DNA from: Synechococcales cyanobacterium S06
GTDB lineage: Bacteria > Cyanobacteriota > Cyanobacteriia > Cyanobacteriales > JAABRE01
Length of the DNA: 64,000 bases
Direction of reading: 5' to 3'
Assembly (NCBI GenBank): GCA_011391125.1
Contig: JAABRE010000013.1
Location: 1-64,000, forward strand
Shown here: piece by piece, positions 1 through 64,000 of the stretch
How positions within the stretch are numbered: the stretch's first letter is position 1
How the letters are laid out: each line of letters opens with the position of its first letter
Program-made: the position numbers and the translations under genes
The notes under the pieces: model-generated
The model's input: only the letters and a program-made list of their open reading frames with translations
What the model was told of the DNA's origin: nothing
Databases searched by the model: none

Positions 1-73
1 TATTCTTTAGTTCTTGATATTTCATTATTTTCGATAAATAATTACGTTTTTTGACATTATATCATTTTTTCTC

Positions 74-418
74 TCACAGTTTCGCAAGAGGTCTAATAAA
101 ATAATTCGGTTGATAATAGGTATTTTTGAGAAAATCTGTAACTAAATTTTTATGGAATTCCTCGGATTCATTTTCGTTAATATAGTAATTCCAATTAAGA
201 TGAGAACAGTTGAAAAATAGGTTCGTAGTTGCGCTTTAGCGCTTCTTAGGACTAAAGTCCAACAACAAACTAAAAACTTTTGTTTAATTTTTATTTGGAA
301 TTACTATATTAGTGAGTAATTTAGTTAAATTATTAGTAAATTTTTCGAGGTCATTTCTGCTAATTTTTACCTTAAGAAATGCCTTATTTAAGAATTTTTT
401 GGGGGTAAGTTGATTCAT
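74..418 (-). pseudogene. 5' remnant of a restriction-modification-type gene, split by a MITE
   Basis: Reading the minus strand from ATG at 418 gives MNQLTPKKFLNKAFLKVKIS, then about 18 more residues, until the MITE at 183-306. Removing the 124-bp element plus one copy of its TA duplication restores the frame, giving KLLTNI-NENESEEFHKNL and then FLKNTYYQPNYFI before a TGA at 74-76. The composite resembles the N-terminus of large cyanobacterial Eco57I-like restriction/methylase proteins, as I remember the family. Those normally continue with an NTKGRNDLVIH-type stretch; here the homology stops at about 93, where unrelated sequence (agacctcttgcgaaa on the minus strand) begins. A second insertion or deletion therefore probably removed the rest. 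No functional product is expected. The frame restoration is directly visible; the family name is from memory. Confidence 0.7.
183..306. mobile_element. MITE family A, copy 1 (124 bp, TA target duplication)
   Basis: The element has perfect 10-bp terminal inverted repeats, TAGTAATTCC and GGAATTACTA, and TA on both sides (181-182 and 307-308). Inside are the short palindrome-like words gcgctttagcgc and ggactaaagtcc. It has no coding capacity. Near-identical copies lie at 44407-44530 (same orientation) and 21460-21588 (inverted). TA duplication is typical of elements mobilised by Tc1/mariner/IS630-type transposases, so a parent transposase elsewhere in the genome is likely. Confidence 0.85.
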
Positions 419-444
419 GTTCAGCATTTTATTTGTAGGTACAA

Positions 445-477
445 AAAAATCCGATTTCGATCAGAAATCGGATTTTT
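445..477 (-). terminator. Hairpin with T-run, candidate terminator
   Basis: A 14-bp stem (aaaaatccgatttc / gaaatcggattttt) closes a 5-nt loop. Read on the minus strand it ends in a run of T, as a Rho-independent terminator should. It lies about 150 nt beyond the end of the Calx-beta gene. The same arm word, aaatccgat/atcggattt, recurs in hairpins at 10941 and 63198, so it may be a repeated element that also terminates. Confidence 0.5.
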
Positions 478-559
478 AATAGACATAAATGAATGTTTTT
501 GGAAATATCTAAGCGAAGCAAATATTTTGAAAAATATGGCTACATTCTTAGGTAGTTTA

Positions 560-617
560 AGCAGGCCTCTGGCCTGCTATAAATAATCGAGGAGTTGACT
601 TTAAGTATAGTCAACTC
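560..617 (-). terminator. Two hairpins just downstream of the Calx-beta gene
   Basis: Stem 1 is agcaggcc/ggcctgct (560-578) and stem 2 is gagttgact/agtcaactc (592-617). They follow the stop codon of the minus-strand gene at 628 by 10-70 nt. Neither has a clear T-run, so they may stabilise the mRNA 3' end rather than terminate transcription. Confidence 0.35.
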
Positions 618-627
618 AAGCAACTAT

Positions 628-3600
628 TTAAGCAAAAACAAAATCATTAGTGGTTAAAGTCAAGTTGCCATCGAGGGTGACTAATTCTTGATTATCAGAC
701 TTAAGAGTAATAATGGTTGAAGTACCAACACTGGCAATATTCAAGTCCTCAAAACTGTCTAATTGAGTGCCAAAATCACCACCAATACCAAGGACATCTT
801 CACCCTGAGCAAAGTCGGTAATGCGGTTTCCAGCAGCGGGGAAGCTTCCAGCATTCGCAATCCAGAATTGGTCTGCTCCTTCTCCTCCGGTAATGAGGTT
901 GTCGCCACCAGTACCAACGAAGAATTTGTCGTCTCCGTCACCACCGATGAGGCGATCGCCTGCACCTAAAGTAAAGGTATCATTACCATTACCACCGTAA
1001 ACTCGATTACCTCCTCGGCTCTCGTTGCTAAAGAGTTCATCGTTACCTTCACCGGCGAAAACGATGTCATCTTTACCAGCGATAATCTTGTCATTACCAG
1101 TACCAGCAAAAATGCGATTATTACCAGTATTAGCGGTGGAAGTATCAACCAAGTCATCACCTGCACCAACAAAAGTTAAGGTATTATCACCCTCAAAACC
1201 GGAGATACCGACTTCAAGTGTATCAGGGTTAATACCACCAAAAACATTGGTGGCAGTGGGGACAGGAACTTCCTCATTATCAGCAATAGTCACGGTAGCC
1301 GAAGTGGTTGTACCCAAGTCATAGCTAGTACCATCGACTAAGGTCAGACGAACAGTTTCATTACCTTCGACGAGGGTATCATCGATGGGTTTAACCTCAA
1401 TGGTAGCGGAAGCTGCACCTGCTGGAATAGTAACAGTAGCCGGAATTTCGGTATAGTCAGTGCCATTGGTAGCTGTACCAGCGATGGTATAGGTAACCTC
1501 CTGAGCTGCGGTGAGGTCTCCAGTACGAGTAACAGTAAATGTTCCCGTATTAGTTCCTGGTTCACTAGCTGCATCATCCGTAGCGGCGATGGTAATAATG
1601 GGGCCAGTAATAACTGGATCATTATCAGCAATATTCACCGTTGCGGAGTTAGCTTCACCCAATTCATAGCTATCACTAGCATCTAAGGTCAAACTAACAG
1701 TTTCAGTACCTTCAATGGCGGTATCATCTACGGGAGTAACCTCAATGGTAGCGGAACTTTCACCAGCAGGAATGGTAACAGTAGTAGAAATTTCGGCATA
1801 GTCATCGACATTGGTAGCTGTACCATCGATGGTATAGGTAACCTCCAGAGGAGCAGTGGTGTCTCCAGTACGAGAAACGGTAAAGCTTCCAGGAGCTTCT
1901 CCTTCTTCACTAGCTGCGTTATCAGTAGCTACGATGGTAATAACAGGGTTAATCGGATCAACCTGATCATTATCAGCAATATTCACCGTTGCGGAGTTAC
2001 TCGCACCTAAAGTATAGCTATCACTAGCATCTAAGGTCAAACTAACAGTTTCAGTACCTTCAATGGCGGTATCATCTACGGGAGTAACCTCAATGGTAGC
2101 GGAACTTTCACCAGCAGGAATGGTAACAGTAGTAGAAATTTCGGCATAGTCATCGACATTGGTAGCTGTACCATCGATGGTATAGGTAACCTCCAGAGGA
2201 GCAGTGGTGTCTCCAGTACGAGAAACGGTAAAGCTTCCAGGAGCTTCTTCTTCTTCACTAGCATTTTCTGTCGCTGCGATGGTAATAATGGGGCCTGTAA
2301 ATTCCTCATTATCAGCAATAGTTACCGTAGCTGCTTGAGCTGTGGTATCCAAGTTATAGCTATCACTAGCAGCTAAAGTCAGTTCCACAGTTTCAGGACC
2401 TTCAGCAAAGGTATCCTCTATGGGAGTAACCTCAATGGTAGCGGAAGTTTCACCTGCCGGAATGGTAACAGTCGCAGGAATTGTATAATCAGTACCATCT
2501 TCAGCTGTACCAGCGATGGTGTATTTAACTTCCAAAGCGTCTGTGAGGAATTTATCACGGGTCACGGTAAAGGTTCCTGGATCAAGTCCTTCTTCAGCTG
2601 CCTCAGCATCAGTGGCCTCAATCTTAATCATGGGCTTCTCAAGTTGATCATTATCAGCAATAGTTACCGTAGCTGATTTATCTGCACCCAAGTCATAGGT
2701 TTGTAGATCGACTAAGTTTAGTTTGACAGTTTCAGGACCTTCAGCAAGGGGAAAATCCTGTTTGGGAGTAATATCAATGGTAGCGGAAGCAGAACCTGCC
2801 GGAATGGTAACGGTAAGAGGAATCTCGGTATAGTCAGTACCATTAACAGCTGAACTTGAGCCATCGATGGTGTATTGAACTTCCAGAGCAGCGGTGAGGT
2901 CGCCTTGACGAGTAACGGTAAATTGTCCTACTTTACCAGCTTCACTTGCATTTGGCTCTGTAGCTGCAATAGAAACAAGGATAGGATCATTATCCAAAAT
3001 ATTTACCGTAGCTGATTGAGTTCCTGAATCAGGATTCAAGTCATAGTTAGGATTTTGGTTATCAGTTAAGGTCAAAACGACAGTTTCAGTTGCTTCGGTC
3101 ACCTTATCATCTTTAGGCTTAACATCAATTGTATATGTAGTCAGCCCAGCAGGAATGGTAATGGTAGTATCAACAATTTGGGTATAATCCGTGTCACCAG
3201 TTCCCACAGCTGTACCACCGATGGTATAGGTAACATCAAGAGCGTTAGTGGTGTCTCCGGTACGGGTAATGGTAAATTGTCCGGGGTCAGTTCCCTGTTC
3301 ACTAGCATTAACATCATTGGCAGCAACAGTAACGATGTTAGGATCATTATCCGCAATATTGACAGTAGCGTTAGTAGTTGCACCCAAGCCATAGCTAGTA
3401 CCACCATCAACCAACGTCAGAAGGACAGTTTCACCAGTTTCTGTATCCTTATCATCGATGGGCTTAATTTCAATGGTAGCGGAAGCAGCACCTGCGGGAA
3501 TGGTAACAGTAACAGGAATTTGGTTATAGTCAGTGCCATTGGTAGCTGTACCGGCGATGGTATAGGTAACATCCAGAGCGTTAGTGGTGTTTCCGGTACG

Positions 3601-5421
3601 AGTAACGGTAAATGTTCCTGGATCTGTTCCCAGTTCAAGTGCTTTAGGATCCGTGGCTACAATAGTAACGAGAGTAAGCTCATTATCAGCAATATTTACG
3701 GTGGCTGAATTCATTTGTTCCTCTGGTTTAGCTGGATCCAGGGGCTTCAGGTCATAGTTAGCACCATCGGCTAAGGTAACAATGACAGTTTCATTACTTT
3801 CGGAGCTAGCATCATCTATGGGCTTAACGTCAACAGTAGCGGAAGTTTCATCCTTTTTAATTACAACGGTGAAAGTTTTAGGTTTGTCTGCAACTGCTGT
3901 ACCAGTTTGTTTATAGTCCGTATCATTAATCGCTGTACCTGAAATGTCATAAGTCACTGTCAGATCTGCACTGAGGTCGCCAATACGGGTAATGGTAAAT
4001 TGTCCGGGGTCAGTTCCCTGTTCACTAGCATTAGCATCGTTAGCCACAATAGTAACAATGTTAGTATCATCATCGGCAATCTTTACTGTCGCTGATTTAA
4101 CTGTACCTAAGTCATATTCAGCATTATTACTGTCGGTTAAGGTGAAAATGACATTTTCACCAAGTTCGGCGATGGTATCATTTATGGTAGTAATGTCAAT
4201 GGTAGTGGAAGTTTCATTCGCAGGAATAATAACTTCATAGGGAATGTCAAATTTGGTATAGTCCTTGCCATTTTCGGCTGTACCACCGATGGTATATGTC
4301 ACGGTGAGAGGTTCAGCTAGAGCAGCGGGATCTACGTTACGGGTAACAGTAAATTGTCCAGCAGCTCCCCCTTCCCGAGCGTTCTCCTTATCCTTTGTTG
4401 CTTCAATAGTAACTAGAGGAAAATTATTATCAGCAATATTTACTGTAGCTGAAGCCAATGCATCCAAATTATAATCAACACCATCAGTTAAGGTCAGAGT
4501 GACGGATTCATTATTTTCATCATTATCCGCATCAATGATGGGAGTAACGTTAATGGTAGTAGTAGCTACACCGGCAAGAAAGTTAACTAAAGTAGGAATT
4601 TTGGTATAGTCAGTCTCATTTTCAGCTGTACCACCGATGGTATAGTTAACGGTCAGAGGAGCACTGAGGTCCCCCAGACGGGTAACGGTGAATTCTCCTA
4701 CATCTCCGCCTTCCCTGGCTTGAGACTTATCTTTGGTTGGTTCAATTTTTACTACGGGAGTTTCATTATCAGCAATATCTACAATTGCTGATTGCTCTGG
4801 TACAACTATAGTCACGTCATACTTATCACCTTCGACTAAAGTTAGAGAGACCTTTTCGCCAAGTTCTGTTTCTGTATCATTTACAGGAATAATGTTAATA
4901 TTAGCGGAAGCTGCTCCGGCGGGAATAGTAACGGTAAGAGGAATTTGTTCATAGTCAGAGCCGGCCGTAGCTGTATTATCCTTCTCGCTATATTTCAATG
5001 TTATTGTCAGATCTGTAGAGGTGTCTCCTATACGACTGACGGTAAATTGTCCTGGATTAAGTCCCTTTTCACTAGCTTGATTATCCGTTGCTTTAAGGCT
5101 AATGATGGGAAACTCATTATCAAAAATATAGGCCGTAGCTGATGATCCACCGACACCACCGACACTCAGAGTGACGGTTTCAATGGTTTCTGTTTCAGGG
5201 TTATCTTTGGGAACAAGGGGAATAAGAGCTGAAGCTATACCTGCTGGGATTGTAATGACACCATTAAGAGGATCATAGTCAGTACCATTGGTAGCTGTAC
5301 CACCGATGGTATAGTTAACGGTCAAAGGAGCGGTGAGGTCTCCGTCACGAGTAACGGTAAAAAGACCTTGATCAGATGGTTCAGTGGCAAATTGATCTGT
5401 AGCTGTAATAGTAATGGCCAT
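628..5421 (-). CDS. Calx-beta repeat / RTX calcium-binding secreted protein
   Basis: The 1597-residue protein begins with twelve consecutive Calx-beta domains of about 110-125 residues. Each runs from GxFTVTRxGD through YTIxGTAxNGTDY and ends in ATVNIADN. The last roughly 220 residues are glycine/aspartate-rich RTX-type nonapeptides (GGNGNDTF, GGDGDDKF, GGEGADQF) ending in a hydrophobic LTLTTNDFVFA tail. There is no N-terminal signal peptide, and the C-terminal RTX block is the usual signal for type I secretion. Probable role: an extracellular, calcium-stiffened adhesin or cell-surface filament. The RBS agaggt precedes the ATG. Domains 10 and 11 are almost identical in DNA over about 280 bp with a 348-bp (116-codon) offset, a sign of recent internal duplication, so repeat number may vary between strains. 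Plus-strand ORFs inside this gene are shadows. Confidence 0.9.
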   Translation of the reverse strand: MAITITATDQFATEPSDQGLFTVTRDGDLTAPLTVNYTIGGTATNGTDYDPLNGVITIPAGIASALIPLVPKDNPETETIETVTLSVGGVGGSSATAYIFDNEFPIISLKATDNQASEKGLNPGQFTVSRIGDTSTDLTITLKYSEKDNTATAGSDYEQIPLTVTIPAGAASANINIIPVNDTETELGEKVSLTLVEGDKYDVTIVVPEQSAIVDIADNETPVVKIEPTKDKSQAREGGDVGEFTVTRLGDLSAPLTVNYTIGGTAENETDYTKIPTLVNFLAGVATTTINVTPIIDADNDENNESVTLTLTDGVDYNLDALASATVNIADNNFPLVTIEATKDKENAREGGAAGQFTVTRNVDPAALAEPLTVTYTIGGTAENGKDYTKFDIPYEVIIPANETSTTIDITTINDTIAELGENVIFTLTDSNNAEYDLGTVKSATVKIADDDTNIVTIVANDANASEQGTDPGQFTITRIGDLSADLTVTYDISGTAINDTDYKQTGTAVADKPKTFTVVIKKDETSATVDVKPIDDASSESNETVIVTLADGANYDLKPLDPAKPEEQMNSATVNIADNELTLVTIVATDPKALELGTDPGTFTVTRTGNTTNALDVTYTIAGTATNGTDYNQIPVTVTIPAGAASATIEIKPIDDKDTETGETVLLTLVDGGTSYGLGATTNATVNIADNDPNIVTVAANDVNASEQGTDPGQFTITRTGDTTNALDVTYTIGGTAVGTGDTDYTQIVDTTITIPAGLTTYTIDVKPKDDKVTEATETVVLTLTDNQNPNYDLNPDSGTQSATVNILDNDPILVSIAATEPNASEAGKVGQFTVTRQGDLTAALEVQYTIDGSSSAVNGTDYTEIPLTVTIPAGSASATIDITPKQDFPLAEGPETVKLNLVDLQTYDLGADKSATVTIADNDQLEKPMIKIEATDAEAAEEGLDPGTFTVTRDKFLTDALEVKYTIAGTAEDGTDYTIPATVTIPAGETSATIEVTPIEDTFAEGPETVELTLAASDSYNLDTTAQAATVTIADNEEFTGPIITIAATENASEEEEAPGSFTVSRTGDTTAPLEVTYTIDGTATNVDDYAEISTTVTIPAGESSATIEVTPVDDTAIEGTETVSLTLDASDSYTLGASNSATVNIADNDQVDPINPVITIVATDNAASEEGEAPGSFTVSRTGDTTAPLEVTYTIDGTATNVDDYAEISTTVTIPAGESSATIEVTPVDDTAIEGTETVSLTLDASDSYELGEANSATVNIADNDPVITGPIITIAATDDAASEPGTNTGTFTVTRTGDLTAAQEVTYTIAGTATNGTDYTEIPATVTIPAGAASATIEVKPIDDTLVEGNETVRLTLVDGTSYDLGTTTSATVTIADNEEVPVPTATNVFGGINPDTLEVGISGFEGDNTLTFVGAGDDLVDTSTANTGNNRIFAGTGNDKIIAGKDDIVFAGEGNDELFSNESRGGNRVYGGNGNDTFTLGAGDRLIGGDGDDKFFVGTGGDNLITGGEGADQFWIANAGSFPAAGNRITDFAQGEDVLGIGGDFGTQLDSFEDLNIASVGTSTIITLKSDNQELVTLDGNLTLTTNDFVFA

Positions 5422-5842
5422 AATAAATAAATAAACCTCTTTTTTTCAATGTTTTAATGGGCTCGATCGCCTTTTAGTTGTTTATTTTGCGAACCAAACC
5501 TCCTTTTTGGTGGGCAAAGTCTAAGGTTGATAATTGTTATAGCATATAGAGAAAGCAGTTTAAAGCTCAATCTATCTTGATTTTTAGTGACTAAGAGACT
5601 TGGTTATCGCCCCTGGTCTATTCTAAACTCAATTAACTTAATTGGTCAAGTGATCCTTCCTAAGTTCATGACTAAAAATTTTGGCTGTCAAGTTGGGTTA
5701 AATTCGGACGAAAGCCGCCGAACCTAAATTTACAGCTTATTTTTCATCCTTTCTTAGAGTATTTAGGATATTTTTTATGGTATTTTTTAAATTCACAGAT
5801 GTCAAGTTGATTGATTATTATATTCCAATTCACGCATTTTTG
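5422..5842. other. Upstream region of the Calx-beta gene
   Basis: I find no ORF here. The spacer holds the probable 5' leader and promoter of the minus-strand Calx-beta gene. A compact hairpin region at about 5689-5745 contains ggacgaaagccgccgaacc, with ttcgg/ccgaa arms and a gctgt/acagc outer pairing. I cannot assign it to a known RNA family. Confidence 0.4.
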
Positions 5843-6257
5843 TAGGGGAGGGTAGGTACAAGTTGTAGGGGAGGGTAGGTACAAGACCTATGGTTGGGGA
5901 GGGTGTTTTCATTCTGAAATTTTTCAAGTCTTAAGGGCCTTATTTAATAAGACTTTTAGCTTATTTTTCGACTTCATAAACCCAAGAATCTTTAATTTAA
6001 AAATCAATTAAAAATTCTTGAGTCCCTTTAGGAGACTTGAACTGTTAGCCTGGGACTTCAGTCCCAGGTGGGTTAATGGTTATGAGTATTAATCTCGCTC
6101 TGAAATAAATTTCAGAGCTAATAGTTAAAGTCTCCTAAAGGGACTAATATTCGGCAATTTTGGGTCGAGAATGAAAACACCCTGATGGTTGGGAAGGGTA
6201 GGTACAAGTTGTTGGGGAGGGTAAGTTGTTGGGGAGGGTAGGTACAAGACCTACCCC
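5843..6257. repeat. Tandem G-rich repeats interrupted by a MITE
   Basis: Copies of a roughly 23-bp unit (ttgtaggggagggtaggtac) occur at about 5843-5898 and again at 6185-6257, ending in the partly complementary acctacccctac. MITE family C copy 1 (5899-6184) lies within the array. No coding potential is seen. Confidence 0.7.
5899..6184. mobile_element. MITE-like element family C, copy 1
   Basis: The ends are inverted repeats, agggtgttttcattct and agaatgaaaacaccct, flanked by a possible 9-bp duplication atggttggg (5890-5898 and 6185-6193). The flank lies in a tandem array of similar sequence, so the duplication is not independent proof. Inside is a second, nested 17-bp perfect inverted repeat (agtccctttaggagact, 6021-6037, against 6129-6145) and a cctgggact/agtcccagg hairpin. 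There is no ORF. Copy 2 at 52008-52258 shares the ends but not the interior. Confidence 0.65.
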
Positions 6258-6331
6258 TACTGTTCCTTAACCTAGAATAATTGTTAATTAAGGCTTAAGA
6301 TAGTAATTTGCATTAATTTAAGGATAAGTTT

Positions 6332-7786
6332 ATGGTATCTATTCGGGAGTTACATCAACAATTAGTTAGTAAAGAAAGATCAGCAGTCGAAATTACGACG
6401 GAATATCTGCAACGCATGGAAGTTTTAGAGCCGAAACTCAAGGCTTTTTTGCGTGTTACCAAGGATGAAGCTTTGGCGCAAGCACAAAAAGTGGATGAAA
6501 AAATCGCCGCTGGGGAATCCATTGGCCTGCTTGAAGGTATCCCCATGGCAATTAAGGATAATATGTGCACTAAGGGGATTACGACAACTTGTGCTTCCCG
6601 TATTTTAGAAAATTTTGTTCCGACTTACGAGTCAACTGTAACCCAAAAACTCAAGGATGTGGGAGCAGTCATTGTGGGTAAAACCAATATGGATGAGTTC
6701 GCCATGGGTAGCTCGACGGAAAATTCAGGCTATCAAGTGACTGCAAATCCATGGGATTTAGAGAGAGTGCCTGGTGGTTCATCAGGTGGTTCCGCTGCTG
6801 CGGTTGCTTCAGGAGAGGCTGTTGTTGCTTTAGGCTCGGATACTGGTGGTTCTATTCGTCAGCCCGCTTCTCTCTGCGGTGTGGTGGGGTTAAAGCCTAC
6901 TTATGGCTTGGTTTCCCGCTTTGGTTTAGTCGCCTACGCTTCTTCTTTGGATCAAATTGGTCCTTTTTCTCAGACGGTGGAAGATTCAGCCATTTTGTTG
7001 CAGGCGATCGCCGGTTATGATGCCAAGGATTCCACCAGTTTAAAGGTGGAAATCCCTGATTATACCAAAATGCTCAAACCAGACTTTAAACCCCGAGGTA
7101 AGCTAAGAATTGGCATCATTCAAGAGACTTTTGGCGAGGGGTTGGATACCCAAGTTGATCAAAGCGTTAAAAAGGCGATCGAATTATTACAGGAACTAGG
7201 TGCTGAAATTCAAGTAATTTCTTGTCCTCGTTTCCGTTACGGGTTGCCAGCTTACTACATTATTGCGCCTTCGGAAGCTTCGGCGAATTTGGCACGTTAT
7301 GATGCGGTAAAATACGGTATTCGTAAGGATGCTGATAACTTGATGGATATGTACACGACGACTCGTGCGGCGGGTTTTGGTGCGGAGGTCAAGCGCCGCA
7401 TTATGATCGGTACTTATACTTTGTCGGCGGGTTACTACGATGCCTATTATCTCAAGGCGCAAAAAGTTCGTACTTTAATTAAACAGGATTTTGAAAATGC
7501 TTTTAATCGGGTGGATGTGCTGGTGTGTCCAACTTCGCCGACTACTGCTTTTAAAGCAGGTGAAAAAACGACTGATCCATTAAGTATGTATCTCTCAGAT
7601 TTAACCACAATTCCTGTTAATTTGGCCGGCCTTCCTGCTATTAGTATAAATTGCGGTTTTGATGATCAAGGACTACCCATTGGAATGCAATTAATTAGTA
7701 ATGTTTTGCGGGAAGATTTGTTATTCCAAGTAGCTTACGCTTATGAACAAGCAACGGAATGGCATAAACAAAAACCTGTTTTATAA
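6332..7786 (+). CDS. gatA: Asp/Glu-tRNA amidotransferase subunit A
   Basis: GatA is the amidase subunit of GatCAB, which releases ammonia from glutamine and passes it to Glu-tRNA(Gln) or Asp-tRNA(Asn). It is essential where GlnRS is absent, as in cyanobacteria. The 484-residue length is normal. The amidase signature [14 protein letters not shown] is present, and the Ser-cisSer-Lys triad can be placed at about K75 (AIKDN), S150 and S174 ([10 protein letters not shown]). An aaggat RBS precedes the ATG. gatB and gatC are not in the window, consistent with scattered gat genes in cyanobacteria. Confidence 0.97.
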
Positions 7787-7793
7787 TTAATTA

Positions 7794-7815
7794 AGGTGGG
7801 CATTGCCCACTTTAC
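7794..7815. terminator. Inverted repeat after gatA
   Basis: The palindrome gtgggcattgcccac with short extensions follows the gatA stop. Variants of the ggtgggcaa/ttgcccacc word occur also near 15455, 51938 and 57530, so this is a dispersed extragenic palindrome that could act as a terminator. Confidence 0.4.
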
Positions 7816-7837
7816 AATGATAAGATTTTGGTAAATT

Positions 7838-8677
7838 ATGAAGTTATTGTTAATAATTTTAGGTTGTTTAGGTGCGGGTTATTTTTCTCTTTGTTTGGCC
7901 TTAAGATTGGGGCAAAATCGCTTAATTTTTAAGCCTTCTAATTACATTCAAAAAACTCCAGCTGAGTTAAATTTACCTTACGAAGATATTTATATAAAAT
8001 TATCAGAAAAGGAGTCGATTCATGGTTGGTGGATTCCAGCTCAATTTAATTCTGATCAGGTTATTTTACATTGTCATGGTAACGGTTTTAATGTTAGTTA
8101 TAATTTAGGTCAAGCGAGAATTTTTTATGAGTTAGGTTACTCGGTTTTTATTTTTGATTATCGCGGTTATGGCCTAAGTAAGGGCAATTTTCCTTCTGAA
8201 AAACAGGTCTATCAAGATGTCCAATTTGCTTGGAATTATTTAGTTAATACTCGACAAATTAAACCCGAAAATATTACGGTTTATGGCCATAGTTTGGGTG
8301 GGGCGATCGCCATTAATTTAGCGAATCATAATCAGAATATGAAAGCTTTAATTATTGAGTCTTCTTTTACTTCCATGGGTGAGATGGGTAAATATGTTGG
8401 TTATGCTAGTTGGTTTCCCCTGAAGTTAATTTTAACGCAAAAATTTGACTCGATCAATAAGCTGAAAAATATTCATATTCCTACTTTATTTATTCATGGT
8501 GAATCCGATGAAACTGTTCCTAGTTGGATGAGTGAAAAGTTATATGAAACTGCTAATGAACCACGAGAATTATTTTTAGTTTCTGAGGCCGATCATAATA
8601 ATGTAGCAACGGTTAGTGGCCTTGAATATTTGGATATTGTCCAAGATTTTGTTAAGTTATTAACTGCGAAAAAGTAA
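7838..8677 (+). CDS. Membrane-anchored alpha/beta hydrolase
   Basis: This 279-residue serine-hydrolase-fold protein has an N-terminal hydrophobic anchor (LLLIILGCLGAGYFSLCLAL), an oxyanion HCHGNG-type turn, the nucleophile elbow GHSLGG, an acidic residue in GESDETVP and the catalytic His in EADHNN. It resembles the BEM46/YfhR-like branch of S33-type hydrolases. The substrate is unknown, and it probably acts at the membrane. The next gene starts 18 nt downstream and is also a hydrolase but of a different family; the two are probably co-transcribed. Confidence 0.85.
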   Translation: MKLLLIILGCLGAGYFSLCLALRLGQNRLIFKPSNYIQKTPAELNLPYEDIYIKLSEKESIHGWWIPAQFNSDQVILHCHGNGFNVSYNLGQARIFYELGYSVFIFDYRGYGLSKGNFPSEKQVYQDVQFAWNYLVNTRQIKPENITVYGHSLGGAIAINLANHNQNMKALIIESSFTSMGEMGKYVGYASWFPLKLILTQKFDSINKLKNIHIPTLFIHGESDETVPSWMSEKLYETANEPRELFLVSEADHNNVATVSGLEYLDIVQDFVKLLTAKK

Positions 8678-8695
8678 TGTAATAATGAGAAAAAA

Positions 8696-9328
8696 ATGAG
8701 TAATTTCGATTATATTTATCTTCATGGTTTTGCTTCCGGTGCTAGGTCGAATAAAGCTCAATATTTAGCTAATTTATTTCGAGAATATGACTTAAATTTA
8801 AGTGTACTTGATCTTAATCAAAATGATTTTTCCCATCTTACTATTACTCGAAAAGTAAATCATGTTGCCGATTATTTTGGGAGTCGGCCTGTTATTTTGA
8901 TTGGGTCAAGTTTGGGAGGTTTAACAGCTGCTATTTTAGCCGAAAAATACCCCGATCAAGTTAAAAAGTTGGTTCTTTTAGCCCCAGCTTTTAATTTTTT
9001 AGATCATTTTTTGCCAAAGTTAGGAAAAAATACGCTTAAACAATGGAAAAATGAGGGTTATTTAGATATTTATCATTATGTCGAAAAAAAACCAATTCCT
9101 TTACATTATCATTTTATTCTTGATGCTTATAAATATAAAAATTTTGAGTTAAAACAAGCGATTCCAACTCTAATTATCCATGGAATTAATGATGATGTAA
9201 TTCCTGTTCATTCTAGTCGAAATTATGCGAAAAATCGACCTTGGGTTAATTTAATTGAGTTAAATACTGACCATGGTTTAACTGATAAATTAACTGAAAT
9301 TGGTGGCGATATTATGAATTTTGTTTGA
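8696..9328 (+). CDS. YqiA/UPF0227-like esterase
   Basis: This 210-residue alpha/beta hydrolase has the YqiA-type start YLHGFASGARSNKAQYL, the nucleophile motif GSSLGG, Asp in GINDDVIP and His in TDHGL. All three catalytic positions are present, so it is likely an active esterase acting on small acyl esters in the cytoplasm. It is 18 nt downstream of the preceding hydrolase in the same direction. The physiological substrate cannot be read from sequence. Confidence 0.8.
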   Translation: MSNFDYIYLHGFASGARSNKAQYLANLFREYDLNLSVLDLNQNDFSHLTITRKVNHVADYFGSRPVILIGSSLGGLTAAILAEKYPDQVKKLVLLAPAFNFLDHFLPKLGKNTLKQWKNEGYLDIYHYVEKKPIPLHYHFILDAYKYKNFELKQAIPTLIIHGINDDVIPVHSSRNYAKNRPWVNLIELNTDHGLTDKLTEIGGDIMNFV

Positions 9329-9330
9329 TC

Positions 9331-9415
9331 TAGCATTTTCTGATTAAGTGTTATATACCCCCTCATCCCAAAGGGAGAGGGGGAAAAAGAGGCAAAATAT
9401 CAACTAAAAATACTA
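9331..9415. mobile_element. MITE family B, copy 1 (85 bp)
   Basis: The ends are TAGCATTTT and AAAATACTA, followed by TA. The centre is a ccccctc/gaggggg hairpin. The whole sequence matches the reverse complement of 57574-57675 apart from about 16 bp missing from the C-rich centre and a few substitutions. It fills the spacer between convergent hydrolase genes and could serve as their terminator. Confidence 0.75.
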
Positions 9416-9437
9416 TAATTCATATAAATCCGATTTC

Positions 9438-10016
9438 TTATACTGTTAAAGCTTCGGTAACTGCTTTGATGGTAATATCAGCACTAGGCATAATTGCATG
9501 GGCGAAAACGGGTACTTTGACTTCTTTTCCTATGGGTAATTGGGAACTATTTGCTGGCAAGATCATTAAGTCGAAAGGAGTCCAAATTGAGGTGAATTTA
9601 AGTTTATTTAACAGGTGAATTTCATTATTTAATGCTGTTAAAAAGGCACTATTTGGGCGCATTTGTTGACAACCAATGAAGGGTAATAAGTGACCCATGA
9701 TTGTACCATTATTGGGGGAAGAAATGGTTATTAATCGCTCTACTTTGTCAATTCCTCCTAATTTTTGAACGTAATATCTGCTAACTATTCCTCCCATACT
9801 AAATCCGATTAAGTCGAATGGTTTATTTTTTGGTAAGTTATTATTAACATAGTTCTCAATTTGTACCGCCAATTTATCTAATCCCACTGTACCATCATTC
9901 GGTTTTAAATCGAAGCGATGAACTTCCCATCCATGCTTGCTAAGATGGTTGGCCATGGTATTAAAAACGGTGTTAGTTCTGAGGATTCCATGGATTAATA
10001 AGACTGGATTTTTCAT
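9438..10016 (-). CDS. Lipase-like alpha/beta hydrolase
   Basis: This 192-residue protein of the triacylglycerol-lipase/PGAP1-like fold begins VLLIHGILRTNTVF (oxyanion HG motif) and has the nucleophile elbow GFSMGG followed by IVSRYYVQ. It is short for a lipase, but cyanobacterial members of this size are common. Its start lies 1 nt after the stop of the ABC ATPase gene upstream (stop at 10018-10020, ATG at 10014-10016), so translation is probably coupled. A lipid or lipid-like substrate is plausible but unproven. Confidence 0.8.
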   Translation of the reverse strand: MKNPVLLIHGILRTNTVFNTMANHLSKHGWEVHRFDLKPNDGTVGLDKLAVQIENYVNNNLPKNKPFDLIGFSMGGIVSRYYVQKLGGIDKVERLITISSPNNGTIMGHLLPFIGCQQMRPNSAFLTALNNEIHLLNKLKFTSIWTPFDLMILPANSSQLPIGKEVKVPVFAHAIMPSADITIKAVTEALTV

Positions 10017-10017
10017 C

Positions 10018-10914
10018 TTAATTTCTATTAGTAATTTCTAAGTAAATATGTTCTAAATTAACCGATTGTCGAGAAATTGAGTTAAGATTAATTCCTGCAA
10101 ATTTACTGATAATTTCACTTAATTCGAGGTGTTTTGGTAGCCAAAATGCCAGTTCTCCTCCGTAATTTTGGGGGGTGAAACCTGCTTGTTTTCCAAGGGC
10201 GATCGCCTTTTCTTTGTCATCAGTTTCAAGATAAATTATTTCCTGAGCAGGAATGATTTTTCTTAATTCAGCTAAACTTCCTTCAGCGATTATTTTACCT
10301 GCTTTTAAAATACCAATTTTTTGACATAATTTTTGTGCTTCATCGAGTAAATGAGTTGTTAATAAGATGGTCATTCCTGATACTCGTAAATTCTCGATTA
10401 ATTCCCATATTTGATAACGAGTTTCTATATCTAATCCGGTGGTTGGTTCGTCTAAAATTAATAATTTTGGGTGATGAACTAGGGCGATCGCCATATTAAG
10501 TCGCCGTTGCATTCCTCCACTTAAGCTAGAAACAAGGCTATTTTTTCGCTCTAATAAGTTAACATTAGCTAGACTTTTTTCAAGGGAAATTAACCTTTCT
10601 TGTTTCGATAAACCGTAAATTTGAGCATAAAAATTAAGGTTTTCAGCACAGGTTAAATGGGGGTAAAATAAATTTTCTTGGGGTGCGACACCAATTAAAT
10701 ATTTTGTAGCATTAGAAACCGGTTTATTATTAATAGTAATTGTGCCAGAATCTGCTTGCAACAAATTACAAATAATATTAATAGTGGTGGTTTTTCCCGC
10801 TCCATTCGGACCTAATAAACCATAAACTTGACCTGTGTTTATTTCTAAGTTTAAATTATCTAAAACTTGCCTTTTTTTATAGGCTTTATTTAGATGGGTA
10901 ATTTTTAACATCAA
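10018..10914 (-). CDS. ABC-2 type transporter ATP-binding protein
   Basis: The 298-residue ATPase has Walker A GPNGAGKTTT, signature LSGGMQRRLN, Walker B LLILDEPTTGLD and a switch His in LLTTHLLDEA. The sequence pattern (DrrA/CcmA/NatA-like) indicates an exporter ATPase that pairs with a separate ABC-2 permease. No permease lies beside it. Instead it is followed directly by a lipase-like gene with a 1-nt gap, and preceded by a carboxypeptidase gene. The transported substrate is unknown. Confidence 0.9.
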   Translation of the reverse strand: MMLKITHLNKAYKKRQVLDNLNLEINTGQVYGLLGPNGAGKTTTINIICNLLQADSGTITINNKPVSNATKYLIGVAPQENLFYPHLTCAENLNFYAQIYGLSKQERLISLEKSLANVNLLERKNSLVSSLSGGMQRRLNMAIALVHHPKLLILDEPTTGLDIETRYQIWELIENLRVSGMTILLTTHLLDEAQKLCQKIGILKAGKIIAEGSLAELRKIIPAQEIIYLETDDKEKAIALGKQAGFTPQNYGGELAFWLPKHLELSEIISKFAGINLNSISRQSVNLEHIYLEITNRN

Positions 10915-10940
10915 GATTTTTTATTAAATATTAAGAAGAT

Positions 10941-10975
10941 GATAAATCCGATGTTTTCACAAAATCGGATTTATC
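10941..10975. terminator. Hairpin between carboxypeptidase and ABC ATPase genes
   Basis: A 12-bp stem gataaatccgat/atcggatttatc encloses an 11-nt loop. It shares its arm sequence with hairpins at 445 and 63198. It may end the carboxypeptidase transcript or sit in the ATPase leader. Confidence 0.45.
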
Positions 10976-10980
10976 CATTG

Positions 10981-11919
10981 TTAATTGTTTTCACAGCCCG
11001 TTAAATTCGTTAATTTAACGACTATTTGGTCGATCGCCCCAACTAAGGCCGCACCGGAACTGTTGGCTTGATTGCCAAGAATACTAAACACCAATGTTCC
11101 ATAGATAGGATGGTCAACATAGCCAGATAAAGCTCGAACTCCAGTCAGAGTACCGGTTTTGGCGTGTACTGTTCCTTGGGCAGGAGTTTGACGCATTCTA
11201 TTTCTGAGAGTACCAGTTTGGCCGGCTGTGGGCAAGGAAGCGAAGAAAACCTGCCTATTTTCGGCGAAATACATACCTCGGAGAGCTTGAATCAAGGCGC
11301 GAGGACTAGCGCTATTATAACGAGATAATCCTGAACCATCAGCCAAGCGGAAGGACTGGCTGTCAACACCTAACTGCATCAAAGCTTGTCGCGCTTTTTG
11401 TGTTCCACCGAGGTGACGCATGAGGGTATCGGCATAATAATTATTGCTGTTAATATTGGTAACTGTAACCCAGTCCTGGAGAGACTTTGAGCCGATCGCA
11501 CTTTGGGGGGACAGAGTTTGTAAGGCTGCTGCTGTGGTCAAAATTTTGACATTGGAAGCGGGAATTAATTTTAAATCCGCATTGTAATTATAAATAGTAT
11601 TACCATCTAAAGATTCAACTAAAATTGCCCATTTAGAAGGGTATTTCTGCACAATGGGATCAATTTCTGAGCGAAGAATTTGTCGACAAACATCATAATT
11701 TATCTTGCTATTATTACTATCAAAATGGAGTTGAGATGGCGCATTAAAAGTGTTTTGCTCAGGTGCTGGTACTGGGATTTCGATGGGCGCAAATTCTAGT
11801 GTTTTATAAACTGAGGTTGCGATATTATTTGACTGAGCAAAAGCGGGATTAAACCAAGAAAGACTAGCAGTAGTAACAATAGTTGTTAAAGTTTTGGTCA
11901 GATTACGAACTTGATTCAT
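10981..11919 (-). CDS. dacB: Compact D-Ala-D-Ala carboxypeptidase (peptidase S13)
   Basis: This is a periplasmic penicillin-binding enzyme that trims peptidoglycan stem peptides. A signal peptide is visible (cleavage near AFA-QS, residue 29). The three penicillin-binding motifs are present: SNVK at 122-125, SGLSRYN at about 196-202 and KTG at 254-256. Only about 75 residues separate the first two motifs, whereas classical S13 enzymes carry a large insertion of about 170 residues there (domains II and III). The protein is therefore an unusually compact form of 312 residues, still with SNNYYADTLMRHLGG intact before the second motif. It starts 4 nt after the J-domain gene upstream, so the two are probably one operon. 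Confidence 0.85.
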   Translation of the reverse strand: MNQVRNLTKTLTTIVTTASLSWFNPAFAQSNNIATSVYKTLEFAPIEIPVPAPEQNTFNAPSQLHFDSNNSKINYDVCRQILRSEIDPIVQKYPSKWAILVESLDGNTIYNYNADLKLIPASNVKILTTAAALQTLSPQSAIGSKSLQDWVTVTNINSNNYYADTLMRHLGGTQKARQALMQLGVDSQSFRLADGSGLSRYNSASPRALIQALRGMYFAENRQVFFASLPTAGQTGTLRNRMRQTPAQGTVHAKTGTLTGVRALSGYVDHPIYGTLVFSILGNQANSSGAALVGAIDQIVVKLTNLTGCENN

Positions 11920-11923
11920 GATG

Positions 11924-12847
11924 TTATCGAGATAATAAAGGTTTAAAAATGTCTAAAAAAATTTTCAGCAATAAATTGAGTTTATTAAGTTGGCTATCCT
12001 GAAAAGATTGAGCTTCAAAAAGTAATTTATAGTCCCGATAAGCTACATTAATTTGAGCCGTTATTTCCGTAGCTTGGGGATGTGAATTAAGATCAGGATG
12101 CCAGGTTTTAATCAGTATTTTATAAGCCATTTCGACTTGTTTTTCTGTCGCTATTGGTGATACTCCCAATACTTGCCACCAAGGTATCATATCCTCACTG
12201 ATCTTGTCCTCCTCACGAATATTAATAATTTGTGGAATCAATGTCCACTTAGTACCATAGCATATTTGGTAAATTAATTTGAGCTTATTGATACCAATTA
12301 ATTCTGTTGCTTGATCGTGCCAATTCTTGAAAGCTAAACGCATTTTAAGTTGTAGCATGGGATTCAGGCCTGAAAAATTGGTTAGAAACGGGTTATTATT
12401 GCGCGCAATTGATTCTAAAACCTGTTGGGCGTAACCTTCAGGATCGGGTAATTTTAATAATAAATATAATTCTTCGCAAATATTTTCTACTTCTGGTTTA
12501 TCTTTCCATTCCCAATAATTAATCCCCAATTGTTTTAAATTTTGGCGATAAAATTTTTGCCATGTTTGGGTAACAATACAAGCAAAAGGAGTCATTAATG
12601 GAGTTGCAAAATTATAAAATTGTCCCGTTAAATATTCTTCTGGTATGTCTTCTAATTGACACAAAATCGGAGTCGCAAAATCATAAAATTGTCCCGTTAA
12701 TGAGGTTTCAGGTGCTTCTTCTAATAAACAAGTTAACTGAGCAAATTGTCCTTCAAGTCTGATTAAATTCGGCTCATTTTTAGATTTAGATATTAATAGG
12801 CAACCTGTGAGAAAAAACACCCCAAATAAAAATATATTTAGTAACAC
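11924..12847 (-). CDS. Membrane-anchored protein with C-terminal J domain
   Basis: The 307-residue protein has an N-terminal hydrophobic segment (IFLFGVFFLTGCLLIS) that could be a membrane anchor or a lipoprotein signal (LTGC). A long middle region includes a duplicated motif, LTGQFYDFATPILC and LTGQFYNFATPLMT. At the C-terminus is a J domain (WWQVLGVSPIATEKQVEMAY) with an intact HPD tripeptide (KTWHPDLN), which stimulates DnaK ATPase. It probably recruits Hsp70 to a membrane site. Placing J at the C-terminus is unlike DnaJ itself. The stop is 4 nt before the S13 carboxypeptidase start, hinting at a shared role at the cell envelope. Confidence 0.75.
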   Translation of the reverse strand: MLLNIFLFGVFFLTGCLLISKSKNEPNLIRLEGQFAQLTCLLEEAPETSLTGQFYDFATPILCQLEDIPEEYLTGQFYNFATPLMTPFACIVTQTWQKFYRQNLKQLGINYWEWKDKPEVENICEELYLLLKLPDPEGYAQQVLESIARNNNPFLTNFSGLNPMLQLKMRLAFKNWHDQATELIGINKLKLIYQICYGTKWTLIPQIINIREEDKISEDMIPWWQVLGVSPIATEKQVEMAYKILIKTWHPDLNSHPQATEITAQINVAYRDYKLLFEAQSFQDSQLNKLNLLLKIFLDIFKPLLSR

Positions 12848-12903
12848 AAAAAAGACCTCTTAGTATTCAAAAGTGTTAGGGCGATCGCTTCGACAACCTT
12901 GTC

Positions 12904-14151
12904 TTATATTTTATTATATTCAGGGTATTTTAAGTTTAATTTTATTCCATAAATTCCTGATAATAATAACCAAGTTAAGGTATTTATTCTTAAATCGAAA
13001 ATTGTCACGTCAAATAAGTTAAAGAAAATACCGTTACTAAAAGCGATTAAATAAGTGAAGACAATTAATCTATTTTGGGGTTTTATTTCTTTTAATAAAA
13101 GTATGGTTTGAGCTAAAATATACCCGATTATACTACAGAAAAATAGGGTTAATATTATCCCAGTTTCTGCACTTAACATTAGGAAAAAATTGTGAGGATG
13201 TCCTAGCCAAATATTCATTTTTTCCTGATATAAGGGGCTAAAATTTCTTAATCCCCAACCTGTTAAGGGGTCTTTGATCATTAAGTCCAAACTAAATCTC
13301 CATTGGGTAATGCGGAGAGTTTCAAGAGGGCGATCGGGATACATTTGATCAGATAAACGTCCCCAAAAATATTTTGGGACAATATAACGGAGGGAATTAC
13401 TAATCGGTTTAGGTGCAAAAGATGCTCCTAAAATTATACTAATTGCGGTGGTAAATGCTAATACTAAATAATACCAACCTAAATATATTGTATATGCTAA
13501 AACGGCTAAAAATGCTATGCCCCAAGCATTACGTGAGGAGGTTAAAATTAAACTAATACTATTAAGAATAATCCCCATAGTTAACCAAGCAAATCTTAAT
13601 TTATTTTTGCGCCAAAATTGATAATTTTCTAACCATAAACCAAGGGAAATAGTGAAACTTATTAACAAATAAATTGCCAAAATATTAGCATACATAAACA
13701 CTGAGGACATTCTACCTTCAGGATTACCATGGGCAATTAATTCCCAACCTAAAAATAAGGGAGGAGTTTGCCAATTTAAAAATAATTGACCTAATCCTAA
13801 AATACTAATAATTGGCGAGGGAATAACTAAACATAATGCTAATTGACGTAATTGATTAAGATTATTTATTAACCCACTAAAGGCAATAAAAAAAGCAAAA
13901 AAGGGCAAAAAATTAGCTAAACCGAGCCAAGATTCTCCTGGTTTATAGGCAAAAATAGAAATTATGATTAAACCTAAACTTAGGATACCAAAAGCTTTAG
14001 TAATGGGTAAATTTATGAGATAATTAAACTCATTTTTCCAGAGATAAATTAACGTAATACCGAATATTATTCCTCCTAACAAGGGAAATAAAGGGAAAAT
14101 TAATATTCCCCATTTCGTAAAATTCCAAATCCAATTTTTTTCGTAATTCAT
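12904..14151 (-). CDS. O-antigen ligase/polymerase-like membrane protein
   Basis: The 415-residue protein is strongly hydrophobic, with around ten to twelve predicted membrane segments and a large loop containing TSSRNAWG and LGHPHNFFLMLSAETG, the hallmarks of the Wzy_C/O-antigen ligase family. Cyanobacterial members include IctB-like proteins of uncertain function. Likely role: transfer or polymerisation of glycans at the cytoplasmic membrane. Its ATG overlaps the stop of a 50-residue antitoxin-like ORF upstream (ATGA overlap), so the two are translationally coupled. Confidence 0.8.
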   Translation of the reverse strand: MNYEKNWIWNFTKWGILIFPLFPLLGGIIFGITLIYLWKNEFNYLINLPITKAFGILSLGLIIISIFAYKPGESWLGLANFLPFFAFFIAFSGLINNLNQLRQLALCLVIPSPIISILGLGQLFLNWQTPPLFLGWELIAHGNPEGRMSSVFMYANILAIYLLISFTISLGLWLENYQFWRKNKLRFAWLTMGIILNSISLILTSSRNAWGIAFLAVLAYTIYLGWYYLVLAFTTAISIILGASFAPKPISNSLRYIVPKYFWGRLSDQMYPDRPLETLRITQWRFSLDLMIKDPLTGWGLRNFSPLYQEKMNIWLGHPHNFFLMLSAETGIILTLFFCSIIGYILAQTILLLKEIKPQNRLIVFTYLIAFSNGIFFNLFDVTIFDLRINTLTWLLLSGIYGIKLNLKYPEYNKI

Positions 14152-14300
14152 GAACGTTTTTTTTCTATTTCCGCAATTGCTTCTTCAAAAGGTATTTCAT
14201 CATCATTTATTGCCTGATCATAAGCGCAAATTGCGTCTAATTCTTCTAAAATAAATAATAATTTTTGGTAATATTTTAAGTATTTTTCTTTTAATCTCAT
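14148..14300 (-). CDS. Small antitoxin-like protein (50 aa), no toxin partner
   Basis: Reading from ATG at 14300 gives a 50-residue acidic protein, starting MRLKEKYLKYYQKLLFILEE and ending EIPFEEAIAEIEKKRS. Its tail resembles small cyanobacterial antitoxins that end in IPFEEAIAEIE and normally precede a RelE/ParE-type toxin. Here the next gene, overlapping by ATGA, is the O-antigen-ligase-like protein instead of a toxin. It may be an orphan antitoxin or a small regulator. Assignment rests on remembered family similarity. Confidence 0.55.
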   Translation of the reverse strand: MRLKEKYLKYYQKLLFILEELDAICAYDQAINDDEIPFEEAIAEIEKKRS

Positions 14301-14394
14301 ATCACAAATCCCTTAGAAATAATTTCATTTTACCATATTAATCTGGCTTTCTTAATGGGGATAAATGTATAATAGGCTATATTTATCCTCTGGT

Positions 14395-14462
14395 GGTGGG
14401 TTACGGTGCAAATCAAATGTTATCTGTTTTTCATCAAAATCAATCTTGCACCTAACCCACCC
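14395..14462. repeat. Long inverted repeat in spacer
   Basis: The arm ggtgggttacggtgcaa (14395-14411) pairs with ttgcacctaacccacc (14447-14462) with one bulged base, around a loop of about 35 nt. This gives a large extragenic hairpin. It could be a terminator or a remnant of a small mobile element. Confidence 0.6.
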
Positions 14463-14511
14463 TACAAAATATTAACTATTAAGTTAATTATCAATTTTTA
14501 ATTATTAATTG

Positions 14512-15342
14512 TTAAGCAAATTCCCAATTTTCGCTACGCAATAAACGAATTTGAGCAAGGGTTAAAATAGTAGGAATAATGCGCCCATAATTAGTAGAAA
14601 TAGTTTGCCAACCTAAATCAGCTAAAAACCAACCCCATAACATGGGACCAACAAAAGCAAAAACTGTTCTCACTGTCGTATATCTGGCTGCTGTAAGGGA
14701 CATTCCCCGTTTTGCCGTCGCTAATGTAAAATAATTTTTAAACTGATTTGCGGCGAAAATCCCACCTTGAATTAGGCTATTTTTAGCCGTGTGATAAGTT
14801 GCAAAATGTAGCGCAAATTCCTGAGCAATATGTTTTAATAATAGGGGTTTAATCACTGAATTTACGGCTAAAATACTGCTACCTTTAAGGATTAAATTTA
14901 CTGATTCTGAATCTAATTTTAGCGGTGATTTAAGATTAGAAAGTGAGTTAACTATCTTATTACTAATAGTAGTTTGATCATTAGCGGGTAATTTATGCCA
15001 GGTTTGGCTAATTAAATGTAGAAAAATCTCCGTTTCTAACTCAATGGCTGTCATATTTTGAGTATAGGAAATCTTTAAATAACGACAGACTTGACTTAGT
15101 GCTTTTTGATAGCTAAATTCGTGAGTTTTCCCCTTTAAAACTGTGATTCCATCCGCAGCAAGATAGCGAAATCTATTTTCAATGGAGTCTAACCAATCTT
15201 CCCAATTTTGACTTTGAATATCTAAAGGTTGAGGGGTTTTTACATAATCTAGGGGATTAAAACGACGGGCAAAAAGAATATTGGTTAAATGTTGTAATTC
15301 TGCTTCTGTGGCTAATTCTAGCACTTCTCTTAAGGCATCCAA
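14512..15342 (-). CDS. YaaW/UPF0174-like protein
   Basis: The 276-residue protein resembles E. coli YaaW in its central block, with GKTHEFSYQKALSQVCRYLK followed by an IELETEIFLHLISQTWHKL segment and a C-terminal helical region that may be membrane-associated (FAFVGPMLWGWFLADLGW). The function of this family is unknown. It is transcribed alone, away from the flavoprotein gene at 15503. Assignment is by remembered pattern similarity and not by a motif with known chemistry. Confidence 0.6.
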   Translation of the reverse strand: MDALREVLELATEAELQHLTNILFARRFNPLDYVKTPQPLDIQSQNWEDWLDSIENRFRYLAADGITVLKGKTHEFSYQKALSQVCRYLKISYTQNMTAIELETEIFLHLISQTWHKLPANDQTTISNKIVNSLSNLKSPLKLDSESVNLILKGSSILAVNSVIKPLLLKHIAQEFALHFATYHTAKNSLIQGGIFAANQFKNYFTLATAKRGMSLTAARYTTVRTVFAFVGPMLWGWFLADLGWQTISTNYGRIIPTILTLAQIRLLRSENWEFA

Positions 15343-15502
15343 AATTCAATTCCTCCTCAAATTTTGACGTAATTATGTTTTAATTGTACGATTAATAATT
15401 ATAGTAGAGTGGTCAGTTAAAAAGCAAGGATAATTCATTGAAAAACTTGATAATTAATTGCCCACTTTACCAAGATTAATATTAGAAATTAAGGTATTAT
15501 TT

Positions 15503-16588
15503 ATGTGGCCTTATTGTGATTTAGATCGTGGTGAAGTCGTAGTCATTGGTGCAGGAATGTCAGGGTTGATTTGTGCGCAAGGTTTACAAACTATGGGCTT
15601 TCAGGTTTTGGTGCTGGATAAATCAAAAGGAGTTGGCGGAAGACTTGCAACCCGACGTTTACATAATACCTGTGTTGATCATGGACTCCCTTATTTTCAA
15701 GAGGGAAAAGATCGACTTTTAAATAAAGTAATTGATGACTTATCTGAAAAAAATATTATTGAACCATGGAAAGGGGAAATTTATGAGTTAAAATCCGATA
15801 ATTCTTTAGTGATTTCTGCACCAGTCAAGCGTTATTTTGCCAAAGAAGGTATTACTTCAGTGGCAAAATATTTAGTTAAAAATGAGTTAATAGAGGCTGA
15901 ATTAGCAATAAAAAAAGCAGCCAAAGTAATTAAAATTAGTCAAGATACGGATGATTATTGGTTACTAAGTTTAGAAAATAGCGAGGAAAAAATTAGGGCC
16001 AAATATGTGGTTTTTGCAATTCCAGCTCCCCAAATATTAATGTTAGTAAAAAATAGCCCCGACTTAAAATTATCTCAGGAATTAATCGAGCAATTAGCAT
16101 CAGTAACATATCACCCTTGTTTAGTAATAATGGCTGGTTATGCTGATAAATATGAGTTACCAAAATGGCAAGGAGTTAGGTTAAATAATGAGGATTTAAA
16201 GTTTATTTTATTAGATAGTAGTAAAAGAAATAATCCGAATAATGAATCTGTCTTTGTCTTTCATAGTACCTCCGAATTTGCTAATAGTTATTTAGACAGT
16301 GATGACTTAGATTTAGCAGCAAAAAAAATCTTAAATATTGGTAGTAAATTACTAAATTCATGGTTAAATAAACCGAATTGGTATAGCATTCAAAGATGGC
16401 GTTATGCTACCCTAAAAAGTGGTTTAAACAAAGGTAATTTAAAGGAAAATAACCTGTTTTTTTGCGGTGATTGGTGTGTTAATGGGGAAAGTTCATTGGC
16501 CAATGCGTTAGCTTCAGGAGTTAACACTAATGGTACTTTAACCTCCCATCATCACACATTAATTAACCAAAAATATCCTGTAATTTAG
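15503..16588 (+). CDS. Renalase-like FAD-dependent oxidoreductase
   Basis: The protein starts MWPYCDLDRGEVVVIGAGMS, so a Rossmann GxGxxG dinucleotide site comes right at the N-terminus. The DKSKGVGGRLATRR motif and a C-terminal FCGDWCVNGESSLANALASG flavin-binding segment follow. This matches the amine-oxidase/renalase-like family common in cyanobacteria, whose substrate is unclear. I chose ATG at 15503 (361 aa) over an upstream TTG at 15458 because taaggt lies 7 nt before it and the protein then begins at the nucleotide fold. Monomeric soluble enzyme expected. Confidence 0.8.
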   Translation: MWPYCDLDRGEVVVIGAGMSGLICAQGLQTMGFQVLVLDKSKGVGGRLATRRLHNTCVDHGLPYFQEGKDRLLNKVIDDLSEKNIIEPWKGEIYELKSDNSLVISAPVKRYFAKEGITSVAKYLVKNELIEAELAIKKAAKVIKISQDTDDYWLLSLENSEEKIRAKYVVFAIPAPQILMLVKNSPDLKLSQELIEQLASVTYHPCLVIMAGYADKYELPKWQGVRLNNEDLKFILLDSSKRNNPNNESVFVFHSTSEFANSYLDSDDLDLAAKKILNIGSKLLNSWLNKPNWYSIQRWRYATLKSGLNKGNLKENNLFFCGDWCVNGESSLANALASGVNTNGTLTSHHHTLINQKYPVI

Positions 16589-16627
16589 CGCATTTTTTAG
16601 CGTTAAAAGGGAACAACAAATATTAAT

Positions 16628-16861
16628 TTACCAGGTAAAATCGGCTGCTAAATTAATAGTTAAATGCTCCTTATTGCGTGGTAGGCCAGTAATACAAGCG
16701 CAAACGGGAGTACCATCTTCTAAGGTTACTTCACAAGCGTGACAAGAGCCCATTAAACAACCAGTAGGAATAAAAATTTCCGCTCTTTCTGCAACGTCTA
16801 AAATAAGTTCACCGGGTTGAGCTTCCATGGTAATATTATCAGGTAAAAAAGTAATTTTCAT
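16628..16861 (-). CDS. Short [2Fe-2S] ferredoxin-like protein
   Basis: This 77-residue protein has a beta-grasp pattern with GCLMGSCHACEV (C-x4-C-x2-C) followed about 11-13 residues later by VCAC, the short-loop spacing seen in CoxS/xanthine-dehydrogenase-type 2Fe-2S domains, not the C-x29-C of plant-type ferredoxins. Either Cys of the VCAC pair could be the fourth ligand. The ATG at 16861 overlaps the cobQ stop (ATGA); a TTG at 16867 is also possible. Coupling to cobQ suggests an electron-transfer role linked to corrinoid metabolism, which is inference. Confidence 0.75.
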   Translation of the reverse strand: MKITFLPDNITMEAQPGELILDVAERAEIFIPTGCLMGSCHACEVTLEDGTPVCACITGLPRNKEHLTINLAADFTW

Positions 16862-18354
16862 GTCCAATGTTTAATAATAGGTGTTAAATCAATATAGGTG
16901 TCAATAAAATCAGCTAAAGAATCAAAAAGAACTTCTCTTTGTTCGCGATAATTCGGCACACCAGTGGGTAAAGAAGGTAAACCACGACGTTGACGCAAAA
17001 TATTTAACCAATTACGTCGCCAACTTCCATTATCAAATAAACCATGCAAATAACAACCCCAAACTGACTGATTATCATTAACAATTCCTAATGATAAATC
17101 ATCAAACAGAGGATGATAATTTTGCTGATTTTCGGTATTTTTATGGTTAACAAAATTGCTACTCCCTTGGTGAATTTCATAACCGATAACAGGGAAACCA
17201 GTCAGGGGATATTGAGAATTAACCGTACGTTGACGGGCAATTTTATCCCGAGAAATAACTGTTTTTAAAGGTAATAAATTAAAGGCTGAATATTCTCCTC
17301 TTTCCCCTTCTAAACCATCGGGATCTGAAATATATTCCCCTAGCATTTGAAAACCGCCACAAATTCCAAAAACTGTACCTCCTCCAGCTATATATTGCTT
17401 AATTTGTTCAGCCATACCGCTTTGTTGTAAGGTTAACAAATCAGAAATTGTCGTTTTTGAACCCGGAATAATTACTGCATCTGGATAACCTAAAGTTTCG
17501 TTTGGTTTAACATATTTTACCTGTACAGTTGGCTCACTTTCTAAAGGATCAAAATCGGTAAAATTAGAAATTCTCGGCAGACGAATAATCGAAATATTTG
17601 TTTCAAAATTATTTTTAGAAGTACGTCTTTCTAATAAATCTAAGGAATCTTCAGCCGGAAAAGAATTATGATCTAACCAAGGTAAAACTCCTAAAACGGG
17701 AATATTTGTATAGTCTTCTAACCACTTAATTCCTGAGTCTAAAAGCGATTTTTGTCCCCTAAACTTATTAATAATAATACCCTTAATTAAATCCCTTTCT
17801 TCTGCTTCTAATAAAGCTAAAGTTCCCACCACATGAGCAAAAGCTCCACCTCGATCAATATCCACCACTAAAATAGTAGGAGCTTGTAAATATTTAGCCA
17901 CTTTCATATTAGTTATATCTCGGTGTTTGAGATTAATTTCGGCTGGACTTCCTGCACCTTCACATATTATTAAATCAAATTGTTCTCCTAATTGTTGTAA
18001 GCAATCTTGAACTAATTGCCAGCCTGTGTCAAAATAATGTTCATAATAATCCGCAGCTTTAGTAATTCCTAACAATTTGCCTTTCATAATGACCTGAGAA
18101 GTCATGTCACCTTGGGGTTTTAATAAAACAGGATTCATTTCCACCGTCGGAGTCACATTCGCAGCCCAAGCTTGTACTGCTTGAGCAAAACCAATTTCTC
18201 CCCCCGTTGTTGTCACAAAGGCATTTAGCGCCATATTTTGCCCCTTAAACGGAGCAACACGCCAACCTTTTCGACTCAATAAACGACACAATGCCGTAGT
18301 AATCAAAGATTTGCCTGCGTGGGAAGTTGTTCCCACCACCATAATTGCTTTCAT
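16858..18354 (-). CDS. cobQ: Cobyric acid synthase
   Basis: CobQ/CbiP amidates four carboxylates of adenosyl-cobyrinic acid a,c-diamide using glutamine and ATP, in (pseudo)cobalamin synthesis. The 498-residue protein has an N-terminal dethiobiotin-synthetase-like ATPase (GTTSHAGKSLITTALCRLL, KGQNMALN) and a C-terminal class I glutamine amidotransferase with the nucleophile in FGICGGFQMLG and His in GYEIHQG. Length is normal for the family. The downstream small ferredoxin-like gene overlaps its stop codon. Confidence 0.95.
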   Translation of the reverse strand: MKAIMVVGTTSHAGKSLITTALCRLLSRKGWRVAPFKGQNMALNAFVTTTGGEIGFAQAVQAWAANVTPTVEMNPVLLKPQGDMTSQVIMKGKLLGITKAADYYEHYFDTGWQLVQDCLQQLGEQFDLIICEGAGSPAEINLKHRDITNMKVAKYLQAPTILVVDIDRGGAFAHVVGTLALLEAEERDLIKGIIINKFRGQKSLLDSGIKWLEDYTNIPVLGVLPWLDHNSFPAEDSLDLLERRTSKNNFETNISIIRLPRISNFTDFDPLESEPTVQVKYVKPNETLGYPDAVIIPGSKTTISDLLTLQQSGMAEQIKQYIAGGGTVFGICGGFQMLGEYISDPDGLEGERGEYSAFNLLPLKTVISRDKIARQRTVNSQYPLTGFPVIGYEIHQGSSNFVNHKNTENQQNYHPLFDDLSLGIVNDNQSVWGCYLHGLFDNGSWRRNWLNILRQRRGLPSLPTGVPNYREQREVLFDSLADFIDTYIDLTPIIKHWT

Positions 18355-18386
18355 TGGTTTTTTAAGTGATTAACAATTGACAATTA

Positions 18387-18800
18387 TCAAATAGATATTT
18401 TGAGCCAACGGGCGAAAAAATTAGATAATCTATCCCATAAAGTGGGGGTAGGAATTTTTCCCGACACTTTTTCCCATTCCGTCACAATTTTTTTGCCTAA
18501 AGGAGTTAAGCGAAAACTGTCAGTAATACCTTGTCCGTCAACTTCCCGCCGTAACAAACCAACCTGAATTAACCAACTTAAGTCCGCGTCAACTGTATTT
18601 TCAGAAAGTATTTTGCTCGTGTAATTGTGTTCTATCCCTGATTTTCCCGCCATTAAAGGTAAGGGTACACTGTTGGCCATCATTGCTAAAAACAAATTTA
18701 ACTGAAAAGGAGCGCAACTTAAGGCTCTGCTTGCTCTTTTAATCGTATATGCTGAATAGGCGATCGCAGATGAACTTTTAGGTTGAATTAAAGAAGACAT
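18387..18800 (-). CDS. Npun_F0494-like conserved cyanobacterial protein
   Basis: This 137-residue protein contains a core resembling a winged-helix module: RALSCAPFQLNLFLAMMANS, then LSWLIQVGLLRREVDGQGIT and a DSFRLTPLGKKIV wing-like segment. It resembles the cyanobacteria-restricted Npun_F0494 family as I remember it. The function is unknown and a DNA-binding role is only a guess. It sits upstream of cobQ on the same strand with a 32-nt gap and is divergent from rpsF. Confidence 0.6.
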   Translation of the reverse strand: MSSLIQPKSSSAIAYSAYTIKRASRALSCAPFQLNLFLAMMANSVPLPLMAGKSGIEHNYTSKILSENTVDADLSWLIQVGLLRREVDGQGITDSFRLTPLGKKIVTEWEKVSGKIPTPTLWDRLSNFFARWLKISI

Positions 18801-18930
18801 TATAAAAACAAATTAATTAAATTAAGCGATAGATATAGTAAGATTGTAAAGCCCTTGCTTCTTTTTCAAGCGAAATCTTTAAGCAAAAAATCGAAAAAAG
18901 AGGCCATTTAGTCCAAAAGGAGAACCAACA

Positions 18931-19269
18931 ATGAACAACAGCTATGAAATGATGTATATTTTGCGTCCTGATTTATCAGAAGACCAAGTACAACAGGAAG
19001 TCAAAAAATATCAAGAATTTTTGCAAAATAATGGTGCAGAAGATGTGGAAGTACAAATTCGTGGTAAAAAGCGTTTAGCTTATCCCATCAAAAAATTCCT
19101 CGATGGCATTTATGTTTTGGTTAATTATGAAGCGGATGGTAGTCAAATTGCGCCCTTAGAAAGAGCAATGCGTTTAAGTGAAGAAGTAATTCGCTACTTA
19201 ACCATCAAACAAAAACCCGTCAAAGCAGCCAAAGTAGAAGCAACCGAAGAAGTGGCCGCCGAATCCTAA
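18931..19269 (+). CDS. rpsF: 30S ribosomal protein S6
   Basis: S6 is a small-subunit protein that binds 16S rRNA with S18. The 112-residue sequence starts [20 protein letters not shown] and contains the [20 protein letters not shown] core. The acidic C-terminal tail is typical. A strong RBS (aaaaggag) precedes the ATG by 9 nt. It is monocistronic here, with a perfect palindrome 50 nt downstream as likely terminator. Confidence 0.97.
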
Positions 19270-19318
19270 AGATAAGTCAGCAGGGACACAGATATAAGAT
19301 TCAAAGTCTTTGTCTGGT

Positions 19319-19352
19319 AACGTAGAGACCTACCATGGTAGGTCTCTACGTT
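19319..19352. terminator. 34-bp perfect palindrome between convergent genes
   Basis: The half-arm aacgtagagacctacca is followed by its exact reverse complement, giving a 34-bp palindrome with no loop. It lies between rpsF and the convergent binding-protein gene and could terminate both. The gtagagac...gtctctac word is a common cyanobacterial dispersed palindrome; a related copy sits inside the hybrid kinase gene at 48404. Confidence 0.6.
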
Positions 19353-19381
19353 AAATTAGGTCGATGTCTAATTAACAATTG

Positions 19382-20236
19382 TTAATTAACTTGACAAGCC
19401 TTTAACACTTCGTCAATATAGGGTAACGAGTCACCAAACCAATTATTCCAAACCTCGGTACCTTGGCCATTAGTTAAGATGAAACTATTAACCGTCTCTC
19501 GCCAATTTTTATTCTCCTCACCACCGGGTAAAATCATCCCATAACCAGCACAAAAAGGACGATTATTCACTAAAGGAGTTACGAGGGTATAATTACTTAA
19601 ATCTACATCCATAGTAATCGCCGTACCCATTAAAAGAATACCATCACTGGCAAAAGCGGTGATCGAACCATAAAGCACATCAGCAATACCATGGGTTCTG
19701 TTTGTATATGAATTATTTAATTGTTGACCAGGATAGACGGTTTTCAATTCCTCTTCGTTGCTAGTATTGGCAATAACTCCAATCGTACCTGCTTTCAGGG
19801 CTTGATCTTCAAGACCCTCCTTGGTAAACATCTGAGTTGCGGTGACAAAGAAAGGAGTGGAAAAGAAAATCTTGTATTTAGTTTCTCTTTCCTTACTGGT
19901 AGTATTCGGACCACATTCTAAATGTGCTTGTCCCTTAGTTACCAAATCCCAACGAGTTTGAGTAGTAGAAGTAACTAATTTAACTTGAATATTTTTCCCG
20001 AAATCTTGAGTAAGTTTGGCACCTAATTGTTTAGCAAAATCAGCACAATAGCCATTGTAATCATCGCCAAAACCAAACAAGGGGGAATCTTGTCTCACAG
20101 CGACTTTTAACACACCAGTATCCTTCACATCTTGTTCCACAGACTTAGCTAAAGCAACATGAGGAATAGACGCAAGTAGGATAGTTGATGAAATTAACGC
20201 TAAATTAAGTAAATTTTTCATAGTTCCTTTTGACAA
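19382..20236 (-). CDS. Periplasmic amino-acid-binding protein (SBP family 3)
   Basis: The 284-residue protein has a cleavable signal peptide (cleavage near ALA-KS) and the two-lobe SBP_bac_3 pattern: LKVAVRQDSPLFGFG, YNGYCADFAKQLGAKL, then GTIGVIANTSNEE and a C-terminal NNWFGD. Such proteins deliver polar amino acids to an ABC importer. No permease or ATPase gene is adjacent, so it either serves a distant transporter or acts as a sensor-type binding protein. Confidence 0.85.
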   Translation of the reverse strand: MSKGTMKNLLNLALISSTILLASIPHVALAKSVEQDVKDTGVLKVAVRQDSPLFGFGDDYNGYCADFAKQLGAKLTQDFGKNIQVKLVTSTTQTRWDLVTKGQAHLECGPNTTSKERETKYKIFFSTPFFVTATQMFTKEGLEDQALKAGTIGVIANTSNEEELKTVYPGQQLNNSYTNRTHGIADVLYGSITAFASDGILLMGTAITMDVDLSNYTLVTPLVNNRPFCAGYGMILPGGEENKNWRETVNSFILTNGQGTEVWNNWFGDSLPYIDEVLKACQVN

Positions 20237-20355
20237 ACGATTTTTGGCTTTAAATTGCTAGGGTGAACAAGGGCTGAGATTTTTGGCTGATTTGTCCACT
20301 CTATCAATTTCATTTAATTATTAATTGTTAATTCTTAATTGTCAACTATCAAGGA

Positions 20356-21174
20356 TTAAAGTGTACTAGAATCAAGACTTTGAGCTTCATTGGCATTAAT
20401 TTGTAAATGTAAACCGCATTCTTGTTTCAAACCATGAAAACGAGTATCGCGTTCATCTTGATCATTCGCCGTCAAAGGTCGGCTAGAATGCCAATCACCC
20501 ACGGAAACATAACCTAAATCGAAGAAAGGATGATAGGGTAAATCGTACTTAGTTAAATATTGATAAATATCCCGAGAATGCCAATCTAAAATCGGTAAAA
20601 TTTTAAACTGATTATTTTGAAAATTGACTCGACTAAGACCTTGGCGATGTTGAGTTTGATTACTACGCAAACCAGTCAACCAAGCTTGCGCATTCAACTC
20701 TTGTAAAGCACGCTGCATCGGTTCAACCTTGCGAATTTGGTCATATAAATTCAAGGATTCCACATCTCGTTGGTCCCAGAGACGGCCATATAAAGCTTCC
20801 ATGCGAGCCGGACTCAGAGGTGATTGATATACTTTAAGATTAAGATTAAGTCTTTCTGTCAGGTGTTGAGCAAAGCGATAGGTTTCTGGGGGTAAATAAC
20901 CCGTATCAATCCAAATTACGGGAACATCGGGAATCACAGTCGCTACCAAATGTAACATAACGGCGGCTTGAATACCGAAACTGGTACTCATCACCAAAGT
21001 ATTGCCAAAAGTTTCCCCAGCCCATTCCACCACTTGAATAGCGGTTGCATTCTTGAGTTTTTCATTAACAGCGTGAAGATCAAGATTAATAACCTTATGT
21101 TTGGGAAATTCTAAAGTGAGACTGCGATTATTACTAGGGGAAAAAGCGGACTGAACCTGATGCAGTTGTGGCAT
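20356..21174 (-). CDS. cysH: Phosphoadenylyl-sulfate (PAPS) reductase
   Basis: CysH reduces PAPS to sulfite with thioredoxin in assimilatory sulfate reduction. The 272-residue protein has the PP-loop-like [13 protein letters not shown], substrate motif [22 protein letters not shown] and the catalytic ECGLH near the C-terminus. The CC...CxxC cysteine pairs that hold the 4Fe-4S cluster of APS reductases are absent, so the substrate is predicted to be PAPS, not APS. The gene is solitary. Confidence 0.92.
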
Positions 21175-21794
21175 AATTTCAAGTTTCTCGTTAACGATAG
21201 ATAATTTGCTTAATTATTTAATTGGCCTAGTCTTTCATAATATCTAAAAATATGTCCCTAAATTACAAAACTGTAAGACCAGTACCAAGTTTAATTATAT
21301 CTTAAGGCGATCATTGCAAATATTACAGTATTGTTACTTAAGGCGATCAATCCCATTTTTTCCTTAATTCTCAGGGTGATTTAACTAATTTTAGTGACAG
21401 AAATCAGATTTCTGAGTTATCAGGGTGATTTAACTAAATTTAGTGGCAAAAAGACTATATAGTAATTCCCCATAAAAATTAAACAAAAGTTTTTAGTTTG
21501 TTGTTGGACTTTAGTCCGCCTCAAACGCGCACAGTGCCGCAACTACGAACCTATTTTTTAACTGTTCTAATCTTAATTGAAATTACTATAAATCCGATTT
21601 TTTCCTTAATTATCAGGGTAATTTAACTAAATTTAAGGGCAAAAAGATGAAGAGTATTTTAAATTGTTAATGCTTAATGATTAATTGTCAATGGTTAAGA
21701 GTATTTTTACTTAAAAAAAGGTTCATAATAGGGAGATGACCAGAATTTAACTTTTAGTAAATATAATTCTAACAGTATTTTTGAGGAATATATC
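21175..21794. repeat. Repeat-rich spacer with three copies of a 34-bp word
   Basis: There is no ORF in this 620-bp spacer. A word beginning tcagggtgatttaactaa and running into tagtggcaaaaaga appears at about 21371, 21419 and 21613 with small changes, and cttaaggcgatca appears twice near 21302 and 21340. MITE family A copy 2 (21460-21588) lies between the second and third copies. Confidence 0.6.
21460..21588. mobile_element. MITE family A, copy 2 (inverted orientation)
   Basis: The ends are TAGTAATTCC and GAAATTACTA (one mismatch), flanked by TA at 21458-21459 and 21589-21590. The interior matches the reverse complement of copy 1, with divergence in the middle (a gcgcacagtgccgc segment replaces the gcgctttagcgc palindrome). 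It is intergenic and older or more degraded than copies 1 and 3. Confidence 0.8.
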
Positions 21795-24533
21795 ATGTTT
21801 AATACTTCACCCATAACAGATCCCACTTACGACATTTTACGGACAGATCGACAACCTTTAAATTCCATTTTTGCACCCAGCAACGTCGCTGTAATTGGTG
21901 CTACCGAAAAACCCGGTAGTGTTGGCCGGACCTTACTTTGGAATCTAATTAGTAGTCCTTTTGGGGGTACAGTTTTCCCCGTTAATCCAAAACGTAACAA
22001 TATTTTAGGGATTAAAGCCTATCCGAATTTAAAATCCGTGCCCGAACAAGTGGAATTAGCCATTATTGCTACCCCTGCTCCCACTGTACCAGCAATTGTG
22101 GCTGAATGCGTGGAATTAGGTGTCAAGGGTGCAATCATTATTTCCGCCGGTTTTAAAGAAATTGGTTCCGAAGGTAGGGAACTAGAAAAGCAAATCATGG
22201 CTTTAGCTAGGGGGAAAATGCGCATTATTGGTCCGAATTGTTTGGGAGTTATGAATCCCATCAGTGGTTTAAATGCCACTTTTGCGAGTACCATGGCTAA
22301 ACCCGGAAATCTAGGATTTATCAGTCAAAGTGGCGCTTTATGTACCGCGGTTTTAGATTGGAGTTTCTCAGAAAACGTCGGTTTTAGTGCTTTTATGTCC
22401 ATTGGTTCCATGTTAGATGTGGATTGGGGGGACTTAATTTATTATTTAGGTGATGATCCCCACACCAAAAGTATTGTGCTATATATGGAATCCATTGGCA
22501 ACGCGCGCTCCTTTTTATCTGCGGCGCGGGAAGTAGCTTTAAGCAAGCCGATTATTGTCATCAAAGCTGGACAAACTGAACAAGCCGCCAAGGCTGCTGC
22601 TTCCCATACTGGTTCATTAACGGGAAGTGATCAAGTTTTAGATGCTGCTTTTCGACGTTGCGGAGTTTTGCGAGTGAAGCGCATCGAAGAGCTATTCGAT
22701 ATGGCGGAATTGTTGGCTAAACAGCCACAATTACCCCAAGGACCTAAATTGACGATTATCACCAATGCGGGCGGTCCCGGAGTCTTGGCGACGGATGCTT
22801 TAATTGCTACAGGTGGTGACTTAGCCACACTTTCCGAAGACACGATTAATAAATTAAACGAATTTTTGCCTCTCCATTGGAGTCATAATAATCCCATTGA
22901 TATTTTAGGGGATGCTGATCCGGAAAGATACACCAAAACCTTAGAAGTTGCGTTACAAGATCAAGAAAGTGACGGTTTATTAGTTATTTTAACTCCCCAA
23001 GCCATGACTAACCCTAGTAGAATTGCTGAGGATTTGAAAATTCATGCCCAAAAAGCAGCTAAACCCGTGATTGCCAGTTTTATGGGGGGAGCTGAGGTGA
23101 CAACGGGGGAAACCATCCTTAATCGTGCTAGTATTCCTACTTACCGTTATCCTGACGCTGCTGCCCATTTATTTAACTTAATGTGGCAATATAGTTATAA
23201 TTTGCGGGGAATCTACGAAACTCCCTCTTTACCTGAAGATGAGGAGGATATTCCTAATCGTGATTTAGCCCAACAAATTATTCAGGAAGTACAAGCTTCT
23301 GGGCGTACTATTTTAACTGAAACTGAATCAAAACAACTTTTGGCCGCTTATGGTATTCCCATTGTTAAAACTGGGGTAGCGAAAACTGAAACCGAAGCGG
23401 TAGAATTAGCGGATTCCATGGATTATCCGGTGGTTTTAAAGCTGTTTTCTGAGACGATTACCCATAAAACTGATGTGGGCGGTGTACAGTTAAATTTAGC
23501 CGACTCTGATGAAGTTAGAAAGGCCTATCGTCACATTGAAAAATCTGTTTTAGACAAAGTTGGGAAAGAGCATTTTCTTGGGGTGACTGTCCAACCCATG
23601 CTTAATGTTAATGATGCCTATGAGTTAATCATTGGTAGTAGTATTGATATACAGTTTGGTCCGGTTTTGTTATTTGGTACAGGAGGGCAATTAGTCGAAA
23701 TTTTCAAAGATAGTGCGATCGCCCTTCCTCCCTTGAATACCACCTTAGCCCGTCGCATGATGGAGCAAACGAAGATCTATAAAGCGTTAAAAGGAGTAAG
23801 AGGAAGAAAACCCGTTGATTTGCAAGCCTTGGAGCAGCTTTTGGTTAGATTTAGCCAATTAGTGGTCGAACAAAGTTGGATTAAGGAAATTGATATTAAT
23901 CCCTTACTTGCTTCCGGTGATGGTTTAATTGCCTTAGATGCTAGAGTTGTCCTACATTCTGACGAATTTGCCAAGGAACAATTAGCACAACCGGCGATTC
24001 GGCCTTATCCTTTAATGTATGCCCAACCTTGGACAATGCCAGATGGTACAATCTTAAATATTCGTCCCATTCGTCCCGAAGATGAGCCTCTGATGATACA
24101 ATTCCATGGCTTTTTGTCTGAAGAAAGCATTTATTCCCGTTATTTTCACCTAATTAAACTGAATAAACGAATTTCCCATGAAAGGCTAACTCGTCTCTGT
24201 TTTGTTGATTATGACCGCGAAATGGCCTTAGTTACTGAATACGAAAATCCTGACACCGAAACTAAGGAAATTTTGGCCGTGGGTCGTTTAAGTAAACTTC
24301 ATGGTATCAACGAAGCTGAATTTTCCCTCATGATTGCTGATGCTTACCAATGTCGTGGTATTGGTACAGAATTATTGCGGCGCATGGTACAAATAGCTAA
24401 GGATGAAAAATTAGACCGAGTTAGAGCCGATCTTTTACCGAACAATAAAGCAATGCAAAGGGTTTGTGAAAAAGTTGGCTTCCATCTTCACCGAGAAAAT
24501 CCTGATTTAGTTACGGCCCAAATTGACTTTTAA
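21795..24533 (+). CDS. PatZ-like acyl-CoA synthetase (NDP-forming)/GNAT acetyltransferase
   Basis: This 912-residue fusion has, in order, a CoA-binding domain ([20 protein letters not shown]), a succinyl-CoA-synthetase-like region ([27 protein letters not shown]), an ATP-grasp domain ([20 protein letters not shown]) and a C-terminal GNAT domain ([13 protein letters not shown]). The architecture matches E. coli PatZ and Salmonella Pat, lysine acetyltransferases that control acetyl-CoA synthetase. The candidate phospho-His in SHTGS is present (H271), whereas, as I recall, it is Asn in Salmonella Pat; this copy may retain ligase chemistry. The gene is monocistronic with aggaat upstream. Confidence 0.88.
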
Positions 24534-24583
24534 CCATGGACATTTGGGAAACTAGGAAAAACTGTCATTGGTGTGTGTAACTT

Positions 24584-24622
24584 GCGAATCTCCGAGATTC
24601 TTCGCTGCGATAGTGAATCGCA
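24584..24622 (+). terminator. Two hairpins after the PatZ-like gene
   Basis: gcgaatctc/gagattcttcgc-type (24584-24605) and tgcgat/atcgca (24606-24622) stems follow the stop by 50-90 nt, then ctattttttg. They may terminate the upstream transcript. Confidence 0.35.
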
Positions 24623-24668
24623 ATTCTATTTTTTGACCAGAAAAGCTGTGTAAGGTCTCCCCTTTCAA

Positions 24669-24790
24669 GGGGATTAATAATGATGTACCCCCCTACCCCC
24701 CCTCGCGAGGGGATTAATAATGATGTACCCCCCTACCCCCCTCGCGAGGGGATTAATAATGATGTACCCCCCTACCCCCCTCGCGAGGGG
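24669..24790. repeat. Three tandem copies of a ~43-bp C-rich unit
   Basis: Each unit reads ggggattaataatgatgtac, then cccccctaccccccctcgcga. Three near-perfect copies run head to tail, each carrying a gag/ctc palindromic junction (ctcgcgag). There is no coding potential. This is recent tandem duplication upstream of vipp1. Confidence 0.8.
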
Positions 24791-24896
24791 GGAAGTAATA
24801 AAAATATCCCTTATTTCAAGCTACGGCCTAAAGGTGTAGGGGTTAACGGCCGTTAACCCCTACTGTTAACAGTTAACAGTTAACTGAAATGACGCA
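24787..24896. repeat. Direct repeat D, left copy, upstream of vipp1
   Basis: About 110 bp, beginning ggggggaagtaataaaaata and ending gaaatgacgca, is repeated with about 90% identity at 25992-26099 on the other side of vipp1. Its core is a perfect 28-bp palindrome at 24836-24863 (half-arm gtaggggttaacgg). Confidence 0.85.
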
Positions 24897-25087
24897 AGAG
24901 GCTAATTAATTAGAATTAGGGATTAGCTATACTTGGATATCTTGACAATCTGGCCAAGCATAGCTAAGCCCCAATTTTCTAATCTCAGGATTATCAGATG
25001 GGGAAAATCTGCGATAAATTTAAAGATAAGTTTTACACTGGTATATAAGTTAATTTTCAATTACAACCAAATTAGGGATACAAAATT

Positions 25088-25873
25088 ATGGGCTTATTTG
25101 ATCGTTTAAGTCGAGTTGTCCGAGCTAATATGAATGATTTAGTCAGCAAGGCAGAAGATCCGGAGAAAGTGTTAGAACAAGCTCTCATTGATATGCAGGA
25201 AGACTTAATCCAATTACGCCAAGCTGTTGCTTCCACCATTGCCACGCAAAAACGCACCGAGGGGCAATATCAAAAAAATCTACAGTCTGCTGAACAATGG
25301 CAACAACGCGCCCAACTTGCTTTACAAAAAGGAGATGAAAACCTCGCCCGTCAAGCTTTAACCCAGAAAAAAACCTACGCTGATACCGCTGCGACTCTCA
25401 AGCTACAATTAGATCAACAAGTTATCCAAGTTGAAACGATAAAACGGAATCTAATCGCCCTAGAAAGCAAAATTTCGGAAGCGAAAACCAAAAAAGATAT
25501 GCTCAAAGCTAGAGCTCAAGCGGCTAAGGCCAATCAGCAATTGTCGGAAGCGATGAGTAATATTGGTACAAGTAGTGCCATGGCGGCTTTTGAGCGCATG
25601 GAGGAAAAAGTCATGCAAATTGAAGCACATTCCCAAGCTGCGGCAGAAATTGGCGGCACTGGAATAGAAAACCAATGGGTGCAACTGGAAGGGGGTAGTG
25701 CTGTTGATGATGAGTTGGCTATGATGAAATTGGCGATGGCTGGTGGTTCACCAAATCAAGCCTCTTTACCCGGACAAGTTCAAGATTCTATTCCCCAATT
25801 TACTTCTCAAACTGCTCCTAAATCAGCTGTTGATGAAGAATTGGAGGCTTTGAGACGGGAATTAAATAAGTAA
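25088..25873 (+). CDS. vipp1: Vipp1/IM30, PspA-family membrane-remodelling protein
   Basis: The 261-residue PspA/IM30 protein starts MGLFDRLSRVVRANMNDLVS, followed by DPEKVLEQALIDMQEDLIQL and a long coiled coil to about residue 220. A C-terminal extension (DEELEALRRELNK) beyond the PspA core distinguishes cyanobacterial Vipp1 from bacterial PspA. Vipp1 forms ESCRT-III-like rings on thylakoid and plasma membranes and is needed for thylakoid biogenesis. The extension favours Vipp1, although some cyanobacteria carry a second PspA. The gene is alone and bracketed by direct repeats. Confidence 0.88.
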   Translation: MGLFDRLSRVVRANMNDLVSKAEDPEKVLEQALIDMQEDLIQLRQAVASTIATQKRTEGQYQKNLQSAEQWQQRAQLALQKGDENLARQALTQKKTYADTAATLKLQLDQQVIQVETIKRNLIALESKISEAKTKKDMLKARAQAAKANQQLSEAMSNIGTSSAMAAFERMEEKVMQIEAHSQAAAEIGGTGIENQWVQLEGGSAVDDELAMMKLAMAGGSPNQASLPGQVQDSIPQFTSQTAPKSAVDEELEALRRELNK

Positions 25874-25917
25874 AAAAATGTAGGGTGTTTTACAAAATTT
25901 GAAGTTTGACCTCTTGT

Positions 25918-25947
25918 GTAGGGGCAATCCCTTGTGGTTGCCCCTAC
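25918..25947. repeat. Extragenic inverted repeat after vipp1
   Basis: gtaggggcaa pairs with ttgcccctac across a 10-nt loop, a typical cyanobacterial dispersed hairpin and possible vipp1 terminator. Confidence 0.6.
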
Positions 25948-25991
25948 AGGTGGCCCCCTGGTCCGGCACAAGGTACTGCCCCTACGCGATT

Positions 25992-26099
25992 GGGGGGAAG
26001 TAATAAAAATATTCCTTATGTCAAGCTACCGCCCTAAAGGGCTATGTAGGGGTTAACGGCCGTTAACCCCTACTGTTAACTGATAACTGAAATGACGCA
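25992..26099. repeat. Direct repeat D, right copy, downstream of vipp1
   Basis: Second copy of the 24787-24896 repeat, same orientation, with the same perfect 28-bp palindrome at 26046-26073. A shorter relative, gggtcaacggccgttgaccc, is at 36645-36664. Confidence 0.85.
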
Positions 26100-26121
26100 C
26101 CCTACAATTTACTACAATTAC

Positions 26122-26649
26122 TTATTTTTTCTCTTCCATGCGCCTAATTTCTGAATAAAATGACGTTATTTTATGGTCATTTCCTACTTTACAAATACTG
26201 CTTCGTATTCTTAAATTAGGACTAGCAAAATACTGTCTTTCTTCTATTGTTTGATCTTCTGATTCAGTAATTAAAGTTAGGGATTCATCTTCGGCTAAAA
26301 TGTAATTTCCTGATAAACTATTTGCCCCAATTTTATTAATTTGACTCAAAATTTTACCCGTTTTATGATTACTTTGCTCCGGAATAAATACTAAGATACT
26401 AGAACTTTTCTCCTGGGGTTGTCCCCAATCTACGGAATTATTCCAATAGGTTTTGATAGCTTCGCAATTTGTGGACGCTGCAATTCCAGATTGTTCACAT
26501 AATTTAACTACTTCGGGATGATCGAAAGTTAATTTTTCGATGGTAATTTCTGCTTTATTGTTGTTACATTGCCCTTGATCTAAGTGGTAACTTGTCCGTT
26601 GAGCAAACCAATTTCCGGTACTTGTTTCTAAAAATTCTTGTAAATTCAT
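26122..26649 (-). CDS. CpcS/CpeS-family phycobiliprotein bilin lyase
   Basis: This 175-residue lipocalin-like protein attaches phycobilins to Cys of phycobiliproteins or partners in doing so. Characteristic pieces are the N-terminal FLETSTGNWFAQRTSYH, the central LSGNYILAEDESLTLITESE, and the C-terminal IEERQYFASPNLRIRSS followed by FYSEIRRM. CpcS and CpcU subtypes cannot be separated by eye, so no symbol is given. It lies 82 nt upstream on the minus strand of nothing related but next to a HEAT-repeat gene that may also serve phycobilisomes. Confidence 0.8.
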   Translation of the reverse strand: MNLQEFLETSTGNWFAQRTSYHLDQGQCNNNKAEITIEKLTFDHPEVVKLCEQSGIAASTNCEAIKTYWNNSVDWGQPQEKSSSILVFIPEQSNHKTGKILSQINKIGANSLSGNYILAEDESLTLITESEDQTIEERQYFASPNLRIRSSICKVGNDHKITSFYSEIRRMEEKK

Positions 26650-26731
26650 TGACCATTTTAAATTACTTTTGTTTTGTAGGGATCAGCTTAAGGCTATAAT
26701 CCCAACTTTAATGATTTTAAGCCTATTTTGC

Positions 26732-27409
26732 TTAAATTTGATCGCTTTTTTCCAGGTTATCTAATGAATAAACCGCCGCTTGACTTACTTGGGGATGGCT
26801 GTCTTTCGCTAAAAATTTTAGCGCCGAAATGCTTTTTTTCGTCGGTAAATTTCCTAATGCTTCCGCTAATCTTTGTCTGATTAACCAGTCTTTTGATGAA
26901 GCAAACACCAGTAGATCATCGATCGCCTCAATGGCTTTAATTTCCCCTAAGGCCGAAATGGCTGCTTGATGTAAAACTACTTCGTCACTTTTTAAGGCTT
27001 CTAACAGCACTTTTTGAGCGCGAATGTCCTGCAAATTACCTAAAGAAACCGCTGCACTGAAACGCACTAACCATTCCGTATCCTCGTAAAAAGCACGTAC
27101 TAAGGGTTCAAAAGCGCGAATGTCCTGTAAATAGCCTAATGCACCCGCAGCATCAGCGCGAATGCCATAATCGGGGTCTGTTTCCAATAATTTTACTAAA
27201 ATGGGGTAACATTCAGCGGTGGGTTTGATTCCTAATGCAAAAACTGCCATGGAACGAATGGGTAAATTTTCGTCATCCAAGACTTTTTTGATTAAAGGTA
27301 CAGCATCCGCCGCCGGAATATGACGCAGGGAAGCCAAAGCAATCATGCGATCGCGGGAATGGGGACTGTCTAACTGGTCGGCAATTTGTTGTAAGGTTAA
27401 ACTGGTCAT
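26732..27409 (-). CDS. HEAT-repeat protein, possibly NblB-like
   Basis: The 225-residue protein is made almost entirely of HEAT/PBS-lyase-type repeats: IRSMAVFALGIKP, GIRADAAGALGYLQDIRAFEPLV, VRFSAAVSLGNLQD, LHQAAISALGEIKA, IRQRLAEALGNLP. Size and repeat type match NblB, which helps degrade phycobilisomes in nutrient stress, and CpcE/F-like lyase subunits. The neighbouring bilin lyase gene on the same strand supports a phycobiliprotein link. Other HEAT proteins look similar, so the exact role stays open. Confidence 0.7.
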   Translation of the reverse strand: MTSLTLQQIADQLDSPHSRDRMIALASLRHIPAADAVPLIKKVLDDENLPIRSMAVFALGIKPTAECYPILVKLLETDPDYGIRADAAGALGYLQDIRAFEPLVRAFYEDTEWLVRFSAAVSLGNLQDIRAQKVLLEALKSDEVVLHQAAISALGEIKAIEAIDDLLVFASSKDWLIRQRLAEALGNLPTKKSISALKFLAKDSHPQVSQAAVYSLDNLEKSDQI

Positions 27410-27610
27410 GTCTTAATTTTCTTAATCTTTTGTAACATTAATTCTCATTATAGCGAGATTAGAAATCCGCTTTCTTAGATCAATTGAGAAAATAGAGTAG
27501 TTTTTAATTATTTTAAGTTAAATTAATTTTTAATAAACTAAGATAAGATGAGAAAAGTCCAAAAAGCTGATAGTTAATCACGAGAATATTAATCCTTTAT
27601 TAGAATTAAG

Positions 27611-29512
27611 ATGAGTCAATACTCTTTTAGAAATATTTTATCATCGCGACTTTTATTATTAACTTTACCAGTTTTAATAATTGGAGTTAGTTTGACTTAT
27701 GTTGTTACCTATAGAAAAGCGCGTTCAGCACTTTTAGAAACTGCTCGACAAAATGTCACCGAAAGTGCAGTTAGAAAAGCTGAAAATTTACAACAGTTAA
27801 TTAAAGTCTTAGAAACCACTTTAATTAATGCTAGTAATAGTAGTGTATTTACACTGAATAATACTAGGCAACAACAAAATTTTATCGAGCAACAAATGCA
27901 GTTACTTCCCCAATATTTAGATTGTGTACAAGTTACTGATATTAAGAAAAATACTATTATAAATAGTACCTGTAGCTCAGAAAAATTTCCCCCCTTACCC
28001 ACTAACTTTTGGCCGACCAAAGAACCAGCAAATTTAGCTCAATCTCAAATTTATATTCAAAATAATTTGGACAATCAACTGTCCTCAAATAATCCTTATT
28101 TAATACAATCTAGTAAACAATTACAATTAATATTAGCTGCTCCTCTCTATAATAATCAAGGTAATTTAACAGCCATTCTTAGTTTTAAAGTCTCTTTATT
28201 AAAATTAGAAATTCTCCCCACGGGTTCTTTAACTGGTTATCCTGTTATTATTAATGAACAAGGTACATTTTTAGTCCATCCTTTTCCTGAAAAAGTCGGT
28301 CAAAATATTAACAAAGAGCCTGATAAATATCGGTTAGAAATATTATTAAGAAATGCGATCGCCGGTCGTCAAGATTTTCTACATTTATTTTCATTACAAG
28401 AAAATACTCGGGAATTAATAGCCGGATATACCTCAATTCCTAGTCCAATTTCCGGCGAAGAAAATCAAAAATGGGCTGTGTTAGCAGTGACAAGTTTAGA
28501 TAATGCCTTAATCCAATTACAAGACATACAAACTATTTTAATTAGATTACTCTTAATCTTAGTAATTGGTTTAGTTATGGCTAGTTTAATCGCAATTTTT
28601 TACTTATCAAGAGAACTATCTGCACCTTTAGAAAAACTGACAGAATTTACCATTGAAAATAAAAATATTCAACAAGCAAAAAACAAGAATTATAGTTTTA
28701 AAATTAAAGAAATTAATGAACTATATCAAAGCTTAAATCAAATGATAATTAGTTTAAAAGCAGGAGCAAAAGAAATAGAAACAGCTTGGCAAGAAGCGAA
28801 AGTTGCTAACCAATTAAAAAACGAATTTTTAGCAACTACTTCCCATGAATTAAGAACACCTCTTAATGGTATAATTGGAAGTATTCGTTTAATTCTTGAT
28901 GGTTATTGTGACGATAAAAAAGAAGAATTCGAATTTTTAGAAAAAGCCGATCAATCCGCTAGGCATCTTTTAGCCATTATTAATGATGTTTTGGATATTT
29001 CAAAAATAGAAGCTGGACACATTTCTTTAGATTTAAAACCCCTTAATTTTTATCAGTTACTTAATGAGATTATTAATTTACAAATAGGTTTAATTAAAAC
29101 TAAAAATTTAAACCTGAATTTTGAAAACAATGACTCAAATATTCAGGTTTATGCTGATTATTATAAATTTAAACAAGTGTTAATTAATATTTTGGGAAAT
29201 GCGATTAAATTTACTGATTTAGGTAGTATTACTTTAGAAACTTATGTAACACAAACAAAGGATAATTTAACTAATTTTTTAATAATTAAAGTCATTGATA
29301 CGGGCATAGGAATTCCCATCAATCAACAAGATAAACTGTTTAAACCTTTTGTCATGGTAGATGGTTCAACAACAAGACAATTTGGCGGTACAGGTTTAGG
29401 TTTAGCCATTTCTAAAAATTTAATGGAAATGATGGGAGGTAGTATTAGTTTATTTAGTTTAGGTCAAAATAAAGGAACAACAGTAACTTTAACTATTCCC
29501 CTGGCGAAATAA
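27611..29512 (+). CDS. Cache-domain sensor histidine kinase
   Basis: The 633-residue kinase has a first membrane segment at about 13-33, a roughly 270-residue extracytoplasmic Cache-like sensor, a second membrane segment at about 308-332, HAMP, a HisKA domain with ATTSHELRTPLNG (phospho-His H412), and an HATPase with GNAIKFTD, DTGIGIP and GGTGLGLAI. All catalytic boxes are intact. It probably senses a small molecule in the periplasm. No response regulator is adjacent, so its partner is elsewhere. Confidence 0.9.
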   Translation: MSQYSFRNILSSRLLLLTLPVLIIGVSLTYVVTYRKARSALLETARQNVTESAVRKAENLQQLIKVLETTLINASNSSVFTLNNTRQQQNFIEQQMQLLPQYLDCVQVTDIKKNTIINSTCSSEKFPPLPTNFWPTKEPANLAQSQIYIQNNLDNQLSSNNPYLIQSSKQLQLILAAPLYNNQGNLTAILSFKVSLLKLEILPTGSLTGYPVIINEQGTFLVHPFPEKVGQNINKEPDKYRLEILLRNAIAGRQDFLHLFSLQENTRELIAGYTSIPSPISGEENQKWAVLAVTSLDNALIQLQDIQTILIRLLLILVIGLVMASLIAIFYLSRELSAPLEKLTEFTIENKNIQQAKNKNYSFKIKEINELYQSLNQMIISLKAGAKEIETAWQEAKVANQLKNEFLATTSHELRTPLNGIIGSIRLILDGYCDDKKEEFEFLEKADQSARHLLAIINDVLDISKIEAGHISLDLKPLNFYQLLNEIINLQIGLIKTKNLNLNFENNDSNIQVYADYYKFKQVLINILGNAIKFTDLGSITLETYVTQTKDNLTNFLIIKVIDTGIGIPINQQDKLFKPFVMVDGSTTRQFGGTGLGLAISKNLMEMMGGSISLFSLGQNKGTTVTLTIPLAK

Positions 29513-29576
29513 TTGAAAATCCCTTGAATTTGGCGGGAATTCCACAGTTTTAACAACCGCAGAACTCCCAATTTAC

Positions 29577-30590
29577 TTAGAGAATTGGTATGGTAATTAA
29601 TTTACCATTTTCCTGTAAAGATTGACTGATATAAGTCAAAATATGTACTAATTCTGTTGCTAAATTTCCATCAGAAAAAGGGAGATAATTTTGAGTAATA
29701 ATATGCTCAATAAATTGCTCACAAACTAATTTTAAGGGTTCAGCTTTTGCTACTTCAATGATTACAGAATTAAGATTAGTCGGACTGAATTGATCATTCT
29801 GTAATTCAAAATTACCTTGGTGAATTATTAACGGTGAATCTAACGATAATTCATCAAAAATAAGAGTGCCATTATTACCGACTATTCCCATTCTTCTTTG
29901 TTTATCGGGATTTGACCAACAAAGATGAATATAAGCAGAAAAACCACTAGGATAAGTCAAATTAATGTAAACTAAATCCGCTAAATTAGGTTGTAACCAA
30001 GTTTTACCTTGAGCGGAAACTTGACAAGGAAGTTCCCCTAACCAATAATTAAAAATAGCTAAATCGTGAATTGCTAAATCCCATAAACAATCTAAATCTT
30101 GACGTATTGGACCTAAATTAGTTCTGGTAGCATAACCATAACGTAAATCTCCTAAAATTCCGCTTTTAATTAATTTTTGACCTTTAGTTACAAAAGGATT
30201 AAATAAATAGGTGTGATCAACTAATAATAAGCAGTTTTTTTGTTGTGCAAATTGAGTTAATTCCCTACATTCATCAGTATTTAAAGTTAAAGGTTTTTCC
30301 GCTAAAACATGAAAACCGCGCTCTAAAATATCCTTAATTAACACATAGTGGGTGGAAGCAGGAGTAGCAACTATTACCCCATTAATTCCGGGTGAATCAC
30401 AAACAGAATGCCAATTTGTGCTGAAAATAATGTTAGAATTTGGGGGTAATAATTCCCTTTCACAGTATTTTAAACGAGCCAAATTACTATCAACAATGGC
30501 AACAATTTTAACTTGGTCATTTTGAGAGAATATCCTGACTAGATGTGAACCCCAACGACCCACGCCGATAATAACAATTCCGATTTTCAT
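29577..30590 (-). CDS. Gfo/Idh/MocA-family oxidoreductase
   Basis: This 337-residue NAD(P)-dependent dehydrogenase has the Rossmann start IGIVIIGVGRWGSHLVRIF, the EKP motif (HVLAEKPLTL) and a DLAIHDLAIFNYWLG segment with the usual catalytic Asp/His. Members oxidise or reduce sugars, inositols or related compounds, and the substrate cannot be predicted. It lies 7 nt after the stop of the small disrupted gene on the same strand, so the pair was probably an operon before the TnpB element broke the upstream gene. Confidence 0.88.
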   Translation of the reverse strand: MKIGIVIIGVGRWGSHLVRIFSQNDQVKIVAIVDSNLARLKYCERELLPPNSNIIFSTNWHSVCDSPGINGVIVATPASTHYVLIKDILERGFHVLAEKPLTLNTDECRELTQFAQQKNCLLLVDHTYLFNPFVTKGQKLIKSGILGDLRYGYATRTNLGPIRQDLDCLWDLAIHDLAIFNYWLGELPCQVSAQGKTWLQPNLADLVYINLTYPSGFSAYIHLCWSNPDKQRRMGIVGNNGTLIFDELSLDSPLIIHQGNFELQNDQFSPTNLNSVIIEVAKAEPLKLVCEQFIEHIITQNYLPFSDGNLATELVHILTYISQSLQENGKLITIPIL

Positions 30591-30597
30591 AAATTAA

Positions 30598-30964
30598 TTA
30601 AACTAGGCTAACGGTAGCTTGTTCTATTTTTTTACTAATAATATCACTATCAATCCGATAAGTTATATTATATTCAGAATCTTCACCTTCGGCCTGAAAA
30701 TAACCAGATAAATCAAGATTTAAAGAGATTAATTGTTTAAGTGTAGTTTCAAATAAAATTAAACCTTCGTCGGTTAAATCAGCACCATAAAAAACATAAC
30801 TGGTCCAGTTAATTGGTATTTCTTGCCAACACCAACCTTGATTATATAAAGAATGTTTAGGATGATTAAGATCATTACTTTTCAATGTTTTCAGAAGATC
30901 AACAAGTTGGCAAAAGTTGTCTGGTTCAATTTCTAACCTGCCCCGTAAAGAATAAAAATATGAC
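30598..30964 (-). pseudogene. Small conserved gene severed at its start codon by a TnpB element
   Basis: The remaining coding sequence runs in frame from 30964 to the stop at 30598. Joining plus-strand 30964 directly to 32324 restores ATG TCA TAT, so the protein began MSYFYSLRGRLEIEPDNF and was 122 residues long. The join also restores an RBS, gagg, 9-10 nt before that ATG. Today the RBS and the first two bases of ATG lie beyond the element. A TTG at 30885 could start a 95-residue product. The protein family is unknown to me; it contains GWCWQEIPINWTSYVFYGAD and is acidic at the C-terminus. The arithmetic fits exactly: 367 + 2 = 369 nt, 123 codons. Confidence 0.75.
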
Positions 30965-31083
30965 CAAAAAACTGGGTTTTATGTTCCTCGTCGTTCTACG
31001 GCGACTTTCTTTTTTCGTCTGTCTTGTATTTTTTTCTAGTTTTTAGTTAAAATTTTGACACTGAATACATTAGTATCAAAATT

Positions 31084-32307
31084 ATGTTTGTTGTAGAATG
31101 CAAAATCAGAAAACCTAAACCTAATCAAATTCTTGCCATGGAAGAAGCTATTAAAACTTCTCAGTTTGTGAGAAATAAGGTTTTGCGTTTTTGGATGGAC
31201 AATAAAGGTATGGGTAAAACTGAGCTTTTTCGCTACAACACTCAATTGCGTGCTGAATATCCCTTCGTCAAAGACTTAAATTCCCATGCTTGTCAAACTG
31301 CTGTAGAACGTACTTTGCGAGCGATTAATCGGTTTTATGATAATTGCAAAAAGCAGGTACAAGGGAAAAAAGGTTATCCCCGTTTTAAGAAAAATTCTCG
31401 CTCTGTTGAATATAAAGTGTCAGGCTGGAAATTGTTAGAAAACCGCAATAAAATTACTTTTACTGATAAAAAAAATATCGGTGAAGTTAAATTAATTGGT
31501 ACAAGAGACTTAAATTATTATCAACTTGAGCAAATCAAACGAGTCAGAATTATTAGACGAGCCGATGGTTATTATGTACAGTTTTCTATTCAATTAGACC
31601 CTAGAGATACGGTTAAACCATTGATTCCTAGTCAAGAATGCTGTGGAATTGATATGGGTTTAAAGTATTTCTTAGCAGAATCAAATGGAAATATTGAGCC
31701 GATACCTCAGTTTTATCGGAAAGCCGAAAAGCAGTTAAATAAGCTAAACAGAAGAAAGTCAAAGAAATTTCAAAAAGGAAAACCTCAATCCAAAAATTAT
31801 CACAAAGCTAGGAATAGATATGCTCGAAAACATTTAAAAGTAAGTAGGCAGCGAGAAGAGTTTGCTAAGAGAGTAGCACTCCGTTTAATCAAGTCTAAAG
31901 ACTTAGTAGCCTACGAAGATTTAAGTGTCAAGAACATGGTCAGAAATCGAAAACTAGCGAAGTCGATAAGTGATGCGGGATGGTCATTATTTCGCCGATG
32001 GTTAGAATATTTTGCCTATAAATATGGGAAAATTGCTATAGCAGTTCCACCCCATAATACGAGTCAACAATGTTCTAATTGTGGTGCAATAGTTAAGAAG
32101 TCGCTATCAGCTCGAACCCATATTTGTCCTCAATGTGGGTTTGTAGAAGATCGAGATGTTAATGCGGCCTTAGTCATCTTGCAACGTGGATTAAATACCG
32201 TGGGGCACACGGAAATTAACGCTTGGGGAAAAGATACCTCTACTTTGGTGGGAGCAATCCTGTCAGAACAAGTAACTTTGATGAACCAAGAATCCCCACG
32301 CCTTTAG
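31084..32307 (+). CDS. tnpB: RNA-guided nuclease TnpB (IS605-family)
   Basis: The 407-residue protein looks intact. It has an N-terminal OrfB helix-turn-helix region, RuvC-I Asp in CGIDMGLKYFLAE, RuvC-II Glu in VAYEDLSVKNM, a zinc ribbon (CSNCG...CPQCG) and RuvC-III Asp in EDRDVNAAL. TnpB uses an RNA transcribed over its own 3' end to cut DNA matching the flank, helping the element to persist. There is no TnpA here, so movement needs a TnpA in trans. All catalytic acids are kept, so it may be active. Confidence 0.93.
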   Translation: MFVVECKIRKPKPNQILAMEEAIKTSQFVRNKVLRFWMDNKGMGKTELFRYNTQLRAEYPFVKDLNSHACQTAVERTLRAINRFYDNCKKQVQGKKGYPRFKKNSRSVEYKVSGWKLLENRNKITFTDKKNIGEVKLIGTRDLNYYQLEQIKRVRIIRRADGYYVQFSIQLDPRDTVKPLIPSQECCGIDMGLKYFLAESNGNIEPIPQFYRKAEKQLNKLNRRKSKKFQKGKPQSKNYHKARNRYARKHLKVSRQREEFAKRVALRLIKSKDLVAYEDLSVKNMVRNRKLAKSISDAGWSLFRRWLEYFAYKYGKIAIAVPPHNTSQQCSNCGAIVKKSLSARTHICPQCGFVEDRDVNAALVILQRGLNTVGHTEINAWGKDTSTLVGAILSEQVTLMNQESPRL

Positions 32308-32323
32308 GCACAGGGAGTGTCAA
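32180..32323 (+). ncRNA. Candidate reRNA (omega RNA) of TnpB
   Basis: In this family the guide RNA overlaps the 3' end of tnpB and ends at the right end of the element. Here the segment ends with the hairpin-prone cccacgcctttaggcacagg and gagtgtcaa. The guide would then be the flanking attagtttaatcctcaaaat from 32324 on, which is the former RBS region of the broken gene. The 5' limit is a guess. Confidence 0.45.
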
Positions 32324-32441
32324 ATTAGTTTAATCCTCAAAATTATGGTTAAGTACGTGTTCATAATTAATTGTATAAATCTAAAAGCTCGTTGTCCCAC
32401 TTCTCCGGCTGATAGCGCTAAAGCGCAACAACAAACCTTCT

Positions 32442-33167
32442 TTATTTTTCATTATTTTTAATCGCTAAAAATGCCTCTTTTGCAGCAGATTGTTGGGCCG
32501 TTTTTTTCGACCTTCCAATTCCTTTAGCTAAACATTTTCCTTGAAACCAAACTTCTGCTTGAAAACGTTTTTCGTGTTCTCTTTCTTCGAGATTTTCTTT
32601 TACTTTATACTCTGGTAATTGTTTATATTTCCTTTGTGTCCATTCCTGTAAAGCATCTTTATAATTTTGTAAGGCTGGATCTAACTTAATTTCTGCGGCT
32701 TTTTCTTTAAGCAGAGGTTTTAACCAAGGATTAATTAATTTTAGGGTTTTTGTACTTAAATAAAGCGCTCCTAACACCGCTTCAAAAGCATCGCCTAATA
32801 GGGAAATTTTCCCTTCACTATCATAACTTGCTTTTAAATTAATTGTTAAATAGCGCTCAAAACCGTAACTATGGGCGAATTCTGCTAAGGTGCGATCGCT
32901 CACCAACATGGATCGGATGGCGGCAAATTCTCCCACCGTAGCATCAGGATAAGTTTCAAATAATGTTTCTGAAGCGACTAAACGCACGACAGAATCACCG
33001 ATAAATTCCAATTGTTCATAGTTATTTTCGGTGGAAATACTAACATGAGTTAAAGCTAAATCTAACAAGTTCCAATTAATAAGAGATAAATCAGTCAAAC
33101 CCAATTTTTCAACTAATTTTTTTAAATCTTTACCGCGACGTATATCTGATAAAACCATATATTTCAA
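32442..33167 (-). CDS. rnc: Ribonuclease III
   Basis: RNase III cuts double-stranded RNA in rRNA and mRNA processing. The 241-residue protein has the catalytic signature YEQLEFIGDSVVRLV, a second acidic cluster in LLGDAFEAVLGALY, and a C-terminal double-stranded RNA-binding domain starting near DYKDALQEW and ending SKKTAQQSAAKEAFLAI. Cyanobacteria often have two or three rnc paralogues. It lies immediately downstream of the RNase P RNA gene on the same strand (14 nt apart), an arrangement joining two RNA-processing enzymes. Confidence 0.93.
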   Translation of the reverse strand: MKYMVLSDIRRGKDLKKLVEKLGLTDLSLINWNLLDLALTHVSISTENNYEQLEFIGDSVVRLVASETLFETYPDATVGEFAAIRSMLVSDRTLAEFAHSYGFERYLTINLKASYDSEGKISLLGDAFEAVLGALYLSTKTLKLINPWLKPLLKEKAAEIKLDPALQNYKDALQEWTQRKYKQLPEYKVKENLEEREHEKRFQAEVWFQGKCLAKGIGRSKKTAQQSAAKEAFLAIKNNEK

Positions 33168-33181
33168 TTATTAATAAAAAG

Positions 33182-33599
33182 AGAGAGTTGGACATAAGCC
33201 GGGTTCTGTTCTTTTGTTCATCACAAAAGGGCGGTTATCTATCTACGACGGTTGTTGCCAAACGCCTCTAGCGGTTCACCTTAAACGCCACGGGGAAAAG
33301 ACCAACCCTTGTGACTCCGACCTTGCACCCAACCGGGGTTTACCGAGCCAACACCTCACGATGTTGCTGGTGCGCTCTTACCGCACCTTTGCACCCTTAC
33401 CAATTCAAGTCAAAAGTCAAAAGTAATCAAACTTGAGCTTTTCCTTGATTTTTGACTTGAAATTGGCGGTATTTTTCTGTGGCACTATCCTCACGATCGC
33501 TCGTACTGGGCGTTACCCAGCAAGTTTAGTCTTTGGGGTGCCCGGACTTTCCTCAAATTAATCTGAAAATTAACTTGCAACCACCTCGCCTACTCTCTC
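33182..33599 (-). ncRNA. rnpB: RNase P RNA (class A)
   Basis: On the minus strand the RNA begins agagagtaggcgaggtggtt and ends gcttatgtccaactctc, the usual paired ends of bacterial class A RNase P RNA. Inside are the conserved gaggaaagtccgggc (P4/CR-I region) and ggtaagagcgcaccagc-type blocks. Near plus positions 33396-33464 there is an extended hairpin with tandem caaaagt words, in the place of helix P12, where cyanobacterial rnpB varies. The apparent plus-strand ORF at 33214-33426 is an artefact of this gene. Confidence 0.95.
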
Positions 33600-33618
33600 C
33601 TCTTTTATCATAAAGGAT

Positions 33619-34773
33619 TTAGCGCTTATTTTCTGGCTCATCCAAGGGACGAAACCAACCTTGTCGCCAAAAATAAGAAACCAAAGCGGCCGAAATTGCC
33701 AGCATAATGCCCCAACAGGCAAAATAACCCCATTTGGCCTGGAGTTCGGGCATATATTCAAAATTCATACCATAAACTCCCACAATGAAAGTTAAAGGAT
33801 TAAAAATAGTGGAAATAACTGTTAGGAATTTCATAATTTCATTCATGCGATTTCCCATGGAAGATTGATAAACTTCCATCAAACTAGATGCTAATTCCCG
33901 ATAAGCTTCAATAATTTCTGAAATTTGTAAAGCATGATCATAACAATCCCTTAAATACATTTGTACTTCGGCACTAATTAAACCAGAATTATCTCGTCTT
34001 AAAGTATTTAAAACAGTTTGTAAAGGCCAAATTAAGCGTCGTAAAGCTAACAATTCTCGCCGGACATTATATAATTCTTCCATCATTTTACGATTAGGAT
34101 TACGAATAATTTGTTCCTCAATCGCCTCAATACGTTGCTCATAATCTTCGGCCACCGGAAAATAACCATCAATTAAAGCATCTAATAATAAATAAGTTAA
34201 ATAATCCACTCCTAACTCTCTAACTTTACCTTGATTCGTCCTAATTCTTTCCCTAACTAAATCAAAAGAATCCGTAATTTGATCTTCTTGAAAAGTTAAT
34301 AAATAGCCTTTTCCTAACACAAAACCAACTTGCTCTCTGACAAAACCATCTTCTTCTTTATTTGGTCTGACCATTTGACCAATAATTAATAAATGGTCCT
34401 TATGATTTTCAACTTTAGGGCGTTGGGGAACGTTAACAACATCTTCTAATAACAGGGGATGTAAGTTAAAAATTTCTCCTACTTCTTTCAGCAAAAGTTC
34501 ACTACCTAAACCCTGAACATCAATCCAAGAAACCGTGTTTTTTTCCAAATAAGGAAGACAAGCATTCGGGGTTAAATCTACTTTTCTAATTGCATTATTT
34601 TGGTCATAATCAATTAAAATAATCTTGGAAGGTTGAGCTTCCGGATTAATATTTAAAGTACCAGGTTCACTACCAGGTTGATCATAAAAATAATCAAAAT
34701 AATCTTCTTCTTCTTTTTCTTCCTCAGAAATATAGAGGTAACTATCAGGGGTGAAATTATCAACCATAATCAA
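33619..34773 (-). CDS. corA: CorA-family magnesium/cobalt channel
   Basis: The 384-residue CorA protein has a long cytoplasmic N-terminal funnel and two C-terminal membrane segments, with the signature GMN (VYGMNFEYMPE) between them. It imports Mg2+ as a homopentamer. The N-terminus is acidic (EEEKEEEDYFDYFYDQ), longer than in some relatives. There is no Mg2+-sensing leader that I can recognise upstream. Confidence 0.93.
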   Translation of the reverse strand: MIMVDNFTPDSYLYISEEEKEEEDYFDYFYDQPGSEPGTLNINPEAQPSKIILIDYDQNNAIRKVDLTPNACLPYLEKNTVSWIDVQGLGSELLLKEVGEIFNLHPLLLEDVVNVPQRPKVENHKDHLLIIGQMVRPNKEEDGFVREQVGFVLGKGYLLTFQEDQITDSFDLVRERIRTNQGKVRELGVDYLTYLLLDALIDGYFPVAEDYEQRIEAIEEQIIRNPNRKMMEELYNVRRELLALRRLIWPLQTVLNTLRRDNSGLISAEVQMYLRDCYDHALQISEIIEAYRELASSLMEVYQSSMGNRMNEIMKFLTVISTIFNPLTFIVGVYGMNFEYMPELQAKWGYFACWGIMLAISAALVSYFWRQGWFRPLDEPENKR

Positions 34774-34949
34774 TAACTATTAAATATCAATTCTTAAAAT
34801 ATATATAATAACGGGTGACATTAAGTGTAATTTTGTTACATTATGAGTACCTTGATCGATTTCAAGATATTTATTGTATCAATTTTTGTAACAACACTTA
34901 GATTTAATTTTGGTTAAGGTTATGCTAAAAATTAATTGAGGAAAAAAAT

Positions 34950-36632
34950 ATGAAATACCCACAAATAATTCTACTTATTTTAATTAGTAGTTTATCTTTT
35001 ACAAATGGTTGTCAACAACAGGTTGGTAAAAGTAAAATGGAAACGCCATCAACTGCTCCTTCGGTTCAAGTTTCAGAACGAAAAGATATTAGTAATCAAC
35101 CAGCCAAAATTTCTCAATCTAACGAAGTTTTAGGTAGAGAAAAAATGAATAGCACTAAAGAGCAAGATCGAAAGGAAGATAGTAGTGCTAAAGGACAACA
35201 AGAAACGGAGGAAGAATATGAATATATTGCCGATAATCCTTTTCAAATAGTAAAAAATAATCCCCTTTCGACATTTTCCATTGATGTTGATACCGCTTCC
35301 TATAGTAATATGAGAAGGTTTTTAAATAGTAACCAATTACCTCCTCCTGATGCGGTGAGAATTGAGGAATTAATTAATTATTTTGATTATGAATATCCCC
35401 AACCAAAGGATAATAAACCCTTTTCTCTTACTACCGAAGTTTCCCAAACTCCTTGGAATCCTCAACATAAATTAGTCCACATTGGCCTACAGGGAAAAAA
35501 AATCAGTACAGAAAATTTACCTCCTAGTAATTTGGTCTTTTTATTAGATGTTTCTGGTTCAATGAATGAGCCAACTAAATTACCATTATTAAAGTCAGGT
35601 TTTGAGTTACTTGTTAATGAATTAAAAGCAAATGATACCGTTTCCATTGTAGTTTATGCAGGTGCAGCAGGATTAGTTTTACCCCCAACTTCGGGCCATC
35701 AAAAAGAGAAAATTCTCGCCGCAATTAATAATCTTGAAGCTGGAGGTTCAACGGCTGGTGGGGAAGGGATACAATTAGCTTATAAAATGGCCGAAGAACA
35801 CTTTTTAACTAATGGTAATAATCGCATAATTTTAGCGACAGATGGCGATTTTAATGTGGGAATGTCCAGCGATAGTGAGTTAGTTAGATTAATCGAAGAT
35901 AAGCGACAAAAAGGAGTATTTTTAACCGTTTTAGGTTTTGGTAGTGGTAACTTAAAGGATGCTACTATGGAAAAATTAGCAGACAAAGGTAATGGAAATT
36001 ATGCCTATATTGATAGCATTTTAGAAGCACAAAAAGTGCTAGTAAAAGAAATAGGAGGTACTTTATTTACCATTGCAAAAGATGTTAAAATTCAGGTGGA
36101 ATTTAACCCCGCAAAAATTCAAGCTTATCGTTTAATTGGTTATGAAAATCGACGCTTACAGGACCAAGATTTTAATGATGATAGCAAAGATGCAGGGGAA
36201 TTAGGCGCAGGTCACACTGTCACCGCACTTTATGAGATAATACCTGTAGGGGTTAAATCTAATCTTAATTTACCGAATACTGACGATTTACGTTATCAAG
36301 AGCAAAAAGTACCTTTAGATTCCTATACTTCCGATGAATTAATGTTAGTTAAGTTACGTTATAAAGAACCAAAAAATAGCAAATCTTTGCTAATAAGTCA
36401 GTCTATTAAAGATAGCAAAACAGATTTATCAGCTACGTCTAATAACTTTCGTTTTTCCGCAGCTGTCGCCGAATTTGGTCTGTTATTACGAGATGATAAA
36501 TACAAAAGTAATGCTAATTTTGCCGATGTATTACAGTTAGCAAATAACGCAAAAAGTGCCGACTTAAATAATTATCGCAGTGAGTTTATTAATTTAGTTC
36601 ACAAAGCAGAAAGTTTAGGTAAAGGTTTGTAA
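34950..36632 (+). CDS. vWA-domain lipoprotein (YfbK-like)
   Basis: The 560-residue protein begins with a lipoprotein signal (lipobox FTNGC, Cys at 21), then a low-complexity linker, a YfbK-type N-terminal region (NPLSTFSIDVDTASYSNMRR), a von Willebrand A domain with the MIDAS motif DVSGSMN and downstream Thr/Asp (ATDGDFNVG), and a C-terminal DUF3520-like domain. It is probably exported and lipid-anchored, binding partners via a divalent metal. The biological role is unknown. Confidence 0.88.
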   Translation: MKYPQIILLILISSLSFTNGCQQQVGKSKMETPSTAPSVQVSERKDISNQPAKISQSNEVLGREKMNSTKEQDRKEDSSAKGQQETEEEYEYIADNPFQIVKNNPLSTFSIDVDTASYSNMRRFLNSNQLPPPDAVRIEELINYFDYEYPQPKDNKPFSLTTEVSQTPWNPQHKLVHIGLQGKKISTENLPPSNLVFLLDVSGSMNEPTKLPLLKSGFELLVNELKANDTVSIVVYAGAAGLVLPPTSGHQKEKILAAINNLEAGGSTAGGEGIQLAYKMAEEHFLTNGNNRIILATDGDFNVGMSSDSELVRLIEDKRQKGVFLTVLGFGSGNLKDATMEKLADKGNGNYAYIDSILEAQKVLVKEIGGTLFTIAKDVKIQVEFNPAKIQAYRLIGYENRRLQDQDFNDDSKDAGELGAGHTVTALYEIIPVGVKSNLNLPNTDDLRYQEQKVPLDSYTSDELMLVKLRYKEPKNSKSLLISQSIKDSKTDLSATSNNFRFSAAVAEFGLLLRDDKYKSNANFADVLQLANNAKSADLNNYRSEFINLVHKAESLGKGL

Positions 36633-36644
36633 TTGCGAAAATTA

Positions 36645-36664
36645 GGGTCAACGGCCGTTGACCC
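36645..36664. repeat. 20-bp perfect palindrome
   Basis: gggtcaacggccgttgaccc is a perfect palindrome between two convergent genes, related to the core of repeat D near vipp1 and a possible bidirectional terminator. Confidence 0.6.
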
Positions 36665-36683
36665 CTACAAATTAACTACAAAC

Positions 36684-37685
36684 TTAGTTAATTTGTGATA
36701 AAATTAAGCCAAAATATTGCTGTGTATCCGTAAATGTTTGTACTGTTTTTAAGCCCATTTTTGTTAAATATGCTGACATTTTTTCCAGGTTAAATTTACG
36801 AGAAATTTCGGTATGGATGGTTTCTCCTTCGCTAAAATTAACCGCTAAATCAAGTTTTTCTAATCTGACAGAATGGGCTTTTTTACATTTTAAATACATC
36901 TCAATTTGATTCTCTTTTTCGTTATAAAAGGCCAAATGTTCAAAATTATTTAAGTCAAAATTCCCCTGAAAACGCCAATTCAAATGACTTAAAATATTGA
37001 GGTTAAATTTGGCGGTAATTCCTTGACCATCGTTATAGGCTGCGTTTAAAATATCCCTAGGTTTTTGTAAGTCTATTCCTAATAAAAAATAATCCCCCGG
37101 TGTTAAGGATTCCTTAATTTCTTTGATCAGGCGATCGCACTGTAATTGATTAAAATTACCCAGTGTACTTCCCAAAAAAATGATCATTCGACGGGATAAA
37201 AGTTGGGGAATAGTAGTTAACTTTTCTAAAGCAACTTCGTAGGTACTAGCAAGAGCATCAATAGTTAAATTAGGATAATCTAATAATAAACTTTTCGCAC
37301 TTTCAAAAAGCATACTATCACTAACATCAATGGGTAAATAATGGAGAGGATAACCTAAATTTTGATAACTATTTAAGATAATTCTTGTTTTAGTTGAACT
37401 ACCACTTCCTAATTCAATTAATTCACAAATTTCCGTTAATTGGGCAATTTGAGGAGCATATTTTTCTAATATACTTGCTTCGATACGGGTGGGATAATAT
37501 TCGGGTAACTCGCAAATTTGTTCAAACAATTGTGAACCTATTTCGTCATAAAAATAATGACAAGGAATCGTTTTCTCTTTTTGGATTAAACCAGCAATTA
37601 GTTCAGATTCCTCATCCTGTTTTAAAGTATTTTCTGGTAATAAATGCTTAATTTCTAATCTTGAATCGACTGTCTTTGAAACCAT
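36684..37685 (-). CDS. egtD: L-histidine N(alpha)-methyltransferase
   Basis: EgtD trimethylates histidine to hercynine, the first step of ergothioneine synthesis. The 333-residue protein has the family start LIAGLIQKEKTIPCHYFYDE, the SAM-binding CELIELGSGSSTKT, and RMIIFLGSTLGNF. A partner EgtB is not in the window. Without EgtB the annotation as ergothioneine synthesis is an inference; the methyltransferase family itself is clear. Confidence 0.88.
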   Translation of the reverse strand: MVSKTVDSRLEIKHLLPENTLKQDEESELIAGLIQKEKTIPCHYFYDEIGSQLFEQICELPEYYPTRIEASILEKYAPQIAQLTEICELIELGSGSSTKTRIILNSYQNLGYPLHYLPIDVSDSMLFESAKSLLLDYPNLTIDALASTYEVALEKLTTIPQLLSRRMIIFLGSTLGNFNQLQCDRLIKEIKESLTPGDYFLLGIDLQKPRDILNAAYNDGQGITAKFNLNILSHLNWRFQGNFDLNNFEHLAFYNEKENQIEMYLKCKKAHSVRLEKLDLAVNFSEGETIHTEISRKFNLEKMSAYLTKMGLKTVQTFTDTQQYFGLILSQIN

Positions 37686-37831
37686 AAAAATTCTTCAGAT
37701 AGGTTGGCTAAGGTTAAGGCTATTTAAGCATTATCCCATTAATTTTGGTCAGTACAACGGCTAGAAGTTAACTTAACTTAACATAAATAACAGTAGTTAA
37801 TCACAAGAATATAAAGTTTCATTACAAGTGC

Positions 37832-37859
37832 TTGCGTAACAAAAAAAAGGTGCTATATT
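37832..37859 (+). promoter_or_regulatory. Sigma-70-type promoter ahead of a structured leader
   Basis: TTGCGT (37832-37837) and TATATT (37854-37859) are separated by 16 nt, which places a start site at about 37866. It would drive the candidate structured RNA and, by read-through, the cyanobacteriochrome operon starting at 38238. Confidence 0.5.
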
Positions 37860-37865
37860 AATAAT

Positions 37866-38126
37866 TGAAGCTAAGAGAAGAGCTTCCCTGGCAGAACGAA
37901 AACAGCCAAGTCTCGTGAAGTTAAAGTAAACTGTAAAACACAAAAGGAGTAAATTAAGCTGTTAAAACTAATATCTGTCTCGTACTACGGTAACATCACC
38001 CAATCCGAAAACGGAAACTTCCTCAAGTGATTAAAAGGGAGCAATGCAATATAAATTGTAACTCTAATTATTGATACTTAAGAGAGGATATCATCCGAAG
38101 ATTAGGACTTGGGTGATGTTGCTTTT
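37866..38126 (+). ncRNA. Candidate structured RNA or leader, unknown family
   Basis: A 14-bp stem pairs gtaacatcacccaa (37990-38003) with ttgggtgatgttgc (38109-38122), with one G-T wobble. Within it are small hairpins (ccgaaaacgg, ggatatcatcc, caatataaattg), giving a multi-branched shape, and the last arm is followed by tttt. A 5' hairpin aagct/agctt starts near the predicted transcription start. I do not recognise a known riboswitch, tmRNA, SRP RNA or 6S consensus. It may be an independent small RNA or the leader of the photoreceptor operon. Confidence 0.4.
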
Positions 38127-38237
38127 GGACATTAATAATTGACAATTATTCTCCTCATTTAATTGTCAATTGTCAAGAGGTATTTTTTAGGTTATTTTAA
38201 AGAAATTAAGATAAAATACCTTTTTAAAATAAATCAA

Positions 38238-41200
38238 ATGTCCTTAGATAATCTAAATAATGAACAATTACAAGCCGAAATAACAGCATTACAAGAACGT
38301 TTAAAGAAATTAGAACAAAAAGAACGCGCCCGTGCAGCACAAATAGCGCAACAAAAGGCCTTATTTGGCGTTATTTGTCGGATTCGCGAATCCTTGGAGT
38401 TAGATCAAATTTTTCAGTCAACGGCCAGTGAAGTTCGTCAATTGTTGAACGCTGATCGGGTCGGAATGTATAAATTTGACACTGACTCCAATTATAATCA
38501 GGGGGAGTTCGTTTCCGAAGATGTGAAACCCGAATTTGTCTCCGCTTTAGCTCACAGAATAAATGATCATTGTTTTGGCGATCGCTACGCAAGTTATTAT
38601 CAACAGGGTAAAATTTGGGCCTGTGAGAACATTGAACAAGTAGGCTTAAGTGCTTGTCATATCTCGATTTTAGCTCGTTTTCACGTCAAAGCCAATTTGG
38701 TTGTACCTCTAATCAAGGGGCAAGATTTGTGGGGTTTATTGTGTATTCATCAGTGTAGTGGTCCGCGAAAATGGGCCAATCATGAGATTGAATTTGTCAG
38801 TCATATTGCCACCCATTTAGGAGTAGCTCTGCAACAAGCGAACCAGGTTCAACTCCTACAAAATCAATCGGAGCAATTGGCTCAAGCTGTGGGAAAAGCC
38901 GTACAACGGGAAAAAGCGGCCGCAATTATTATTGATAAAATCAGGAGATCCCTTGATCTTAATAAGATTTTTGAAACTACCACCGAAGAATTACGCAATT
39001 TAATTCAAGCTGATCGGGTGGCCATTTATAGCTTTAATGAGGATTGGAGTGGTCAATTTATCACCGATTCCGTGAAAAAAGGTTGGAAATCCTTAATTTT
39101 AGAGCAGGAAGAATACCCCGAATTATGTCAAAATATTAGCGAGTGTAGCATCAAATATTTGCCCAGTCCCCAGACAGATAGCTATTTACAAATGACACAA
39201 GGAGGTACATTTAACAGGAAAAATGTTTTTCGAGTTTGTAATGATATTTATGAACAGGGCTTTTCTTCCTGTTATATTCAGGCTTTAGAGTCGTTTCAAG
39301 CTCGAGCTTATGTGATCGTTGCCATCTATGAAGGAGATCAACTTTGGGGATTATTAGCAGCATATCAAAATAGTGCCCCGAGACATTGGCAAACTGATGA
39401 CATTAACTTTTTAGTCCAAGTTGGTTCGCATTTAGGAGTTGCCAGTCAACAAGCTGAGTTGTTGGCACAAACCAAGAAGCGATCGGAATCATTGCAAAGT
39501 ACCCTAGAACAGGAATTGCAAAAAAGAGCCGAGGAATTGGCCGAAGAAGCCGAACGGGAAAAAGCGTTAGGGGAAGTGATTGAGAAAATTCGCCGCACTT
39601 TGGATATCGAAACCATTTTTCAAACCGCAAGTACGGAATTACGTCATTTGTTGAACGCAGATCGGGTGGCCATTTTTAAGTTTGCTCCTGATAGTAGTTG
39701 GACTGAGGGCGAATTTGTCTCCGAAGATGTTGCGCCTAACTATCAATCGGCATTGGTTGGTGTTGTCTGCGATGATTGTTTTGGTGAAAAATATGTCAGT
39801 GACTATCAACAGGGTAAAATTTGGGCAGTTAATGATGTTGACGAGTCCCATCTAAGTGATTGTCATTTAACCACTCTGTCGCGTTTTCAGGTCAAATCCC
39901 ATGTTATTGCGCCTTTGGTCAAAAATAATGGCTTATGGGGTTTATTGTGTATTCATCAGTGTTCCCCCCGAAACTGGGAAGGGAAAAACATTGAATTTGT
40001 CAGAAAGGTAGCCATTCAGCTAGGAGTAGCTCTGCAACAAGCCGATTTATTGGAGAAAACCACCCAAAAAACCAAGGAATTACAAGGAGTTTTGGCTCAA
40101 GTTCAAGCTCAAAAGGAACAACAGGTCAAAATTGCCGAACAGGAACGGACTTTAGCGAGGGTTATTGAACGCATTAGGCAAACTTTAGATATTGAAACTA
40201 TTTTTAGGGCTACAACCCAAGAAGTTAGGCAAATTCTCAACTGCGATCGCGTAGTGGTTTATCGCTTTTTTCCTAACTGGAGCGGAGAGTTTTTGTATGA
40301 ATCAATGAGCGAAGGCTGGAAATCCTTAATTTCTGACACTGGGGAAACCACAGTTTGGGAAGACACCTATTTACAGGAAACGAAAGGAGGTCGGTATGTT
40401 AATCATCAAGATTTGGTCATTGATGACATTTATCAAGCTAATTTGAATCCTTGCCATGTAGAAATTTTAGAGCTATATCAAGTCCGCGCTTTTATGGTGG
40501 TTCCCGTGTTTATTGGCGAGAAACTCTGGGGTTTGTTGGCTGCTTATCAAAATTCTGGTCCTCGTGGTTGGGAAGATCGAGAATTGGCGTTGTTAAATCA
40601 AATAGCCAATCAGCTAGGGGTGGGATTAAATCAAGCGAATTTATTGGCACAAACTAAGCAACAATCGCGACAATTACAAACTACGGTGGCGGATTTGAAT
40701 GCCATTGTGGATAATTTGGCCGATGGTTTATTGGTGACAGATATTTTTGGGAATATTACTCGCTTTAATCCCGCTTTATTACAGCTGTTTGAACTAGAAA
40801 ATATTGACCTCAAAAATAGAAATATTAATGAGTATTTTCCGAGAACTTTAGTTAATTTAAATAAGGAAAATAGCGAGAAAAAACGAAATACTTTTAATAC
40901 AGATGTGGAATTACCAAATGATCGTTTCGGCCAAGCTTTAGCTACTACTATTATTAAGGATTTAGATAATAATAATTATGGTGACGAATGTTTGGGTTGG
41001 GTTATTTTAATTCGTGATGTTACCCATGAACGAGAAATTGATCGCATCAAAACCGACTTTTTAGCTACGGTTTCCCACGAATTGAGAACTCCTTTAACTT
41101 CGGTTTTGGGTTTCGCTTCTATTATCCAAGATAAGATGAATAAGGTTATTTTTCCAGCCGTTGATCCTGATAATTTTAAAGCAGTTAAAGCGATGAAAAG

Positions 41201-42497
41201 GGTCTCAGATAATATTAATATTATTGTCACCGAAGCTGAGAGATTGACTTCTTTAATTAATGATGTTTTAGATATTGCTAAAATGGAAGCTGGAAGGGTA
41301 GATTGGAAGATGGAATTAACTGATCCTGTTTTGATTTTAGAACGGGCGATCGCCGCCACATCCTCCTTATTTGACAAGGATAAAATCAAATTAGTGAAAA
41401 ATATTCCCGAAGATTTACCGAATATTACCGTGGATCGCGATCGGTTAATTCAAGTAGTAATTAACTTAATTTCTAACGGAGTAAAATTTACTGAAAAAGG
41501 CTTTGTTACCTGCACTGCTAGAATAGAAAATAGTCACTTAATTGTGGAAATTGCGGATACTGGCATGGGTATTGCAAAAGAAAACCATGAGAAAGTATTT
41601 GAGAGATTTGCCCAAGTAGGCAATGTATTAACAAATAAACCGAAAGGAACAGGTTTAGGATTGCCTATTTGTAAGCAAATTATTGAACACCATGGCGGAA
41701 AAATTTGGGTGGAAAGTGAGATCGGTCAAGGAAGTACCTTTTCTTTTAGTCTTCCCTTGACCACGAAAGAAGAACTTTATAAATCCTATAATATTGACTT
41801 TGAAAATTTGAAAAAACAATTAGCAAATACCACTGAAAAAACAGACCTTATTTCGCGCCAAAATAGTCCCAAAAAAGTAATTTTAGTCGTGGATGATGAC
41901 CCAAATATTCGCAAATTACTCCGACAATGTTTAGAAGAGGAACTATATGAGGTAATTGAAGCTCAAAATGGTTTTGAAGCGATTAATTTTGCCAAATCGT
42001 TAACACCTGATTTAATTATCTTAGATGTAAAAATGCCCCAGATTAATGGTTTTGATGTGGCTGCTGTTTTGAAAAATGACCCCCAAACCATGACTATTCC
42101 GATTATTATTCTCTCGATTATTCAAGATGCAGAAAGGGGCTATAAAATTGGTGTTGATCGCTTTTTACCTAAACCTTTAAATAAAGATGGATTACTCAAG
42201 GAGGTTAATTCCTTACTCAATCAAGGAGAGTCAAGCAAAACCGTGTTAATAGTGGATCGAAACGCCTCCACCTTAAAAACCCTCTCAGAAACCTTACAAA
42301 CCCAAGGTCATCGCGTGATTGAGGCGAATGATGGGGAAGAGGGTTTAAAAAAAGCTTTATCATTTAGGCCAGATTTTATTATTATAGATTCTATGTTTTC
42401 TCAAGAACCGGATCTAATCAAAACTTGGCGTTTTACAAAGGGTTTAGAAAATGTTTCCTTAATTTTTTGGGGAAATACTGAAGAAAATCAATCATAA
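38238..42497 (+). CDS. Cyanobacteriochrome hybrid kinase: 4 GAF, PAS, HK, 2 REC
   Basis: I start at ATG 38238 (1419 aa) because the upstream TTG at 38163 lies in a dispersed repeat. Order: coiled coil, four GAF domains (about 40-205, 230-405, 445-595, 640-795), PAS, HisKA with ATVSHELRTPLTS (H947), HATPase (DTGMGIA, GTGLGLPI) and two receivers, the first with LIILDVKMP and the second degenerate (FIIIDSMF). Every GAF keeps the bilin-type Cys: GAF1 ACHIS C140, GAF2 SCYIQ C345, GAF3 DCHLT C542, GAF4 PCHVE C739. GAF1 and GAF3 also carry DXCF (DHCF, C112; DDCF, C514), as in blue/green sensors. GAF4 has WEDTYLQETKGGRY, as in red/green AnPixJ-type GAFs. It is likely a soluble multicolour light sensor kinase. 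Next gene starts 26 nt downstream. Confidence 0.88.
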   Translation: MSLDNLNNEQLQAEITALQERLKKLEQKERARAAQIAQQKALFGVICRIRESLELDQIFQSTASEVRQLLNADRVGMYKFDTDSNYNQGEFVSEDVKPEFVSALAHRINDHCFGDRYASYYQQGKIWACENIEQVGLSACHISILARFHVKANLVVPLIKGQDLWGLLCIHQCSGPRKWANHEIEFVSHIATHLGVALQQANQVQLLQNQSEQLAQAVGKAVQREKAAAIIIDKIRRSLDLNKIFETTTEELRNLIQADRVAIYSFNEDWSGQFITDSVKKGWKSLILEQEEYPELCQNISECSIKYLPSPQTDSYLQMTQGGTFNRKNVFRVCNDIYEQGFSSCYIQALESFQARAYVIVAIYEGDQLWGLLAAYQNSAPRHWQTDDINFLVQVGSHLGVASQQAELLAQTKKRSESLQSTLEQELQKRAEELAEEAEREKALGEVIEKIRRTLDIETIFQTASTELRHLLNADRVAIFKFAPDSSWTEGEFVSEDVAPNYQSALVGVVCDDCFGEKYVSDYQQGKIWAVNDVDESHLSDCHLTTLSRFQVKSHVIAPLVKNNGLWGLLCIHQCSPRNWEGKNIEFVRKVAIQLGVALQQADLLEKTTQKTKELQGVLAQVQAQKEQQVKIAEQERTLARVIERIRQTLDIETIFRATTQEVRQILNCDRVVVYRFFPNWSGEFLYESMSEGWKSLISDTGETTVWEDTYLQETKGGRYVNHQDLVIDDIYQANLNPCHVEILELYQVRAFMVVPVFIGEKLWGLLAAYQNSGPRGWEDRELALLNQIANQLGVGLNQANLLAQTKQQSRQLQTTVADLNAIVDNLADGLLVTDIFGNITRFNPALLQLFELENIDLKNRNINEYFPRTLVNLNKENSEKKRNTFNTDVELPNDRFGQALATTIIKDLDNNNYGDECLGWVILIRDVTHEREIDRIKTDFLATVSHELRTPLTSVLGFASIIQDKMNKVIFPAVDPDNFKAVKAMKRVSDNINIIVTEAERLTSLINDVLDIAKMEAGRVDWKMELTDPVLILERAIAATSSLFDKDKIKLVKNIPEDLPNITVDRDRLIQVVINLISNGVKFTEKGFVTCTARIENSHLIVEIADTGMGIAKENHEKVFERFAQVGNVLTNKPKGTGLGLPICKQIIEHHGGKIWVESEIGQGSTFSFSLPLTTKEELYKSYNIDFENLKKQLANTTEKTDLISRQNSPKKVILVVDDDPNIRKLLRQCLEEELYEVIEAQNGFEAINFAKSLTPDLIILDVKMPQINGFDVAAVLKNDPQTMTIPIIILSIIQDAERGYKIGVDRFLPKPLNKDGLLKEVNSLLNQGESSKTVLIVDRNASTLKTLSETLQTQGHRVIEANDGEEGLKKALSFRPDFIIIDSMFSQEPDLIKTWRFTKGLENVSLIFWGNTEENQS

Positions 42498-42523
42498 AAA
42501 TAACCAAAATTAATCATAAAAAC

Positions 42524-42904
42524 ATGAATAAAAAAGTTTTAATCGTAGATGATGAACCGAATATTATCATCTTAATGGAGCAGGCCTTAGAAGAATTAGA
42601 GGACGAATATGAGGTGGAATTACTAACAGCAAATAATGGCTTAGATGCCTTAGAAACGATTAAAGATGAGCAGCCAGATTTAGTATTTCTTGATGTTATG
42701 ATGCCGAAAATGAGCGGTTTTGAGGTGTGCGAAATTGTAAAAAAACAGTTATATTTAGACCAAATTTATATTATTATGCTAACAGCAAAAGGGCAAGAAT
42801 TGGATAAACAAAGTGGTATTGCAGTGGGAGCCGATTTATATATGACAAAACCTTTTCGCCCTAAAGAAGTTTTGGCCAAAGCCTTAGAAATATTGGGGTT
42901 ATAA
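42524..42904 (+). CDS. Stand-alone response regulator receiver (CheY-like)
   Basis: This 126-residue single receiver domain has the acidic pair in VLIVDDEPN, the phospho-acceptor Asp in LVFLDVMMPKMSG, Thr in MLTAKG and the conserved Lys in MTKPFRP. It has no output domain, so it acts by protein contact or as a phosphorelay step. It sits between the cyanobacteriochrome kinase (26-nt gap) and the diguanylate cyclase (23-nt gap) and is probably their link. Confidence 0.92.
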   Translation: MNKKVLIVDDEPNIIILMEQALEELEDEYEVELLTANNGLDALETIKDEQPDLVFLDVMMPKMSGFEVCEIVKKQLYLDQIYIIMLTAKGQELDKQSGIAVGADLYMTKPFRPKEVLAKALEILGL

Positions 42905-42927
42905 AATTAGTCAGTATCTGAAATTAA

Positions 42928-44301
42928 ATGATCAAAATAAATCTAAAAAAACTGATTGATAAACAATTACCAAATTTCCTGAATAAGATTAATAATTTTT
43001 CTCATCTTCCTTTTACCATTATTGATGTGAAAGGGAAAATTCTTTGGGGAGAAATCAATTATGATCAAACAAATCACCAATATCCGATTCAAGTTAATAG
43101 TCATATTTATGGTTGGGTTATTGGCGATGAAGAAATATCCATTTTAGCTGACCTTTTGAGTGTTTTTACTCAGCAAGAATTAGATAAAAAAATATTAGCT
43201 ATTGATACCTTAGAAAAATACGAAGAAATTAATTTTTTATATGATATAAGTGGGAAAATATCTAATTGTATTAGCACAAAAGAAGTAACCGATTTAGTGA
43301 TAGAAGAAGCTAAAAAAATCTTTGATACTAATAGCGTTTCTGTTTTATTATTTAATGAGAACAATAAACTCAGAAAAACACTGTCATTTTCTTCAGATTT
43401 GCTCGCCAATAATAGCCTGATCCCTTCTTCCATAAAACCCATATTAACCCATATAATGGTATCAGGAAAAGCTGAAATAGTTAATGATGTCAGTTCAGAT
43501 CCTCGCTATATTCCCGAACCAAAAAATAGAATTAAATCATTGCTTTGTGCTCCTTTAACTACTCAAAAAGGAATCATTGGTTTAGTGGTAATTAGTAATA
43601 CTGAATCGACTAATTATAAATCCCATCATTTAAAATTATTAACTGCTTTAACTTCTCAAGCAGCTTCTGCCATTAAAAATGCCCTTTTATATGAAGAATT
43701 AAAAGAATATACTGAAACATTAGAACAGAAAGTAACAGAAAGGACTACTTTATTAAAAAAAGCCAATGAAGAATTAGAAAGATTAGCAACAGTGGATGGT
43801 TTAACAAAAGTAGCAAATCGTCGTAAATTTGATCGATATTTAGAGAATGAATGGTTAAGAATGAAAAGAGCAAATTCACCCCTTGCTTTGATTTTATGTG
43901 ATGTTGATTGTTTTAAGCTTTATAATGATAATTATGGCCATCAAAAAGGAGATCAATGTTTAAAAAAAGTAGCAGAAACTCTAAAAATATCTGTTAAAAG
44001 ACCTGCGGATTTAGTGGCTCGTTATGGAGGAGAAGAATTTGCCATTATCTTACCGAATACTCATTGCGAAGGTGCGGCAAAAGTAGCCGAACAAATAAGA
44101 TTAAAAATCTGTAATCTTCAGATTCCCCATGCTTATTCCCTAGTCGATAAATATGTTACCGTAAGTTTAGGTGTAACTTGTGTAATTCCCACCGAATCTG
44201 AGACCCTTGAACAGTTAATTTTTAGAGCAGATCAAGCACTTTATTCTGCCAAAGGAAACGGTAGAAACCAATTTTATTTTAAATATTATTATGACAGTTG
44301 A
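42928..44301 (+). CDS. GAF-GGDEF diguanylate cyclase
   Basis: The 457-residue protein has an N-terminal region of about 100 residues, a GAF domain (about 105-255, without the bilin Cys-His pair), a short coiled coil and a GGDEF domain with [11 protein letters not shown] at 367-371. The allosteric I-site RxxD (RPAD) lies exactly five residues before GGEEF, so product inhibition by c-di-GMP is expected. No EAL domain is present. It is the third gene of the light-sensor operon and the likely output. Its stop codon (TGA, 44299-44301) lies at the edge of a tandem repeat, which may set the C-terminal residues YYYDS. Confidence 0.92.
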
Positions 44302-44408
44302 TAGTTGATAGTTGACAGTTGATAGTTGATAGTTGACAGTTGACAGTTGATAGTTGATAGTTGACAGTTGATAGTTAATAGTTGATAGTTGATAGTTAAT
44401 AGTTGATA
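44292..44408. repeat. Tandem ~10-bp repeat (tagttgatag/tagttgacag)
   Basis: About eleven copies of a 10-bp unit alternating agttgatagt and agttgacagt follow the cyclase stop and run into MITE A copy 3. Units are contiguous without spacers, so this is a simple tandem repeat and not a CRISPR. It is probably polymorphic among strains. Confidence 0.85.
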
Positions 44409-44530
44409 GTGATTCCAATTAAGATTAAAACAGTTGAAAAATAGGTTCGTAGTTGCGCTTTAGCGCTTCTTAGGACTAAAGTCCAACCACAAACTAAAAA
44501 CTTTTGTTTAATTTTTATTTGGAATTACTA
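44407..44530. mobile_element. MITE family A, copy 3
   Basis: About 95% identical in sequence to copy 1 (183-306) and in the same orientation. The right end is GGAATTACTA plus TA; the left end, TAGTGATTCC, has one change and joins the 10-bp tandem repeat. Intergenic, between convergent genes. Confidence 0.85.
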
Positions 44531-44584
44531 TAATTGTGAATTTATCAATCAGGAAATGTGGGCAAAATGTTCATCAATTAATGA

Positions 44585-45604
44585 TTATCTAATACTTTGT
44601 TCATAGATTAATTGTTGTACTTTGGCAATGGTTGGGTTTAATTCATAATTTTTAAGCTGAGGATTTGTTAAGTAGGATTCTTGTTCTTGTTCCATCATGT
44701 TTACATCTTCAAATACTAAACCATCTAACATTTTTTGTGCTGAACCAAATAAGCTATTTTTGATAAAACGACGAAACCAAACCGGTAATTTATGTAAACG
44801 CCAAAACGCATTTAAGGAAGTAAAATGAATTAAATAAGCGCGGGTTAAGGTTTCATTTACAGGGCAAAAAAGACAGTAAATAGTAAAATCTTTACCTAGA
44901 GTTGACTTCCAATGTGGGTAAAGATAACTGACATTTAAAGGTTCAGGATGTAAGCGACGTAAAGCAGGGAAAAATAACTGAGAAATCGACCAGATTTTAT
45001 CTATTTTGTAATAACTTTCCGCCTCATAATAGGCATCGACTTGGTGTTCATTTACCTGTAAATTAGCTAATTTTGCCGAAGCCCAAGCTTGATAATTATT
45101 ATGTAAATGACCGTGATACATATCCATTATATTCTCAATTAAATAGGAAAAATGTCCTTTAAATTCAATCATTGAAACAGTGGCAATATAATTAAGATGT
45201 TCCCATTCTGGAATACTTAAAGGTGTTATTTCCTGATGGTTTTCTTCTCCCGGAAATATCCAAATAAAACCATCTAATTCTCGCACAGGATAGGCTTTTA
45301 TTTGACAAGTTGGTAACTTTTGTTTCTCGGTTAAATAGGGAACTAAATCGCATTTTCCCTCGCTATTAAATTGCCAACCATGGTAAGCACATTCGAGATT
45401 ATTATTAACTATTTTTCCGGCACTTAATTTGACTTGTCGATGAGGACATCTATCCTCAAGGGCGTTAATTTTGCCAAGATTATCCCGATATAAAACTAGA
45501 TTTTCTTTCCATAAAGTAACCGGCAAAATATTATTAGTAATCTCGCTACTTCTGGCGACAACATACCAATGATTAAGGTTGATTTGACAATTGCGTATAT
45601 CCAT
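44585..45604 (-). CDS. Rieske [2Fe-2S] oxygenase (PaO/Ptc52-like)
   Basis: The 339-residue protein has an N-terminal Rieske domain with CPH (C53, H55) and CAYH (C72, H75), then a catalytic domain with a mononuclear-iron motif around NIMDMYHGHLHNN. The layout matches cyanobacterial relatives of pheophorbide a oxygenase and protochlorophyllide-dependent translocon protein. The shorter C-terminus lacks the membrane segments of the plant enzymes. A tetrapyrrole or aromatic substrate is likely but unproven. Transcribed alone. Confidence 0.85.
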   Translation of the reverse strand: MDIRNCQINLNHWYVVARSSEITNNILPVTLWKENLVLYRDNLGKINALEDRCPHRQVKLSAGKIVNNNLECAYHGWQFNSEGKCDLVPYLTEKQKLPTCQIKAYPVRELDGFIWIFPGEENHQEITPLSIPEWEHLNYIATVSMIEFKGHFSYLIENIMDMYHGHLHNNYQAWASAKLANLQVNEHQVDAYYEAESYYKIDKIWSISQLFFPALRRLHPEPLNVSYLYPHWKSTLGKDFTIYCLFCPVNETLTRAYLIHFTSLNAFWRLHKLPVWFRRFIKNSLFGSAQKMLDGLVFEDVNMMEQEQESYLTNPQLKNYELNPTIAKVQQLIYEQSIR

Positions 45605-45799
45605 AATTTTCCTGACTTAAGATAGGAATTATTAATAATGTTATATTATACCAAGTTGAGGGAATTTAGGCTAGTGACAAAACAAAATTTCTATTCTAAT
45701 AGAGCAAAAAATAAATAAAGTTTCAAGAACATTATTCTCATGACTTTAATGTATTATAAATAATAAGAGAATTATTGATAATAGCTAATTAGTTAATTT

Positions 45800-46921
45800 A
45801 TGCCAGCAGTAGAATGCAAATTTGAGAAAGCCTTAGAGTTACTTCAAAAACAAGTTTATTTGAAAACAAAAACTAATTTATGTTTACAAGAAGAAGCTAT
45901 TTTAAAAGGAGCTTGGGAAGACCTTTCATACCAAGAAATTGCCGAATCTTTGTATCTTAGTGGTGGTTATATTAGAATTTTAGCTTCTAGTTTATGGAAA
46001 AAGGTTTCAGAAATACTTAAATGTAAAGTAACTAAAGCTAAATTTCGGGAAATCATGTGTATAATTTTAGAAAATAAGAATGTAGATATTAAAAAAAATA
46101 TGGATAATTTTTATGAAGATGACAATGAGATTGCCGAATTTCGGGGTACAGTTTTAATCGTGGATGATTTACTTGAAAATTTACAGTTATTATCAAAATT
46201 ATTAAAACAAAATGGTTATCAAGTAAAAAGTGCTAATAATGGTAAATTGGCTTTACTTTTTCTGGAAAATAATTTACCAGATCTAATTTTATTAGATATT
46301 TTAATGCCTGATTTAAGTGGTTATGAAGTCTGTAAAATAATTAAAAGTAAGCCGAATCTTCAGCAAATTCCGATTATTTTTCTCAGTAGTTTAGATGGAA
46401 CTTTAGATAAAGTTAAAGCTTTTCAATTAGGAGGAAGTGATTACATTACTAAACCTTTTGAATCACAGGAAGTGTTAGCAAGGGTATCCTCTCAAGTAAC
46501 ATTGCATAAACAAGAAAAACAACTGAATCAAGAAATTCAAGAACATCAACAAACAATTCAATTGCTATATCAATCCCGTTCAATTTTAGCCAGTATTTTA
46601 AATCATACTTGTTATGGAATTGCCGCATTTGAAGCAATTAGAAGTGAAGTAGATGCCGAAATAATTGATTTTCGTTGTTTGTTAGTTAATCCGATTTTTG
46701 CTCAGTTTTTTAACTTAAATCGTCGTCAATTAACTAAACAAGAAAATTGCGCTAATTTGTTTCAAGAAAATGGTTTAAATTGGTTAGAAAAATTTATTGA
46801 AATTGTCCAAACAGGAACAACTTTTGAAGAAATTTTTAATTATAAGGGTAAGTTTTGTAAGATTTTTGTGGTTAAATTGGGTGATGGAGTTACGGTAAAT
46901 TTACAATGTTTGGATCAATAA
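45800..46921 (+). CDS. vMAP-type HTH, receiver and PAS fusion protein
   Basis: This 373-residue protein has an N-terminal domain (about 1-90) of the vMAP type: FEKALELLQKQVYLKTK, LCLQEEAILKGAWED, SYQEIAESLYLSGGYIR and a SSLWKKVSEIL helix. That module is widespread in cyanobacterial signalling ATPases. Then comes a receiver domain (about 116-235) with LILLDILMPDLSG (D166) and ITKPFESQE, a coiled coil, and a C-terminal PAS-like domain (about 255-373). There is no kinase or enzymatic output. It could be a phosphorylation-controlled adaptor or DNA-binding regulator. Its own promoter region is AT-rich and has no palindrome I can identify. Confidence 0.8.
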   Translation: MPAVECKFEKALELLQKQVYLKTKTNLCLQEEAILKGAWEDLSYQEIAESLYLSGGYIRILASSLWKKVSEILKCKVTKAKFREIMCIILENKNVDIKKNMDNFYEDDNEIAEFRGTVLIVDDLLENLQLLSKLLKQNGYQVKSANNGKLALLFLENNLPDLILLDILMPDLSGYEVCKIIKSKPNLQQIPIIFLSSLDGTLDKVKAFQLGGSDYITKPFESQEVLARVSSQVTLHKQEKQLNQEIQEHQQTIQLLYQSRSILASILNHTCYGIAAFEAIRSEVDAEIIDFRCLLVNPIFAQFFNLNRRQLTKQENCANLFQENGLNWLEKFIEIVQTGTTFEEIFNYKGKFCKIFVVKLGDGVTVNLQCLDQ

Positions 46922-46977
46922 TAATATTTGTGATATAATCTTTGTTAAAATCAATAGTTAAAAAACAAAGGTAATTT

Positions 46978-47193
46978 ATGAATCAAGTTGCTACTTTTGA
47001 TTACATTTTAGAGCTGGTCGAAAATTTACCCGACGAAACTCAAGAGGACTTAATTGATATTATCCGCAAAAGATTAATTGAAAGACGTCGTCAGGAAATA
47101 GCTGATAGTATTGTTGAAGCAGAACAAGAATATAAATCAGGAAATCTTCTTAAAGGTACAGTTGATGATATTATGAGTGAGTTAATGAAATGA
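46978..47193 (+). CDS. Antitoxin of a RelE/YafQ-like module
   Basis: The 71-residue acidic protein begins MNQVATFDYILELVENLPDE and ends DDIMSELMK. It resembles antitoxins paired with YafQ-like toxins in cyanobacteria. Its ATG-AAA-TGA end overlaps the toxin ATG (47190-47193), giving coupled translation in the usual antitoxin-first order. An aaaggtaa RBS precedes its ATG. Confidence 0.8.
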   Translation: MNQVATFDYILELVENLPDETQEDLIDIIRKRLIERRRQEIADSIVEAEQEYKSGNLLKGTVDDIMSELMK

Positions 47194-47474
47194 AAACTTT
47201 AGTTTTAAGTTCGTCTTTTAAAAGGGCTTTTAAAGCAAAAGTCAAACATAATATAAATTTTGAACAAAAACTTAAAGAAAAATTGCAACTACTTGTAACT
47301 GATCCGTTTAATCCTATTTTAAGAACTCATAAATTAAAAGGAAATTTATCAGGAATTTGGTCTTGTACGATAGATTATGATTGTCGTCTTGTCTTTAAGT
47401 TTATTCCTCAAGAAAATTCAGATGAAGAGGAAATTTTATTAATTAATATAGGAACACACGATGAAGTTTATTAG
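47190..47474 (+). CDS. RelE/YafQ-like mRNA interferase toxin
   Basis: The 94-residue basic protein shows the RelE/YafQ fold pattern: MKTLVLSSSFKRAFKAKVK, HKLKGNLSGIWSCTIDYDCR, LVFKF and the C-terminal LLINIGTHDEVY, which carries the conserved Gly-Thr-His-Asp-x-Val-Tyr of this branch. It likely cuts mRNA on the ribosome when freed from its antitoxin. It ends 13 nt from the convergent hybrid kinase gene. Confidence 0.88.
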   Translation: MKTLVLSSSFKRAFKAKVKHNINFEQKLKEKLQLLVTDPFNPILRTHKLKGNLSGIWSCTIDYDCRLVFKFIPQENSDEEEILLINIGTHDEVY

Positions 47475-47487
47475 AGAAAACAACAAT

Positions 47488-50400
47488 TTAATTTAAAATT
47501 TGTTCTAATAAATTAATCAGAGTATCAAATTGAAAATTATCAACTAATTTGCTTAATTTTTGGGCGATATTTTCATGAGATTCGGGAATTTTACTAATTA
47601 AATTAAGCAGGGATTCATCATCTAAGTTTAAAGCAGCTTTGTACATTTCTTTTAACCATTTTTCTGACATAATTGCTAAATCTTTTGCTGTAAGAATTGT
47701 CGGTTTTTCTTCAGATAAAACTTGTTCATCTTCATAGATATATTTAACTCCTAAATATTGAGCAATTGTCTCAAAAATAATCGCTTCTTGAAAAGGTTTT
47801 TTAATAAAATCATCACAACCTGCTGATAAAATAACTGATTTTTCTTCTTCTAAAACACTCGCAGAAATGGCAATAATTACCGTCGCATTTATTCCTGTAC
47901 CTTTAATATATTTCGTCGCTTCATAACCATCCATAATCGGCATTCTCATATCCATGAAAATTAAATCAGGATGCCAGGTTTCCCAAATGGCGATCGCCTC
48001 TTTACCATTAAATGATTCTCGTATTTCAAAACCCAATGGTTGTAATAATTGCCTTAATAACTGACAGTTAACCGGAATATCATCGACGAGTAAAATTTTA
48101 TAAATCGGTTGATTGGGAGCAAGTTTAATAACTTGAAGTTGGGGTTTTTTGGCTTTAATCTCAGTTTCATTGACGTGTTTAGCAGTAATATCAAAAGTAA
48201 AAGTTGTTCCCCTTCCTAACTCACTTTTTACGGTAATATTTCCGCCCATTAATTGAACAAATTTCTGGCTAATAATTAGACCTAAACCTGTGCCTTCTTG
48301 GGCTTTTTTGCCGCTTTCAGTTTGACTAAATGCTTGAAAAAGTTCCTCGATTTCAGGTTCAGCAATTCCCATTCCCGTATCAGAAACTGCAAAGGTAATC
48401 ATGGTAGAGACGTTGCAGGCAACTTCTCTACAAACTGAAACTCTCACGCAAATTGCACCCGAATTAGTAAATTTAATCGCATTATTAATGAGATTAATTA
48501 GGATTTGACGCAATTTTAGGGAATCGGTGCAGACGTTCCTAGGAACGTTCTCAGTCCGCTCAAACATCAATTCTAAGCCCTTTTCAACGGCTTTTAGAGC
48601 AAAAATGGACTGAATTTCGTTTAACAGGTCATAGAGGTCAAAATTTTGCGGGTTAAGGGTGGTTTTTCCAGCTTCAATTTTGGCGAGGTCAAGAATATTG
48701 TTAATTAATGTTAGTAAATATTCGCCACTACGATTAATAATTTTCAAATTTTCCTGGGTTTCTTGGGGTAAATTTTGCGTACGAATCATTAAGTTAGAAA
48801 ATCCTAAAATTGCGTTAAGGGGCGATCGCAATTCATGGCTCATACTAGCAACAAAAGCGCTTTTTGCTTGGTTGGCGGCCTCAGCTTTGATTAAAGCTTG
48901 ACCTAATTCCCTAGTCCTTTGTTTAACTTCTAATTCCAATTTTTCGCTATATTCTTTAAGTAATTTTTCCGCCGATTTTCTGACAGTAATATCTTGAAAA
49001 ATGGCGATCGCCTTGACAATTTTGTTAGCTTCATCATAAAGAGGAGTCGCAGTAACTTCTAAAGGAATAATCTGATTTTCTAAGTGTAATTCCAGATTAT
49101 CTAGGGTAACTTTTTCGCCCTGAATTGCGCGATTTACTGCCAATTTTTCCGGAGGATATAAATCATTTGTACCCGCTAAATAAAGGGAATAATTTGAAGA
49201 TAAATTTTCACCTAAAACCGGTTTAATATCTTGTTGTAATAAATCCTTTGCTGTTTGATTAAAATAAGAAATACTACCATCTAAATTATGTACAGAAACT
49301 CCCACGGGTAACGACTCTAAAATTTGACTTAATTGATTTTTATTTTCCGATAATTCCTGAAACAATTGTTGTAATTGAGAGGTCATTATTTGAAAGGAAA
49401 TAGCCAATTCTCCTAGTTCATCTTCTCGGTTAATTTCTAGGTTTTGCTCCCAATTTCCTTGGGCAATATTTTTAGCGGCGTTATTTAAAGTTAAAATCGG
49501 TTTAATCACCCATTTTGCGGTTAAAATACCAATAATAATTGCTCCCAATAAAGCGAAAATTGAGAGTAAAATTGTGTTAACAGTATTTCGTTTAATTTCG
49601 GTCATGAAATCCGACTCAGGAATTGTAATAATAACCAGCCAATTTAAACCATATTGATCGGTTAAATGAATAGTATTGAGCCAATATTTTTCCTGCTTAA
49701 ATTTAACAGTTTTTAAATCAGAAATATCTAATTTTTGAAAGTTATTAGTTTCCTGTTTAATATATTTACCAACAAATTTAGTAAACTCATTTTTACTATT
49801 AATAATTGGTAACTTTTCTATTTTCTTATTAATAAGAATAAAGGGATTTTCCTGTAAAGAATTAGCGATTAAATAACCATTTTTATCAATAATAAAAGCT
49901 TGGCCAGTTTTCCCTATTTTAAAAGATTTAAGCAAGTTATTGAGATAGGTTAAATCCATTTGAACTGCGATAACAGCTTGGGGGTTTTCTTGACCAGGAA
50001 TATAAATAGGTTGAACCAAATTAAAGGTTAAATTATTAGCAATAATTCTGGTATAAATATCACTCCAAATCGATTTTTTGGCTGCCATTGCTTGTTGATA
50101 CCAAATCCGTTGACTAGCATAAAAGGTCGGACGCATTAAATCAGGTTGGCTTAAGGTTTTAAACCTTTCTAAATCAGTATAACCTTGATATTGAAAATTA
50201 GTTTTTTTACCCGCAATGGTAACACCTTCTAAAAATTTACCTTCAGGAGTGTAAGTATTCCCTGCACCTCGAAATTCATCTTGAATATTACCAATTTGCA
50301 CTCCAGAAATTAAATTAGGATCGTTATTTTTATATTGTTTATATAAATAAGGACTCCAAGGATCTAAGTCATTCAGATATAATAATCCTAAACTAACTAA

Positions 50401-50643
50401 ATCTTGGCTATTCTGAGCTATTTTAACCGAAATATCGAGAAAGTTAAGGATATTTTCCTGAAGGCGATCGCCAGTTTCTGTTATTAATTGATTAGCCAAA
50501 TTTTCGACAGCTTTCTGTCCATTTTGATAGGAAAAATAGCCGACCAAACTAACAGTAATTAAAATTTCTAAGACAAAAGGAACAATAAAAACAGTTTGTA
50601 AAGTATTTTTTCCCTTAAAATGGTGAAAAAAATTAGGTTTCAT
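47488..50643 (-). CDS. Cache-HAMP-PAS hybrid histidine kinase
   Basis: The 1051-residue protein has a membrane segment at about 17-38, a large double-Cache periplasmic sensor to about 350, a second membrane segment (about 355-380), HAMP, PAS (about 435-555), HisKA with SMSHELRSPLNA (H603), HATPase (DTGMGIA, GTGLGLI), a receiver with LIFMDMRMPIMDG (D898) and a C-terminal helical domain of about 90 residues that looks like a degenerate HPt without an obvious His. Two dispersed palindromes lie in frame within the ATPase coding region, encoding NVPRNVCTD and CREVACNVSTM. They add or replace surface residues without breaking the frame. Confidence 0.9.
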   Translation of the reverse strand: MKPNFFHHFKGKNTLQTVFIVPFVLEILITVSLVGYFSYQNGQKAVENLANQLITETGDRLQENILNFLDISVKIAQNSQDLVSLGLLYLNDLDPWSPYLYKQYKNNDPNLISGVQIGNIQDEFRGAGNTYTPEGKFLEGVTIAGKKTNFQYQGYTDLERFKTLSQPDLMRPTFYASQRIWYQQAMAAKKSIWSDIYTRIIANNLTFNLVQPIYIPGQENPQAVIAVQMDLTYLNNLLKSFKIGKTGQAFIIDKNGYLIANSLQENPFILINKKIEKLPIINSKNEFTKFVGKYIKQETNNFQKLDISDLKTVKFKQEKYWLNTIHLTDQYGLNWLVIITIPESDFMTEIKRNTVNTILLSIFALLGAIIIGILTAKWVIKPILTLNNAAKNIAQGNWEQNLEINREDELGELAISFQIMTSQLQQLFQELSENKNQLSQILESLPVGVSVHNLDGSISYFNQTAKDLLQQDIKPVLGENLSSNYSLYLAGTNDLYPPEKLAVNRAIQGEKVTLDNLELHLENQIIPLEVTATPLYDEANKIVKAIAIFQDITVRKSAEKLLKEYSEKLELEVKQRTRELGQALIKAEAANQAKSAFVASMSHELRSPLNAILGFSNLMIRTQNLPQETQENLKIINRSGEYLLTLINNILDLAKIEAGKTTLNPQNFDLYDLLNEIQSIFALKAVEKGLELMFERTENVPRNVCTDSLKLRQILINLINNAIKFTNSGAICVRVSVCREVACNVSTMITFAVSDTGMGIAEPEIEELFQAFSQTESGKKAQEGTGLGLIISQKFVQLMGGNITVKSELGRGTTFTFDITAKHVNETEIKAKKPQLQVIKLAPNQPIYKILLVDDIPVNCQLLRQLLQPLGFEIRESFNGKEAIAIWETWHPDLIFMDMRMPIMDGYEATKYIKGTGINATVIIAISASVLEEEKSVILSAGCDDFIKKPFQEAIIFETIAQYLGVKYIYEDEQVLSEEKPTILTAKDLAIMSEKWLKEMYKAALNLDDESLLNLISKIPESHENIAQKLSKLVDNFQFDTLINLLEQILN
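48404..48431. repeat. Palindromic repeat inside kinase coding sequence
   Basis: gtagagacgttgcaggcaac continues to tctctac: arms gtagagacgttgc and gcaacttctctac form an imperfect palindrome of a kind usually found between cyanobacterial genes. Here it encodes about VACNVSTM between beta strands of the ATPase domain. Confidence 0.65.
48531..48551. repeat. Second palindromic repeat inside the kinase gene
   Basis: agacgttcctaggaacgttct contains the perfect palindrome acgttcctaggaacgt. It encodes ENVPRNV just before the conserved LKLRQILINLINNAIKF helix. Confidence 0.6.
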
Positions 50644-50688
50644 TGTGTTAAAAAAATAAAAGTAGAGTGGGCCAGGCCCACCTACAAT

Positions 50689-51858
50689 TTAATATTGGGG
50701 TACGTTGGAATCTACTTCCAGACTCCAAGCGTTGATTCCACCTTTAACATTAAGGCCTTCAATACCGGCTTCTTTAAGAATACCTAAAGCTTTGGCTGAT
50801 CTACCGCCCATTTTACAATGAACAATTATGGGATCACCATTGACTAATTCTCTTAATTTGTCAATCCCGATGCCCTGTTCAATATCAGGTAAAGGAATCA
50901 ACACAGACCCTGGAATCTTGGCGATTTCATACTCACCGTGATTGCGGACATCAACTAAAATGATTCTTTCGCCACTGTCAAGTCTTTGTTTTAAATCAGT
51001 AACAGAGATTTCCGGGATTTCCGTTTGTTGTTTAGCTTCTTCCGCCTTAGCTTGGGGAATACCACAAAACATATCGTAATCAATCAATTTCTCGATGACG
51101 GGACGGACGGGGTTAGGGCGTAACTTCAACTCTCTGAATTTCATTTCCAGAGCGTTATACAGCAATAAACGACCGCTTAAAGTGGTAGGACTACCTAAAA
51201 TGATTTTAATGGCTTCCGTCGCCTGAATCGTGCCAATAATCCCCGGTAATACCCCCAAAACGCCACCTTCAGCGCAGGAGGGAACCATCCCCGGCGGTGG
51301 TGGTTCGGGGTATAAGTCACGGTAGTTGGGGCCGTCTTCATAGTTGAACACCGTGGCCTGTCCCTCAAAACGAAAGATGGAACCGTAAACATTGGGCTTA
51401 TTCAGCAAAACGCAGGCATCGTTAGTCAAGTAACGAGTTTGGAAATTGTCTGTACCGTCGATTACAACATCATAAGGTGTCAGGATGTCCAAAGCGTTCT
51501 CTGAGGTCAACATTGTCTCATAGAGATCAACTTGACAATAGGGATTAATTTCTAAAATACGGCTTTTCGCAGACTCAATCTTCGGTTTCCCAACCCAAGA
51601 AGTACCGTGAATGACTTGACGTTGCAAGTTGGATTTATCCACGATGTCAAAATCAACTATGCCGATTCTACCAATTCCCGCCGCTGCTAAATACAACAGT
51701 AGAGGAGAACCTAAACCACCTGTACCAATACAAAGTACACTAGCGGCTTTGAGGCGTTTTTGCCCTTCTACTCCTACTTCAGGTAAAATCAAATGGCGAG
51801 AATATCGCTCATAGTCGTCTTTTGTTAAGTCTATTTCCGCCAAATTCGGATTGAGCAT
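50689..51858 (-). CDS. moeB: MoeB-type adenylyltransferase with rhodanese domain
   Basis: It adenylates and may thiolate the C-terminus of ubiquitin-like sulfur carriers (MoaD, ThiS). I start at ATG 51858 (MLNPNLAEIDLTKDDYERYS, 389 aa), as in close cyanobacterial relatives; an upstream ATG at 51891 adds 11 residues. Features: nucleotide site GTGGLGSPLLLYLAAAG, catalytic Cys in SCAEGGVLG, and a C-terminal rhodanese domain with the active Cys in VHCKMGGRS. The JAMM peptidase 400 nt upstream on the same strand belongs to a family that processes such carriers. Confidence 0.93.
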   Translation of the reverse strand: MLNPNLAEIDLTKDDYERYSRHLILPEVGVEGQKRLKAASVLCIGTGGLGSPLLLYLAAAGIGRIGIVDFDIVDKSNLQRQVIHGTSWVGKPKIESAKSRILEINPYCQVDLYETMLTSENALDILTPYDVVIDGTDNFQTRYLTNDACVLLNKPNVYGSIFRFEGQATVFNYEDGPNYRDLYPEPPPPGMVPSCAEGGVLGVLPGIIGTIQATEAIKIILGSPTTLSGRLLLYNALEMKFRELKLRPNPVRPVIEKLIDYDMFCGIPQAKAEEAKQQTEIPEISVTDLKQRLDSGERIILVDVRNHGEYEIAKIPGSVLIPLPDIEQGIGIDKLRELVNGDPIIVHCKMGGRSAKALGILKEAGIEGLNVKGGINAWSLEVDSNVPQY

Positions 51859-51937
51859 TTTTTTAGTGTGAAATAGTTGGCAATCTACCATTGTAAAGCT
51901 TAACCTGTCTTACAGCAATTAGTTATTAGTTCGGTCT

Positions 51938-51992
51938 GGTGGGCAAAATGATCATTAATCATGGTGAGAAAAGTTCAGTTTTTTTGCCCACC
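51938..51992. repeat. Hairpin ggtgggcaaaa/ttttgcccacc
   Basis: An 11-bp stem surrounds a loop of about 33 nt, of the same ggtgggcaa family seen at 7794 and 57530. It lies upstream of moeB, beside MITE C copy 2. Confidence 0.55.
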
Positions 51993-52007
51993 CTACTGGT
52001 TAATTAG

Positions 52008-52258
52008 CAGGGTGTTTTCATTCTAAATTTCTTATCTTGAACAAAGAGCCATAAACAAGGAGTTAGGGACTTAGGGACTTAGGGACTTAGGGACTTAGGG
52101 ACTTAGGGAGTTAAGAATATCGTTCCCCCCAATCCCCTAATCCCCCAATCCCCCAATCCCCCAATCCCCTAATCCCCCAATCCCCCAATCCCCTAATCCC
52201 CTAATCCCCTAATCCCCCAATCCCCAGCGTTTTCACCTCCGAGAATGAAAACACCCTG
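52008..52258. mobile_element. MITE-like element family C, copy 2, with G-rich and C-rich arms
   Basis: Terminal inverted repeats cagggtgttttcattct and agaatgaaaacaccctg match copy 1. Flanks ggttaattag (51998-52007) and ggttaactag (52259-52268) suggest a 10-bp target duplication that includes the stop codon of the JAMM gene. The interior differs from copy 1: a left array of gacttaggga units (about 52067-52111) and a right array of aatccccc/aatcccct units (about 52128-52224). The two arrays are roughly complementary and could fold as one long hairpin. Confidence 0.75.
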
Positions 52259-52260
52259 GG

Positions 52261-52728
52261 TTAACTAGGGGCGATCGCCATGTATTCTTCTTCAAATTGA
52301 TAGTCTTTATCTAGTATCCAACTGCGGTAATTGCTTACTTTACCGTTTTCAACAGATATGATTATATAGGAATATTGCTCCCAAGCGATGGCTTGATCGC
52401 ATTCTGAAGGAATGGCGGGATGATCAGGGTGAGAATGATAAATAGCGATAATCGTCCACTTTTGTTCAACGGCGGCTTTTTGTGCTTCAAGCATGGCTTT
52501 TGGAGCAATGGCAAAACGATTTTTTTTACTTAAATTTTCCCCTTGATTGTTACCAAATATCTGCTGCATTTCAAACTGATTCCAAACATTTTTAGTCGGC
52601 CAAACTTGAGTCACAATTTTTTCTGCCGACGTATTTTTTCCTAACAATAAACCGCAGCATTCTTCGGGATAAATTTCTTCTGCATATTCGCAGATAAGTT
52701 GTAAATCGGATGAATTAAGGTAAATCAT
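52261..52728 (-). CDS. JAMM/MPN+ (M67) metallopeptidase
   Basis: The 155-residue protein has the JAMM zinc motif: a Glu in EECCGLLLG, HSH in IYHSHPDHPAIPSECD with Ser and Asp in the expected positions. Bacterial members (Mec+-like) cut the last residues from ubiquitin-like sulfur carriers so that they can be charged by MoeB-type enzymes. moeB lies downstream on the same strand, separated by MITE C copy 2, which fits this role. Its stop codon overlaps the right target duplication of that MITE. Confidence 0.88.
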   Translation of the reverse strand: MIYLNSSDLQLICEYAEEIYPEECCGLLLGKNTSAEKIVTQVWPTKNVWNQFEMQQIFGNNQGENLSKKNRFAIAPKAMLEAQKAAVEQKWTIIAIYHSHPDHPAIPSECDQAIAWEQYSYIIISVENGKVSNYRSWILDKDYQFEEEYMAIAPS

Positions 52729-52752
52729 AGTGTTTTTTAGCCCTAAAAAAAC

Positions 52753-53889
52753 TTAGTCTTCAAAATTTTTTGTTAAAAAAGAAGCAAATTCTTTGGCTAA
52801 AGGAGGAGCTAATAATAGGGTACTTGTAAATCCAGAAAAAGCATAAATTCCGTTTAAATCTCCAATTTTACCGATTAAAGGTTGAGAATTTGGTGTAAAT
52901 GCCACTAAACAATTATGACAAGTTCCTATTAAATTAGCTAAAGAAGGTAGGATTTTTGCTATGGATTGTCTGATAATTTTTTCACTACCTTTGAGGTCAA
53001 TTTTAGCCTGAGAATTCGGAAAAATTTGAGTAACTTGGCCAAGACACAAATGACCATTTTTAAATTGAATTGCTCCCGTGTCAATAATCCGAGGTAAAAG
53101 TTCATTTCCCATCTTGTCCCATTGTGACTCTAATTTGCCAGCTTCTTGTTCTAGTATGAGTCTTTGAGACGCAGCAGCCATCACTTGAGTTTGTAAATTT
53201 ATGTTACTTTGTGTTACTGTGATTACCTGTTCATAGGTGTAATAAAGTTTCAGGTTCACCCCCAGCTGCTGAAATATTTTTCTAGTCAACCAACCGGCAC
53301 AAACAATAGTATGAGCTGAAAAATAGGAATTTTCCTGAGTTTTAACCCCTTGAATTGTGTTATTTGCTGTTATTAATTCCCTGACGTCTTCGTAGTAAAT
53401 TTTACCACCAAGACGCAAAAAAGCCTGCTGAAAAGCTTGGGTAGTTTTCAGCGGATTAATATGGCCATGGTTATATCTTAAAACTCCTGAAATGGCATCT
53501 GGATTAAGCAAAGGTTCTAATTCACAAGCTTCTTTTACCGTTAAAAGATCGGGTTTGGTAATAAAATATTGATAGTTATTTAAGATAATATTACTATCAC
53601 AATTCTTGTCAATTGTCAAGAGTAAATTTACTTCTCTAAACTCCGTATCTGCGTCCAATTCCTGACTTAAATTACGGTGATATTCCCGACCTTTTTTTGC
53701 AGTTTCATGGGACGTTTCCGAAGTAGCTAACCAATAAGCTAAACCACCATAACTATAACGGGTAGCATTATCTAAATTCGGGTCTTTTTCTAATAATAAA
53801 ACCGTAACACCAGTTTTAATTAATTCATAAGCTAATACTGCTCCGGTAAACCCTCCACCAATAACGATAAAATCGTAATTTTCCATCAT
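52753..53889 (-). CDS. FAD-dependent oxidoreductase (DAO family)
   Basis: The 378-residue flavoprotein starts with an FAD-binding Rossmann motif (FIVIGGGFTGAVLAYELIKTG) and EKD at the end of beta-2. It ends with a GIYAFSGFTSTLLLAPPLAKE segment typical of glycine oxidase/D-amino-acid oxidase-like proteins. It probably oxidises an amino acid or amine; the substrate is not clear. Either of two adjacent ATGs (53889 or 53886) may start it. It lies 24 nt upstream of the JAMM gene in the same direction. Confidence 0.82.
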   Translation of the reverse strand: MMENYDFIVIGGGFTGAVLAYELIKTGVTVLLLEKDPNLDNATRYSYGGLAYWLATSETSHETAKKGREYHRNLSQELDADTEFREVNLLLTIDKNCDSNIILNNYQYFITKPDLLTVKEACELEPLLNPDAISGVLRYNHGHINPLKTTQAFQQAFLRLGGKIYYEDVRELITANNTIQGVKTQENSYFSAHTIVCAGWLTRKIFQQLGVNLKLYYTYEQVITVTQSNINLQTQVMAAASQRLILEQEAGKLESQWDKMGNELLPRIIDTGAIQFKNGHLCLGQVTQIFPNSQAKIDLKGSEKIIRQSIAKILPSLANLIGTCHNCLVAFTPNSQPLIGKIGDLNGIYAFSGFTSTLLLAPPLAKEFASFLTKNFED

Positions 53890-53958
53890 GTTAATTAAAA
53901 AAATTTGTTATCTTAACTTTAGTATAATTGCTTATTTAATCTTTGATTATAACATAAT

Positions 53959-55890
53959 TTAAGCAATCAAATAAGCTTTAATTTGTAATTTATTCAGGGA
54001 CTTTACTAAATATTCCGCTTGCGGTTTATACAGGGGTATATTTAAGGTTGTCGGTAGATGTTTTAGCGAGTCTCTTGCTAAACCAAGTTGACAACCAGAA
54101 ATACGAGAAATGGTATTTGCTCCTTCAAAACTTGCATCGGAATTAAAGATTTTTTCTATATAAATAAAATAGGATTTTGCCTCGGTATTTAATAAACCCT
54201 GTTCAACTTTTTTTAACCCTTCAATATTTGCTAATACCACGAGGCGATCGCCCACATTTACTATTAAATCATTAGAGGGCATAAAACGGGAATAATGAGG
54301 AGGTTTATGATAAAAAATAGGAACAACTCCATAACCATAGGTCAAATCAGCTAACAATAAACCATTAATAGTATCACCAGTTTCAATGAGATATTCAGTA
54401 ACTAAAATTGTCTGATTATGTAAGCGAAATAAACTAATAATATTTTCACCAAAAGCAGCTCCGACAAAGGCTTCAGCTGCTACACTATAGGCACAAATTA
54501 CATGAGCTTTAGGTAATAACTGGCTAAAATGCTGACTTAATCGCTGTTCAAAAGTACGAATAATTAAATAGGTTTCTGGGTTAATAGAACTAATCATTAA
54601 AGCAATTTCTAAATTTAAAATTTCATCATCTGTAGTAATAACAACACTTTTAGCTTTCTGAATATTCGCCTTTTGAAGCTGCTCAAAAAAGTTACCAAAA
54701 ATAATCGAAACGTTCGGTAATAAATTATTTTTCAAGTCATGATTTTCCGTCATTCCTAATAATAACTGGTTAAATTGTTGTAACAAACTAGCGACTTTTG
54801 TTCCCACTCTTCCTAAACCAACAATAATAATATGATCCTGTTTAGGAATAGGTGGTCGACGTTGATAAAATTGAAACTTTGCTGATAACAAAGCTTCCGT
54901 TAATAAGGCATATAAAACCCCGACAAAAGCTGTACCCATAATGGTTAAAATTAAACCAAAACATTTAACCCAAGCGGGAGCTTCATCAAAACTGTCAAAT
55001 AGGTCTGCATAACCTCCTAAAATTAAAATAGCCGTGGTATAAAATGAATCAGAAATACTTGATTTGGGATAAGAAAAATGAAAAAGAAAAATTCCTATTA
55101 TAAATAAAACAATGACAACAAGAGCCGACAAAAAAGCAACACGTTGCATGGTTTGTTGAAGAGTTATTTGCCAAAAATTTTGATAAAAATTTGTTAAATA
55201 TAATTTCAAATCAAACTTTTCTTGTTGGGAATTATTGTGAGCAAAAGGACTAACAATAGACTGATCAACAATTTCTATATAAACTAAAGTATCATTTTCA
55301 AGAATTAAAGAATCTTCCCAAGTATAATTATTATTATAAGTTAAGAGACGGCGTTCTCTATTACTTACTTCATTCAGCATTTTTCGCTGACACCATTGAT
55401 CATTAATTGTCACTTGACGCTGAACAATTTTTAACCATTGGTCTTCAATCTTAAAAAGTCCTAAAGTATCATTTCCTAAAGCAGCAAAAGCAAAACTAGA
55501 AGCGGGTAATTGAGTGGGCTCAAAAGCGATATAATTACCTAATTGTTTTGCCAAAAGTTGGTTCAAATTTTCCTTACCAGAACGAACAACTAAACGAGTT
55601 TCTGGGTTTAATTGACGTATGGCTAAAGCAGTTTCAGCGTTAACTTTTTCATGATTAGTAACAATTAAAGCCGCACGACATTGATTAATAAATGCTTGTT
55701 CTAAAATGTTATTTTGACGACAATCACCAATAATTAAGTGATCTACTAAATCGGTAATATTTGCTAATTCCCAACTCGGAGGAATATGGGACTCAATCGC
55801 CACAATTTTCACTCCAAATTGCTTAAGATAAGTAACACAATGCTGGCCTAAATTTCCCAAACCACAAATTAAAAAATAATCTAATTCCAT
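53959..55890 (-). CDS. TrkA-N/RCK channel-like protein with unusual filter
   Basis: The 643-residue protein has an N-terminal NAD-binding RCK domain (FLICGLGNLGQHCVTYLKQFG), two central membrane segments (about 250-272 and 310-333) with a pore-loop-like stretch, then a second RCK domain (HIIIVGLGRVGTKVASLLQQF) and TrkA-C-like regions. The layout is that of an RCK-gated ion channel (RCK-TM-loop-TM-RCK). The expected K+ filter TxGYGD is replaced by LGGYAD (GGYAD at 292-296), so ion selectivity may differ. It probably sits in the plasma or thylakoid membrane. The upstream gap to the next gene is 42 nt. Confidence 0.82.
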   Translation of the reverse strand: MELDYFLICGLGNLGQHCVTYLKQFGVKIVAIESHIPPSWELANITDLVDHLIIGDCRQNNILEQAFINQCRAALIVTNHEKVNAETALAIRQLNPETRLVVRSGKENLNQLLAKQLGNYIAFEPTQLPASSFAFAALGNDTLGLFKIEDQWLKIVQRQVTINDQWCQRKMLNEVSNRERRLLTYNNNYTWEDSLILENDTLVYIEIVDQSIVSPFAHNNSQQEKFDLKLYLTNFYQNFWQITLQQTMQRVAFLSALVVIVLFIIGIFLFHFSYPKSSISDSFYTTAILILGGYADLFDSFDEAPAWVKCFGLILTIMGTAFVGVLYALLTEALLSAKFQFYQRRPPIPKQDHIIIVGLGRVGTKVASLLQQFNQLLLGMTENHDLKNNLLPNVSIIFGNFFEQLQKANIQKAKSVVITTDDEILNLEIALMISSINPETYLIIRTFEQRLSQHFSQLLPKAHVICAYSVAAEAFVGAAFGENIISLFRLHNQTILVTEYLIETGDTINGLLLADLTYGYGVVPIFYHKPPHYSRFMPSNDLIVNVGDRLVVLANIEGLKKVEQGLLNTEAKSYFIYIEKIFNSDASFEGANTISRISGCQLGLARDSLKHLPTTLNIPLYKPQAEYLVKSLNKLQIKAYLIA

Positions 55891-55932
55891 CGTCTTAATT
55901 TCAAGTATTTTCTCCTGATAACTATTATTATC

Positions 55933-56553
55933 TTAATTAGAGGTGTTTAAGATATCCTTAATAGGAGTTAAAAGTATGCCTAAAATATACTCAATTTGAT
56001 TAATATAATATTCTATTTTATCAATGGATACGGTATTATTTTCTAAGGTTAAAAACTTCCAAGTTGTACCACTAGAAACTACTCCATAAATAGTTTTAAT
56101 TGGATGATTTTCTCTCTCATTAAATATTTGTGCTGCGATCATTTCAGCAATACATGCTCCTAAACCTCCTTTAATATTTTCATTTTTAGCTTCCACCACC
56201 GTAATCACAGGAACATTAATAAAATACTGTTCACTTGAACAACTAATTAAATAATCACAATAACCAGACAAACCCCTATTAATATCGACATTAAATTCTG
56301 TCCCTGAAAATAAACTAATTTGATAATTAACTTGACGACGAATTTCTGCCAAAATTTGGACGATTAAAACTTCAGATCGAGATTTTTCTGTATTAATTGC
56401 TGTTGCTAAAGGTAAGTATTCTTCTAAAGTATCAACAAGATATTGAGACGGAGTAACTGGTATAATTTCTGTAAATAATTTTAGCTTTTCTTGTAAATTT
56501 AGGTTAAATTTGCTTTGCACTTTACTCAAATTTGTAAACTCACTATAAGACAT
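55933..56553 (-). CDS. Small PD-(D/E)XK-like hypothetical protein
   Basis: The 206-residue protein belongs to a family common in cyanobacteria with no assigned function. It contains GLSGYCDYLIS followed about 20 residues later by VITVVEAKNEN, which gives the D...ExK signature of PD-(D/E)XK nuclease folds, and an upstream Glu-rich helix (SRSEVLIVQILAEIRRQ). A nuclease role is plausible but not shown. It follows the two DUF29 genes on the same strand with a 19-nt gap. Confidence 0.65.
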   Translation of the reverse strand: MSYSEFTNLSKVQSKFNLNLQEKLKLFTEIIPVTPSQYLVDTLEEYLPLATAINTEKSRSEVLIVQILAEIRRQVNYQISLFSGTEFNVDINRGLSGYCDYLISCSSEQYFINVPVITVVEAKNENIKGGLGACIAEMIAAQIFNERENHPIKTIYGVVSSGTTWKFLTLENNTVSIDKIEYYINQIEYILGILLTPIKDILNTSN

Positions 56554-56572
56554 ATTTTAAGCTCCTTTTAAA

Positions 56573-57022
56573 TTAGGGTAGCCAATTTTCATCTAGCAAT
56601 TGTTCTAAAGTATAAGGACAATTTTTAGGTATTTGTGTTAATTTATTCTTACTTTTCCTATTAATATAACCGAGAGCAGATTCATAAATGGTGTCTAATT
56701 CACTACTTAAATAATTGCGTAAATTAGCTGTTATTTCATCATTTAATTGCCTCCTAAAACTATATAATTCAGCTTCCCAATGGTGATGGGTGTAATCATA
56801 TTCTTGCTCCCAATATTGTAAACACAATAAATGTCTAATAATCTGCTCTAAAAAACTTTTTACTGTTCTTTTTTCTGACCTTCCCAAAGCTTCTAACTCC
56901 TCAATTAAATTATCTAAATCTAACTCAGAAAACTGTCTATTTTTTAACAATTTAATCGTTTTTTCTAACCATAAATAATCGTCAATTTCATATAATTCTC
57001 TTAAATTACTTGTTACTAACAT
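56573..57022 (-). CDS. DUF29 protein, copy 2
   Basis: The 149-residue protein starts MLVTSNLRELYEIDDYLWLE and contains LDLDNLIEELEALGRSEKR, the DUF29 core, plus a C-terminal PKNCPYTLEQLLDENWLP. DUF29 proteins are small, abundant in cyanobacteria and of unknown function. It is a tandem paralogue of the gene at 57055: the first 45 or so codons and the leader gaggtgactaaaaa are nearly identical, and the middles have diverged. Confidence 0.85.
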   Translation of the reverse strand: MLVTSNLRELYEIDDYLWLEKTIKLLKNRQFSELDLDNLIEELEALGRSEKRTVKSFLEQIIRHLLCLQYWEQEYDYTHHHWEAELYSFRRQLNDEITANLRNYLSSELDTIYESALGYINRKSKNKLTQIPKNCPYTLEQLLDENWLP

Positions 57023-57054
57023 TTTTTAGTCACCTCTGGTAAATTTTCCTGATT

Positions 57055-57498
57055 TTAAGGTAAATAATTTTCATCTAACAATTGCTCTAAAGTATAAGGA
57101 CAATTTTTAGGAAATCTTTTAAAACCTGTTTTCGTTTCTACAAATTTTAAACTTCTCCCATATAACATCTCTAAATCATTAGCCAACATATTTTTAAAGT
57201 TAGTCGTTATTCTGTCATTTAACTGATAGCGAAAACTCAAAATTTCTGATTGCCAATGATTAGAATTATAAGGTAATTCTTCTGTCCAATATTCTAACAA
57301 TAATAAATGTCTAATAATCTGTTCTAAAAGACTTTTTACTCTGTTTTTACTTTCGTTACCCAAAGCGTCTAACTCCTCAATTAAATTATCTAAATCTAAC
57401 TCAGAAAACTGTCTATTTTTTAACAATTTAATCGTTTTTTCTAACCATAAATAATCGTCAATTTCATATAATTCTTTTAAATTACTTGTTACTAACAT
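57055..57498 (-). CDS. DUF29 protein, copy 1
   Basis: The 147-residue paralogue of the next gene differs mainly after residue 45 (ALGNESKNRVKSLLEQIIRH and LEMLYGRSLKFVETK). It keeps the same PKNCPYTLEQLLDEN tail. A strong RBS (gaggtg) precedes both. The 32-nt spacing between the two indicates one transcript. Function unknown. Confidence 0.85.
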   Translation of the reverse strand: MLVTSNLKELYEIDDYLWLEKTIKLLKNRQFSELDLDNLIEELDALGNESKNRVKSLLEQIIRHLLLLEYWTEELPYNSNHWQSEILSFRYQLNDRITTNFKNMLANDLEMLYGRSLKFVETKTGFKRFPKNCPYTLEQLLDENYLP

Positions 57499-57573
57499 TT
57501 TTTAGTCACCTCTTATTAAAAACTGTAAGGTGGGCAATTAATTAACTCGGTTAAAAATGATAACTTTTGTTTA

Positions 57574-57675
57574 TAGCATTTTTAGTTGATATTTTGCCTC
57601 TTTTTTCCCCCTCTCCCTTTGGGATGAGGGGGTTGGGGGGTGAGGGGGTATATAACACTTAATCAGAAAATGCTA
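57574..57675. mobile_element. MITE family B, copy 2 (102 bp)
   Basis: Inverted repeats TAGCATTTT and AAAATGCTA are flanked by TA on both sides (57572-57573 and 57676-57677). The centre is a C/G-rich hairpin with about 16 bp more than copy 1. It lies between ggtgggcaat (57530 area) and attgcccacc (57678 area), so it appears to have inserted in the loop of a dispersed ggtgggcaa hairpin. Confidence 0.8.
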
Positions 57676-57712
57676 TAATTGCCCACCCTACTTTAACTAC
57701 AATGTGATAGTT

Positions 57713-58699
<987 letters not shown>

Positions 58700-58752
58700 T
58701 TACTATGATAGCTGTTAGTCTGCTGTTCGTAGTTAGAATTTAGGGCAAAAAA

Positions 58753-59223
58753 TTATTTACTAATTAAATTTTCACAATTAATGGCATTATAAAGAACCTG
58801 ATTCATGGTAAGTTTTTTCGAAGTTAATGACCAGGTTTCTTCTCTAGTTTTATTTTGAGGATCTTTTTCCTTATTAATAGTTACTTGTAATTGGTTTTCA
58901 TTTAAGATTCCTGCCACAAATTCCCGCTCTTGTAAATTACTTTTAGCTTGTTTATCTTGGGGTGTTTTAAAACTTTCAATAACTCCTGTAACAATTAAAT
59001 CAGAAGCGATTAAAAGTTGAGCAGTTACTTTTGTCTCGGCATTTTTTTCCTGTTCAAAACAATAAGAACCAGGTTCGATCGCCCCTTGTTTATTTTGCGC
59101 TAATGGTAAGGGCAATTTCCCAGATTCTCCCTCAATATTTTCTGGGTTATTTTGATTACAGCTCGTCAAAAAAAATAAGCTAAAACCCATTATTAAGAGG
59201 CCGGAAAATCCTTGGTTTGACAT
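58753..59223 (-). CDS. Hypothetical lipoprotein
   Basis: The 156-residue protein has a lipoprotein signal peptide (lipobox LTSC, Cys at about 22), then a region rich in charged residues with LASDLIVTGVIESFKTPQ and a C-terminal SKKLTMNQVLYNAINCENL. I do not recognise a family. It is exported and lipid-anchored by inference. It lies 27 nt after the start of no related gene; bvdR is 27 nt upstream on the same strand, so the two may be co-transcribed. Confidence 0.7.
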   Translation of the reverse strand: MSNQGFSGLLIMGFSLFFLTSCNQNNPENIEGESGKLPLPLAQNKQGAIEPGSYCFEQEKNAETKVTAQLLIASDLIVTGVIESFKTPQDKQAKSNLQEREFVAGILNENQLQVTINKEKDPQNKTREETWSLTSKKLTMNQVLYNAINCENLISK

Positions 59224-59250
59224 TTATTTTTCCAGTTAATTTAAGTTAAT

Positions 59251-60234
59251 TTAAACGAATAAAGTTGTACCTGTTTCAGCTGATTTTCTAGCGAAATCAG
59301 CCATTTTTAAAGCATAATAACTAGCTTGATTTGATACATATAAAATGTCATTTGTCAAGAGGTGATTTAAAACAATTTCCGTATCTTTTTGGAATAAACC
59401 ACGACGAGAAGGAATGACAATTTCTTGGTTACCTGCTGATGTAATTAAATGGCCTTTGTCACCTTTAAAAATAAGTGATCCTTCCTCCCCGTGAATTTCA
59501 AAATCGCGGTAAGATTGCCAAAATTTATCCCCTTTTCCATAGGTTATATCAGCGATTAATCCATTCTCAAATTTTAATTGTGCATCACATAAACAAGCGG
59601 AATAATATTGAGAATTCGGCAGATTCCAAAATTTAGATTGGCAACTTACAGAGGTAACCTTGCCAAATAAATTAGTAAAACGGTGAATACGAGAAACCGC
59701 AGCCATTAGAGGAAAACCGTATAAATCATGGTGATAAGTCCATTTTTCAGGAGCAGGATTATCAATTTTTACAGTAATATAACGAGCATAAAAAACATTA
59801 CCAAGTTTCGGTAAATACTCCTTGATTGCCTGATGTAACCCGCCGAGTATTTCTATATGTTCCACATGGAGCAGTAAATTTTTTGCCCTAGCTAAATTAA
59901 TTAAGTCTTCTGCTTCTGAAATATCCAAAGAAAGCGGGTATTCAATAATTACGTGTTTCCCTGCATTTAAAGCTGCTTTGGCGATCGCCCCATGGGTGTT
60001 ATTAACAGTACAAATTACCACCAAATCAAGATTAGGTAAACTGACTAATTCCGGCCAAGAATTAAGCAAAGAAACGCCATATTTAGCGGCAAATTCCTCG
60101 GTTTTTTCCTGAGTATGACCAGTTACAGCGACTAAAGAAGCAAACTTGGATTGCAGTAAAACTTCAGCACGACGACAGGCCGCAAAACCAGTGCCTATAA
60201 TGCCAACTTGGATAAAATTACTAACTTTATTCAT
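59251..60234 (-). CDS. bvdR: Biliverdin reductase
   Basis: BvdR reduces biliverdin IX-alpha to bilirubin with NAD(P)H. The 327-residue protein matches the cyanobacterial BvdR pattern closely: IGTGFAACRRAEVLL, HGAIAKAALNAGKHVIIEYP, LLHVEHIEILGGLHQAI, NPAPEKWTYHHD and GFPLMAAVSRIHRFTNLFG, ending with SRRGLFQKDTE. It is in the Gfo/Idh/MocA fold group but with the EYP in place of EKP that marks BvdR. In cyanobacteria it influences phycobilisome assembly. Confidence 0.92.
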   Translation of the reverse strand: MNKVSNFIQVGIIGTGFAACRRAEVLLQSKFASLVAVTGHTQEKTEEFAAKYGVSLLNSWPELVSLPNLDLVVICTVNNTHGAIAKAALNAGKHVIIEYPLSLDISEAEDLINLARAKNLLLHVEHIEILGGLHQAIKEYLPKLGNVFYARYITVKIDNPAPEKWTYHHDLYGFPLMAAVSRIHRFTNLFGKVTSVSCQSKFWNLPNSQYYSACLCDAQLKFENGLIADITYGKGDKFWQSYRDFEIHGEEGSLIFKGDKGHLITSAGNQEIVIPSRRGLFQKDTEIVLNHLLTNDILYVSNQASYYALKMADFARKSAETGTTLFV

Positions 60235-60822
<588 letters not shown>

Positions 60823-60831
60823 GCCATTTCT

Positions 60832-60879
60832 AGCGGGGAAAAATACGATTTATTCTGTTTTTTCCTGCTGTTTTTTTTT
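60832..60879 (+). terminator. Rho-independent terminator of petF
   Basis: Arms agcggggaaaaa and ttttttcctgct pair (one mismatch) with a loop of about 14 nt, followed at once by a run of nine T. It lies 10 nt after the stop codon. Confidence 0.8.
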
Positions 60880-60910
60880 GGGTGAAATCTGTTGATAATT
60901 GATCTTTATT

Positions 60911-61035
60911 ATCTCACGCAAAGGCGCAAAGGCGCAAAGAAGAAGGCGCAAAGTTTAATTTTTATTATCTCACGCAAAGACGCAAAGGCGCAAAGAAGAA
61001 CACGCAAACAAGAAGACGCAAGATTTGATTTTAAT
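60911..61035. repeat. cgcaaaggcg/cgcaaagacg short tandem repeats
   Basis: Several copies of cgcaaaggcgcaaag and cgcaaagacgcaaag occur in two blocks that each begin ttattatctcacgcaaag. This is a common cyanobacterial dispersed repeat. The ORF over it is not convincing as a gene. Confidence 0.75.
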
Positions 61036-61116
61036 TATCTCACGAAATTCGATTTTTGCGAATTTTTAGCTAACAAACTGAAAGAGTTTGCTAAAAATTA
61101 GATTTTTTGTTAAGCT

Positions 61117-62334
61117 CTATTCTTCTAGTATTTCTAATACTTTTTTTGGGGATAATTTATCTTTAAACCAGATTATTTTAATGGGTAAATCGTTAAAATT
61201 AACGCCTGCTTTTTCTAAGTTTAAACGTTCGGAAACTGCAATGATAATATTATCAAGATCGGCATTTCTTAATTGATAAAACTTTTTTCTTAAGTATTCT
61301 GGCCGCCAATAACCGATAATTTCTAATAGGAAATCCCCTTTTTCTGGATGCACTAAACGAAAGTCTGGAATCATTACGCTTCCGGGTAAAGGTACTAAGT
61401 CAACTTCTCTTTCTAGTTTCCATTCGGTTTTTTGTTTCAGCCAATTTGTCGCAAAAGATTCTTCTAACATACTATCATAAGGTTTTTGCGGTGGGTAATG
61501 ACTGACAAGATCACAGTCAGAATTGAGGCTAAAGTATCCCGTTTTCATTTCGCTGGTATAATAATCTTTATTTTGTAATTCTGCTTTTAAGCTCCATTTA
61601 GTAACATGAAGTAACGCTGGGACCATTTTTGCTAAGGATAATCCATAACGGGTACTTGCTTTAAATAAACTATTTGGTCCGTCTATGGTAATAGTAAAAC
61701 CTGTGTCGGCATCTCCTTCAATGTATGCCATTAATTGGAATAATTTAAGATACCTAAATAGTAATTTATATTCCCCGGGATCGTTACGATATGCGTTAAT
61801 TATTATATGGGATGCGCGATAAAATATTCCTTGTACTTGTGACAAATTATAACGATGTATTAAAGCTTCCGGAGTAGGAGCTTCAAATTGGGTTAAAATA
61901 CGATTATCTGGTAAATCTGCATACAATCCTTTTTCAATTTCTGAAGGTAATACTTCCCGATTTAATTCGTTACTTAATTCCCTGCACACTGCTTCTAAAG
62001 TTTTGCTACGATTTAGGGGAATTGGTGTTAATATTTTAGCCTGAGTAAAGACTTTTTTTCTTAATAAAACTGGTTCTAATGGACTAATTATTTCCCAAGT
62101 TGAACAGCTATTTCTTAATAGATGAGCAAAACCTCTTTTAATTTTATAATCAGGAGTTTCTCCTTCTAATTCGATTAAATTTTGATTAAGTTCAAAACTC
62201 GTTTTACCCACACATTCTTGAAAACAATTAATCTGATCCATCGCTAAAGAAATCATGGATTCATTCAGTGGTATTTTTTTCGGAATAGTGGATTCTCCTT
62301 GTTGACGGGAAATCAATAAATCACTGGGTAACAT
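61117..62334 (-). CDS. DUF790/Bax1-like nuclease
   Basis: The 405-residue protein matches the DUF790 family: it starts MLPSDLLISRQ, includes RGFAHLLRNSC and a C-terminal PD-(D/E)XK-like core (MIPDFRLVHPEKGDFLLEIIGYW, then RPEYLRKK). Archaeal Bax1 partners the XPB helicase in DNA unwinding and cutting. No XPB-type helicase gene is in the window, so it either acts with one elsewhere or alone. It is transcribed divergently from the TPR gene. Confidence 0.75.
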   Translation of the reverse strand: MLPSDLLISRQQGESTIPKKIPLNESMISLAMDQINCFQECVGKTSFELNQNLIELEGETPDYKIKRGFAHLLRNSCSTWEIISPLEPVLLRKKVFTQAKILTPIPLNRSKTLEAVCRELSNELNREVLPSEIEKGLYADLPDNRILTQFEAPTPEALIHRYNLSQVQGIFYRASHIIINAYRNDPGEYKLLFRYLKLFQLMAYIEGDADTGFTITIDGPNSLFKASTRYGLSLAKMVPALLHVTKWSLKAELQNKDYYTSEMKTGYFSLNSDCDLVSHYPPQKPYDSMLEESFATNWLKQKTEWKLEREVDLVPLPGSVMIPDFRLVHPEKGDFLLEIIGYWRPEYLRKKFYQLRNADLDNIIIAVSERLNLEKAGVNFNDLPIKIIWFKDKLSPKKVLEILEE

Positions 62335-62460
62335 AATGAAGTAAGAAGTAAAAAGTTAAGAAATGGAAATTAAAAAGTGAGCAGATTAAATTAATTATAA
62401 TTTTTTATGTTAAATTAATATAAATAAAAATAAACGATTTACCAATCAAGGTTATAATAA

Positions 62461-63192
62461 ATGTCAAGAATGAATGACAATAATTTTACTATTTATCGAC
62501 CCCTAGAATCAAGGCCAGAAAGCTATCAAGACTGGTTTCAACAGGGACACACTTTGCGGGAAAATCGACAATTTCACGACGCTTTAGATTGTTATGAAAG
62601 GGCCTTATTATATTACCATAATGATTATTGGGCTTGGTATTATCGAGGTGCTATGTTAGAAGAATTACAACGCTACGAAGAGGCCTTAGAAAGTTATCAA
62701 CAAGCTGCAAAAATTATACCAAATAACTATTGGGCTTGGTATGATCAAGCTTGTTTGTGTCGGGATTTAGGTAAATTTCCAGAAGCGATCGCCTGTTTTG
62801 AACACGCATTGCAAAGTAGGCCAGATGATTATTGGTCCTATTATCGCGAGGGAGAAATTTGGCGCAATTTAGGTAAATATGCTGAGGCGATCGCCTGTTA
62901 TGATAAGGCTTTATACCTACGGCCAACGGATTATTGGGCATATTATCGACGGGGTGAGGCTTATGATCAAATAGGACAAAAAGAAATTGCTTTAGATAGC
63001 TATGATCGCGCTTTAAAAATCAAACCGAAAGACTATTGGGCTTTATGTCAAAAAGGTTTATTAGCGAAGGAACTAGGAAAATTTGAAGAAGCGATTAAAT
63101 ATTATCAAGAAGCGCTAATTTCTGACTCTGAAAATAAAAAAATCAAGAAAGAAATAGCGGTTTGTTATGATAATTTAGTCCAAAATAATTAG
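62461..63192 (+). CDS. TPR-repeat protein
   Basis: The 243-residue protein is built of six or so 34-residue TPRs with an unusually constant NDYWAWYYRG-type first helix (DDYWSYYREG, TDYWAYYRRG, KDYWALCQKG), each followed by YEEALESYQQA-like second helices. TPRs bind partner proteins. There is no signal peptide or membrane segment. The function is not predictable. Confidence 0.88.
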   Translation: MSRMNDNNFTIYRPLESRPESYQDWFQQGHTLRENRQFHDALDCYERALLYYHNDYWAWYYRGAMLEELQRYEEALESYQQAAKIIPNNYWAWYDQACLCRDLGKFPEAIACFEHALQSRPDDYWSYYREGEIWRNLGKYAEAIACYDKALYLRPTDYWAYYRRGEAYDQIGQKEIALDSYDRALKIKPKDYWALCQKGLLAKELGKFEEAIKYYQEALISDSENKKIKKEIAVCYDNLVQNN

Positions 63193-63197
63193 GTTAA

Positions 63198-63266
63198 AGA
63201 AATCGGATTTTTCACCAAATAAAATTTAATTAAGAAATACAATTTTTCACAAAAAATCCGATTTCT
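63198..63266. terminator. Long hairpin between convergent TPR and mtnB genes
   Basis: agaaatcggattttt (63198-63212) pairs with aaaaaatccgatttct (63251-63266) around an AT-rich loop of about 38 nt. It shares its arm word with hairpins at 445 and 10941 and could terminate both genes. Confidence 0.5.
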
Positions 63267-63268
63267 CT

Positions 63269-63889
63269 CTAAATTTTATAATCTAAACCTACTTGATAAG
63301 CTGTGACAATATAACGAAATAAATACTCGCAAATTTCCACATAATGTTCCGCTTTTTCGCAATTATCCGCCCAGACAGTTACACCATGATTTAAGATTAA
63401 TAAAGCGGGTATTTGGGGTTTAGATTGACTAAATTTTTCGGTAATTTCTGCCGCTATTTTGGGGACATCTAAATGATTAGCAAAAACGGGCATATTTACC
63501 TTCGGATTTTCTTCCCAAACACCCAAACCTTTTAACATTTCAATACTAGGTAAAGGGAGAAAACTTCCTTGACTAAACTTAGAAACTAAGTTCGCTTCCA
63601 CCGAGTGTACATGATAACAGGCCTGAGCTTCAGGAAATAAGTTATAAATAGCAGTATGAATGCTAGTTTCTGCGGAAGGTTTATTATTTTTCACCGGAGT
63701 TTCGATCATTTCCCCTGCCAAATTTACCCTGACAAAATCTAATTCTGTCAGTCTTCCTTTACTTTTACCACTAGCAGTAATCCAAAAACTATCTGCGTCT
63801 TTTCTACCCGATAAATTGCCAGCTGTACCAACCATCCAACCTAGTTGATAAAATTGACGTGCTGCTGTAATTAATTGATTTCTAATCAT
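63269..63889 (-). CDS. mtnB: Methylthioribulose-1-phosphate dehydratase
   Basis: MtnB dehydrates methylthioribulose-1-phosphate in the methionine salvage pathway. The 206-residue class II aldolase-fold protein has GWMVGTAGNLSGR, TASGKSKG, PSAETSIHTAIY, the zinc-binding HVHSVEANL and ILNHGVTVWA. Other mtn genes are not in the window. Similar class II aldolases exist, but the GWMVGTAGNLS start and length favour MtnB. Confidence 0.9.
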   Translation of the reverse strand: MIRNQLITAARQFYQLGWMVGTAGNLSGRKDADSFWITASGKSKGRLTELDFVRVNLAGEMIETPVKNNKPSAETSIHTAIYNLFPEAQACYHVHSVEANLVSKFSQGSFLPLPSIEMLKGLGVWEENPKVNMPVFANHLDVPKIAAEITEKFSQSKPQIPALLILNHGVTVWADNCEKAEHYVEICEYLFRYIVTAYQVGLDYKI

Positions 63890-64000
63890 AATAATTATTA
63901 ATTTTCAAATAAATTAGCCGACCAAATTTCTTAAATTATCCCATTATTTCCTAATTGTTAATTGTCAATTGTCCGTGAACCTTTGTCAACTTACCCCTGT

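What the first reader, a model, noticed from the sequence alone, without database searches (positions are those of the whole stretch)
30598..32325. TnpB element inserted within a start codon; original gene fully reconstructable
Deleting 30965-32323 joins cattagtttaatcctc to a reading frame so that a gagg RBS, an ATG and a 122-residue ORF appear at once, with exact codon count (369 nt). The element thus split AT|G. The predicted TnpB guide equals the former RBS region, which is the donor-site logic of TnpB: the empty site would be re-cut. The neighbouring oxidoreductase (29577) lies 7 nt downstream and may have lost its promoter or translational coupling.
Basis: partly seen in the sequence, partly recalled or inferred. 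Interest (0 to 1): 0.72.

Follow-up and report, generated by a model that had tools for sequence, protein, structure and literature searches.

The report
TnpB element splits an immunity gene
In a cyanobacterium, a small mobile element carrying the RNA-guided nuclease TnpB has landed exactly inside the start codon of a small gene that probably encoded an antidote to a DNA-cutting bacterial toxin, silencing it; the event is well supported but is an ordinary kind of insertion.

Summary
Confirmed. A tnpB-only IS200/IS605-type element (1,359 nt, 30965-32323) sits between the AT and the G of a start codon on the minus strand. Both ends were checked against relatives. All 17 right ends examined stop at G(T/C)GTCAA, then diverge. 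Ten of 11 related elements, plus a remnant in the same genome, begin after TGAC (the other after TTAC). Joining the flanks gives a 122-codon gene whose 122-aa homologue in another cyanobacterium aligns without gaps from Met1 (47% identity); three further homologues or remnants start at the same residue.

In four other genomes (two cyanobacteria, two Streptomyces plasmids) its homologue lies directly downstream of a Tox-REase-3 nuclease-toxin domain. It is probably the immunity gene of such a toxin, in a family that Pfam and NCBIfam do not hold. No Tox-REase-3 was detected in this genome, so it looks orphaned. It lies inside a conserved rnc-oxidoreductase pair that the element now splits.

TnpB has intact RuvC residues, and its predicted guide plus TGAC matches the empty site, as the TnpB retention model expects. 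Caveats: the restored frame also holds an upstream ATG (135 codons), no natural empty site was found, and nothing is experimental.

The parts
30598..30964 (-). Body of the interrupted gene (from the G of the start codon to the stop TAA), now without its start codon; putative Tox-REase-3 immunity protein
   Evidence: homologues next to Tox-REase-3 toxins
30961..30964 (+). TGAC target/TAM flank immediately left of the element (GTCA on the minus strand = G of ATG plus Ser2 codon TCA)
   Evidence: conserved in 10 of 11 related elements
30965..32323 (+). tnpB-only IS200/IS605-type element, 1359 nt; starts CAAAAAACTGGG, ends GGGAGTGTCAA; no target duplication
31084..32307 (+). TnpB, 407 aa; RuvC residues D190, E278, D358 and CxxC...CxxC zinc motif kept
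32293..32323 (+). Right-end hairpin and 3' end of the predicted omega/re-RNA scaffold (also scored as a terminator-like stem on the minus strand)
   Evidence: fold not better than shuffles, so weak on its own
32324..32339 (+). Predicted 16-nt guide = right flank; antisense to the former Shine-Dalgarno region and the AT of the start codon
   Evidence: sequence; the only exact match in the genome
32324..32338 (-). Stranded 5' part of the interrupted gene: GAGG motif, spacer and AT of the start codon
29577..30590 (-). GFO/IDH/MocA oxidoreductase, 7 nt downstream of the interrupted gene; directly follows rnc in most relatives
32442..33158 (-). rnc (ribonuclease III), upstream partner of the conserved pair (first ATG at 33158; the listed ORF opens at a TTG at 33167)

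Best explanation
A tnpB-only IS200/IS605-type element inserted, without target duplication, 3' of a TGAC target whose complement is the G of a start codon plus the next codon (TCA). This separated the ribosome-binding region and 'AT' from the rest of a 122-codon gene and silenced it. Shown by sequence: element ends, target motif, gene restored by the join, start position shared with homologues, intact RuvC residues. Inferred: the gene was the immunity gene of a Tox-REase-3 nuclease toxin, orphaned here and so expendable; insertion was catalysed in trans by a Y1 TnpA (the genome has seven Y1 matches); TnpB carries a guide copied from the right flank and cuts the empty site (TGAC + ATTAGTTTAATCCTCA) if the element leaves, favouring its restoration by recombination. 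The element and the small gene together separate rnc from the oxidoreductase it normally adjoins, so the oxidoreductase now probably needs its own promoter.
For: Ends: (six copies in one genome with different flanks; element lengths 1319-1371 nt). Restored gene and start. Toxin linkage: Tox-REase-3 gene ends 1 nt before the homologue's ATG in G002 (134 bits); degraded Tox-REase-3 plus homologue in G193; Tox-REase-3 C-terminus 6 nt upstream of homologues in two Streptomyces plasmids (130 and 136 bits). Tox-REase-3 not detected in this genome (the second search rang in G193). TnpB. TnpA candidates. Guide matches exactly only at its own flank; the seven non-self near-matches that were read lack TGAC. 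rnc-oxidoreductase adjacency. Insertion 3' of the target without duplication and cutting of the donor joint: PMC8612924.
Against: No natural empty site was found; the closest genomes held are of the same order. The restored frame has an upstream in-frame ATG with no obvious Shine-Dalgarno, so the insertion could lie in codon 14 of a longer product. The toxin link comes from homologues, not this locus. The lower-ranked two-mismatch guide matches were not checked for TGAC. The predicted right-end RNA fold is no better than shuffles (z -1.49 and -0.33).
Confidence: 0.88

Rival explanations
1. The gene started at the upstream in-frame ATG (135 codons) or GTG (147), so the element interrupts codon 14 or later rather than the start codon.
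For: The frame is open upstream after the join, with ATG at 135 and GTG at 147 codons.
Against: Four homologues or remnants begin at the 122-codon position; in G002 the toxin stop codon lies 1 nt before that ATG; GAGG sits 9 nt before the 122-codon ATG and no similar motif is visible before the upstream ATG.
Confidence: 0.08
2. The small gene was already expendable or decaying (as in G193 and G017) and the insertion is neutral, with no functional consequence.
For: Two of the cyanobacterial homologues are remnants with internal stops; no Tox-REase-3 was detected in this genome.
Against: Apart from the insertion the frame is intact over all 122 codons and keeps the conserved residues.
Confidence: 0.35
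3. The 122-aa protein is not an immunity protein but another gene that happens to adjoin Tox-REase-3 genes.
For: No Pfam, NCBIfam or PADLOC family matches; a Streptomyces homologue in CP106747 has no detectable Tox-REase-3 upstream.
Against: Four loci in two phyla have it immediately downstream of Tox-REase-3 in the same direction, the arrangement usual for immunity genes (PMC3482391).
Confidence: 0.12
4. The element is a TnpB-derived regulator whose guide controls a host gene rather than a transposon-retention nuclease.
For: The guide lies in a former 5' untranslated region beside a housekeeping gene pair.
Against: RuvC residues intact; no other exact guide match and no TGAC beside the near-matches read; ordinary element ends.
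Confidence: 0.03

Closest known systems
IS200/IS605-family TnpB elements (ISDra2, IS608; tnpB-only relatives)
   Same: TnpB with intact RuvC residues and zinc motif, insertion 3' of a short target without duplication, fixed right end (GTCAA), guide taken from the right flank
   Different: Target TGAC rather than TTGAT (ISDra2) or TTAC (IS608); no tnpA inside the element
Tox-REase-3 polymorphic toxin/immunity modules (PF15647)
   Same: Homologues of the interrupted gene lie directly downstream of Tox-REase-3
   Different: Toxin not detected in this genome; no match to any Pfam family, including the Imm7 and SUKH types reported with Tox-REase-3 in PMC3482391

Membership tests
IS200/IS605-type TnpB element | TnpB protein | tested here: met
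   NCBIfam guided_TnpB 280.6 bits (cut-off 100), PF07282 and PF01385 above cut-off
IS200/IS605-type TnpB element | RuvC catalytic D-E-D | tested here: met
   D190, E278, D358 align with conserved motifs of a TnpB-like chain of known structure
IS200/IS605-type TnpB element | Insertion 3' of a fixed short target, no target duplication | tested here: met
   TGAC left flank in 10 of 11 relatives; no direct repeat at the element ends
IS200/IS605-type TnpB element | tnpA (Y1 transposase) in the element (full IS605 type) | tested here: not met
   Only tnpB between the ends; so a tnpB-only element, with Y1 proteins elsewhere in the genome
IS200/IS605-type TnpB element | Guide RNA and RNA-guided cutting of the empty site | not testable with these tools
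   Guide and target inferred from sequence only
Tox-REase-3 immunity gene | Directly downstream of the toxin | tested here: inconclusive
   Met for homologues in four genomes, not at this locus
Tox-REase-3 immunity gene | Matches a described immunity family | tested here: not met
   No Pfam or NCBIfam match
Tox-REase-3 immunity gene | Neutralises the toxin | not testable with these tools
   Needs an experiment

The most novel reading that the evidence does not exclude
The element acts as a reversible switch: scarless excision would regenerate the start codon and the immunity gene exactly, while TnpB cutting of the empty site keeps the switch off.
Probability: 0.04. Interest if true: 0.65.

Novelty: new member of a known kind. 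Interest (0 to 1): 0.3.

Why it matters
It is a clean natural example of a TnpB insertion that can be read to the base, with a defined TGAC target and a guide directed at the restored gene's ribosome-binding region. It also points to an immunity-protein family, absent from Pfam and NCBIfam, that goes with Tox-REase-3 toxins and is shared by cyanobacteria and Streptomyces.

Tried and rejected
Searches for a natural empty site: only same-order relatives are held, and none has the small gene between rnc and the oxidoreductase. The genome-contig scan gave only one relative, apparently the same locus as G002. Fold prediction of the 121-aa remainder was of low confidence (mean pLDDT 68.5) and the PDB fold search gave no match at E <= 0.001, only weak ferredoxin-like hits. 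The guide as a regulator of another locus: no supporting site. Using open frames across the junctions of other copies to fix the left end was uninformative, because many offsets gave similar ORFs. G356 hit (24% identity, E 4e-4) judged doubtful.

Full report
OBSERVATION. The window holds a TnpB ORF (31084-32307, +, 407 aa) between two minus-strand genes, an oxidoreductase (29577-30590) and rnc. Removing 30965-32323 joins ...AAAAATATGAC to ATTAGTTTAATCCTC...; the minus strand then reads GAGGATTAAACTAATGTCATATTTT, an ATG with a GAGG motif 9 nt upstream and a frame of 122 codons ending 7 nt before the oxidoreductase ATG. In the occupied state the frame has no start before an internal TTG at codon 28.

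ENDS. The right end was compared with 17 related elements; all match up to G(T/C)GTCAA and diverge from there. Six copies in genome G003 with different flanks share TGAC|CGAAAATCTTGGG at the left and GAGCGTCAA| at the right; across 11 related elements the left flank is TGAC in ten and TTAC in one, with lengths 1319-1371 nt. The same genome carries a remnant with TTGAC|CAAAAAACTGGG. Other left ends in G003 have TTAC at the same place, the target described for IS608 (PMC8612924). These fix the window element at 30965-32323. Whether TGAC is target or element cannot be told from occupied sites alone, but the restored Ser2 codon and Met1 need it to be target.

THE INTERRUPTED GENE. A protein of 122 aa in G002 aligns with the restored product without gaps from Met1, 47% identical. 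Remnants in G017 and G193 and a Streptomyces protein start at the same residue. In G002 the gene follows a Tox-REase-3 gene with 1 nt between stop and start; in G193 both are degraded; in two Streptomyces plasmids it lies 6 nt downstream of a large toxin ending in Tox-REase-3. A further Streptomyces homologue lacks a detectable Tox-REase-3. It matches no Pfam, NCBIfam or PADLOC family. I infer an immunity protein. No Tox-REase-3 was found in this genome; one search had no positive control, but the same search over the phylum detected G193.

THE ELEMENT. TnpB scores 280.6 bits against NCBIfam guided_TnpB and keeps D190, E278, D358 and the zinc-binding cysteines. There is no tnpA inside; the genome has seven Y1 transposase matches and 19 TnpB-type matches. 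The predicted guide is ATTAGTTTAATCCTCA. It has one exact genome match, its own flank; seven near-matches that were read lack TGAC beside them. In the published model TnpB cuts the joint left by excision so that the element is restored from the sister copy (PMC8612924). That the guide covers the former ribosome-binding region follows from where the element landed; it is not extra evidence of regulation. The predicted right-end fold is not better than shuffles.

CONTEXT. In 21 of 29 relatives rnc lies directly upstream of the oxidoreductase on the same strand, 16 within 100 nt and five overlapping. Here they are 1,851 nt apart, 492 without the element. The small gene therefore probably entered an older gene pair, and the element then split it further. 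Loss of read-through to the oxidoreductase is plausible but untested.

VERDICT. Observation and interpretation stand, with the gene now given a likely identity. It is an ordinary insertion, well resolved, with a modestly new immunity family attached.

Noticed in passing
33180-33596 (-): RNase P RNA gene (rnpB, class A, 255 bits) just upstream of rnc; it contains a TCAAAAG-type short tandem repeat near 33411-33424.
   Followed up: partly
L003:1298-1605 (G000:C132): Remnant of the same element (left end and first codons of tnpB, 93% identical) interrupted by a short insert with inverted ends (TAGTAATTCCAA...GGAATTACTATAG), resembling a small non-autonomous element inserted at TA.
   Followed up: partly
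32414-32438: AGCGCTAAAGCGCAACAACAAACCT matches a repeat found at several other places in the genome (L003, L043, L057, L058); it lies between rnc and the interrupted gene.
   Followed up: no
L060, L065, L066 and L068-L078 (genome G003): Many copies of a related left end with a TTAC flank in one cyanobacterial genome, suggesting a recently active element family.
   Followed up: no
L039:3634-4369 (same as L006:1134-1869): Compact stand-alone Tox-REase-3 gene with its 122-aa partner, a minimal putative toxin-immunity pair in a cyanobacterium.
   Followed up: partly

Follow-up and report, generated by a model that had tools for sequence, protein, structure and literature searches.

How might several colours of light be read by one sensor kinase and passed on to the second messenger c-di-GMP? 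This question is raised by a three-gene locus of Synechococcales cyanobacterium S06, located within the 64,000-nucleotide stretch of DNA analysed here (the window).

Organization of the operon

The three genes form an operon on the plus strand, read as open reading frames (ORFs) for a kinase, a receiver and a GGDEF protein (Table 1). The kinase and receiver genes are separated by 26 nt and the receiver and GGDEF protein genes by 23 nt, which confirmed the ORFs and spacing given in an earlier note on this DNA. The kinase ORF encodes 1419 amino acids when counted from the ATG, and a TTG lies 75 nt upstream. Pfam identified four GAF domains, a PAS domain, HisKA, HATPase_c and two Response_reg domains in the kinase, one Response_reg domain in the second ORF, and a GAF and a GGDEF domain in the third. 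A terminator scan detected no plus-strand terminator-like site inside the operon, and the promoter-like sites returned by a promoter scan of the operon were near the shuffle level.

Table 1 Features of the putative light-sensing operon (positions in the window).
Feature	Position	Strand	Evidence
Hybrid histidine kinase: four cyanobacteriochrome GAFs, PAS, HisKA, HATPase_c, REC1, degenerate REC2	38238..42497	+	ORF, Pfam
GAF1, DXCF type; DHCF C112 at 38571-38573, canonical C140-H at 38655-38657	38340..38855	+	Motifs, structure matches, tree
GAF2, predicted insert-Cys type; C303 at 39144-39146 in NISECSIK, canonical C345-Y at 39270-39272	38901..39473	+	Motifs, tree, model
GAF3, DXCF type; DDCF C514, canonical C542-H at 39861-39863	39549..40061	+	Motifs, tree
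GAF4, red/green type; WEDTYLQETKGGRY from about 40356, canonical C739-H at 40452-40454, Tyr at helix-Phe position	40134..40655	+	Motifs, structure matches, tree
PAS domain, between sensor and kinase parts	40692..40844	+	Pfam
HisKA and HATPase_c; phospho-acceptor His947 in SHELRTP	41049..41762	+	Pfam, motif
REC1, receiver with intact LDVKMP	41880..42206	+	Pfam, sequence reading
REC2, degenerate C-terminal receiver, no T/K switch residues	42243..42494	+	Sequence reading; conserved in relatives
Stand-alone CheY-like receiver	42524..42904	+	Pfam, residue conservation
N-domain/GAF/GGDEF protein, predicted diguanylate cyclase	42928..44301	+	Pfam
Adaptor half: N-domain and non-bilin GAF	42928..43713	+	Comparison
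GGDEF domain; RPAD inhibitory site 43999-44010, GGEEF 44026-44040	43786..44271	+	Pfam, motifs

Several other features were observed in the window. A gene for a histidine-specific methyltransferase (Methyltransf_33) lies at 36684-37685, divergent from the operon. At 46978-47474, a 71-aa ORF overlaps the ORF of a YafQ-type toxin (PF15738, E 2e-10), likely a type II toxin-antitoxin pair. An OrfB_IS605/TnpB-like protein with a Cas12f1-like TNB domain is encoded at 31084-32307. At 628-5421 lies the gene for a protein of 1597 aa in which 11 Calx-beta stretches occur together with RTX calcium-binding repeats.

Classification of the four GAF domains

All four GAF domains of the kinase retain the canonical bilin-attachment Cys, as the earlier note had claimed, and the phylogenetic check that it proposed placed all four among bilin-binding cyanobacteriochrome GAFs. 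In both GAF1 and GAF3, the canonical Cys is accompanied by the second Cys of a D-x-C-F motif (C140 with C112, and C542 with C514, respectively), and GAF1 matched a cyanobacteriochrome kinase structure (E = 3e-38). GAF4 carries the W-E-D segment WEDTYLQETKGGRY and the canonical CH within PCHVE; its nearest structures were the red/green domains NpR6012g4, AnPixJ and Slr1393g3 (E 7e-64 to 1e-56), with which it grouped in a clade of 12 rows (support 98/87). At E = 7e-64 for GAF4 and 3e-38 for GAF1, chance resemblance is not in question. The DXCF assignments of GAF1 and GAF3 and the red/green assignment of GAF4, all made earlier from motifs, were thus upheld. Overall, the sequence makes a strong case that the protein is a multicolour cyanobacteriochrome kinase.

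GAF2 had been assigned to the AnPixJ-type red/green domains, and this assignment did not hold. In the alignment, an insert of about 14 residues containing C297 and C303 replaces the red/green Trp segment, and a Trp-Glu-Asp segment free of a loop insert was not found in GAF2. Insert-Cys GAFs, of which PMC5240096 describes four characterised members, carry their second Cys in a CxxR/K motif of an inserted loop. C303-S-I-K in the GAF2 loop fits this motif, and the canonical site is C345-Y. In the trees, GAF2 grouped with insert-Cys domains (11 rows, support 94/82; 24 rows, SH-aLRT 88), membership being set by motif plus the NIES-2108 domain, with the four characterised sequences outside the rows. 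On motifs and grouping, GAF2 is therefore classed as an insert-Cys domain, and three of the four GAFs are predicted to be dual-cysteine domains.

An AlphaFold2 model of GAF2, built on 46 sequences, adopted a GAF fold (mean pLDDT 78), and its nearest structures were the cyanobacteriochrome GAFs of AnPixJ, a dual-sensor kinase, JSC1_58120g3 and Slr1393g3. Residues 84-106, in the insert region, had pLDDT values under 50, so the geometry between C303 and the bilin is putative, a point against the favoured explanation.

A contig scan with the GAF2 alignment used search patterns that took in neither Cys; it yielded 79 named loci, spread over many cyanobacteria. In the combined alignment, 92 domains had Cys at the insert column and lacked the Trp; since that Cys was one of the selection criteria, it is invariant by construction, but the Tyr is not, and C-Y occupied the canonical site in 92/92. 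CxxK or CxxR was present in 80 of these domains. The insert-Cys class thus gains many members from these relatives, C-Y being invariant among them. The same genome encodes two further multi-GAF proteins. In the second kinase (L052, 7525-10836), the one GAF2-type domain observed to lack the insert Cys keeps CY, has Y in its place and is followed by DXCF and red/green GAFs. The third protein (L053, 5468-9295; 1276 aa) has five GAF-type domains, one of them of the insert-Cys type.

Order and origin of the array

With C297 and C303 in the GAF2 insert, the predicted order of the array is DXCF, insert-Cys, DXCF, red/green (D-I-D-R) and not the alternating D-R-D-R of the earlier note. Related arrays were read as D-I-D-D-R (L054, L055), D-I-D-R (L060), D-I-D (L038, L113) and D-I-R-D-D (L058).

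The alternating order had been taken to suggest duplication of a two-GAF cassette. GAF2 does belong to the same broad lineage as red/green domains, its best matches in the PDB being NpR6012g4 and AnPixJ (E about 1e-44). In a 55-row tree, however, forcing GAF2 and GAF4 together cost 99.6 log units (AU test, p 5e-12) and forcing GAF1 and GAF3 together cost 40.4 log units (p 3e-4), and GAF1 joined position-1 domains from other species (99/98). These results ruled out a two-GAF duplication within the lineage. Set beside the missing Trp segment, the CxxK insert Cys with CY and the insert-Cys grouping, they make it highly improbable that GAF2 is a red/green sensor in an array built from a duplicated DXCF and red/green cassette.

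The stand-alone receiver and the GGDEF protein

In the stand-alone receiver, residues D9, D10, D57, T87 and K109 were over 95% conserved among 47 homologues. The GGDEF protein is predicted to be a diguanylate cyclase by its GG(D/E)EF signature and RxxD I-site, both of which are intact, as previously stated: RPAD (358) precedes GGEEF (367) by five residues. The N-domain of its adaptor half had no Pfam match, and a fold search with the whole adaptor half returned only GAF or tandem-GAF structures. Domain and sequence reading found neither a receiver nor a bilin site in the GGDEF protein itself, so its control must pass through the stand-alone receiver or another putative contact. The 3' end of the GGDEF gene overlaps a 7-bp tandem repeat, TGATAGT: its seventeen copies (44292-44410) begin within the final codons and extend beyond the stop.

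The three-gene backbone in other genomes

The window kinase shares with its relatives a backbone of three genes. One encodes a PAS-kinase, to which receivers may or may not be fused, another a stand-alone receiver and the third a protein that opens with the same N-domain and GAF. A stand-alone receiver was located within 2.5 kb of 38 of 48 distinct kinases and an adaptor protein within 2.5 kb of 37 of 48, rates that apply to loci gathered through matches to the window kinase and adaptor and are not unbiased genome-wide estimates. Among kinases without a fused receiver, 15 of 17 had a stand-alone receiver within 600 bp, which makes the stand-alone receiver the likely phospho-acceptor. Some related kinases (L042, L044, L055 and L067) had a receiver but no nearby adaptor, and there may therefore be targets besides the adaptor. 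The earlier note had described what looks like a complete route from light to c-di-GMP; the three genes are indeed conserved together in other cyanobacteria, but "complete" overstates the case for a GGDEF protein without a receiver.

Three kinds of output were found fused to the adaptor half: a GGDEF domain, a histidine kinase and a class III nucleotidyl cyclase, the last identified by Guanylate_cyc (E about 1e-29). Among the light-sensing operons with genes in the order kinase, receiver, adaptor, the output was GGDEF in 11 and a class III cyclase in 3 (L036, L054 and L060); a further light-sensing operon (L040) has an adaptor, and no output was found there. The class III motif scan, which covered the two metal Asp residues, the adenine Lys and Thr/Asp, and the transition-state Asn/Arg, gave a full adenylate cyclase match in 16 of 18 relatives. 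The matches included L036 and L054, whose cyclases keep the metal, adenine-binding and transition-state residues. The L060 cyclase keeps the Asp, Lys and Thr residues and has Ser in place of Asn. The kinase of this last operon, from Symploca sp. SIO2E6, carries the same D-I-D-R array; it aligns collinearly with the window kinase over 1195 residues, at 62% identity.

In AU tests on a concatenated tree, a single clade of all class III cyclase (AC) outputs was rejected (p 2e-63), and a single clade of all GGDEF outputs was not (p 0.34). These results indicated that the output has been exchanged and that one acquisition of GGDEF could suffice. In operons of this kind, the messenger-making enzyme is interchangeable between genomes. 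We advance more tentatively, at somewhat under an even chance, the idea that the chassis itself swapped second messengers, the same multicolour array leading to c-di-GMP or cAMP by species because the adaptor lets a separate receiver drive interchangeable enzymes.

Proposed mechanism and alternatives

We consider it probable that the locus is a light-colour sensory operon in which four bilin GAFs act through the kinase, the stand-alone receiver and the adaptor half on the GGDEF domain and c-di-GMP. Four phycocyanobilin-binding GAFs would give the single kinase several colour inputs, the three dual-Cys domains having short-wavelength (near-UV to blue) ground states and GAF4 a red one. A supply of bilin is likely, since the same genome encodes one member of the bilin reductase family, which is ferredoxin-dependent (Fe_bilin_red, E = 3.7e-75). 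Photoconversion would change kinase activity at His947. From there, phosphate would pass to two receivers, the fused REC1 and, as the most important step, the stand-alone one. The latter would then make contact with the N-domain/GAF half of the GGDEF protein, and this contact would set GGDEF activity, upward or downward, and hence c-di-GMP. Judged from gene association and intact residues, a c-di-GMP output by way of the stand-alone receiver is plausible.

The kinase and receiver could instead form a light pathway that acts elsewhere, for example on motility, with the GGDEF protein a mere neighbour under the control of its own GAF's ligand. Such an arrangement would account for the lack of a receiver in the GGDEF protein, for the relatives in which kinase and receiver have no adaptor gene nearby, and for the resemblance of the adaptor half to tandem-GAF ligand-binding modules. 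We nevertheless regard it as unlikely, because the adaptor half is tied to kinase and receiver in two deep clades with different outputs, and, in 11/11 GGDEF and 3/3 AC light-sensing operons ordered kinase, receiver, adaptor, 4-243 bp separate the adaptor and receiver ORFs. Less likely still is that some GAFs are structural spacers without photochemistry, the kinase reading only one or two colours. Relatives have lost the Cys at single positions (GAF4 in L064, L065 and L070; GAF1 in L067), the paralogue L052 of the same genome keeps CY without the insert Cys, and GAF4 of the window kinase has a Tyr at the helix-Phe position, all of which would fit spacers. Against this, the window kinase keeps every canonical and second Cys, the Trp and Asp of GAF4, and the beta-strand Phe positions.

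If the relay from bilin GAFs to adaptor works as proposed, the receiver-adaptor pair could pass a kinase signal to different enzymes, and orthologous operons with the same colour array and different messengers would constitute a natural experiment that reveals how a colour of light is linked to c-di-GMP or to cAMP.

Comparison with known systems

Cyanobacteriochrome or phytochrome-like GAF input controls c-di-GMP turnover in SesA/SesB/SesC and Cph2. In those systems the sensor and the GGDEF/EAL domains reside in one protein, whereas the window operon has a kinase with a separate receiver in between. Similar in layout is the CdgK/CdgS operon of Anabaena PCC 7120, which pairs a multi-sensor hybrid kinase with a diguanylate cyclase and for which a phosphorelay to c-di-GMP was demonstrated (PMC9927289). 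CdgS contains a REC and CdgK an Hpt, whereas the window GGDEF protein lacks a REC and the window kinase uses bilin GAFs as sensors.

The sensor array resembles that of Nostoc punctiforme NpR1597, in which tandem cyanobacteriochrome GAFs in one protein also begin with a DXCF domain followed by an insert-Cys domain: NpR1597g1 is a teal-DXCF domain and NpR1597g2 an insert-Cys domain of the near-UV/blue type (PMC5240096), so such arrays are already known. The presumed orthologue of NpR1597 in N. punctiforme NIES-2108 (L097) has a DXCF GAF1 and an insert-Cys GAF2 with CY (55 and 60% identity), but its kinase half differs, and its 18.6-kb locus revealed no neighbouring gene for a REC, an adaptor or a GGDEF protein. 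Compared by published motif, Mbr3854g4, Mbl3738g2 and NpF2164g3 (PMC5240096) resemble GAF2 as red/green-related GAFs with an inserted loop and a second Cys in CxxR/K. No description of the three-gene chassis was found among the matches listed by searches of the open-access literature (PMC). The photoreceptor classes themselves are already known, and the novelty appears to lie in the operon chassis, which combines a kinase and a stand-alone receiver with an N-domain/GAF adaptor that is joined to different enzymes in different genomes.
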